Source: Fodinibius halophilus
GTDB lineage: Bacteria > Bacteroidota > Rhodothermia > Balneolales > Balneolaceae
Assembly (NCBI RefSeq): GCF_011059105.1
Contig: NZ_JAALLS010000028.1
Span: 1 to 37,569 of the forward strand
Length of the DNA stretch: 37,569 nt
Direction: 5' to 3'
Shown here: positions 1 to 37,569 of the stretch, one piece after another
Layout: the number at the start of each line of letters is the position of its first letter
Position numbering within the stretch: position 1 is the first letter of the stretch
The notes under the pieces: model-generated
Told to the model about the DNA's origin: nothing
Databases searched by the model: none
What the model saw: only the letters and a program-made list of their open reading frames with translations
Made by a program: the position numbers and the translations under genes

Positions 1-32
1 TAACTGGGTGTCCACCAAAATGTAGCAAGTTC

Positions 33-266
33 ATGGATCTATTCGTGTTGTCAGTTATTTTATTAGTTATCTTATTTACGGATCTTATCCCTTTTGAAAA
101 AGGCTTAACCTATTCATTGAGTCTATTATTTTTACTCTGGGGTATATCATGGTTTATTCAATTAGCACTATTGACACAGAATAAAACGAACTATTTTGTA
201 TTGGGTCAGTGGATAGTCTGGTTCTTTTGTTCGGGGTTGCTATACTTTGGAGCTAAACTGATGTAA
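33..266 (+). CDS. small two- to three-helix membrane protein, unknown function
   Basis: A 77-residue, very hydrophobic protein with about three membrane segments (residues 3-16, 26-48 and 57-75) and few charges. I recognise no family. The reading frame stays open upstream of the ATG to the window edge (bases 3-32), so the gene may start outside the window and this could be a C-terminal part. It lies just before a repeat-rich gap and has no obvious operon partner in view. The coherent membrane-protein composition supports a real gene; the function is unknown. Confidence 0.5.
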   Translation: MDLFVLSVILLVILFTDLIPFEKGLTYSLSLLFLLWGISWFIQLALLTQNKTNYFVLGQWIVWFFCSGLLYFGAKLM

Positions 267-599
267 AATTACCTAACCCGCGCATTTATTAGACTACCCT
301 ACCGAGTTGAGATGTGCAAAACCATCTCTCATATTTAACAATACCAGCACGGCGGGAGACAGGCTAGCCCTCCCGTAAGGCCTCGAGCCTAACCCTTGAA
401 TTTGCCCTCCCGCCGGTGGTATTACCAACACCTAAATAGCATTCAAGCGGACGTGCCTCACCTTTCATCCCTGCTAATTTGGAGGTGGATAAGTTAAGGG
501 TAATTTGATTGGGAAAAGTACTTTCCAATATATCCATGCAATAACAACGGCTATAACCAAGACAGAAATAAAATAGAGGTAGTTGAGGCCTTACTATAA
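267..599. other. intergenic gap with inverted repeats, no gene seen
   Basis: No convincing coding sequence on either strand; the minus-strand frame at 364-618 lacks protein-like character. The gap holds a short hairpin at 309-328 (GAGATG, 8-base loop, CATCTC), a longer inverted repeat at 340-423 (listed separately), and a near-palindrome around 508-529 centred on AGTACT. Confidence 0.5.
340..423. repeat. 84-bp inverted-repeat element with GC-rich arms
   Basis: The left arm AATACCAGCACGGCGGGAG (340-358) pairs with the right arm CTCCCGCCGGTGGTATT (407-423), with a small bulge. A nested pair AGGCT/AGCCT (361-365, 386-390) lies inside. The arms are clearly more GC-rich than the AT-rich flanks, as expected for a small non-autonomous repeat or a structured RNA. 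I found no second copy in this window. Confidence 0.5.
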
Positions 600-1694
600 A
601 TGAGATTAATCTATACAAGTTTTAATCTAATACTATTTATCATTTTATTTAGCGGCTGTAATTCCAAGTCAGAAAATGCTACCCCCACTGACCAGTTTGA
701 CACAAAAATACAATTAACGTTAATTAATGAGTGGAAAATTAATTCCCCTGCCGTAGTTCCTGATCCGCGATCCGCAGGAGTAATACTCAAGGATACAAGC
801 CTTGTTCTTGCTGATTACTCCTTAAATACAATCAATCGTTTTGATAAACAGGGTTCGTTACTCCAAACACTTGGAGGCACGGGCCGAGGACCTGCTGAAT
901 TCACTAATATTACAGATGCTGCAATCAATTCCAATGGTAAAGTAGCTGTAGCTGACCTTAACAACGCCAGATTTACGATCCTAAATATTTTTGGGGATTC
1001 GCTGGATATAGAATCATTAGATCCGGGTTGGCATACCAGGTTACATTGGGTGGCAAATCAATTGGTAATTACTAACAATCCGTTCAAAGAGGGAGCCAGC
1101 AATCCCAGTGATATTTTTATGCGTTTATATGATCCGGAATCAGGGGAAAAGGAAGCATTTTTTCAAATGGAACTGGAATGGGGTGATTCTGTGCCCGATG
1201 ATCAGAAATCCTGTACCTTTTGTGGGCTTCATTTTATGAAAGATTTGGTTTTCTTCACCTCTCCCCAAGATACCAGCTATAGAATATATAAGATAAATCC
1301 CCAAACAAATGAGACCCTTCTTTTTACACGTTCTGGCATTCCAGCAGTTACATACACTGATAAGGAGATAAAAGAACTGAAAAATGAAAAACAAAGAATG
1401 CACCAAATTACCGGATTGAACTCAAAAGATAAGATACCAACTCACAAACCTCGTTTTATTGACTTTTTCCCGGATCAAAAAGGGCGACTCTGGGCTTTGC
1501 TTACTCCATCTGAAGCAGAAGCACCTGTTTTCGATATCTTCTCCCAAGATGCAACCTATATTGGAAGTTTGCGAGCTCCTCAAGGTACTTTATCAGCCCG
1601 TTATATTCCAAATCATTACATACTATTTATTTATAAAACGGAAGACCCAGACATATGGAAAGGTGGGTTATATAAATTTTTAGATCAAAGGTGA
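600..1694 (+). CDS. six-bladed beta-propeller lipoprotein (BF3164-like)
   Basis: A 364-residue protein with a hydrophobic leader and a lipobox-like FSGC ending at Cys20, so probably exported and lipid-anchored. The body shows propeller (NHL/BF3164-type) repeats: a ligand-free blade pattern such as LADYSLNTINRFDKQGSLLQ followed by GGTGRGPAEF, and a second blade VAVADLNNARFTILN. Length suits the family, which is abundant in Bacteroidota; no enzymatic activity is established for it. Phe rather than Leu at -3 weakens the lipobox a little. The gene stands alone between two gaps, so context says nothing about its partner. Confidence 0.75.
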   Translation: MRLIYTSFNLILFIILFSGCNSKSENATPTDQFDTKIQLTLINEWKINSPAVVPDPRSAGVILKDTSLVLADYSLNTINRFDKQGSLLQTLGGTGRGPAEFTNITDAAINSNGKVAVADLNNARFTILNIFGDSLDIESLDPGWHTRLHWVANQLVITNNPFKEGASNPSDIFMRLYDPESGEKEAFFQMELEWGDSVPDDQKSCTFCGLHFMKDLVFFTSPQDTSYRIYKINPQTNETLLFTRSGIPAVTYTDKEIKELKNEKQRMHQITGLNSKDKIPTHKPRFIDFFPDQKGRLWALLTPSEAEAPVFDIFSQDATYIGSLRAPQGTLSARYIPNHYILFIYKTEDPDIWKGGLYKFLDQR

Positions 1695-1898
1695 TAGTTA
1701 TAAAGTCTATTGTGTTAAGAAATAGATAAAAAGCAGTATATAGCGCTGTTTTACACGCCCCCTTACAGCAAGGTCATTATCCCTTATTACTTTTCGTTAA
1801 TGCTTAATGATCTTTGGAACTGATATTGCCATGAATTTTACATAATTGTAATCATTTTTTATGATTAATAATTGTCTTCCATACTTAAAATTAAGGAT

Positions 1899-2291
1899 AT
1901 GTTTTATTTCAAGAGTACTAAAAAGCCCGCACCAATTGCACTTTCTTTAGGAATTCTTGGCGGTACTGTTCTTATTATAACAACTTTACTCACCTCAAAA
2001 GGATTTGCCATCTTTATTCCATATACTGCTCTTATAATAGCAACATTTGCTGTATTACGAGCGGTACATTGGTCCTCGTTCTCTAAGCGATTCACCACAT
2101 CATTTCTTACTTTTATGGTTGCGACTATTATACTGTACCTATTTATCGGCATTTTCGATGCAGGCACCATTTTAGAGATTCCAGTTTTGGGTCACATATG
2201 GAGATTTGGACTTTTGGCTGTGATTGGTGGCGCTCTTAGTTTTGCTGTTGCCTATCTTGCAGATGTTGGTAGAAGCCAAATAACTGAGTAA
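1899..2291 (+). CDS. four-helix membrane protein, unknown function
   Basis: About 130 residues with four hydrophobic segments (roughly residues 12-31, 36-53, 66-86 and 102-122 from the ATG) and short polar loops; no cysteine pairs or catalytic motif. The frame can be extended to a TTG at 1872, adding nine residues, but the ATG at 1899 gives a normal start. Neither has a Shine-Dalgarno sequence. I do not recognise a family. It ends 171 bases before lgt and is unlikely to be strictly coupled to it. Confidence 0.6.
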   Translation: MFYFKSTKKPAPIALSLGILGGTVLIITTLLTSKGFAIFIPYTALIIATFAVLRAVHWSSFSKRFTTSFLTFMVATIILYLFIGIFDAGTILEIPVLGHIWRFGLLAVIGGALSFAVAYLADVGRSQITE

Positions 2292-2462
2292 TTAGTTAGT
2301 ATAACCAGCGCACTAGCACCATTGCCTCCCTCCTGCTTTCTGCTCGTTTTGTTTTCTGGGCTTCAAATAGTAAACTGCAATCGAATTTACATTCACACGG
2401 GTATCAGTTATGCCCAAGGTTGTTAAAGAGCTTTTTAAGTCCCCCATTCAAAATATTATTCA

Positions 2463-3491
2463 ATGCTATCACGTAATGCTATGGTATGGGATACCAGTCC
2501 TGAAATTGTAAATTTGGGTACCTTTCATCTGCCCTTTCCTGTTGCTATATGGGGAATTATCGTTGCTATTATTGCAATTTTTTATAGCTATCCTAAGATC
2601 ATCCCGGAAGAAAAATCACAACAACAATCGTCCACCTGGAAATTTTGGGGACTGATAATTAGTGCATTCATTGGTGGGCAGCTAATCTTTTTAATATTCC
2701 CTTCTCCTGAGATTCAACAAATAGGGCCCATTCGGTTCCGTTGGTATGGACTGCTTTTTGCCAGTAGCTTTGTTATTGGATCATTTATTATGCATCACAT
2801 GTATAATAAAGCTGGTTTTACCCAGGAAGACCTTGACCGGCTGCTAATGTTTATAATAGTTGGCACTGTTATCGGGGCACGGTTGGGGCATGTTTTATTT
2901 TATGATTTTCAGCTTTATCTGCAAAATCCATTAGAAATCATCAAAATTTGGAATGGCGGATTAGCTAGCCATGGAGCAGCTATTGGTATTTTATTAGCCA
3001 TCTATTTTTACGTAAAAAAGTATGAAAAAATGAGTTTCTTTTGGCTAGCTGACCGCGTTGTTGTACCGGTATCTATCGGTGGAGCCCTCATCCGGTTGGG
3101 TAATTTCATGAATTCTGAAATCGTGGGCCAACCTACCGATTTGTCTTGGGGAATTGTTTTTGCCCGCCGGCCCGATTTAAGTATGGTGCCACGTCATCCA
3201 AGTATGCTTTATGAGGCACTGCTTTGTCTATTTATATTTGCCATCATTTGGTACATCTATAAGCACTACGAAAATAGGCCACCTGAAGGCGCAATGTTTA
3301 GCATGTTTTTAGTAACATTATTTGGCGGTCGTTTCTTTCTTGAATATTTGAAACATCAGCAAGCAGCCTTCGCTACCGGTGCATTAAACATGGGGCAATG
3401 GCTAAGCATTCCACTGGTTGCTTTTGGTCTCTGGCTGCTTTTTAGAAAAGTAAAATGGTCAACTCAAATTGATAATAAGAATTTGAAATAA
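2463..3491 (+). CDS. lgt: prolipoprotein diacylglyceryl transferase
   Basis: Lgt moves the diacylglyceryl group from phosphatidylglycerol to the lipobox cysteine of prelipoproteins, the first step of lipoprotein maturation in the inner membrane. The 342-residue protein has about seven membrane segments. It contains the family signature around IRLGNFMNSEIVG (residues 210-222, with R211, N214 and E219), the conserved SHGAAIG stretch (H170) and RHPSMLYEA (R244-A252). It is longer than the E. coli enzyme (291) because of an extended N-terminal region (residues 1-85). It serves the many lipoproteins encoded in this window. The start is the first ATG in frame. Confidence 0.93.
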   Translation: MLSRNAMVWDTSPEIVNLGTFHLPFPVAIWGIIVAIIAIFYSYPKIIPEEKSQQQSSTWKFWGLIISAFIGGQLIFLIFPSPEIQQIGPIRFRWYGLLFASSFVIGSFIMHHMYNKAGFTQEDLDRLLMFIIVGTVIGARLGHVLFYDFQLYLQNPLEIIKIWNGGLASHGAAIGILLAIYFYVKKYEKMSFFWLADRVVVPVSIGGALIRLGNFMNSEIVGQPTDLSWGIVFARRPDLSMVPRHPSMLYEALLCLFIFAIIWYIYKHYENRPPEGAMFSMFLVTLFGGRFFLEYLKHQQAAFATGALNMGQWLSIPLVAFGLWLLFRKVKWSTQIDNKNLK

Positions 3492-3806
3492 TCTGTGATT
3501 TAATCACAATATATTTAGTGCTCTACAAATAGTGTATTAGTCGTATAATCCCTTCTCATAGGCTTAAAACTAATTTTGGACAAACAAATCTGTACCCGTT
3601 TCATTTTGGGCCATTTTCACACCAATCCGAACTCCAATTAGGTACAGTCTATACAGCCTCACTTATTGACATAGACCTTCTAGCAAGTGAGCATGAAGGA
3701 CTGCAAGACTAAGACCGCCCCAATTATGTGGACTTCTGGGTGGCATTTGCTTTGAGATTTTGTAGCTTGCTCTTACATACCGATAAATAATAATTGGTTG
3801 AAAAAT
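3492..3806. other. intergenic gap between lgt and the VOC gene
   Basis: About 315 bases without a credible gene. A 13-base palindrome GTGATTTAATCAC lies just after lgt (3495-3507); it is too small and lacks a T-run, so I do not call it a terminator. Around 3660-3790 a short + strand frame with in-frame stops could be a decayed gene end, but I cannot identify it. Confidence 0.4.
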
Positions 3807-4211
3807 ATGATTAGAAATGAGCCTGTTATTGCTGTACAGGATGTAGACGCCAGTGCCACGTGGTATCAGACGCTGTTTGATTGTAATCGATCTCATGGTC
3901 ATGGTGGGGATAAGTTCGAAATTCTTACTGATGATGAGGGATCTGTTCTTTTGTGCCTTCATGAATGGGAAGTAGATCAACATCCAACAATGATGGATAC
4001 AACTATAACGCCAGGAAATGGACTTATTCTATATTTTCGAACCGATCGCTTAGAGCAAATACGGAACCAAGCAGAGAAGCTGGACACGGAAATTGAAAGA
4101 GATATCGAGCGGAGTCCTAATTCCGGTGAAGAAGAATTTTCAATACGAGATCTGGATTGCTACTATCTCACAATTTCTTCTTACCATGACTATGGACATG
4201 GTTATAAATAA
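3807..4211 (+). CDS. VOC-superfamily (glyoxalase/bleomycin-resistance-like) protein
   Basis: A 134-residue protein of typical single-domain VOC length. The N-terminus PVIAVQDVDASATWYQTLFD is the usual first beta-strand and helix of the fold, and the C-terminal half ends with the second beta-alpha-beta module (FSIRDLDCYYLTIS). VOC proteins act as dioxygenases, glyoxalases or drug-binding proteins; nothing here fixes the substrate. The frame opens at a TTG (3798), but the ATG at 3807 places the fold exactly at the N-terminus and is preferred. No operon partner is evident. Confidence 0.75.
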   Translation: MIRNEPVIAVQDVDASATWYQTLFDCNRSHGHGGDKFEILTDDEGSVLLCLHEWEVDQHPTMMDTTITPGNGLILYFRTDRLEQIRNQAEKLDTEIERDIERSPNSGEEEFSIRDLDCYYLTISSYHDYGHGYK

Positions 4212-4304
4212 TAACCGCCTCTAAAGCTTGCTTATCAAATAAACAATTATTTGCACCCAAGTATGCCTAAGCTTGTTATAGAACTGTCATAAATCTTTAT
4301 AGAT

Positions 4305-5030
4305 ATGTTCATAAAAATTCTTCGTCCATTATCAGTTATTTGGGTTTCTTTGTTCCTATCTTCCTGTGCCTCTATACCTATTACTTTAGATAAGCCTCAA
4401 AAGATGTTTCCGGCAGATCTTCCTTCAAACGTCTGTTATTTAAAAACGGTACGAGCGGTTAGGATAATTGGTTTTCGTACTGGGTATAATTCAACCGGTA
4501 CATTGATTGAAGGCCAATACCTCGTCACCGCTGCACATAATTTATATGACTCTTGGCGTACCAGGCTCTTGGGGGTTCAAGTAACTTGCAAGGCTGATGA
4601 TGGAAGTATTGTTACTTCGATTGTTTCCAAAGAAGGTATTAGTAAGACTCGCAAAGTCAGCCATTACAATAAAGAGTACGCAACTGATTACGCTTTTTTG
4701 AAATTGAATAAGCCTATTCCGGTTACCGAAATACTAACGCTGACCAGAGATACCAATATTGAAAATGTGCAAGAAATTGAAGTCGCAGGTTACCCCAGTA
4801 TCAAACTGGAACATCTCACTGGCAAAGTTAAACACCCAATCCCCAATGATTCTACATTTTATTACGAGGTAGATACTAAAAAAGGAATGAGTGGTGGACC
4901 TGTTTGGCCAACATCGCAAAGTACGGGTACCGTCCCTCTATTGGGTATACATGTCACAGAAGGTAGGGCTCGGATTGTTAACAGTGACCTGATTGATGAT
5001 TTTGAAAACTGGAAAGATAGCTTAAAATAG
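4305..5030 (+). CDS. trypsin-like serine protease lipoprotein
   Basis: A 241-residue predicted exported lipoprotein: hydrophobic leader and lipobox LSSC with Cys21. The S1 (V8/trypsin-like) catalytic triad is visible: His78 in VTAAHN, Asp128 in TDYAFLKL and Ser196 in GMSGGP. All three are in the expected order and context, so the enzyme should be active in the periplasm or at the outer membrane. It has no PDZ domain, unlike DegP/HtrA. The substrate is unknown. It is monocistronic by spacing, with a large repeat-rich gap downstream. Confidence 0.82.
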   Translation: MFIKILRPLSVIWVSLFLSSCASIPITLDKPQKMFPADLPSNVCYLKTVRAVRIIGFRTGYNSTGTLIEGQYLVTAAHNLYDSWRTRLLGVQVTCKADDGSIVTSIVSKEGISKTRKVSHYNKEYATDYAFLKLNKPIPVTEILTLTRDTNIENVQEIEVAGYPSIKLEHLTGKVKHPIPNDSTFYYEVDTKKGMSGGPVWPTSQSTGTVPLLGIHVTEGRARIVNSDLIDDFENWKDSLK

Positions 5031-5367
5031 CGTTCTGATATATACTTTAACGCCTTCACCGAATTGGTGTGGGATTATTTGATGTTATCAGCTCTGTAAA
5101 GCTACCTCTTTATTGGAATGGCCTCACTATGGAGTGTATGTTCTTTTTTCAGTAAAAAAATCTCTCCATAGAACAAGACACGGAAAAAAGTGCCCGATTA
5201 CACATAAAATTCGTTGTCTGAGAAAGCCCTGCAGGGCAAGTCGGCTGTAGGTTCTTTTTCTATTTATTCAAAACCCGTGTCATTAGGTGTGCAAAAAGCA
5301 CCCCTCAGGAATCACACAGTTTCTTCGGGGAGATTGCCGCGTCGTACCAATAACCCACGGTACTCCT

Positions 5368-5382
5368 CCCCGTAAAACGGGG
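5368..5382. repeat. short GC hairpin inside a dispersed-repeat-like block
   Basis: CCCCGT and ACGGGG form a 6-bp stem around a 3-base loop. The flanks GATTGCCGCG (about 5331-5340) and CGCGCAATGACA read as the two outer arms of a larger repeat. Confidence 0.4.
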
Positions 5383-5519
5383 CACCGCGCAATGACAGAC
5401 GTTGGTTTAAAAATTATAAGCGGTGTCACTGAGAGAGATTCCGGCGATTTTGTAAGCCCGCAATAGTCACTCTTTCTCAGCTCGCGAAGTACACCAAAGC
5501 CCAAATAATACAACCACTT

Positions 5520-5547
5520 GTCATCCTGAACTTAGTTCAGGATCTCC
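5520..5547. repeat. REP-like palindromic repeat (GTCATCCTGAA family)
   Basis: A perfect hairpin ATCCTGAACT-t-AGTTCAGGAT (5523-5543) sits in the frame GTCATCCTGAA...GATCTCC. About 20 of 28 positions match the inner part (36826-36853) of the element inserted in the AAA+ gene near 36.9 kb, so the two probably belong to one repeat family. Confidence 0.6.
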
Positions 5548-5611
5548 TCAAAAAAGGTTCGGCAAGTAAACCCCAAGTAATTACCTGCACTCAAAGGGCT
5601 ATTGAGTCAAA

Positions 5612-5639
5612 GAAGTAGTGTCTACGTAGACACTACTTC
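5612..5639. repeat. perfect 28-bp palindrome
   Basis: GAAGTAGTGTCTAC (5612-5625) is followed directly by its exact reverse complement GTAGACACTACTTC (5626-5639), with no loop. No T-run follows, so it is not an ordinary terminator. It could be a protein-binding site or a repeat core. Confidence 0.6.
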
Positions 5640-5778
5640 AGAAGGCGTGTCTGGGCATCCATATATTTACCTCTGCCCTGCTAACATGCTTTTTCAGCGT
5701 TTTATATTCCATTAATCTTTTGAACACGACAATAGTTATCTTGATATTAGAATGTGTACACAATAAAAAGTGGTACCC

Positions 5779-6168
5779 GTGAAAAGGTTAGTCATACTTC
5801 TGATCATATCAGTTTTACTCAATTGCGAAAATACCAAGTCTCCCGTTCAGCCCAAGATTGGAGAAGAATTTACAATTGAATATGGGCAAGAAATCACTAT
5901 CCCTGAAGAAGGTATCACCCTTCGGTTTAATGATGTTTTGACAGACTCAAGGTGTCCCCAAGGGGTATCTTGTATTTGGTTGGGGAATGCAGAAATTGTT
6001 ATTGAATTGAATGACACTAAGGCAAACCTTAATACTCTACTAGAGCCCAACCAAGTTCGTTTTTCTGAATATAAGGTCCAATTTCTCTCACTAAAACCCT
6101 ATCCTAAACACGATGTAGAGCTTGAGAATAAAGATTATTTTGCTAAACTTTTGATCTCAAAAAATTGA
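5779..6168 (+). CDS. small exported (possibly lipid-anchored) protein with DSRCP...CIW motif
   Basis: About 129 residues with a hydrophobic leader ending LLNC, a poor but possible lipobox (Asn at -1). The mature part has two cysteines in TDSRCPQGVSCIWLGNAE, a motif shared by a family of small uncharacterised Bacteroidota proteins; the pair may form a disulphide. Two GTG starts are possible: 5770 and 5779. The second puts a Lys-Arg pair directly before the hydrophobic core and is preferred. The function is unknown. Confidence 0.68.
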   Translation: MKRLVILLIISVLLNCENTKSPVQPKIGEEFTIEYGQEITIPEEGITLRFNDVLTDSRCPQGVSCIWLGNAEIVIELNDTKANLNTLLEPNQVRFSEYKVQFLSLKPYPKHDVELENKDYFAKLLISKN

Positions 6169-6213
6169 TTCCAATATCTAACTCTACAAATAAAAAAATA
6201 TCATCATTCAAGA

Positions 6214-6405
6214 ATGGTTGCGATGAAGAAATCATTTTTTGACGCTCTAATGATAATAATAATGGGTGCCCTATTGTCAATTGTGGTTTATTTCAATCTT
6301 GATGAGCTTTTTTTAAAGTTTGCTATGATACCATTACTCATATTTTATTTTGTTGGCCAATATTCCCAGAGAGAATTTGGAAGAGTGGGTAAAGACACGA
6401 CCTAA
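6214..6405 (+). CDS. small membrane protein, unknown function
   Basis: A 63-residue protein with two hydrophobic segments (about residues 9-27 and 34-50) and a charged C-terminal tail (QREFGRVGKD). It starts 45 bases after the preceding small exported protein and may be cotranscribed with it. An alternative ATG lies three codons in. No family is recognised; short length and lack of motifs keep confidence moderate. Confidence 0.5.
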   Translation: MVAMKKSFFDALMIIIMGALLSIVVYFNLDELFLKFAMIPLLIFYFVGQYSQREFGRVGKDTT

Positions 6406-6710
6406 AAAGTTATACCCTTGGTAACCATTATATTAGCAAGCGCTCGATTTCTATGGTATGAATGATCTGCTGATTATTTTAACAGCTTGGCTTGGTGGAC
6501 GGTGCCCCACCAAAGCCTGTAAGATAGCCATCAAACTTCCGGATAGCATTACTGCATATTGGGGCAACCAGTCTAGGTAGCCTATGATTCTACTTTTTTA
6601 GTCCCATTTTTTTAATTACCTATTAGATAATGAGTTAATCAACTGACATACCCTTGTCATAAGGACATTATATCTTGACGGTGAATAGAAATGCTATAAA
6701 TCACATAGAA

Positions 6711-7139
6711 ATGGAAAACCTAATAATAGAAACTACTCCTGACGTAGAATCGGCTTTCAATAAATACCCTGCCTCGGCACGAAAAAAGATGGTTGCACTC
6801 CGAAGCTTGATCATAGAAACAGCTAATGAAACGGAACAAGTACCAACATTAGAAGAAACGCTAAAATGGGGCGAACCAAGCTATATTGCCAAACATGGAA
6901 GTACTGTGCGAATTGATTGGAAAAAAAAGACCCCCGACCAATATGCAATCTATTTTACCTGTTCAACCGAATTAGTTCCAACATTTAAGCGACTGTATTC
7001 CGATGTATTTGAATTTGAAGGAGATCGTGCTATTATCTTTCACATGGATGAAGAAATTCCAAAAGTTGTGTTAAAAAAATGTATTGCGGCGGCATTAATG
7101 TATCATAAAGTAAAACAGTTGCCTACGCTTGGTTTGTAG
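6711..7139 (+). CDS. DUF1801 (YdhG-like) domain protein
   Basis: A 142-residue protein matching DUF1801 features: the N-terminal helix with YPASARKKMVALRSLI, then TLEETLKWGEPSY, the strand pattern VRIDWKKKTPDQYAIYF, and a C-terminal helix ending in LMYHKVKQLP. The family is small, soluble and widespread; its biochemical role is not established, although the fold is frataxin-like. The frame can start at a TTG (6675), but the ATG at 6711 matches the usual family N-terminus. Confidence 0.78.
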   Translation: MENLIIETTPDVESAFNKYPASARKKMVALRSLIIETANETEQVPTLEETLKWGEPSYIAKHGSTVRIDWKKKTPDQYAIYFTCSTELVPTFKRLYSDVFEFEGDRAIIFHMDEEIPKVVLKKCIAAALMYHKVKQLPTLGL

Positions 7140-7298
7140 TAAATTGCCTGTAAGTAGATGATCATTTAAAGGATTTCAATAATCGATGAGAACCATTTTG
7201 TTTTTAGCTTCCAAGTTGTATGCTTTTTGTAAGGTTTGATATTCATTGTTCAATGCCTCGTATATACACAAAATCCATCAAGATTAACCAAGATTAAA

Positions 7299-7916
7299 AT
7301 GAAGTTCAAAACGATACTCACCCTTAGTCTCTTTTTCATATTCTATGGCATTACCCAAGCACAAACCTCCCAGGAATCATCAAATACCGGTGAATTCGGA
7401 ATCAGCATTGCTCCTTTTGGTTCCAGCGGTGTTACCCACTTCGGAAAAACTTTAGGTACTCCGGGTTACGATGGAGATACATTTTTTTCAGTGGGGATTA
7501 TCTATATTCATCCATGGAAAAATTGGTTAGATATTGAGACAGCAGTTGGGTATACAAAACATCAAATGAAGGTAACCCCGCATTTCAATCCCGGTAGTAG
7601 CACTGAGCCTTATTTTACCGATGTTTCGCTGATAGATATCCCGATTTCATTAAGAGCTAACTTTCTTCAAATTTTCTATGCCAACAGTGGCGTGTTATTT
7701 GATATTGACATTAGTCAAGCGAACGCCGTAGACAACCAATCAGGAATAGGTTGGATGGCCGGTCTTGGAGCTAATTATGAATTTGATTCCGGGACATCAA
7801 TATTTGTAAATCCATATGTTAAGTTACATTCCATCTTTCCTTTTTCAGCAAAAAGATCAACGCATCAACGAGTACTTGAGGCAGCAATACGTTTTGGTGT
7901 CACCTATAAATTTTAA
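7299..7916 (+). CDS. small outer-membrane beta-barrel protein
   Basis: About 205 residues. A Sec signal peptide (MKFKTILTLSLFFIFYGITQ, cleavage after AQA) is followed by alternating amphipathic strands with many aromatic girdle residues, ending in AIRFGVTYKF with the terminal Phe typical of outer-membrane barrels recognised by BamA. Length suits an eight-stranded barrel of the OmpA/OprF-like or PorT-like type. The frame opens at 7236, but the ATG at 7299 starts precisely at the signal peptide. No ligand or partner can be inferred. Confidence 0.72.
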   Translation: MKFKTILTLSLFFIFYGITQAQTSQESSNTGEFGISIAPFGSSGVTHFGKTLGTPGYDGDTFFSVGIIYIHPWKNWLDIETAVGYTKHQMKVTPHFNPGSSTEPYFTDVSLIDIPISLRANFLQIFYANSGVLFDIDISQANAVDNQSGIGWMAGLGANYEFDSGTSIFVNPYVKLHSIFPFSAKRSTHQRVLEAAIRFGVTYKF

Positions 7917-8104
7917 GCATTAAGAACGTTCTGATCTTTTTTTATAACGATCGCATTTAACGATACTTCTAAAACAAGCTTCAATACCGAATAACATTCA
8001 AAGATACTCTGATTATTTTATATCAATAATAAGACTCTTGTTTTTTGAGGATGCTCTAAACTTTTGAATATAAGCTCGTTAGCATTTTGGGTATTAGAAC
8101 TAAA

Positions 8105-8133
8105 AAAGGGACAGCCTGTTTCCAAGCTGTCCC
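8105..8133 (-). terminator. intrinsic terminator downstream of katG
   Basis: Read on the minus strand, GGGACAGC-loop-GCTGTCCC (arms 8126-8133 and 8108-8115) is followed by a run of T residues. It lies about 75 bases past the katG stop. Confidence 0.75.
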
Positions 8134-8207
8134 CATTCCATTATTGAGATAGAATACGTTTGTTACCAAGATCGGTTATTATCCTGATAACAATATTGAC
8201 TACTACT

Positions 8208-10448
<2,241 letters not shown>

Positions 10449-10669
10449 TTATTGTTACAGATTATTTTGAATAAACATAGTAAATCATAAACTGAATTGT
10501 TGATAGTTATTTATTATTACCCTGATTCCATTTAGTTATATAAGCAACCTATCAACCTTGCCATAAAAGAATTAGTTATATTGACTATTATTCTTAATAT
10601 CATAATGAGAGATTGCTGCCAGTATTTTTCTAAAAAACTAGATACTTATAATCTGAAATTCATCATGAT

Positions 10670-11170
10670 ATGAGCATATTAAAATCATACTGTAATTTTG
10701 TTCTGCTTTCGCTCCTTTTTCTTTTTATAGGGATATCCCCGGCATTTGGTCAAAAAGCTCCAAAGTCTGTTGATAAGGTGTATGAACAATTCAGCAAAGC
10801 CTACGAGCAGTTAAACCTGTCTATGGTCGCGGCCCTCTATCATAAAGAAGCCTACTACTTGACTCCCAACCCCGAAGATAGCATCAGGAAAGGTATTGGG
10901 AATATTATTGATAGTTTTAGAGGGACCTTCGAAAGTGCCCAAAAACGAGGCTCATCTTTGAAGATCTCGTTTGATATTGTAGAAAGAGAAACGTCAGGTA
11001 ATATGGCCTACGATGTGGGATATTATAAATTTGAGGCCTTCCCCAACGAGGGTAAACCGTTTAAATCTGCAGGAAAGTTTGTTACAATTTTACGAAAAAA
11101 ATCGGATGGGAGATGGCAATTTGTAGTTGATGCTTTTAGTGATGCCCCTGTCACCGCTTTTAAGCAATAG
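10670..11170 (+). CDS. secreted SnoaL-like/DUF4440 (NTF2-fold) protein
   Basis: A 166-residue protein with a Sec signal peptide (hydrophobic segment about residues 8-25, cleavage near AFG-Q). The mature part has the NTF2/SnoaL pattern: an N-terminal helix VDKVYEQFSKAYEQLN, the strand LYHKEAYYLTPNPEDS, a helix GIGNIIDSFRGTFESA, and long strands ending RWQFVVDAFSDAP. Such proteins are small isomerase-like or binding domains; the ligand is unknown here. It is divergent from katG, so it may share stress regulation, but no operator is clear. Confidence 0.75.
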   Translation: MSILKSYCNFVLLSLLFLFIGISPAFGQKAPKSVDKVYEQFSKAYEQLNLSMVAALYHKEAYYLTPNPEDSIRKGIGNIIDSFRGTFESAQKRGSSLKISFDIVERETSGNMAYDVGYYKFEAFPNEGKPFKSAGKFVTILRKKSDGRWQFVVDAFSDAPVTAFKQ

Positions 11171-11204
11171 CTCTTTATAGCCATCAGTACAAAACGCTGC
11201 CCAT

Positions 11205-11238
11205 AAAAAAGCCCTGCTCACTGTTATGTCAGCAGGGC
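11205..11238 (-). terminator. intrinsic terminator of the porin gene
   Basis: On the minus strand, GCCCTGCT-loop-AGCAGGGC (arms 11231-11238 and 11211-11218) is followed by six T residues, just past the porin stop at 11257. Confidence 0.8.
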
Positions 11239-11256
11239 ATCAATAAAACAGTTCTT

Positions 11257-12303
11257 TTAGAACTTATAATACAGGGTCAGCCGGGGAATAAGGTCGGGAT
11301 CGAGCTCTGGCCCAACAATAGGATCGGAATATACAATAGCTTCGAGGTTGGGCATTAACCGGATATTATCATCTAGTTTGAAGTCTACGCCCCCCACAAT
11401 GAATATAGATTCTGCTGTTTCAGCAAACGGAATATATGAATTACTGCTTCCACCGGCATAAGGGTCAAACATATGGTCAGCACGCAGAAATCCATTTACA
11501 TTATCACTAAAAGCCATATTGGTAAATGCAGAAACTAATTCTACCTCTGTTGAAGCCCCACCAATAAAGGAACCATTACGATGTTGATTGGCATACAAGG
11601 CACCAAAATTGAAATCATCAGACCGGTAACCAGCAAAAAACTGAAGGGTCTGGCTATCTGTTTTACTAGGATTGTCAGCTGTATCATTCCAATCACCGTA
11701 AACCTCTACTACAAAATGTTCGGTAATTTCATACCCCAGCGATAACATTAACTTTTTACCTTTATCGAGTTCGGTCTTATTGCTATTGCCGTTCCCTACA
11801 AAAAAGTGGTAATTCAATTTCCCCCCTTCGTCAATTGATCCTTTAAAAGAGAGCCCCATATCTCGAGAACTTCCGAAATCATGAAGATCGAGCGGCGATT
11901 TTTCTACGGATCGATACCCCCATATATCTTCTACAAGTCCCCATGTTGGGGTGGATGAGATACCGGCCAAGATCTGATGCTGCCCATTATTCCACTTCAA
12001 GTAAGCATCTTTTACACTGGGAACCATCTTTGAGCTGCTTTGGAAATCCCCGGGATTACTGGTAGAGAATCGTAGCCGACTGGAAAAAGAATCACTGAAT
12101 TTCCGCTCATAGGTTAAATAAATACGACGGAACCAAAACCCATTTTGGTTTACGATATCGTTGTTATTGTTTTGAGCTATCCAGTAGTAATCACTGAAAA
12201 CTTTTCCTTTCAGTTTCCCTTTTTCACCTACTGCCACCTGTGCTTGTGATGAAAATGTTAATGTATATAGTAACCCTACACATGCTAGGATGATGCGTTT
12301 CAT
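11257..12303 (-). CDS. outer-membrane porin, probably phosphate-starvation linked (OprO/OprP-like)
   Basis: A 348-residue protein with a signal peptide (MKRIILACVGLLYTLTFSSQ, cleavage after AQA), amphipathic beta-strands throughout and the C-terminus LTLYYKF with terminal Phe, as in 16-stranded porins. The N-terminal stretch with WFRRIYLTYERKFSDSFSSR resembles the phosphate-selective porin family (OprO/P). It lies immediately downstream of pstSCAB-phoU on the same strand (124 bases after phoU), which supports phosphate or phosphate-ester uptake across the outer membrane. Substrate selectivity is inferred from context only. Confidence 0.78.
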   Translation of the reverse strand: MKRIILACVGLLYTLTFSSQAQVAVGEKGKLKGKVFSDYYWIAQNNNNDIVNQNGFWFRRIYLTYERKFSDSFSSRLRFSTSNPGDFQSSSKMVPSVKDAYLKWNNGQHQILAGISSTPTWGLVEDIWGYRSVEKSPLDLHDFGSSRDMGLSFKGSIDEGGKLNYHFFVGNGNSNKTELDKGKKLMLSLGYEITEHFVVEVYGDWNDTADNPSKTDSQTLQFFAGYRSDDFNFGALYANQHRNGSFIGGASTEVELVSAFTNMAFSDNVNGFLRADHMFDPYAGGSSNSYIPFAETAESIFIVGGVDFKLDDNIRLMPNLEAIVYSDPIVGPELDPDLIPRLTLYYKF

Positions 12304-12427
12304 AAATAATTTATTTTTTTTGTACTGATCTTTTTGTGTGCTGTAAAAAAAATATACAGGTACTTATAAGGTGCTGATCTTTTTACCCTTTACCTGCAGT
12401 TACCAATAAAAAACGTGGTGCGAGTCT

Positions 12428-13111
12428 TTAGTTCCCGTTATTATTTGAGTTACGCTTCTTATGTTTAAGAACTTTGGCCTCCATATAAAAGATGAGTTCC
12501 TCTGCAATATTTTTGGTCAAGTCGCCTACCCGTTCGAGTTTACGGATTATGGAAAACAAATAAAGATAGTTTTGCGTCTGTTCTACATCTTCTTTGATTA
12601 ATTTGGCCGTCACTTTGGAGGTCTCGCGATTGATCTTATTCAAGGTCTTGTCGAGTTTAAATACCTTGCGGGCAAGCTCTGTATCCTCAGTAATAAAAGC
12701 GTTAAAGACATTACTCATCATCTTAATAGACGTATCGTACATCTCCTTAAGACGCATAGACTCAAAGGTCTTATCGTCAATTTGACGACCAAAATCTACG
12801 ATATACTTAGCAATACTGTTGGCATGGTCGCCTACCCTTTCCAGGTCTGAGTTTATTTTAAAAGCAGCCATTACGAACCGTAAATCTACCGCAACGGGAT
12901 TATGCAACGCCAATAACTCCTCACAATCTCTGTCGATCGTAAGTTCGAGACTGTCTACTCGTTTTTCGTTGGCCATTATCTCGTGGGCCAGCTCTTCATC
13001 AAAGTTATCAAGTGCTCTCTGCCCTTTCTCAAGCTGATTCTTAACCAAGAACATCAGCTCCAATACGTTGTCTTTTAATAGCTTTATTTCTGTATCAATG
13101 TGCTGTGACAT
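12428..13111 (-). CDS. phoU: phosphate signalling protein PhoU
   Basis: A 227-residue cytoplasmic protein with two tandem three-helix PhoU repeats. Each carries the metal-binding E/DxxxD-type motif: LERVGDHANSIAKY in the first and LERVGDLTKNIAEE in the second. PhoU links the Pst transporter to the PhoR/PhoB two-component system and represses the Pho response when phosphate is plentiful. It is 34 bases downstream of pstB in the same operon. Length and both motifs are normal. No phoR or phoB lies in the window. Confidence 0.95.
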   Translation of the reverse strand: MSQHIDTEIKLLKDNVLELMFLVKNQLEKGQRALDNFDEELAHEIMANEKRVDSLELTIDRDCEELLALHNPVAVDLRFVMAAFKINSDLERVGDHANSIAKYIVDFGRQIDDKTFESMRLKEMYDTSIKMMSNVFNAFITEDTELARKVFKLDKTLNKINRETSKVTAKLIKEDVEQTQNYLYLFSIIRKLERVGDLTKNIAEELIFYMEAKVLKHKKRNSNNNGN

Positions 13112-13145
13112 GTGATAAGTCCTTTTTATTTTTTTGGGCTATTGA

Positions 13146-13970
13146 TTATCCAAATCGACCGGTAATATAGTTTTGGGTGCGATCTTTTTCAGGATTTGTA
13201 AATATTTTTTGTGTATCTCCATACTCAATAAGCGATCCCATATACAAAAATGCAGTATTATCGCTGACTCGACCGGCCTGCTGCATATTGTGGGTCACTA
13301 TAACGATAGTATAATCCTTTTTTAACTCGTGAACCAGATCTTCAATCTTACCGGACGAAATAGGATCAAGTGCAGAAGTAGGCTCATCCATCAGTAACAC
13401 TGAAGGTTTTACGGCAAGAGCACGAGCAATACAAAGCCGCTGCTGCTGCCCGCCTGACAGAGAGAGCGCCGACTTGTCAAGGTTGTCTTCAATTTCACTA
13501 AAAAGAGTAGCCTGCTTTAGCGAGGTTATTACACGCTCTTCAATAAAGTCTTCATCTTTAATTCCCTGGATGCGTAATCCATAAGCTACATTTTCATAGA
13601 TAGATTTTGGGAATGGATTGGGTTTTTGGAAGACCATTCCAACGGTTTTTCGCAACTCTTCTACTTTTAGATCAGGATCATAGATATTTTTATCATCTAA
13701 TAAAATATTTCCATTCATGCTAAAACCGTCGATATAATCATTCATACGGTTAAATAGTCGCAGGAAAGTAGATTTTCCGCATCCCGAAGGCCCGATAAAA
13801 GCAGTAATGGACTTTTCTAAAATACCCAAACTAATATTATTAATAGCCTTGAAGTCATCGTAGAACACATCGATGTTCTTAGCATGTAATTTATAGTTCT
13901 GGGACTTAGAATCCATTTTAGGCTCAGTTTTTTCTTGTGTTGCCTTTGGACTCTTAGTTTCCGATTCCAT
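13146..13970 (-). CDS. pstB: phosphate ABC transporter ATP-binding protein
   Basis: A 274-residue ABC ATPase energising phosphate import. It shows Walker [10 protein letters not shown] (residues 60-68), the Q-loop in [11 protein letters not shown] typical of PstB, the signature LSGGQQQR (171-178), Walker [13 protein letters not shown] (191-202) and an H-loop in IVTHNM. The first ~25 residues form a Lys/Glu-rich extension absent from E. coli PstB; an internal ATG at residue 19 would shorten it. It lies 36 bases after pstA in the pst operon. Confidence 0.96.
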
Positions 13971-14006
13971 GATCTTTATTCGCTAAATTGAAAATATTTA
14001 CTTGTA

Positions 14007-14864
14007 TTACCAGTTCATTTTGTTCTGCCAGCGATTTCTAAGGTATACTGCAATACCATTCATCAAAAAGGTAATAAACAGTAGTACGATAATAGCAGCG
14101 GCTGCATTTATGACAAATTCATGCTGTGGACGCGAAACCCAATTAAATATCTGAATGGGCAACACTGTAAATTCATCCATTGGCCCCTGTGGTGCAAAAG
14201 GAACATAAGCAAGAGCTCCAACTACAATTAATGGAGCCGTTTCTCCTACCGCTCGTGAAAGGGCCAGGATTACACCGGTTAATATACCCCCAAAAGAGGC
14301 CGGTAATATCTGATGCCAGATTGTCTGCCATTTTGAAGCCCCCAGTGCATTGGAGGCATCACGAATAGAGCTGGGAACAGCGCTGATGGCTTCTCGCGTA
14401 GATACGATAATAATGGGCAATATCAACAGTGCTAGTGTCAAAGAACCGGCCAAGATACTGTTACCCATCTTCATTATTCGAACGAATGCTTCAAGACCGA
14501 GCAAACCGTATATTACTGATGGTACACCTGCCAGGTTTGCAATATTAATCTCTAGAAACTTAGCCAGCTTATTTTTCTTGCCATATTCTTCGAGGTATAT
14601 CCCCGCTCCCACTCCCAAAGGAAAAGAAATAAGAGTCGTAAGTACCAGTACCCATAAGGTTCCGATCCAGGCGGTATAAATACCTGATTGCTCAGCAAAT
14701 CTGGAGGGTAAGCTTACTAGAAATTCCCAGCTCAACCGTTCCATTCCCTGGTAGATAATAAAGCCGATAAAAACGGCCAATATCAGCACACAACCTACCG
14801 TAGTGCTAATACCCAGGATGCGAAAGGCCTTATCTTTAGTTCTGCTTGTATCCGTACTATTCAT
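14007..14864 (-). CDS. pstA: phosphate ABC transporter permease PstA
   Basis: About 285 residues with six membrane segments. It has the permease EAA-type loop around SSIRDASNALGASKWQTIWH followed by LPASFGGILTGVILA, which contacts PstB. It forms the membrane channel with PstC. The open frame continues upstream to 14948 inside pstC, but the ATG at 14864 gives the normal short cytoplasmic N-terminus (MNSTDTSRTKDKAFR). It overlaps the pstC stop by 8 bases, a sign of translational coupling. Confidence 0.94.
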   Translation of the reverse strand: MNSTDTSRTKDKAFRILGISTTVGCVLILAVFIGFIIYQGMERLSWEFLVSLPSRFAEQSGIYTAWIGTLWVLVLTTLISFPLGVGAGIYLEEYGKKNKLAKFLEINIANLAGVPSVIYGLLGLEAFVRIMKMGNSILAGSLTLALLILPIIIVSTREAISAVPSSIRDASNALGASKWQTIWHQILPASFGGILTGVILALSRAVGETAPLIVVGALAYVPFAPQGPMDEFTVLPIQIFNWVSRPQHEFVINAAAAIIVLLFITFLMNGIAVYLRNRWQNKMNW

Positions 14865-15732
14865 ATTTCTGTTGATATCTGGTCTTAATCCAATAACTAA
14901 TGTTATTGAGTATGAAGGTAAAGATGAACAGGGTGATACCTGCTGCAAAAATTGTTTGATAAGCTATTGATCCATGAGGCACATCCCCCATACTAACCTG
15001 TACAATATATGAGGTGATGGTTTGTATAGGCACCATCGGGTCAAAGGTAAACCGGGGTTGGCTACCTGCTGCAATAGCTACAATCATGGTCTCTCCTATT
15101 GCACGTGAAATTGCCAATATAGCTGAGACTATAATCCCGGAAGATGCTGCAGGTACCATCACCTTAAATGCAGTTTGGAATTTGGTAGATCCCATCCCAA
15201 AAGAAGCCTGACGCAAAGAATCAGGTACAGAACTTAAAGCATCTTCACTTAAGGATGAAACAAAAGGAATAATCATTATCCCCATTACGATACCGGGTGA
15301 CAATGCGTTAAAACCCGAAAGTCCCGGAATAAATGATTGCAATATGGGAGTAACAATCATCAGGGCAAAAAAACCATAAACTACAGTAGGTACTACCGCT
15401 AATATTTCGAGTAAGGGTTTTAGAATTTTCCTTACCCTTCTGGGGGCATATTCATTCAAATAAACCGCAATAATGATACCTACCGGTAATGCTACTGTAA
15501 TAGCAATAAGTGCCGTTAATGCCGTACCGCTTAACAGGGGTAAAATGCCATAACTTTTTTGGGTAAATAGTGGGGTCCATTGGGTAGAGGTGAAAAATTC
15601 TACAATGGATACTTTTCCAAAAAAACTAAAAGCCTCAATAGCTAAAATAAGAATGATGCCCAATGTTGTAAGCACCGTTACCAGCGCACAAGCCGCCAGT
15701 ATCTTTTCAATAATTTTTTCTTTTATCCTCAT
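14857..15732 (-). CDS. pstC: phosphate ABC transporter permease PstC
   Basis: About 291 residues with six membrane helices and the EAA loop around PDSLRQASFGMGSTKFQTAF, followed by VPAASSGIIVSAILAISRAI. It pairs with PstA to form the inner-membrane phosphate channel. A TTG three codons upstream (15741) is possible, but the ATG at 15732 (MRIKEKIIEKI) is preferred. It is separated from pstS by a strong hairpin, so its transcription probably depends on readthrough. Confidence 0.94.
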   Translation of the reverse strand: MRIKEKIIEKILAACALVTVLTTLGIILILAIEAFSFFGKVSIVEFFTSTQWTPLFTQKSYGILPLLSGTALTALIAITVALPVGIIIAVYLNEYAPRRVRKILKPLLEILAVVPTVVYGFFALMIVTPILQSFIPGLSGFNALSPGIVMGIMIIPFVSSLSEDALSSVPDSLRQASFGMGSTKFQTAFKVMVPAASSGIIVSAILAISRAIGETMIVAIAAGSQPRFTFDPMVPIQTITSYIVQVSMGDVPHGSIAYQTIFAAGITLFIFTFILNNISYWIKTRYQQKYE

Positions 15733-15750
15733 ATGTGTCAACTAGAGCTA

Positions 15751-15786
15751 AAAAATAAGACTGCCGTATATTAGACGGCAGTCTTA
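15751..15786 (-). terminator. hairpin between pstS and pstC (partial terminator/attenuator)
   Basis: On the minus strand TAAGACTGCCGT and ACGGCAGTCTTA form a perfect 12-bp stem (arms 15775-15786 and 15756-15767) with a 7-base loop, followed by a T-run. It sits 11 bases past the pstS stop and before pstC. This fits high pstS and lower pstCAB-phoU-porin expression. Confidence 0.8.
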
Positions 15787-15796
15787 CTATATAATT

Positions 15797-16750
15797 CTAT
15801 TTTGCTGAAGCCGTGGAGTCTGGCTGAGAATGGAATGTTTTAAATTTCTGCTTCTGTGCCTTGTACGCAGAATCTGGCATAGGTACATATCCAATCTGCT
15901 TAGAAAACATGGGGGCCTTGTCCAAGTAGAAATTAACAAATTTCTGAACATTATCACGCTGTGCAGCCTCTTTTCGAACGTAAATGAAAAGCGGTCTGGA
16001 TAATGGTGAATAGGTATTATTGGAAACGGTTTCTAGTGTAGGTTTTACCACTTTTCCGTTTTCGTTTTCTATGGGCACAAGCTTTAGCTTATTCATATTT
16101 TCTTCGTAGTAAGCGAGCCCAAAAAACCCAAGTGCAGAGTCGTCTGTACTCACCCCTTGCACAAGCACATTATCATCTTCACTGGCTGTAAAGTCGCCAC
16201 GGCTGGCTCCGCTCTCCCCTACAATAGCTTCAGTGAAGTAGTCATAAGTTCCCGAAGCAACGCCGGGTCCAAAAAGGTGCAGTTCCTTGTCTGGCCATTC
16301 ATCACGAATATCACTCCATTTGGTCACTTCGCCCTGTGCAGATGGTTCCCAAATTGTTTTTAGCTCTTCGACAGTAAGGTGGTCAACCCAATCGTTTTCA
16401 GGATTGACGACAACAGCAAGACCGTCAAATGCAACAGACAGTCGCAAATAATCAATACCATTTTCTTTGGCCGTTTTAACTTCACTGGGTTTTATTTCAC
16501 GAGAAGCATTATTAATGTCGGTTTCTCCGCGCAAAAACTTTTGGAATCCACCACCGGTTCCGGAAACACCAACAGTTACCCGAACATTAGGAGCTTCTTT
16601 TCTAAACTCTTCGGCAGCTGCCTCAGTAATAGGGAAAACAGTACTGGAACCGTCAATTTTAATTTCATTATTACCTTCGGAACCACCTGAGCCACAAGAG
16701 GCGATAAACAGACCACTGAATAGAACGAGTGCAAAAAACTTTTTAACCAT
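15797..16750 (-). CDS. pstS: phosphate-binding lipoprotein PstS
   Basis: A 317-residue periplasmic phosphate-binding protein of the PstABC importer. The signal peptide ends in the lipobox IASC (Cys19), so it is lipid-anchored. Phosphate-contacting loops are visible as [17 protein letters not shown] near the mature N-terminus and [20 protein letters not shown]. The fold continues through [18 protein letters not shown] and [13 protein letters not shown], as in the PstS/SphX family. It is the first gene of the pst operon, with a candidate Pho box and -7 box upstream. Confidence 0.95.
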
Positions 16751-17053
16751 TTTTAAAAGTTAGTTTTAGAATTGAGTTATGATGTGTTTGGCATGCTAAT
16801 ATTGCTGAGATCAAAGGTATCTTAAATTGTGGAAACTAGTGTTAACTCAATATTAAGATTTCTGATATCAAAATTATCAATAAGTCCCTGTACACCATAT
16901 ACGCCTAAAAACCCTGCTTTTTTAAAAAAACACTGTGCATCATTTTAGTTAATTGCCCCCAAAGAAAGATACAAATATTGGACTTTGCTGCTAAAGTCGT
17001 ACCTTGTTTTTAGGCAGTAAGAAAATAAATAACATTCGTTTTATTACAAACTC
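16751..17053. other. divergent promoter region, pstS and NYN gene
   Basis: About 300 bases between divergent genes. The pstS side holds the Pho box/-7 candidate. The half nearer the NYN gene is AT-rich with no clear hairpin; I see no small gene here. Confidence 0.5.
16812..16856 (-). promoter_or_regulatory. candidate Pho box and -7 promoter element of pstS
   Basis: On the minus strand three half-sites recur with an exact 11-base period: TTAATA (16856-16851), TTAACA (16845-16840) and TTCCAC (16834-16829). Nine bases further lies TACCTTTG (16819-16812), a perfect match to the Bacteroidota -7 consensus TAnnTTTG. PhoB/PhoP-family activators bind 11-bp-spaced direct repeats just upstream of the core promoter. 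The predicted leader is about 55 bases. Confidence 0.5.
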
Positions 17054-17797
17054 ATGGATTCTCAAATTTCTGATAAGCTAGCCGTACTTATTGACGCCGA
17101 TAATGCCCAACCTGCCATTGTTGAGGGCCTTCTTGCTGAAATTGCAAAATATGGTACTGCCAATGTAAAACGAATTTATGGAGATTGGACATCAACAAAA
17201 TTGCGCGGATGGAAAGAGCATCTTCTGGATCATTCGATACAACCAATCCAACAGTTCGGCTATACTACCGGTAAAAATGCGACCGACAGTGCAATGATTA
17301 TTGATGCCATGGATCTTCTTTACACCGAACGCTTTGATGGTTTTTGTATCGTCTCCAGTGATAGTGATTTCACAAAGCTGGCTGCCCGAATTAGAGAAGC
17401 TGGTTTAATGGTATATGGGTTTGGAGAAAAGAAAACGCCGGATCCTTTTGTCGCGGCCTGTGATAAATTCATCTACACCGAAGTATTACGCAGTGATGTA
17501 GAAGAAGAAACAGATCGTTCTTTTAAACAGATGTCTACCAATGAGTTAAAACAAGATACCAAACTTGTCAATCTCACTCGTAGTGCTATTGAGGCTTCAT
17601 CAGACGAGAGCGGTTGGGCCCACTTGGGACAGGTAGGAAGCTATATTGCAAAGCAGTCTCCTGAATTTGATCCCCGTAATTATGGATATCAAAAATTGGG
17701 AGAGCTCGTTAAGGCGATTAAGCTGTTTGAAGTCGAAGAACGTTCTACCGGTCAAGGCCAATCAAAAGCGATATACATCAAAGATGGACGGAAGTAA
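17054..17797 (+). CDS. NYN-domain protein with C-terminal OST-HTH/LOTUS domain
   Basis: A 247-residue protein. The N-terminal NYN (PIN-like) domain has the acidic catalytic set: D14 and D16 in VLIDADNAQ, D78 in KNATDSAMIIDA, and D103/D105 in VSSDSDFTKLA, so ribonuclease activity is expected. The C-terminal part (about 168-243), LTRSAIEASSDESGWAHLGQ followed by NYGYQKLGELVKAI, matches the OST-HTH/LOTUS RNA-binding domain. This two-domain layout resembles bacterial LabA/DUF88 relatives and eukaryotic MARF1. The target RNA is unknown. It is monocistronic and convergent with ftsX. Confidence 0.88.
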   Translation: MDSQISDKLAVLIDADNAQPAIVEGLLAEIAKYGTANVKRIYGDWTSTKLRGWKEHLLDHSIQPIQQFGYTTGKNATDSAMIIDAMDLLYTERFDGFCIVSSDSDFTKLAARIREAGLMVYGFGEKKTPDPFVAACDKFIYTEVLRSDVEEETDRSFKQMSTNELKQDTKLVNLTRSAIEASSDESGWAHLGQVGSYIAKQSPEFDPRNYGYQKLGELVKAIKLFEVEERSTGQGQSKAIYIKDGRK

Positions 17798-17837
17798 TCG
17801 TTTTGTCCAAGCTGGCGATCTCGGTCGCTACTACCAG

Positions 17838-18722
17838 CTATTCAGAGATGGAGGTTTTCTTAATAAATCTTCTGGCTGCCCATTGGCTCCCCAAAAATCC
17901 CATGAACATTGCCAACAGAAGCATCGCACCACACAGATAATACCAGCGACCAAAAGGCCATTCCAATATGCCGAACTGGGGCACATACTTGGGTAACAGA
18001 TATTGAAACGATAAATACATTACCCCTATTGACAGTAACCCGGCTATGATTCCCTGAACAACCCCTTCTACTACAAATGGGCGACGTATAAAAGTATTTG
18101 TTGCTCCCACCAATTTCATGGCTTTGATAAGACCTCGTTTGGCGTATATCGTAAGTCTAATGGTATTAAAAACAAGTATAAGGGCGGCTATTAAGATTAG
18201 TACCCCAATGCCCCCTCCCACAGTAGCTACCGTTCTAAAGCGGTCCTCGATCATCTGCAGCAACTGTTGGTTAAACTTTACTTCTTCAACCCCCCGGTAT
18301 GTTTGAATCTGTTGTACCAGAGAATCTACTTTTGAGATCTCTGTTTCCGGTTTTATCTCTATTTTAAAGGAAGCCGGCAAGAAATCGAGTTTGGCTAATG
18401 AGCCGCCTCCTGCTCCAAACTCATCTTTAAAAATAGCTGCAGCACTATCTTTCGAAATATAGTTCACCTTTTGGATCAAATCATTACGATCTAACTTGTT
18501 GGAAAGCTCACGGGTGGTACGATCATCCAGATCAATTAAAAATATTTCTACATCAATAGATTTTTTAAGGGACTGCCCTACTTCATAGGCGTTATATGAA
18601 ACCCGTGCCAAAACCCCAAGTAGTAAAACTGCAATAAAAAGTGAAAAAATGGAGGTAAAAGCAGCCAACCGGGCACGATTCAAACCGGCCATCCCTTCTT
18701 TAATAATATATCCTAGACTCAT
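17838..18722 (-). CDS. ftsX: cell-division ABC transporter permease-like protein FtsX
   Basis: A 294-residue protein with FtsX topology: a cytoplasmic N-terminus, TM1 (about residues 20-40), a large extracytoplasmic domain, then three further membrane segments (about 172-192, 220-245 and 262-283). The motif FNTIRLTIYAKRGLIKAMKLVGAT is the conserved FtsX core after TM2. FtsX with the ATPase FtsE links cytokinesis to peptidoglycan hydrolases. ftsE is not adjacent: this gene follows an outer-membrane barrel and cinA, 15 bases after the barrel stop. Confidence 0.88.
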   Translation of the reverse strand: MSLGYIIKEGMAGLNRARLAAFTSIFSLFIAVLLLGVLARVSYNAYEVGQSLKKSIDVEIFLIDLDDRTTRELSNKLDRNDLIQKVNYISKDSAAAIFKDEFGAGGGSLAKLDFLPASFKIEIKPETEISKVDSLVQQIQTYRGVEEVKFNQQLLQMIEDRFRTVATVGGGIGVLILIAALILVFNTIRLTIYAKRGLIKAMKLVGATNTFIRRPFVVEGVVQGIIAGLLSIGVMYLSFQYLLPKYVPQFGILEWPFGRWYYLCGAMLLLAMFMGFLGSQWAARRFIKKTSISE

Positions 18723-18737
18723 GGTCTGTTTTTCATT

Positions 18738-20735
18738 TTAATTTCTGAATAATGCACGAACACCAAATATAAACCGGCGCTGCGACATGGGGTATTGAGC
18801 TGTCTCAAAGTAGCCGAGTTGACTAACATCATCAAGCACATTTTGCCATCGCAACAAAAACATAATAGAGCGAACCCGGGCGGTAACATCAACATCCAAC
18901 CTGTTAAAGATTGGCAACAGTTGATCTTGGCTTACCGGTTGCCAGCTGTCAAGTTCGGGATTATAATGGTCGGCCTGGTAACGAAAAGGAGCCATCATCC
19001 CGGAAACGCCTGCTTTTACATAGGTAGCACGGTCAAAAAGATATCCCTTCCAGTAGGCACCGCCTTTAAGCCATACGCGCTCAGACGGATTCATCGGTAT
19101 TTTATTATCCGGTTTTAGATAACTATCGGCAAAACGGTGTATCGTGGCAGATCCATTGAACTCGAAGTGGGTTAAATCCCAATTAAAAAAGAAGGTTGCC
19201 GATTGAGAAGAATAGCCCCCTACATTTGTGAAGGTACTATCTACGGCCATAATACCATCGGTTATATCTTTGTATTGTCCCCGAACGCCGATCTGAGTTT
19301 CCGGGTTAAACTGATAACTCAACGTGCCTCGCACTTCCTGTACCTTTTCACTTTTCAAACCTGAATTCCCTTCATAACTTTTCGAACTCCAATACAGTTG
19401 CTGAGGGGTAGGCATTACGGTGCCCGATGAGGCGCCCGGAGTAAGAGTAATCCCGGCCAAGCTAATATCAGAGGAAGCGTTTAGGCGGTACGATTGAAAC
19501 CCATCGGAACGTACTTTAAAGTTACCTCCGCCTTTCAGGTCAATAAGAGGCGTAAAATCAAGTGATATACGTCCCTCGGTATTTAACAGCGTCCAATTAG
19601 AGGCCGTTAGGCTACCTTCATTAGAACTCTTATTGAAAAACTGCTTAATATCTGCTGATGTCTCAAGCGTAAACCCGCCAAGCGTCCACCATTTTTTTGC
19701 CATAGCTCCTACAGAGCTGACTTTGTAACTGGTAGTATCCGTGTTCTGTGAAAGCGAACGCTCATTACCCCGGTAATAAATACCAGCGCGCAAGTTATCT
19801 TTTGTTACTGAAGAGTCTGCCTTGCGCTGATAAAAGTTCAGCGACAAAAGACTAGATTTATTTGTTGAGGAAGCTGAATTTTGTGTAGCTGTTGCACTGA
19901 ACCTATCAAAATTAAATAATCGTAAATCAGAAATACCATAACCAAAGGGCATACCGATATCATAATTATTATTAACATAATTGAGCTTCAGGTAACGATC
20001 TTCGGACAAATGATAACTAACCTTGCTAAATATCTGGCGCCCAGTAATTTTCGAGTTGGGATACTCTCCACCCGTGCGTCGATCCCAATAGCTGAGCTCA
20101 ACATTCATCCGCCTGGATATATTATGGCTAACCTCAAATTCGAGATCCCGTTTCGAAAATTTACTCTCGCTATAAATAAGTCGTGATAAGGGCTTGTTTA
20201 AATAGTATTGCCGCAGGTAATAGGTTTTTCGATTTTGGGTGCCTAAATCTTGCTGGTATACGGTGCCAATTTTATGTTGAGGTATTAAAGACCAGTTTAG
20301 TGCCCCCGAAACCGGATCGTTAAGCAATACCCCCTCCCAGTATAGCTGTTGGTGCCGGGGTTCATGGGCATTGTGCTGTACAGCATTTGTACGAATACCG
20401 GTGCCCATCCGGTAACTGATGACTCCCGGATCTCGATTTAGCTTGTACGTCCAATCGGGCCATATCTGCCATCGCAGGGTACTATCTGTCTCAGTAACCG
20501 TCGCCCCAATCGGAGCGCGAAACTCCCAGGGTTGAACCGTAAAAGGCTCTTTTTTATTCTTAGCTGCTGTATCAGTTGTCCCCCTCACTGGTGCAAGTTG
20601 CAAAACGGTACTGTCTATGGCTACAGAATCTATATTTGTCAGATTTGTAGTTAGTGTATTAGTCTGGCCTATTGCAAAATTAAAAGCCCCCAATACCAGA
20701 ATAAGAGTAATATATGTAAATCGGATGGTTCTCAA
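18738..20735 (-). CDS. large outer-membrane beta-barrel with a vestigial plug-like N-terminus
   Basis: A 665-residue protein. A signal peptide (hydrophobic core about residues 8-22, cleavage after AIG-Q) is followed by about 80 residues before the barrel. A segment near 105-155 (RMGTGIRTNAVQHN, then LYWEGVLLNDPVSG) resembles the core of a TonB-dependent receptor plug, whose usual form is a carboxylate-rich 'DGVPLNDP'. No TonB box or carboxypeptidase-like domain is seen. Many beta-strands follow to the end, RRFIFGVRALFRN. It starts with TTG and overlaps the cinA stop (TTGA), so the two are coupled. The substrate is unknown. Confidence 0.75.
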   Translation of the reverse strand: MRTIRFTYITLILVLGAFNFAIGQTNTLTTNLTNIDSVAIDSTVLQLAPVRGTTDTAAKNKKEPFTVQPWEFRAPIGATVTETDSTLRWQIWPDWTYKLNRDPGVISYRMGTGIRTNAVQHNAHEPRHQQLYWEGVLLNDPVSGALNWSLIPQHKIGTVYQQDLGTQNRKTYYLRQYYLNKPLSRLIYSESKFSKRDLEFEVSHNISRRMNVELSYWDRRTGGEYPNSKITGRQIFSKVSYHLSEDRYLKLNYVNNNYDIGMPFGYGISDLRLFNFDRFSATATQNSASSTNKSSLLSLNFYQRKADSSVTKDNLRAGIYYRGNERSLSQNTDTTSYKVSSVGAMAKKWWTLGGFTLETSADIKQFFNKSSNEGSLTASNWTLLNTEGRISLDFTPLIDLKGGGNFKVRSDGFQSYRLNASSDISLAGITLTPGASSGTVMPTPQQLYWSSKSYEGNSGLKSEKVQEVRGTLSYQFNPETQIGVRGQYKDITDGIMAVDSTFTNVGGYSSQSATFFFNWDLTHFEFNGSATIHRFADSYLKPDNKIPMNPSERVWLKGGAYWKGYLFDRATYVKAGVSGMMAPFRYQADHYNPELDSWQPVSQDQLLPIFNRLDVDVTARVRSIMFLLRWQNVLDDVSQLGYFETAQYPMSQRRFIFGVRALFRN

Positions 20736-22018
20736 GCTTCGTTCTTTTTAAGTCCGTATGGCATTTCATCGATATCTAAAATACAGCGTCTTACCATTTC
20801 TAGTGCAACGGCTGCCGATCGTTCCTTATTGATTAAGCGATCGTTGGTAAAACGTGCATGCAGCGCAAAATGGCGTTTCTCACTGTAAAATCCTATCCAA
20901 ACAGTCCCTACCGGTTTTTTATCCGTACCTCCCCCCGGCCCGGCAATGCCTGTGGTTGAAATAGCAATATCAGCATTAAGTCTTTTGGCAGCCCCTTTTG
21001 CCATCTGTAGGGCAACTGCTTTACTGACAGCCCCGTGTTTTTCAAGGGTATCTTTTCGAACCCCCAATTGCGTAGTTTTCACCTCATTGGAATACGCATT
21101 CACACCTCCTTTAAAATAACGACTACTACCCGGAATATCGGTTACGGCATTGGCAATATACCCACCGGTGCAGCTTTCAGCAGTAGCTAACCAGAACTTG
21201 TTATCCGCCAATATTTCTCCTACTGATTGTGCCAGTGTCAAGTCTTTGCCCTCTCCAATAATAAGATACCCGGCTTTCTCTTTAATATGAGCGATTACCG
21301 GTTCTATCTTCTCGTCCACTGCTTTTTGTGAGTTACCATAAGCACTAATTCTTATGCGGGTACCCTGTGGACTTGGCAGATATGCGACACTTATTTCTTT
21401 GGGCAAAATGGATGAAAGGCCCTCTATAATGGTATCACTCAACGTACTTTCTCCCACCCCGGCTGTAGTAATATAGTGCGAATATCGAAAGGTGGTATTG
21501 CCGTTACTGCTTTTAATTTTAGGCAAGACCTTCTCATTCATAAGGTGCTTCATCTCATAAGGTACGCCTGGCAGCACGGCCAGTTTAGTTCTATCACTAT
21601 CGAACCATAAACCGGGAGCCGTACCCTGAGTATTAAACAGAGGTTCACAGCAATCCGGTACCTCAGCCTGGTGATAGTTCGATTTACTAAAAGGAATATT
21701 TCGCTCTCTGAATATCTTTTTTATAAAGTTTAGAATTTCTTCATCCACATTCAGTTCGCATCCAAAAAGCTCAGTTACTACTTTTTTTGTGATGTCATCG
21801 TGCGTAGGGCCAAGACCGCCGGTTGTTATTACCAGGTCGGCTTGCTCAAGAGCATGTTCCAATGTGCGTTTTAGAATCCCATAATTATCACCAATAGTAT
21901 GAATATGCGTTACCTCAACGCCCATATTAGTAAGTACGTCTCCCAACCAACTGGCATTGGTATTAACAGTATCCCCAATAAGAAGTTCATTACCGATACT
22001 TATAATATGGCACTGCAT
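20732..22018 (-). CDS. cinA: CinA-family protein (NMN amidohydrolase, competence/damage-inducible)
   Basis: About 428 residues. The N-terminal MoaB/MogA-like domain has ISIGNELLIGDTVNTNASWL and TTGGLGPTHDDITKK (about residues 6-80). The C-terminal PncC domain has ATAESCTGGYIANAV and GPGGGTDKKPVGTVWIGF. The full-length form combines ADP-ribose pyrophosphatase and NMN deamidase activities in NAD salvage. A TTG two codons upstream opens the frame, but the ATG at 22018 begins exactly at the family N-terminus. It heads the cinA-barrel-ftsX operon and is divergent from pgsA. Confidence 0.93.
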   Translation of the reverse strand: MQCHIISIGNELLIGDTVNTNASWLGDVLTNMGVEVTHIHTIGDNYGILKRTLEHALEQADLVITTGGLGPTHDDITKKVVTELFGCELNVDEEILNFIKKIFRERNIPFSKSNYHQAEVPDCCEPLFNTQGTAPGLWFDSDRTKLAVLPGVPYEMKHLMNEKVLPKIKSSNGNTTFRYSHYITTAGVGESTLSDTIIEGLSSILPKEISVAYLPSPQGTRIRISAYGNSQKAVDEKIEPVIAHIKEKAGYLIIGEGKDLTLAQSVGEILADNKFWLATAESCTGGYIANAVTDIPGSSRYFKGGVNAYSNEVKTTQLGVRKDTLEKHGAVSKAVALQMAKGAAKRLNADIAISTTGIAGPGGGTDKKPVGTVWIGFYSEKRHFALHARFTNDRLINKERSAAVALEMVRRCILDIDEMPYGLKKNEA

Positions 22019-22136
22019 ACACAAATGGCTGTAATGTTTATGATGATAAAATCGCTGTTCAAAATATCAAACTCTGGCAGCTTTTCGAAGCTCTTTATTC
22101 TTCTGTAAAAAACATTTAATTCTATCATACAATTAG

Positions 22137-22144
22137 TATCTTTG
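22137..22144 (+). promoter_or_regulatory. candidate -7 promoter box of pgsA (near-leaderless)
   Basis: TATCTTTG matches the TAnnTTTG Bacteroidota -7 consensus exactly. It lies only four bases before the GTG start of pgsA, so transcription would begin at or next to the start codon. No clear -33 TTTG is seen. Confidence 0.35.
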
Positions 22145-22148
22145 ACGC

Positions 22149-22760
22149 GTGCGTCAATTACCCAACATACTAAGTACGATCAGGATTATCCTGGCTCCCA
22201 TTTTTCTTATGCTATACGTGCAAGAAGAAGCCGTATGGCGTGCCCTTAGTGTAGGTATTTTTGCTGTTGCAGTAGTTACCGATTTTTTTGACGGATACAT
22301 TGCCCGCCTTTACGGCGCACAAACCGATTATGGAGTTTTCCTTGATCCCCTTGCAGACAAGTTCTTGACCTTTGCAGGTTTTATCTGTTTACCCTTTATT
22401 GATGCGAGCCAATTTCCATGGTGGGCCATCGGGGTTATTGTTTTCCGGGATATTCTGATAACGGCAATGCGTGTTTTAGCTGATTATCGAGATATCACCA
22501 TGGAGACCCGGCTGACGGCAAAAGTAAAAACGATGGGCCAAATGTTCTTCCTCTATACAGTACTGCTTGTGGGTGTCTTTATCGAAACCAATGTTTGGCT
22601 GAGTTCCTACTGTATCGAACTTATGCAGTCCGGAATTTTATCGTGGCTGATGATGGCCATCGTAGTGCTAACCGTTTATTCCGGTTTTGAATATATTTAC
22701 ATTAATAAAAACCTTTTTTCGTATCCGAATAATGCAGAAACTGAAACCGATCCTCGGTAG
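22149..22760 (+). CDS. pgsA: phosphatidylglycerophosphate synthase
   Basis: A 203-residue inner-membrane enzyme joining CDP-diacylglycerol and glycerol-3-phosphate to form phosphatidylglycerophosphate, the precursor of phosphatidylglycerol. The complete CDP-alcohol phosphotransferase motif D-x2-DG-x2-AR-x8-G-x3-D-x3-D is present as D45, D48-G49, A52-R53, G62, D66 and D70. About five to six membrane segments are visible. The start is GTG (MRQLPNILSTIRI), the usual family N-terminus. It overlaps pgpA, the next enzyme of the pathway, and its product feeds Lgt. Confidence 0.94.
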   Translation: MRQLPNILSTIRIILAPIFLMLYVQEEAVWRALSVGIFAVAVVTDFFDGYIARLYGAQTDYGVFLDPLADKFLTFAGFICLPFIDASQFPWWAIGVIVFRDILITAMRVLADYRDITMETRLTAKVKTMGQMFFLYTVLLVGVFIETNVWLSSYCIELMQSGILSWLMMAIVVLTVYSGFEYIYINKNLFSYPNNAETETDPR

Positions 22761-23205
22761 CTTTTTTTACGCAGGCTTTTTACCAAATGCACCCGGAACC
22801 TGGGGCAGTTTGTTTGCTCTTTTTCCAATATACTTTATCGGGGTATATACCCCCTGGTACGGTATTGTGCTGTTTACAATCTTCTGCTCATACTTAACGG
22901 TGTGGGTCTCTGAGGAATGTGAGCGCGTTTGGGGAGGTGACCCTTCGCCCTTGGTTATGGATGAACTTGCCGGCCAGGGAATGGGATTTATTGCCATCTC
23001 CTTTACAGGCATTATTAATTATGATCTACTTCTGTTATTTTTAGGGTTTATATTTTTCCGATTTTTCGATATCCAAAAACCCCTTGGAGTTGATAAACTT
23101 CAGAAACTGCCCGGTGGTTGGGGCATTCTCGTAGATGATTTGTTGGCCGGCTTTTATGCTTTTTTATGCCTAAAAGGAGTTGTATTGGCCCTCGAAATCA
23201 TATAA
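22732..23205 (+). CDS. pgpA: phosphatidylglycerophosphatase A
   Basis: About 157 residues; dephosphorylates phosphatidylglycerophosphate to phosphatidylglycerol. It shows the family N-terminus FYAGFLPNAPGTWGSLFA, then PLVMDELAGQGMGF with the conserved acidic pair, and FRFFDIQKPLGVDKLQ followed by GWGILVDDLLAG. Three to four membrane segments are present. The frame is open upstream to 22687, but the ATG at 22732 gives the normal N-terminus and overlaps pgsA by 29 bases, marking a coupled two-step operon. Confidence 0.92.
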   Translation: MQKLKPILGSFFYAGFLPNAPGTWGSLFALFPIYFIGVYTPWYGIVLFTIFCSYLTVWVSEECERVWGGDPSPLVMDELAGQGMGFIAISFTGIINYDLLLLFLGFIFFRFFDIQKPLGVDKLQKLPGGWGILVDDLLAGFYAFLCLKGVVLALEII

Positions 23206-23270
23206 TATTTTACTAATACACTGATAATCTGAAAAGACTATCATCTGTAACAGCATTAACAATTAGCTTT

Positions 23271-23912
23271 ATGATTATTGATCAACAATTTGCAGAAGAA
23301 ATAGCACTCGATTTATTAAATATCAACGCGGTTATCTTACGACCGAATGATCCTTTTACGTGGTCTTCGGGCTGGAATTCCCCCATCTATTGCGATAATC
23401 GGCTGACAATGCGTTATCCAAAGATCCGGAAAAAGATTGCTCAAAAACTAGTTGCTTTTATCTCCGAAGAGTACCCGGATATCGATGTTATTACCGGTAC
23501 TGCAACAGCAGGTATCCCCCATGCAGCCTGGGTAAGTGAAAATATGGACAAGCCCATGTCTTATGTTCGTGCCAAAGCCAAAGCATATGGTCTTGGTAAC
23601 CAGATTGAAGGCGGCATACAAAAAGGAGAATCAACCGTGGTTATCGAAGATCTGATCTCTACAGGCGGGTCTGCGATGTCTGTTGTTGAGGCCCTGCGTT
23701 TTGTAGGGGTAAATATTGAAGCAGTGCTAAGTATTTTTACGTATGGATTTGACAAAGCCATCCAACGATTTGAAGAAACCGATGTTACGGTATACAGCTT
23801 AACCGACTACCCTACACTTATACAGGTAGCGAGTGAGAATGATTATGTTGATGCCAGTGATTTAAAAACGCTGGGAGAATGGCGACAAAATCCTGAAACC
23901 TGGCCGAACTAA
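23271..23912 (+). CDS. pyrE: orotate phosphoribosyltransferase
   Basis: A 213-residue cytosolic enzyme of pyrimidine synthesis that makes orotidine 5'-phosphate from orotate and PRPP. The PRPP loop VVIEDLISTGGSA is at residues 123-135, the substrate loop YVRAKAKAYGLGNQIEGG at 98-115, and TGTATAGIPHAAW at 75-87. The N-terminal hood WSSGWNSPIYCDNR fits the family. It starts with ATG, 65 bases after pgpA, so it may be cotranscribed. Length is normal. Confidence 0.96.
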   Translation: MIIDQQFAEEIALDLLNINAVILRPNDPFTWSSGWNSPIYCDNRLTMRYPKIRKKIAQKLVAFISEEYPDIDVITGTATAGIPHAAWVSENMDKPMSYVRAKAKAYGLGNQIEGGIQKGESTVVIEDLISTGGSAMSVVEALRFVGVNIEAVLSIFTYGFDKAIQRFEETDVTVYSLTDYPTLIQVASENDYVDASDLKTLGEWRQNPETWPN

Positions 23913-23924
23913 AGATAACAGGAT

Positions 23925-24002
23925 ACAGAATACAGTTATAGAACTCACGTGCAAATATCTGGCTAAGGGTTTAAATCTTGTATCTCGAATCCTGTATTCT
24001 GT
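23925..24002. repeat. inverted repeat between pyrE and miaB
   Basis: ACAGAATACAG (23925-23935) and its exact complement CTGTATTCTGT (23992-24002) are 56 bases apart, and similar bases extend beyond both arms. There is no T-run. It could be a small mobile repeat or a long-loop hairpin. Confidence 0.4.
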
Positions 24003-24083
24003 GAACCTATTTACCTTTCACAAAGAGTCAATCTCTTCTTATATTACATAGCTCAATTAATCAGGAACTAAACCCCGTATATA

Positions 24084-25448
24084 TTGGATCAACGTAACTT
24101 TTATATAGAAACATACGGCTGCCAGATGAACGTCTCGGATACCGAAATCGTCAATTCCATCCTTATGGAAGACGGTATGGAACCGGTAAATGAGCCTGAA
24201 GATGCTGAAGTCATCTTCGTAAATACCTGCTCGATAAGAGATAATGCAGAAGAACGGGTTTGGAACCGCCTGAAAGAGTTTAAAGCATTAAAGCGAGAAA
24301 AAGACGGCGACTTAACCGTTGGGGTTTTAGGTTGTATGGCCGAGCGGATTCGTGATAAAATCATGGAGAAAGAAGAGCTGGTTGACCTTGTCGTGGGGCC
24401 TGATGCATACCGTGATCTACCCAAACTGCTTGCAGATGTTGATGATGGACGTAAAGCAGTGAACGTTCTGCTTTCCCTGGAAGAAACCTATGCCGATATT
24501 AAGCCGGTACGTCGTAATGATAACGGCGTAAGTGCTTTTGTAACGATCATGCGGGGTTGCGATAATATGTGTGCGTTTTGCGTAGTGCCCTTTACCCGAG
24601 GTCGAGAGCGCAGCCGCGATGCTGAAAGTATTATTGATGAGCTGGAGCAACTCAGTAATCAGGGGTATCGCGAAGTTACGCTCTTGGGACAGAATGTAAA
24701 TTCTTACGATGATGGCGAACACTCTTTTGCCGACCTGATGTACAAAGCGAGCCAGGTAGACCCTGAAATGCGCATTCGCTTTTCTTCCCCACACCCAAAG
24801 GACTTTCCTGAGGAGCTGCTACAGATTATAAGCGAGCAACCCAACCTCTGTAACTATATTCATATCCCTGCTCAGTCGGGGAATAATGCTGTATTAGAGC
24901 GTATGCGTCGCCCCTACACCCGCGAACAGTATCTCGATCTCGTCGAGAAGATGCGCGAAATCATTCCCGGGGTTACGCTCTCAACAGATATTATTTCCGG
25001 TTTTTGTGATGAGACGGAAGAAGAACATAAAGATACCCTTTCCCTGATGGCGAAAGTCAAGTATGACCTTGCATACATGTTCTCATATTCCGAACGAGGA
25101 CGGACGCTTGCTGAACGCAAATATGAAGATAATGTACCTGAAGAGGTTAAAAAGCGTCGCCTTTCAGAAATTATTGAGCAGCAAATGAATATACAGGAAG
25201 AGCTCAATAATGAAGAGATTGGCCGTCGTCACCTGGTCTTGGTAGAAGGCACCAGTAAACGCTCTGATGAACAGCTCTGCGGACGTACCGATACCAATAA
25301 GATGGTCGTATTTGACCGCCCCGATCATATTGGAAAAGGTGATTATGTAGAAGTGACTATTTCTGATTGCACTTCTGCCACGCTAATGGGCGATTTTATT
25401 AAGAAGAGCAGTATCAAGGAATTTTCTCAAGAAAAAGTCGCTGTTTAA
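24084..25448 (+). CDS. miaB: tRNA-2-methylthio-N6-dimethylallyladenosine synthase
   Basis: A 454-residue radical-SAM methylthiotransferase modifying i6A37 in tRNAs that read UNN codons. The N-terminal UPF0004 domain supplies the auxiliary cluster cysteines C13 (TYGCQMN), C49 (VNTCS) and C84 (GVLGCMAER). The radical-SAM cluster is C159, C163 and C166 in [12 protein letters not shown]. The C-terminal TRAM domain begins near [20 protein letters not shown]. The start is TTG; the family N-terminus [11 protein letters not shown] follows four codons later, and no ATG lies upstream in frame. In Bacteroidota miaB is often followed by the sigma54 activator-lptE genes; here a minus-strand block intervenes. 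Confidence 0.95.
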
Positions 25449-25477
25449 TTTATAACATTCTTTTGATCTCCTATATA

Positions 25478-25508
25478 TAAAAACGAGGTGCTTTTAAACA
25501 CCCCGCTT
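25478..25508. terminator. bidirectional terminator between miaB and the convergent block
   Basis: CGAGGTG and CACCCCG form a 7-bp stem with one mismatch around a short A/T loop, preceded by A residues and followed by TTTTA. It could end transcripts from either side. Confidence 0.6.
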
Positions 25509-25521
25509 TTATTGGGTTGAA

Positions 25522-27408
25522 TTAAACTGCATTTTTACAGAACCCAATCTCATCATGCAGATTAGAAGGCGTATGATCTCCATCTGTGAGCAATATTTGT
25601 ACACTCATATTAACAATGTATGCACAAGGCTGTAGATCTGCCACGTTAAAATCAGGTGTTGCCGTACCGGAATGATCTCCTGTTGTGGGGGCCGCCGGGA
25701 AATTTGTAAAACCATATGGCCCGCCCGGTCCTTTCATACTTATATTCACTGTTCCCAGGTTAGGATGCGCTGCGGTATACAGAACATCTAATTGATCTGT
25801 AATACCTGAACAGCCATTACTACCCTGCAGTTGACTTATATCAACCATAGCTACAGCCAGCTGATTATTTCTGACATTGGAGTACCATGCCGGGTGGCTA
25901 TCGATACCATCATATAGGGTATTATTGACAGCAATATGCTCGCAGATACCCGTGACTGTTTCCGTAGAAGAGTTCCCCTTCTCTCTAACAATCATCCGGA
26001 TGGCAAAATGCTTATTCTCTGCAAGAGGCTTGCCTGTAGACGTTGAACTATCACCCGTAACAAGTCCCGATAAGTCTATATCATTAAAGGGAGCCAAGAT
26101 TCGAGTATTGAGTGCTGCCAAGTTATGGTTGGGAGTAAAATATCCGTCCCCGGTCGTATCCAAAGGGTGATCATCTTCTTGGGGTACTTGTATCCAATCT
26201 ATACCATTGTCAGTTATTATAGATACCGGTATCTCATCCGGCTGGTTCGGTTTTATAACATAATCCACATTTTTAATGGGATTTGAACTTGGGCCCGGAT
26301 AAGCCGGGTTTGGCTTTTGCAACACACCAATTTTAAGCTTTCCAAGCTGACTTTCTTTTACTGGTTGCCAATTGTAGGAACCACCAATAGGATTACCAGA
26401 AGAGTCAACTTCGCAGGTTTCAAAACGGTATTCTAATTGGTTGCCATTTCGCTTTTTGGCTAAGGAACCGTTCAAACGCAGGTTACGGAAAAAGGCTCTA
26501 TTTTGCGCCTTCGTTAGCCCTGAGCTTGGAGGATTTAAGCTGTCAATATCATTTTCATAATCATAGCTGCCGATATGGGTAAAGGCCGGTTGGGGCTCTG
26601 GTGGTGGCGGTATTTTATCTTTTGATAAGCATAGCGTCACACAAAAGCATGCCCCCGCATTTTCGCGATCCGGCTTTCTTCCTCTTGAAGGGTCTTCCGA
26701 CAAAAGCGGAGTACCCAATGAGGTTTCAACTGAAAAGTATAAGTCAGGCCCTCCTACCAATTCCACATCCCAAACGGTACCTTTTTTAAAATCACTGGCT
26801 GAGTAATAGATTAAAAAGTGCCCATTTCCATTTGTAGTAGCCGAACCAAGGGCATCATCCTGAATCCAGTCACGGTCAAAAGCAAAAACCTCTACATTGG
26901 GAATGGGGTTTTCCGTTTCGCAATCCAATACCCGGCCGCAAATAACGTAGCCGCCCAGCTTTTCGCGGATTCGGCACCAATATCGATAAGGAACATAATA
27001 TTCCCAGGCAGATTTCTTTTCGTCCTCCCTGCCCTTGGCATGAGGCTTATATACATCAGCAGTAAATTGAACAGGGTCTAAGTTATCTGGACGCTTTTCT
27101 TGGCCAGGTGCTTTTTCGACAAGCACATCAATCTCAAATGATTCACCATCGTATCCTTTTATTTCGTTTAGGTTAAAATCAAATCCACCATTTTCATCAG
27201 TAGTCTTTTGGGCAAGCAGGTATTCCTCCTTGGCTTCAATCTCCTTCTGGGTTAAAATCTTGAAATTATTTTTTGGCTCATCAGTAGCTAAAAGTGTTTC
27301 GTCCTGATTTTCTCTTAGCCTATACAACCTAATTTTAACATTTGGTAGTTTTTCAATGCAACCGTCACAAAGACGTCCGTAGATTTTACCTTTGAATATA
27401 TGACTCAT
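25522..27408 (-). CDS. large transthyretin-like/prealbumin-fold repeat protein without signal peptide
   Basis: A 628-residue acidic protein with no signal peptide or membrane segment. Residues 1-110 form a first Ig/transthyretin-like unit starting FKGKIYGRLCDGCIEKLPNV, similar to carboxypeptidase-regulatory domains. Residues about 150-250 form a second, GRVLDCETENPIPNVEVFAF then DRDWIQDDALGSATTNGNGH, close to transthyretin-like proteins. A PPPPEPQP linker follows. The C-terminal 350 residues (GHTTP-like Pro/Gly/Asn-rich loops with TGDGYF and GPGGPYGF) are unassigned. Nine or more cysteines suggest disulphides or metal. It is bounded by terminators on both sides, so monocistronic. Export by a signal-independent route is conceivable. 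Confidence 0.65.
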   Translation of the reverse strand: MSHIFKGKIYGRLCDGCIEKLPNVKIRLYRLRENQDETLLATDEPKNNFKILTQKEIEAKEEYLLAQKTTDENGGFDFNLNEIKGYDGESFEIDVLVEKAPGQEKRPDNLDPVQFTADVYKPHAKGREDEKKSAWEYYVPYRYWCRIREKLGGYVICGRVLDCETENPIPNVEVFAFDRDWIQDDALGSATTNGNGHFLIYYSASDFKKGTVWDVELVGGPDLYFSVETSLGTPLLSEDPSRGRKPDRENAGACFCVTLCLSKDKIPPPPEPQPAFTHIGSYDYENDIDSLNPPSSGLTKAQNRAFFRNLRLNGSLAKKRNGNQLEYRFETCEVDSSGNPIGGSYNWQPVKESQLGKLKIGVLQKPNPAYPGPSSNPIKNVDYVIKPNQPDEIPVSIITDNGIDWIQVPQEDDHPLDTTGDGYFTPNHNLAALNTRILAPFNDIDLSGLVTGDSSTSTGKPLAENKHFAIRMIVREKGNSSTETVTGICEHIAVNNTLYDGIDSHPAWYSNVRNNQLAVAMVDISQLQGSNGCSGITDQLDVLYTAAHPNLGTVNISMKGPGGPYGFTNFPAAPTTGDHSGTATPDFNVADLQPCAYIVNMSVQILLTDGDHTPSNLHDEIGFCKNAV

Positions 27409-27644
27409 AGTATACCCTCTTGTTATTTTTATTTATTAGAAGTAATAGTAATACCCCAAGAATTATGGGGTTTTTTAAGATGAATTTATTACTATAACAC
27501 GTTAGTAAGACCTGCCGGAAAGGTAATCCTTACAAATTTAACTGTATTTAGTTAAAAAATACTACCTAATGTATTTGATATAAAAAAGGCCCACACTCTA
27601 TAAAAGAGTGCGAGCCTTGGGCTTTGGGGACTAGAACGGTACAG
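27409..27644. other. gap between the DUF4382 and transthyretin-like genes
   Basis: AT-rich region with the terminator at 27582-27616. It should contain the promoter of the transthyretin-like gene; no consensus element stood out and no small gene is seen. Confidence 0.4.
27582..27616 (-). terminator. intrinsic terminator after the DUF4382 lipoprotein gene
   Basis: On the minus strand GGCTCGCACTCT pairs with AGAGTGTGGGCC, leaving a short T/A loop, and is followed by a run of six T residues. Confidence 0.75.
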
Positions 27645-28454
27645 TTAATTAGATGAAACCGTTATGGTACCAATATTACTGGTCTGTTCGGTTGTTACAC
27701 TAACCCCTTCTTTCACAGTCTCACCATAATTGCTATTCCTTGGATTTACTGAAACATCGTAGGTGCCTTCTTCCAACCCAATAAGTTTGAACTCACCATT
27801 GGCAGTATCTGCGATAGTAGAGGCCAATGTATCAGAGTTTGCGATAGCATAAACTACCGGTTCCGAATCTACGGGTTCTACAGCACCTGCGATATTGCCG
27901 GTAATCGCTTTTTCTTTAGCATCAATTACAGGTTGTAATAGATACTGAACAGTAGGGTTCTTCTTCCCGGCTTTTACAACAGAATTGCTGACATCAAAAT
28001 CAAGAAGTAGCACATACTCAATATCCGGTTCTATCTCTACATTAATACTAAGTTTTACTCCTGTTTGTTGACCACCCGGTACTTTCATAGCATATGGTTT
28101 CCCATCTACGACTACACTATGACCGGTACCGCTTAAAATCAACCGAATTTGATTGTAGGTACCAGCCTCAAGTTCACTGCTCCCAATCACAGAAGTAGCT
28201 CCATTAATAAGTTCAAGGAGATTATACTCCTTCTGAGGTTCATTTAGCGTAACCCACCCAGACCCATCCTGGGATTCAACCTCTACGCTTTCTATAAAGA
28301 CATTAACGGCATCAGCCGAATCAATAGGAGCGTCGCTCATTTCAACGGTCATAGTCCCGGTATCTCCGTCTGAGCTGGTGTTACAACTTACAAAAGCCAT
28401 TGAAGTTACTATTATAAAAACAACGGGAATTGATAGTAGCTTTTTGTTTAACAT
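27645..28454 (-). CDS. DUF4382 lipoprotein with C-terminal regulatory-like domain
   Basis: A 269-residue predicted lipoprotein with lipobox FVSC (Cys25). The DUF4382 domain covers about residues 33-185: TMTVEMSDAPIDSADAVNVF, the region VTLNEPQKEYNLLELINGAT, and LEAGTYNQIRLIL, all hallmarks of the family. The last ~85 residues (ITGNIAGAVEP... LEEGTYDVSVNP) are a carboxypeptidase-regulatory-like Ig domain. Biochemical function is unknown for the family; a surface or periplasmic binding role is plausible. It lies downstream of the ECF-led operon but past its terminator, so probably has its own promoter. Confidence 0.82.
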   Translation of the reverse strand: MLNKKLLSIPVVFIIVTSMAFVSCNTSSDGDTGTMTVEMSDAPIDSADAVNVFIESVEVESQDGSGWVTLNEPQKEYNLLELINGATSVIGSSELEAGTYNQIRLILSGTGHSVVVDGKPYAMKVPGGQQTGVKLSINVEIEPDIEYVLLLDFDVSNSVVKAGKKNPTVQYLLQPVIDAKEKAITGNIAGAVEPVDSEPVVYAIANSDTLASTIADTANGEFKLIGLEEGTYDVSVNPRNSNYGETVKEGVSVTTEQTSNIGTITVSSN

Positions 28455-28562
28455 AATACTATACCCTTTATTTAAATTTATTCATTCATCATTTCTTCTT
28501 TATTTTGTCCGTATGACGATTGAAATAACGAAGGGTTACATATTTTTTTACTACTAAATAAA

Positions 28563-28589
28563 AAGGCTGCTGTTTTGAACAGCAGCCTT
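28563..28589 (-). terminator. strong intrinsic terminator of the ECF-led operon
   Basis: On the minus strand a perfect 12-bp stem AAGGCTGCTGTT/AACAGCAGCCTT with a 3-base loop is followed by TTTTTATTT. It lies 32 bases past the stop of the secreted repeat protein. Confidence 0.85.
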
Positions 28590-28621
28590 GAAATTATTAC
28601 CAAGCCTAACCAAGAATACGT

Positions 28622-29524
28622 TTAATTTCCGTTTTGTCCCCTGCCATTGCCTTTATTACCATTGTCGGGTTTATTTCTTAATCCCGGGGGAATATCACCC
28701 GGTGGTCCTCCCCCAACTTGCCCGTTAAATAGATTCTGCAATATCTCTTTTGCAGGTATTCCTCCATTCATCTGTTGTGCCACTCCTTTGATCACAGAAG
28801 CTGCCGGAAGTTCGCTTCGTTGTTGGGCAATTTTCATTGCTGACGGCAATTTTTGCAGATCAGCAGCCTTAAATCCACCTTTTATAGCACCTACTATAAA
28901 CTTGGAGGATACTTTCGCATTCTTGCTCCCTGATGGCAGATCCGGTAATATACCCATGGCTGCAATAACCTCGGGAGGACTGGATTTAGCTAACACCGAT
29001 CTATCTGAAACTTGAGTTAACACTTCATTGACCGTTTCAGGAGACATATTTTGCATAATAGATTTAGACGTTGTTGCTGTAAGCTCATCCCTGAATTGCT
29101 CTTTTGTCATTGCATTCTGCCTGTTTATCATCTCCTTTACCTGGGGTTTTTCTACCCATGGCCCAACAATCTGTGCTGCTTTGCCCATCCCTTTATGCAT
29201 TTTATTTACTACAGAGAGTACTCTTGGGCCCGGTATTCCTTTTGAGAAGCCTTCCAGTGCTTTCCGTATAACCACTTCTGAGGGCAGGTTCTCATTGGCC
29301 ATTGTAATGGCCGTTTCCATTATCCCTTTAACCTGAGCAGCATACATCCCATTATTTTCAACTCTGTTTTGTAGCTCTGTAAGCACCTCTTGGTTGATGC
29401 CGGCATCGCGAGCTTTATGGATCCATTGTTGTGTATCAGTTTGTTGGGCAAACACGCTGCCTGAAACCATCATAAATATGGCCAACCCAAGTAATCGTAT
29501 GTATATTTTTTTAGCAATAATCAT
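28622..29524 (-). CDS. secreted helical-repeat protein with Gly/Asn-rich tail
   Basis: A 300-residue protein with a signal peptide (hydrophobic segment about 8-24, cleavage after VFA-Q). The mature part is predominantly helical and carries about four related units with the pattern Ile-x-x-Ala-x-x-x-Gly-Ile/Phe then Leu-rich helix, at about residues 35-55, 86-108, 210-230 and 245-266. The tail (about 269-300) is GGGPPG followed by Gly/Asn/Lys-rich low complexity. No family is recognised. The frame extends to 29572, but the ATG at 29524 gives a clean signal peptide and lies 13 bases after the upstream barrel gene. Confidence 0.7.
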   Translation of the reverse strand: MIIAKKIYIRLLGLAIFMMVSGSVFAQQTDTQQWIHKARDAGINQEVLTELQNRVENNGMYAAQVKGIMETAITMANENLPSEVVIRKALEGFSKGIPGPRVLSVVNKMHKGMGKAAQIVGPWVEKPQVKEMINRQNAMTKEQFRDELTATTSKSIMQNMSPETVNEVLTQVSDRSVLAKSSPPEVIAAMGILPDLPSGSKNAKVSSKFIVGAIKGGFKAADLQKLPSAMKIAQQRSELPAASVIKGVAQQMNGGIPAKEILQNLFNGQVGGGPPGDIPPGLRNKPDNGNKGNGRGQNGN

Positions 29525-29537
29525 AATGCTACTCTTT

Positions 29538-30806
29538 TTAATCAACCAATAAAATTGCGTTCTCACTTCCATATCCGTCGTCTACGGTATAGGTATCATT
29601 AGAAAATGGAAGCCATTTTTCTGCGTCCCCTTGCCGTTGAAGTATCTTATACTCATAACTGCCGGCTGATAAATCCAGCTGAGCAGTATAGGTATTATCT
29701 GCTTGTTTGCGTAGTGGTATTCCCGCCCTATTCCAATTATTGAACTCCCCCACAAGATACAATCGTCCTTCAGTATTAAAATTTATCTGTATTTGCTGTT
29801 TCCCTGCTTTTAAATTCCACTTTGGATTTACTTTTTCTGTACTCTTACCAAATGTTGGAGCAAACCGGAACCGAATGCCTGCTGAAACTTCATAATCATT
29901 GATTTTAACATTTGAAGTTTCGGAATCGAGTTGTAGTAATACCGCAGACCCAAAAACCGAGAATCGGTTATTCAGAGGTAAGGAAGCATTCGTACCCAGT
30001 TGCAGTATGCGATCGGTGTTTTGAACAACCGTATTCTGGGTACCGCCGCCCGGTCCAGCTCCGGGTGGTCCCCCGCCAGGCGGACCGCCTCCGGTATCAG
30101 TTTCTTCCGTAAATTCTGTTTGATACTGTTTATAACCGAAATTCAATGCTACATGAGATCCATTTCGGAAATGATAGCTTACCGTAGTATTCGCATTAAA
30201 TCCTTCCTGTACATTCGGAAATGTATCAAGTGAACCATAAACCCCTGATGTTATTCGCCAATTATAGCTTGGCCAGGTCTCGAACTCCATCCCGTAAAGA
30301 TCAAAACGGTTACTGCTTGCGGGCCTGCTCGGTGCATTGCGATAACTTCTGAAATTTGATCCCGCTTTTAGCCGGACATATGTAAATGGAGAAGCAAACC
30401 ATGTAATTTTAGGTTGTATCCATCCGACACTGCGACTAAACGCAGAACTAAAATAGCTTGCTCCTGCCTCAATACCGGCACTAAAACTACTAAACCTATG
30501 ATTGTAGTTTATCCTGCCCATACCGCCTTTCCAGTTATCTGAGGTATCAAAAATAGGTTCATAGAATAAGCCACCGGTAACAGAAACAGAATTATTATTT
30601 TTGTACCAATGGGATTGCCAAAAAGCTGACGTAAAGTTATATCCGGATTCAACTGAGCTATCCCACTCTCCCAGGAACGGATTGAGATAGCTGTTGGTAG
30701 CGTATCCGACACGAGAATCCAGCGACACTGTATTCTGCCAATGCTGGCTTTTACCCATTGTTGTTATCACAAATGAAATACTCATAATTAAGATAATCGA
30801 TCTCAT
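29538..30806 (-). CDS. outer-membrane beta-barrel with C-terminal CBM48/AMPK-type glycogen-binding domain
   Basis: A 422-residue protein. A signal peptide (residues 1-20) is followed by a barrel-like region with many amphipathic aromatic strands to about 325. A striking loop at 239-255 reads GGGPPGGGPPGAGPGGG. The last ~85 residues form an isoamylase-N/CBM48-like domain: RLYLVGEFNNWNR, then a strand with SAGSYEYKIL, ending DDGYGSENAILLVD. The same fold closes the anti-sigma-like protein encoded upstream. The start overlaps that gene by four bases (ATGA), so expression is coupled. A role in binding polysaccharide or sensing envelope state is inference. Confidence 0.75.
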   Translation of the reverse strand: MRSIILIMSISFVITTMGKSQHWQNTVSLDSRVGYATNSYLNPFLGEWDSSVESGYNFTSAFWQSHWYKNNNSVSVTGGLFYEPIFDTSDNWKGGMGRINYNHRFSSFSAGIEAGASYFSSAFSRSVGWIQPKITWFASPFTYVRLKAGSNFRSYRNAPSRPASSNRFDLYGMEFETWPSYNWRITSGVYGSLDTFPNVQEGFNANTTVSYHFRNGSHVALNFGYKQYQTEFTEETDTGGGPPGGGPPGAGPGGGTQNTVVQNTDRILQLGTNASLPLNNRFSVFGSAVLLQLDSETSNVKINDYEVSAGIRFRFAPTFGKSTEKVNPKWNLKAGKQQIQINFNTEGRLYLVGEFNNWNRAGIPLRKQADNTYTAQLDLSAGSYEYKILQRQGDAEKWLPFSNDTYTVDDGYGSENAILLVD

Positions 30807-31525
30807 ATATATATAACTGCATTTTTATTCCCAAAGCCATCATCACGGTGTACCGGTGCCAGAGGATCAGTAACCCATTGCTCTCCATCTTTGATAAACA
30901 TATAGTTATGTTCTCCACGGCTCATCGATACCAACCCTGTCCAAACGGTCTTGCCATCAATGGTTTTCTTAGTCAATTTTACCGGTTCCCAATTACTAAA
31001 ATCGCCCGCTACTGCCATAGACTCTGCCTCATCATCCAGATACATAAAGCGTAACATTACCTCATCTGCAGCCGATGATACCTGCTGAATTGAGGAATCT
31101 ATGTTCTTGGTTGTATCTGTATTCTCAGTAACAAAAGGTTGTTGATCTTGCAAAAACAGCATCGGGTATGAAAATGAAATAAGCACCAAGAGTGCGAAAA
31201 CAAAGCTGTAAGCAGGGCGCCACTGTACCTGCCGCGGTACCCAAAGATCTTCTGACCATTCCTTAATCTTTTCCCATAACCCTATACGGTCTACCTCTTC
31301 AGACTCTTCGTTAATCCGGCTCATTACCTTATCGGTAAATCCCTCTGGTACAGATGTATCAGAAGTACGGTTAAAACCAGAGGAAAGATTCTCAGAAAGT
31401 GATTTCTCAAAGCGCAACATAGATCGCATATCCGGATCATCGGCAATCGTATGCAGGGCTTCTCTTTCCTCTTCGTCGGAGAGATCGCCATCTAAATATT
31501 TTCGGAGTAAAGTATCCTTATCCAT
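30803..31525 (-). CDS. anti-sigma-factor-like membrane protein with periplasmic CBM48-like domain
   Basis: A 240-residue single-pass protein. The cytoplasmic part (1-104) begins LLRKYLDGDLSDEEEREALH, a typical start for anti-sigma proteins, but lacks the zinc-binding HxxxCxxC motif. One membrane helix spans about 106-125. The periplasmic part carries a CBM48/AMPK-glycogen-binding-like domain (about 154-240): MAVAGDFSNWEPVKL, RGEHNYMFIKDGEQWVTDP and DDGFGNKNAVIYI. It starts 5 bases after the ECF sigma gene, the usual sigma/anti-sigma layout. The role as anti-sigma is inferred from position, topology and N-terminal character. Confidence 0.8.
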   Translation of the reverse strand: MDKDTLLRKYLDGDLSDEEEREALHTIADDPDMRSMLRFEKSLSENLSSGFNRTSDTSVPEGFTDKVMSRINEESEEVDRIGLWEKIKEWSEDLWVPRQVQWRPAYSFVFALLVLISFSYPMLFLQDQQPFVTENTDTTKNIDSSIQQVSSAADEVMLRFMYLDDEAESMAVAGDFSNWEPVKLTKKTIDGKTVWTGLVSMSRGEHNYMFIKDGEQWVTDPLAPVHRDDGFGNKNAVIYI

Positions 31526-31530
31526 AACAG

Positions 31531-32088
31531 TTAGCTCCGGTTTTCAATATAGTTTTTAAGTTCTTTTTTGGCCCGGTAAACCCGAACCTTGAGTGCACTT
31601 ACAGAGGCATCTAAGCGCTTCGACATCGCTTTATAACTCATATTTCCATTATATTTCATCATAAAGGCCTCGGCATAATCATCATTTATATGGTCAAGTC
31701 CTGCCTGCAAAAGCGCAATCCACTGCTGTTGTTCAACGGCTTCATCCGGCAGCCCGTCATCTCTGAGCCGGGAATTAAGATCTTGCTCATCCATTTCACT
31801 AAAATTACTGTTATTTCTGCGGATATTTTTAGCATAATCACGACAATGATTTTTTGCCAGCGAATAGAGCCAGGAAGAAAATTTTGAGTTCCCCTTAAAC
31901 GTATCAAGGCGTTCGTAGGCTTTTACAAATATAGCCTGTGCCAATTCTTCCCGATCCGCTTCAGCATCAACAAAATTGTTTACAATACTAAAAACCATAG
32001 GTGCATACCGGTCAACAAGCGTTCTGTAATCCCCGCTCTGTCCATTTTGTATCTTTTCAATTAATTGCCATTCCTTTTGCTGCTCCAT
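31531..32088 (-). CDS. ECF-type RNA polymerase sigma factor
   Basis: A 185-residue sigma70-family factor. Region 2 (about residues 24-92) has FVDAEADREELAQAIFVKAY and the DNA-melting helix FKGNSKFSSWLYSLAKNHCRDY. Region 4 (about 126-180) has YAEAFMMKYNGNMSYKAMSK then SVSALKVRVYRAKKELKNYI, the -35-binding helix-turn-helix. There is no region 1.1 or 3, as in ECF factors. It heads a minus-strand operon with the anti-sigma-like gene, the barrel and the secreted repeat protein. Autoregulation from its own upstream region (32089-32363) is likely but no repeated promoter motif was identified. Confidence 0.93.
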   Translation of the reverse strand: MEQQKEWQLIEKIQNGQSGDYRTLVDRYAPMVFSIVNNFVDAEADREELAQAIFVKAYERLDTFKGNSKFSSWLYSLAKNHCRDYAKNIRRNNSNFSEMDEQDLNSRLRDDGLPDEAVEQQQWIALLQAGLDHINDDYAEAFMMKYNGNMSYKAMSKRLDASVSALKVRVYRAKKELKNYIENRS

Positions 32089-32363
32089 GTTCTGTTTGGG
32101 CTGATAGATCTATCAGGAAGATAGCATAACCTTATAGATACCACAGTCTGGGTTCTATCTTCTGATCATATGACGATTAAGTCTTAAAATAGTTACTTAA
32201 CTTTAAAATTTTCTAATAAAAAACATATTTTTTTATCTCCCAGCTATCAGAGCTCTTTGAAGATGCCAATAATTTTCGAATCTCTTTATGTATCTAGGAG
32301 TGGAATTCTTACCTTTAGAATCAATGAACTATGAATGATTTAAGACAGATATAGCTTCTCTTT
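32089..32363. other. divergent promoter region, ECF sigma and sigma54 activator
   Basis: About 275 AT-rich bases between divergent regulators. No obvious -24/-12 site, hairpin or small gene was seen. Confidence 0.4.
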
Positions 32364-33653
32364 ATGGATCGTGAAGCATTTCAAGAACGATTTGGACTTA
32401 TAGGTGAATCTGCTGCTCTGAAGCAGGTTATTGATAAAGTAGTGCAGGTAGCTGATACCGATATTACCGTATTACTACAAGGCGAAAGTGGTGTTGGTAA
32501 AGATGTAACAGCCAAAGCCATCCACGAGATAAGCAACCGTAAGCATAACGACCTGGTTATTGTCAATTGTGGTGCCATCCCCGAAGGAATTATTGAAAGT
32601 GAACTTTTCGGTCACGAGAAAGGATCTTTTACCGGCGCACACGAAGCGCGTGAAGGTTACTTTGAAAAAGCCAACGGGGGCACCATCTTTCTTGATGAAA
32701 TTGGCGATACCCCAGCCAATGTACAAGTAAAACTCTTGCGAGTTCTAGAATCCGGAGAGTATTTCCGTGTTGGATCCAGTAAATTACGTACTACAGATGT
32801 TCGTGTTATCGCGGCTACCAATAAAGATCTGTGGCAATTAGTGCAGGAGGAATCATTTCGCGAAGACCTGTTTTATCGCCTTGATACTGTAAAGGTAAAA
32901 CTCCCCCCCCTTCGAGATCGCCCTGATGATGTCATCCCAATTTTCAGAAAGTTTGTCACTGAGTTTTCAGCCAAATATGATTCCGTTTTTAAAGGATTTT
33001 CCGACGAGGCTAAAGAACTGCTGGTCTCATATCGCTGGCCGGGTAATGTCCGGGAACTTCGAAATGTAGCAGAGCAGTTAGTCGTGCTTGAAAAATCTCA
33101 GTTTATTGATACCGATAAGCTCCAAAAATACCTTAAGGGGCGTCAGCATTCCGGTGCTACTGATAATTTACCTGTATTGGCTGACCAAAATGAACGCAAT
33201 AAGAACGGTGCTTTTGGCAACGATGACCAAAAGCTGATCTACCGGGCCCTTGTAGAGTTGCAAAGTGATATAGGAGATCTTAAAAAGATGCTGGCAAACT
33301 TTTTATACTCCACCTTTTCGCAGAAAAATATTAAGGCGCTCCCACAAAATATTCAGGATGAAGTAAACAAACCTGAGAATTCCGGCATGGACATTGACAT
33401 CGGTAATGCCGCTGAAGAAGATATTGGAGTTGAATCTTATGCCGAAGCCGATATCTCTGAAGAAGAAACTGAAGATGATGCTTTTTCTGAATTTTTTACC
33501 AGTGATGATATTCCCTCTATTGAAAAAACCGAACAGTTCCTAATTGAACAAGCCCTTCGAAAGTATGAGGGCAATCGCCGCAAAGCCTCCGAAGCCTTAG
33601 GGATAAGTGAACGAACTCTTTATCGCAAGCTCGATCAATATGGTCTCCAATAA
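32364..33653 (+). CDS. sigma54-dependent transcriptional activator (AAA+, Fis-type HTH)
   Basis: A 429-residue enhancer-binding protein. The AAA+ domain (about 10-240) has Walker A GESGVGKD (40-47), the sigma54-contacting loop GSFTGA (87-92, canonical GAFTGA), Walker B GGTIFLDEIGD (105-115) and the arginine-finger region FREDLFYRL (165-173). The N-terminal receiver or sensor domain is absent. A long acidic linker (about 340-388) precedes a Fis-like HTH ending GNRRKASEALGISERTLYRK. This stand-alone form is common upstream of lptE in Bacteroidota. Its activity is probably set by level or partner binding. It overlaps lptE by 14 bases. Confidence 0.9.
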   Translation: MDREAFQERFGLIGESAALKQVIDKVVQVADTDITVLLQGESGVGKDVTAKAIHEISNRKHNDLVIVNCGAIPEGIIESELFGHEKGSFTGAHEAREGYFEKANGGTIFLDEIGDTPANVQVKLLRVLESGEYFRVGSSKLRTTDVRVIAATNKDLWQLVQEESFREDLFYRLDTVKVKLPPLRDRPDDVIPIFRKFVTEFSAKYDSVFKGFSDEAKELLVSYRWPGNVRELRNVAEQLVVLEKSQFIDTDKLQKYLKGRQHSGATDNLPVLADQNERNKNGAFGNDDQKLIYRALVELQSDIGDLKKMLANFLYSTFSQKNIKALPQNIQDEVNKPENSGMDIDIGNAAEEDIGVESYAEADISEEETEDDAFSEFFTSDDIPSIEKTEQFLIEQALRKYEGNRRKASEALGISERTLYRKLDQYGLQ

Positions 33654-34158
33654 CATCCGTTCTCTTTTACTGCTTATACTGCTATGCTTCGTAACTACGG
33701 GCTGCTTTAGATATAGCTTTACCGGTACCTCCATCCCCGAAGACGTAAACACTGTTTATATTCCCTTTTTCGCGGATCAATCGAACAGCGGGGTTAGTAA
33801 CTTAAGTGATATTTTAAATGAAGCACTCATAGACCGTTTTATTAGTCAAAGTCGATTGCAGCTTGCCAATTCACGCAGTGATGCTGATGCAATCCTGGAA
33901 GGGTCAATCAGAAGGTATACGAATCAAGCCTTTAGCCTCAGCGGCAATCAACAAACCAGCCGTAACGAAGTAAAAATTTCTGTTCGGGCCACCTATAAAT
34001 ATACTGATAAAGATCAGGCTGAATGGAGTACTACTTTTAGTGGCTCTGAAACTTATGACACTAACGAAAACCCTATTGAAGGAGAAACTAATGCTGCTCG
34101 TGAGGCCCTTAGCCAGGTCGCTGACAATATGTTTAATGACGCTGTAAGCGGGTGGTGA
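33640..34158 (+). CDS. lptE: LPS-assembly lipoprotein LptE
   Basis: A 172-residue outer-membrane lipoprotein that plugs LptD during lipopolysaccharide insertion. The leader has the lipobox VTTGC (Cys about 21), then the family opening FRYSFTGTSIPEDVNTVYIP and the region LNEALIDRFISQSRLQL. It ends with GETNAAREALSQVADNMFND, a conserved LptE helix. The frame can be opened at 33607, but the ATG at 33640 places the signal peptide correctly. It overlaps the sigma54 activator and is followed directly by a very short coupled ORF. Confidence 0.85.
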   Translation: MVSNNIRSLLLLILLCFVTTGCFRYSFTGTSIPEDVNTVYIPFFADQSNSGVSNLSDILNEALIDRFISQSRLQLANSRSDADAILEGSIRRYTNQAFSLSGNQQTSRNEVKISVRATYKYTDKDQAEWSTTFSGSETYDTNENPIEGETNAAREALSQVADNMFNDAVSGW

Positions 34159-34244
34159 AATTCTATATTTTTGTATTGACTGCAAGTACTTTCTGTTTGT
34201 ATAATAGCAGCAACGTTGCTCGGGAACCTTTTACCAATTATTGA
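34155..34244 (+). CDS. possible 29-residue peptide ORF coupled on both sides
   Basis: A GTG start overlaps the lptE stop (GTGA), and the TGA stop overlaps the ATG of the next gene (TGATG). The 29-residue product begins MKFYIFVLTASTFCLYNSSN: a Lys followed by a hydrophobic stretch like a short signal peptide or single membrane helix. Such overlaps favour translational reinitiation. It may encode a microprotein or only serve as a ribosome relay; chance cannot be excluded. Confidence 0.35.
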   Translation: MKFYIFVLTASTFCLYNSSNVAREPFTNY

Positions 34245-34876
34245 TGCCACAATTACCGTTCGAAATACCTAAATCACTAGCCTCGTATGCTGAACATTTT
34301 GATTCCGATCCAATAAAAGCGACTACACGGCTCAAAAAACAGCTTAAAAAGCGGGGCCCCGATGCAGTAGGTCATTTTTTGCTGGCATGGTTTTATCATC
34401 TTAAAGGCATGGATGACTTAGCTGTTGAAGAGGCGTTAAAAGCACGCATTTATGCTCCCGGCAGTCCTTTTTTTGAAAAGCTTCATTACTATTTAAGCCA
34501 TCCGAATACTCTTGAGGCCTGGACCCCTACCGAAATTCCTTATACCTCAGAAAAAAAATCTACAAGTTATGACCCCGGGCCGGTACTGGATCTGGATACG
34601 TTAATTCAAAAACTGTCAGCTGTTGAGTCAAAACGCATTAAGCCCGAACAGATGGAGCCGGGTGAACCATCACAACAAAAAGGGACCTCCGACGATATAG
34701 ATGGTATTGCATCAGAGACCTTGGCTTCGATTCATGAAAAACAAGGTAAATTTGATATGGCCATTCAAACCTACCTGCATTTACGAAGCCGGTACCAAGA
34801 GAACAAAGAACACTACAACGAGCAGATCCAACGGATTCGAAAACGAAAAGAAGAAAGCAGTAACAGTGCTTCCTGA
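34244..34876 (+). CDS. TPR-like cytoplasmic protein
   Basis: About 210 residues without signal peptide. The N-terminal half has a TPR-like pair (AVGHFLLAWFYHLKGMDDLA, then EALKARIYAPGSPFF); the C-terminal end has another unit (LASIHEKQGKFDMAIQTYLH). A polar, low-conservation linker rich in Ser/Thr/Pro separates them. TPR proteins act as scaffolds; the partner is unknown, but the position after lptE suggests an envelope role. The track frame opens with TTG one codon earlier; the ATG at 34244 overlaps the preceding TGA. It is convergent with the MBL gene, 3 bases away. Confidence 0.72.
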   Translation: MPQLPFEIPKSLASYAEHFDSDPIKATTRLKKQLKKRGPDAVGHFLLAWFYHLKGMDDLAVEEALKARIYAPGSPFFEKLHYYLSHPNTLEAWTPTEIPYTSEKKSTSYDPGPVLDLDTLIQKLSAVESKRIKPEQMEPGEPSQQKGTSDDIDGIASETLASIHEKQGKFDMAIQTYLHLRSRYQENKEHYNEQIQRIRKRKEESSNSAS

Positions 34877-34879
34877 GTT

Positions 34880-35521
34880 TTATTTCACTGCTTTTACAAA
34901 AGGATTCGCCTGTTTCTCATGCCCTATAGTAGTTTCCGGTCCGTGTCCGGGATAAATAACGGTATCTTCTGGCAACGTATACAGTTGTTCACGAATAGAT
35001 TGTTCCAGTACATTAAAATCTCCTTTATACAGATCAGTTCGACCTATCCCTTCTTTAAAAAGCGCGTCTCCGGCAATAACAATGTCATCATTGGGGCTGT
35101 ATAGTGATACATGATCCGGGGCGTGCCCGGGGGTGTAAAGGACATCAAATACAAAGTTCCCGATCTCCCACCCCTTTGTAATGGGCAAGGGCTTGGGGGC
35201 AACCGAAACCTCATTCACCTTAAGCCCAAACATTGAAGCCTGAGAAGGATAATTATCCCATAAGTGGCGGTCTTTATCACTTAAATATACCGGCACATCA
35301 TAATTATTGAGCACCTTTTGCAGGCCCAATACGTGATCCACATGAGCATGGGTGAGCACAACTGCTTGTAAAGAGAGGTTCTCATCACGTAACTGTTTAT
35401 CAATTCTTTCATACTCGGCCGGTTCCATAAAACCGGGATCGATAATCAAAGCCTGGCCTGCTTGGGTCAGTAAATATGTATTTTCGGCAAAGGGTCCAAC
35501 GGTTAAACAATGTAGCTGCAT
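34880..35521 (-). CDS. MBL-fold hydrolase (glyoxalase II-like)
   Basis: A 213-residue cytoplasmic metallo-beta-lactamase-fold enzyme. The metal motif THAHVDH gives H58, H60, D62 and H63. Further ligands are the His in TPGHAPDH, the Asp in AGDALFKEGIGR and the His in YPGHGPET. This set, with two metals, matches YcbL/glyoxalase-II-like thioesterases acting on glutathione- or other thiol-esters. The substrate in this organism is not clear. The short C-terminus lacks the glyoxalase II lid, as in the YcbL type. It is downstream of rpmE on the same strand, past a terminator. Confidence 0.9.
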   Translation of the reverse strand: MQLHCLTVGPFAENTYLLTQAGQALIIDPGFMEPAEYERIDKQLRDENLSLQAVVLTHAHVDHVLGLQKVLNNYDVPVYLSDKDRHLWDNYPSQASMFGLKVNEVSVAPKPLPITKGWEIGNFVFDVLYTPGHAPDHVSLYSPNDDIVIAGDALFKEGIGRTDLYKGDFNVLEQSIREQLYTLPEDTVIYPGHGPETTIGHEKQANPFVKAVK

Positions 35522-35546
35522 AGGGCGTGATTGGTTAAAAATAAAA

Positions 35547-35577
35547 AAGGATGCATCTCAGTGAGAAATGCATCCTT
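35547..35577 (-). terminator. intrinsic terminator of rpmE
   Basis: On the minus strand AAGGATGCAT and ATGCATCCTT form a perfect 10-bp stem around an 11-base loop, followed by a T-run. It lies 25 bases past the rpmE stop and just upstream of the MBL gene start. Confidence 0.85.
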
Positions 35578-35602
35578 AATTTCATCAATACTCGTAGAAA
35601 AA

Positions 35603-35821
35603 TTAGTCGTCGCTGTTTCCGTAACGCTTCTTGAAACGATCGATACGACCGGCTTTCTTCTGGTAATTCATATTACCTGTATAGAAAGGATGGTTCTTTG
35701 AGTCAACTTCGCTACGATAAACACCATCTTCGGGGTCCATCGTACTTCGTGTTTTAAACTCAGTACCATCACTTAGCTTAACAGTAATTTCGTTGTACTC
35801 CGGGTGAATTCCTTCTTTCAT
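35603..35821 (-). CDS. rpmE: 50S ribosomal protein L31, cysteine-free form
   Basis: A 72-residue L31. The family core HPFYTG and GRIDRFKKRYG is clear, as is EFKTRST near the N-terminus. The four zinc-binding cysteines of the classic C+ form are all missing: positions expected to carry CxCG and CxxC read VKLSDG and VDSKNH. Cysteine-free L31 proteins are zinc-independent and, in several bacteria, induced under zinc limitation. Here no C+ copy is in view. A palindrome lies about 40 bases upstream. The acidic tail NSDD is unusual but not unique. Confidence 0.92.
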   Translation of the reverse strand: MKEGIHPEYNEITVKLSDGTEFKTRSTMDPEDGVYRSEVDSKNHPFYTGNMNYQKKAGRIDRFKKRYGNSDD

Positions 35822-35860
35822 GGGATCAATAAATTTCTTTGTTGCCTTAAATTCAGTGGT

Positions 35861-35880
35861 AGAATATAAGGGTATATTCT
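35861..35880. promoter_or_regulatory. palindrome upstream of rpmE
   Basis: AGAATATA and TATATTCT form 8-bp arms around AGGG, 40 bases upstream of the rpmE start and 22 bases from the end of the AAA+ pseudogene. It could be an operator or a weak terminator stem without T-run. Confidence 0.35.
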
Positions 35881-35901
35881 TCTACTTGCAACGCCAAATC
35901 C

Positions 35902-37534
35902 CTATTCAAAATCATCCAGGTTGTCGAGGTCATCCATTGAACTAAGCATACTGCTCAGCATGTCTGAATAGGATCGTTTATTATGTATCTCCTCTTTGCC
36001 CAGTATAGAGTGCTGATGGAGTGCTTCAATAACAAAGTCCATGAATGTAAACTCGGTTTCAACATCCGGTGTATCGGTATATTCTCTGACAAGATCTTGT
36101 AATCCGGGTACCTGCTTTAAGCTCTCTTCATATTGTTGTTGACTCTGTTGATCCGTTATCTCAAGGGTGTTGCCTTCTGCAAACCAATTAAGAATAGGTT
36201 TGTATGCACTGTCAGTGTTCTTTTTCTTTTGCTGCTCGGGATCAGGAAAATACCGGGTGAATATCTTTTTTATGGCTGTCCCAATAATATGTTTGGAAAC
36301 ATTTATTATACCCTCCTGCTCGCCTTCGTATACAAGTTCCAATTTTCCCGTTAGTGCAGGCACTATATGATATACATCCGTAATACGGGCAACCGTTTTA
36401 GTTTCCCCGTTAATTAATGCTCGCCGTTCGGCTGAAGAGATCAGCTGTTCCATTGCTGTAATCGTCAGTCGGGTAGAAACACCACTTTTTTGATCGATAT
36501 ACTCAGAAGACCGTGCTTTAAAAGATATCTCTTCGAGTAGCCTTTTAAATAGAGCCGGAATGCTAACCTCTAAATCATCCTCGCGAGAGGTCCAGGCTTC
36601 CTGTTCGGTGATCTCCATACCTACGTCAATCTCTCTCGGATAATGGGTAAGAATTTGAGCATCAATTCGATCTTTGAGAGGCGTAATAATATTTCCCCTG
36701 TTGGTATAATCCTCCGGATTCGCCGAGAAAACCATCAGCACATCCATAGGAATCCGAACCTTAAATCCCCTGATTTGAATATCCCGCTCCTGCATTATAG
36801 AGGGCTTTGCAAAACCATTGATTTCGTCATTCTGAGCTTGTCGAAGAATCTCCAGTATCCATCTGCTGCCGTTGAAAGGGAAATCCTTCATTACATTCAG
36901 GATGACTGCCTGGTTTTGCAAAGGTCCCTTATATTAAGCAGCGAAACTTGAATTCTGGGTTGTAGATCCGGCAGTTCATTTATGACAAAGATCCCCCTGT
37001 TAGTACGTGGAATAAGCCCGAAATTGATAACATTTTTATCAGCAAACGTCATCTTTTGAGCTGCTGCTTTAATAGGATCAATATCCCGATAAGGTCAGAA
37101 ACGGCAGTATCCGGGGTTGCCAGCTTTTCCCCATATCGTTCACTGCGATGGAGCCAACTTACGGGGGCCTTATCTCCGTGTTCTTTTATCAATCTCTTTC
37201 CCCTTTTTGAAACCGGGTTAAAGGGATTATCATTAGTTTCTGTATCTTTGCGAACAGGCAAATACTGATCCAATAAAAGATACAGTTGGCGAAGTATTTT
37301 TGTCTTTGCCTGTCCTCTCAGTCCCAATAAGATAATATCGTGTTTGGCCAACAAAGCATGTTGCAGTTGAGGAATAACGGTATTCTCATATCCTTTAATA
37401 CCGGGAAAAAGTGGCTCCCCATTTTGAAATTTCTTGATTAGATTATTACGCACCTCTTCTTTGACAGATACAGAATTCCAGCCTGACTTTTTAAGCGCAC
37501 CAACAGTATCTATTGAATCATGAATCTTTTTCAT
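35902..37534 (-). pseudogene. MoxR/Mg-chelatase-type AAA+ ATPase gene, frameshifted and interrupted by a repeat element
   Basis: Three fragments make one protein. Fragment 1 (37534 to about 37088) starts MKKIHDSIDT and has Walker A LLGLRGQAKT. At 37085-37087 one base is missing: an added G restores LIG-DIDPIKAAAQKM in the next frame. Fragment 2 (about 37085-36934) gives GLIPRTNRGIFVINELPDLQ, the family core. A 130-bp element (36800-36929) then breaks the gene. Fragment 3 (about 36799-35902) continues ERDIQIRGFKVRIP and MVFSANPEDYTNRGNIITPL to the C-terminus. Such ATPases usually pair with a vWA-domain protein; that gene would lie outside the window. Loss of function is likely unless the missing base is a sequencing error, but the insertion alone still breaks the frame. 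Confidence 0.85.
36800..36929. repeat. 130-bp MITE-like element with terminal inverted repeats
   Basis: The left end GAGGGCTTTGCAAAACCA (36800-36817) is the imperfect complement of the right end TGGTTTTGCAAAGGTCCCT (36911-36929), with a 13-base exact core CTTTGCAAAACCA. TATA flanks both ends (36796-36799 and 36930-36933), a probable target duplication. Inside are two outward-facing GTCATYCTGA arms (36826 onward, and the complement at about 36894-36905). Excising 134 bases rejoins LLNI and MQERDIQIRG in frame. Confidence 0.8.
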
Positions 37535-37569
37535 ATTCTGAGTTCAAGTAGTAAATGCAACATGAAAGA

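Follow-up and report, generated by a model that had tools for sequence, protein, structure and literature searches.

In Bacteroidota, an ECF sigma factor, a FecR-type anti-sigma and an outer-membrane barrel, the TonB receptor, are encoded together. The CBM48/AMPK sensor domain is known mainly from energy metabolism. A carbohydrate-sensing anti-sigma system, SigI/RsgI, is described for Clostridium thermocellum in the part of PMC4711584 used here. The locus reported below joins an ECF sigma factor to an anti-sigma and a barrel that both carry CBM48/AMPK-type domains. Here 'window' refers to the whole analysed stretch of 37,569 nucleotides from Fodinibius halophilus, and 'SECR' to the exported helical protein of the locus. 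The features are as follows.

27586..27618, minus strand: terminator of the DUF4382 gene (terminator search)
27645..28454, minus strand: DUF4382 lipoprotein gene, predicted sigma target (Pfam DUF4382 1.8e-35)
28515..28539, minus strand: second ECF-type promoter GTAAC-N16-CGTC, predicted by motif match, ahead of the DUF4382 gene
28563..28589, minus strand: intrinsic terminator of the operon (12-pair stem then T run)
28622..29524, minus strand: SECR, exported and all-helical, with a disordered Gly/Pro/Asn-rich C-terminus (AlphaFold2 pLDDT 89.8, all helices)
29538..30806, minus strand: outer-membrane beta-barrel, 14 predicted strands (residues 24-315) and a C-terminal CBM48-type domain (AlphaFold2 pLDDT 83.3)
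29544..29789, minus strand: CBM48/AMPK-type domain of the barrel, residues 340-421 (AMPK1_CBM 1.3e-5, X25 8.8e-5)
30803..31525, minus strand: membrane anti-sigma, 240 aa, with a zinc-less anti-sigma-like cytoplasmic part, one TM span and a periplasmic CBM48/AMPK-type domain
30809..31033, minus strand: CBM48/AMPK-type domain of the anti-sigma, residues 165-239 (Pfam AMPK1_CBM 2.1e-8)
31531..32088, minus strand: ECF sigma factor, 185 aa (Pfam Sigma70_r2 2.4e-15, Sigma70_r4_2 1.2e-9; NCBIfam sigma70-ECF 1.2e-26)
32172..32196, minus strand: ECF-type promoter GTAAC-N16-CGTC of the sigma operon, predicted by motif match

By ORF analysis, four minus-strand genes (28622-32088) run from sigma through anti-sigma and barrel to SECR. 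The first two are separated by a 5-base gap, the anti-sigma and the barrel overlap by 4 bases (ATGA), and a 13-base gap precedes SECR when its ATG is placed at 29524; the longest ORF in that frame would begin at 29572. This order, the spacings and the end terminator had been given in the initial annotation and are borne out by the ORF coordinates and by the 12-pair stem with its T run, while terminator-type sites as a class show no excess there (9 found vs 7.0 in shuffles). The extent given for the unit was right for the four genes and too short beyond them, leaving out the DUF4382 gene, which shares the promoter motif of the sigma operon and is very probably part of the unit. A plasmid origin and a defence system were considered and rejected, as a plasmid collection ('distant' mode) returned no match and none of the four proteins was hit by PADLOC.

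The sigma factor passes the cut-offs of both Sigma70_r2 and Sigma70_r4_2 and scores 93.3 bits vs 42.9 for TIGR02937. Its partner is a candidate class I (ASDI) anti-sigma. The profile matches of its N-terminus are all weak, the best non-CBM ones in the PDB being RsiW (E 0.041), MucA (0.66) and RseA (0.86); matches to the NCBIfam putative anti-sigmaE (2e-5) and to another NCBIfam model (1.4e-4) are far below the model cut-offs. A hydrophobic span lies ahead of the CBM domain in 74/74 relatives. The protein has no cysteine, and HxxxCxxC, the motif of zinc-binding anti-sigmas (ZAS), is found in only 1/74 relatives. Both the predicted sigma/anti-sigma pairing and the lack of a zinc motif, as first read, are supported.

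The CBM48/AMPK-type domains proposed for the two C-termini also held up in profile searches (2.1e-8 for the anti-sigma and 1.3e-5 for the barrel against AMPK1_CBM). Residues 165-239 of the anti-sigma reach 34.7 bits, over the curated cut-off of 26.8, and residues 340-421 of the barrel reach 25.7 bits, with AMPK1_CBM and X25 both just short of their cut-offs; by phmmer the barrel domain matches AMPK beta1 at 0.0013. According to the parts of PMC9788615 and PMC4339375 used here, W100, W133, F146 and N150 are glucan-contact positions of AMPK. All four are near-invariant among the anti-sigmas, with the W100 and N150 equivalents kept in 74/74 and W133 in 65/74. The K126 equivalent is Met in 65/74 and the T148 equivalent is Asn in 73/74, so that the contact positions are partly conserved and the glucan site is incomplete. 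The earlier suggestion that the anti-sigma may sense either a polysaccharide or the condition of its partner barrel is consistent with the results; an alpha-glucan as the ligand would be a guess.

The same domain could also be an Ig-like scaffold for protein sensing as in RseB. In that case SECR or the homologous barrel domain would bind the periplasmic domain of the anti-sigma, and losing this contact on failed envelope assembly would be the signal. We hold this reading to be possible, if tentative. W133 is mostly lost from the downstream partner domains of other phyla, being Trp in just 2/20, which is odd for a glycan site. On the other hand, the near-invariance of the four contact positions in the anti-sigma speaks against it, as does SECR, which is all-helical in its model, unlike the fold of RseB.

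In the AlphaFold2 model, the barrel has its 14 strands followed by the C-terminal beta domain, and no plug or signalling domain ahead of them. VIA-align places it nearest CymA (Z 20.5, rmsd 3.5, 254 aligned), which we take to be a cyclodextrin channel, and sequence identity to CymA and OmpG is 8-10%. This proximity would suit alpha-glucan uptake, in which a CymA-like channel catches glucan with its CBM48 domain and the anti-sigma reads it and induces uptake, as would the Balneolales barrel domains, which keep K126 in 22/23 and W133 and N150 in 23/23. However, OmpG, also 14-stranded, scores 18.6, and therefore the CymA match may reflect only strand number. Furthermore, Pfam finds no glycoside hydrolase in the operon, none was recognised after the 30 located extended-motif matches described below, 26 of which are assigned to sigma or lipoprotein genes, and the barrel part of the profile matches in 0/51 loci of other phyla. 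We consider uptake improbable. That last count means that the barrel is established only for Balneolales and close kin.

Among 39 fetched Balneolales stretches, 31 have the order sigma, anti-sigma, barrel, SECR and 6 more are cut by contig ends, so that the neighbourhood is conserved in relatives. The initial annotation had named a lack of this conservation, or of CBM48-type matches at the C-termini, as refuting its reading, and it withstands both checks. The 4-base overlap of anti-sigma and barrel recurs in 20/26 loci. The cultured species Fodinibius roseus and F. salsisoli both have the unit. The operon sigma is the top match of the sigma profile in 10/12 genomes tested. In other phyla, 48/51 loci have the sigma and the CBM48-bearing anti-sigma, and 46 of these 48 have SECR. 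This core recurs under record titles that include Gemmatimonadetes, Nitrospirae and Myxococcales and that together point to more than six phyla. Most of these records are metagenome bins, which can be mislabelled. Because ORF starts are mostly those of the longest ORF, some gaps and upstream distances in other loci are off. A second CBM48 protein is absent from 18/48 of the other-phylum loci; two downstream partners from other phyla, both scanned, score 34.6 and 40.6 bits for AMPK1_CBM, over the cut-off. The 'small CBM before sigma' class comprises 10 calls, one of which (L131) relies on a short fragment.

The partner that stays constant from phylum to phylum is SECR and not the barrel, a point that the earlier reading had missed. 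A first-pass model from Balneolales and Rhodothermales, built without other-phylum loci, detects SECR at E<=1e-3 in 45/51 of them, with some hits no better than about 1e-4; these are the honest E-values, as those of the retrained profile are inflated by retraining on its own hits, and the members it added (e.g. L123) are weaker. Over 97 genomes, 36 have both SECR and the anti-sigma, 2 the anti-sigma only, 6 SECR only, and 53 neither. The signal peptide of SECR was judged by eye. No Pfam or NCBIfam family passes its cut-off, and no PDB match reaches E<=0.001. Known folds were rejected, since the best Foldseek hit (E 0.047) is to a designed helical protein and the best VIA-align score (Z 8.6, rmsd 10.1) lies in the chance range of helical repeats. 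A profile match to a designed repeat protein (2.3e-4) was not used, as no stretch passes by itself.

GTAAC-N16-CGTC occurs twice in the window vs 0.06 expected, once before the sigma gene and once before the DUF4382 gene. It lies upstream of the sigma gene in 26/26 Balneolales loci (shuffle mean 0.05), and in another set within 330 bases in 16/17 loci, being farther upstream in the last (L044). Of the strict matches in 29 Balneolales loci, 59/61 are on the operon strand. The motif is present in 31/48 other-phylum loci vs a shuffle mean of 0.52, and the pattern used finds none in the remaining 17/48. In Nitrospirota-type genomes, the strict motif (the GTAACTTTTT form) gives 8 matches in 5/8 genomes and the reversed control 1. 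Five of the eight precede the operon sigma; the rest stand before genes read as HD-GYP-like and NHL-like or before no clear gene, the two names being readings of the protein sequence without family search, and a regulon beyond the operon sigma was not adopted for these genomes.

All 3 extended-motif matches in the host genome precede a sigma or DUF4382 gene, and none needs a glycan gene. Across 12 genomes of the host genus there are 32 matches, 2 of them not located; 23 of the 30 located precede sigma or DUF4382 genes and 3 further ones another lipoprotein gene, leaving 4/30 unassigned. No genome-wide excess is seen in these genomes (32 matches vs 45 for the reversed pattern) or with the relaxed motif in the host genome (19 vs 78 for the control). 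Only the position of the motif speaks. When the 29 DUF4382 proteins of the 12 genomes are grouped into three clusters, a number chosen by the analyst, the motif precedes 15/15 genes of one subtype and 0/14 of the others. A genome without the operon (G001) lacks exactly the motif-bearing subtype. In Balneolales loci, the motif is within 200 bases of 20/24 neighbouring DUF4382 genes. DUF4382 is no partner in all phyla, the gene being present in only 2/51 other-phylum locus stretches (L117, L121). The promoter pattern and the predicted DUF4382 regulon are new here; the initial annotation had missed the promoter and the DUF4382 gene. Control of surface-protein export, first proposed as the output, is not supported; none of the genes after the 30 located matches, 4 of them unassigned, was recognised as serving export, and the motif predicts DUF4382 lipoprotein genes and the operon itself instead.

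These recurrences bear on whether an ordinary ECF/anti-sigma pair merely adjoins unrelated envelope genes by chance. ECF sigmas are abundant, and at 1e-10 the sigma profile finds 15 matches in the host genome. However, neighbours, promoter, co-occurrence and co-loss recur in several phyla as well as inside the genus, and we regard this already disfavoured explanation as extremely unlikely.

The conserved order, the promoter, and the DUF4382 subtype dichotomy with its co-loss, established computationally together with the domains, lead us to propose, with moderate confidence, that the genes form a self-contained envelope-signalling unit which regulates itself and has a predicted lipoprotein regulon. 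In the resting state, the membrane anti-sigma would keep the ECF sigma bound to the inner membrane. The putative sensor is its periplasmic CBM48-type domain, and the trigger would be a change in the state of this domain, most likely by an alpha-glucan-like glycan at the AMPK glycogen-binding site, the ligand being guessed. The sigma would then be released, probably by proteolysis, the signal running from periplasm to sigma. Acting at GTAAC-N16-CGTC promoters, free sigma would transcribe a few DUF4382 lipoprotein genes as well as its own operon with anti-sigma, barrel and SECR. The output would be more sensor, SECR and lipoprotein, and more barrel with the same domain on the periplasmic side. 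A widespread, hitherto undescribed relay that senses glycans across the envelope is a more ambitious version that we find unlikely; in it the barrel or a small exported protein shares a glucan-binding domain with the anti-sigma, SECR mediates, and the sigma answers with a DUF4382 surface coat.

The proposed unit ties the uncharacterised SECR, DUF4382 (listed in Pfam without a known function) and the CBM48/AMPK sensor domain to one signalling pathway, and offers a first lead on the role of bacterial DUF4382 lipoproteins. With a promoter and a regulon predicted and a genome that shows natural loss, the pathway can be tested in Fodinibius cultures, provided that these are genetically tractable.

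ECF/anti-sigma units are already known; for the combination of a CBM48-type sensor with barrel, SECR and DUF4382, as for the domain combination that the initial annotation had called undescribed, we found no description in the body of literature searched. Compared with Escherichia coli RpoE-RseA-RseB, according to the part of PMC8103513 used here, the unit is alike in its ECF sigma, membrane anti-sigma, exported protein in the operon and envelope signal. It differs by the barrel in its operon, and SECR is no RseB-family member by its all-helical model and family searches. The RpoE promoter differs from GTAAC-N16-CGTC, and to our knowledge RseA has no CBM48 domain. ECF/FecR/TonB units likewise encode sigma, anti-sigma and outer-membrane barrel together, whereas the barrel here is 14-stranded and lacks a plug or signalling domain in the model, and a Pfam search of the operon proteins gave no FecR domain. 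With the AMPK beta-subunit glycogen-binding domain/CBM48 (PF16561, PF02922), matched in both proteins, the anti-sigma shares W100, W133 and N150; it differs by Met at K126, its periplasmic location and the lack of a kinase. The barrel may be akin to monomeric 14-strand porins of the CymA and OmpG kind, by its predicted strand number and its model similarity at the low identity given above. SigI/RsgI, as far as the part of PMC4711584 used here describes it, is not of the same type, since our sigma passes the ECF model cut-off and the anti-sigma has no RsgI domain among its Pfam matches up to E 1. RsgI carries CBM3, PA14 or GH10 modules on the surface of a Gram-positive cell, unlike the CBM48/AMPK type in a Gram-negative periplasm, and SigI, no standard ECF sigma, targets cellulosome genes rather than barrel, SECR and DUF4382 lipoproteins. 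The two systems nevertheless share a membrane anti-sigma with an N-terminal sigma-binding part, one membrane span and a C-terminal carbohydrate-binding module, and a sigma that drives its own operon (PMC4711584), as is predicted for the unit here.

The window is a single contig of a 4.19 Mb draft genome, and the ORF check reproduced every position and spacing of the four-gene unit that the initial annotation had described. The genes considered here are as follows.

31531-32088, minus strand: ECF sigma
30803-31525, minus strand: anti-sigma
29538-30806, minus strand: outer-membrane barrel
28622-29524, minus strand: exported all-helical protein, here called SECR
27645-28454, minus strand: DUF4382 lipoprotein gene, past the operon's terminator

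In family profile searches, the sigma is of the ordinary ECF type. The N-terminus of the anti-sigma bears a weak likeness to anti-sigma domains; a membrane-spanning segment follows, and then an AMPK1_CBM domain (165-239). CBM48/AMPK-like domains had been proposed for both the anti-sigma and the barrel; the former scores well above the Pfam cut-off, but the latter falls just below it, and both phmmer comparison to AMPK beta and the structure model agree that it is of the same kind. SECR, with a signal peptide judged by eye, matched no family above its cut-off in Pfam/NCBIfam-type profile searches, and its confident structure model (pLDDT 89.8), consisting of helices only, found no significant match in the PDB by Foldseek.

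In the barrel model, 14 strands (residues 24-315) precede the CBM domain. Because the strand number is even, which leaves both barrel ends in the periplasm, this domain is predicted to face the periplasm like that of the anti-sigma. A Gly/Pro-rich insert (residues ~239-255, low model confidence) between strands 11 and 12 would be at the cell surface. A GGGPPG stretch near the SECR C-terminus resembles this insert.

The order sigma, anti-sigma, barrel and SECR recurs in 31 of the 39 stretches fetched around relatives' matches. Six others are interrupted by contig ends (L047, L051, L056, L059, L067 and L068), and L071 holds nothing but one CBM-like ORF. The stretch L072 (genome G047, 6247-8812) is a decayed operon that keeps the sigma, an anti-sigma stub, a SECR fragment with an in-frame TGA and the DUF4382 gene, with no barrel match. 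In L037 (genome G006, 6956-8208), scored as having the barrel, it is spread across two overlapping ORFs, which we attribute to a frameshift or sequencing error. The 29 Balneolales-type loci of the GTDB scan, which share genomes with the 39 stretches and are not independent of them, all contain the anti-sigma and the barrel, and 26 each contain the sigma and SECR, the absences all being at contig ends. In 20 of the 26 loci with the sigma in the stretch, the anti-sigma and barrel ORFs share exactly 4 bases.

The unit is far from universal among relatives. When presence was scored as full-length anti-sigma at E<=1e-40 and SECR by its own search, 36 of 97 relatives had both and 53 had neither. Anti-sigma without SECR occurred in two genomes with the operon near contig ends (G036 and G080), and SECR without anti-sigma in six with completeness of 60-90% (G018, G039, G047, G067, G086 and G091). 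Many Balneolales genomes also have small ORFs of ~100-135 aa with an AMPK/CBM48-type domain outside the operon. In the window, a 628-aa protein with a TTR-52 match (25522-27408) adjoins the DUF4382 gene; among the 39 stretches, it is found elsewhere only in L034 and L036. Separately, a repeat with GAGATTCTTCGACAAGCTCAGAATGACG or a near-identical sequence occupies two genome places, window 36825-36852 (minus strand) and ~1375-1465 of the stretch L168; the window copy lies within the 5′ end of an ORF listed as 35902-36921 that probably begins further inside.

The upstream regions share an alignment core, GTAAC-N16-CGTC (strict motif), a putative ECF-type promoter that we take to resemble a SigW-type one. 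It lies within 330 bases upstream of sigma in 16 of 17 aligned regions, and in the 17th (L044) it is at position 7736, farther up but still within the intergenic gap ahead of the sigma ORF (8102). All 26 Balneolales loci that include sigma have the strict motif ahead of it, against a shuffle mean of 0.05 and a maximum of 1. Over their 358 kb, the 29 loci contain 61 strict matches in all; 59 are on the operon's strand. Of the 61, 26 precede sigma, 20 precede DUF4382 genes, and some of the rest (L084, L091 and L095) are close to the SECR start. In L084 (10543) and L095 (6335), the additional motif is directly ahead of SECR in an enlarged barrel-SECR gap (159 and 131 bases, respectively), as if SECR were under its own sigma promoter there.

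The two matches in the window precede sigma and the DUF4382 gene. With GTAAC-N16-CGTCNTA, one more match in the genome ends 50 bases ahead of another DUF4382 lipoprotein gene. Among 12 genomes of the genus, this pattern has 32 matches, and the 30 with loci are assigned to this sigma (9), DUF4382 (14), another lipoprotein (3) and nothing of the kind (4). Since reversing the pattern gives 45 matches there, the motif is not raised in number, and it is its places that count. The 29 DUF4382 genes of these genomes form three clusters, and the motif is 59-96 bases before the start in 15/15 of one cluster and 0/14 in the two others. G001, the sole genome of the 12 without anti-sigma and SECR, has one DUF4382 gene from each motif-less cluster and none from the motif-bearing one. 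In the 29 Balneolales loci, the motif is within 200 bases of 20 of the 24 DUF4382 genes; for the four exceptions (L085 twice, L098 and L100), matches are further upstream, just or some way behind SECR. These three loci have a second SECR copy adjoining DUF4382 genes, with strict motif matches behind the SECR copies, not before them. The other lipoprotein (~288-300 aa), which in three genomes of the genus (L173, L195 and L196) also has this promoter motif, matches MbnP weakly (0.0022) in L173, the one of the three tested.

The genome_contigs scan kept 80 of 84 confirmed loci, which were 29 Balneolales-type (L073-L101), two of them titled Chitinophagaceae and Rhodothermaceae, and 51 others (L102-L152), nearly all from metagenome bins. 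Titles among the latter included Gemmatimonadetes, Nitrospirae, Thermodesulfovibrio, Desulfovibrio, Pseudodesulfovibrio, Myxococcales, Rokuibacteriota, Acidobacteria, Elusimicrobia, Latescibacterota, Eisenbacteria and Deferribacteraceae. Sigma and CBM-bearing anti-sigma were recognised in 48 of the 51 and SECR in 46 of these 48 (L116 and L134, the exceptions, have <1 kb remaining past the anti-sigma), counts that are not independent events because they include numerous related loci from Gemmatimonadota and Nitrospirota. A second CBM48 protein is downstream in 20 of the 48, a small one is upstream in 10, and 18 have neither; the barrel part of the profile found no match in any of the 51. Relaxed to GT[AG]AC-N15-17-CGT[CA], the motif precedes sigma in 31 of the 48 (shuffles: mean 0.52, maximum 3), a significance somewhat optimistic because the pattern was picked after seeing the sequences, and the strict form does so in 10 (shuffle 0.09). 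With the Balneolales sigma profile, the operon sigma, assigned to loci by coordinates, is the top match in 10 of 12 selected genomes, sometimes with a narrow lead (G549 and G552), but not in G550 (L132) or G546 (L149). Among the matches listed for 394 Bacteroidota genomes, with up to 7 candidates scored in each, none that spanned both parts of the anti-sigma was outside the window's class.

When the anti-sigma domain was aligned to AMPK beta-1, W100 and N150 were kept in 74/74 and W133 in 65/74, with K126 replaced by Met (65/74), L146 by Phe (74/74) and T148 by Asn (73/74). Since W100 is common in this fold, W133 and N150 are the telling positions. Balneolales barrel domains keep K126 in 22/23 and both W133 and N150 in 23/23; the downstream partners in other phyla keep W133 in just 2/20. 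According to an AMPK study, the aligned positions contact beta-cyclodextrin, whose effect is abolished when both Trp are changed (PMC9788615), and a plant PTST study reports that starch binding requires the same two Trp positions (PMC4339375). The anti-sigma residues thus fit a glycan ligand, without proving one.

In structural comparison the barrel comes closest to CymA (Z 20.5, rmsd 3.5, 254 aligned), followed by OmpG (Z 18.6), although the likeness could reflect just strand number. A full-text search on anti-sigma/ECF with CBM48, AMPK1_CBM, DUF4382 and Balneola, judged mostly by titles, yielded no recognisable description of the arrangement; the papers mentioning both CBM48 and anti-sigma concern, by title, cellulases, cellulosomes, metagenomes, proteomes and glycogen breakdown. 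CBM, AMPK, glycogen and carbohydrate were absent from the ECF papers searched; an unnamed group of the main ECF re-classification, which was outside that search, may include this sigma. Comparison across genomes gives good support to the putative regulatory core. As far as could be tested, its assembly, its spread across phyla and the predicted regulon are undescribed, and the parts themselves are of known kinds.
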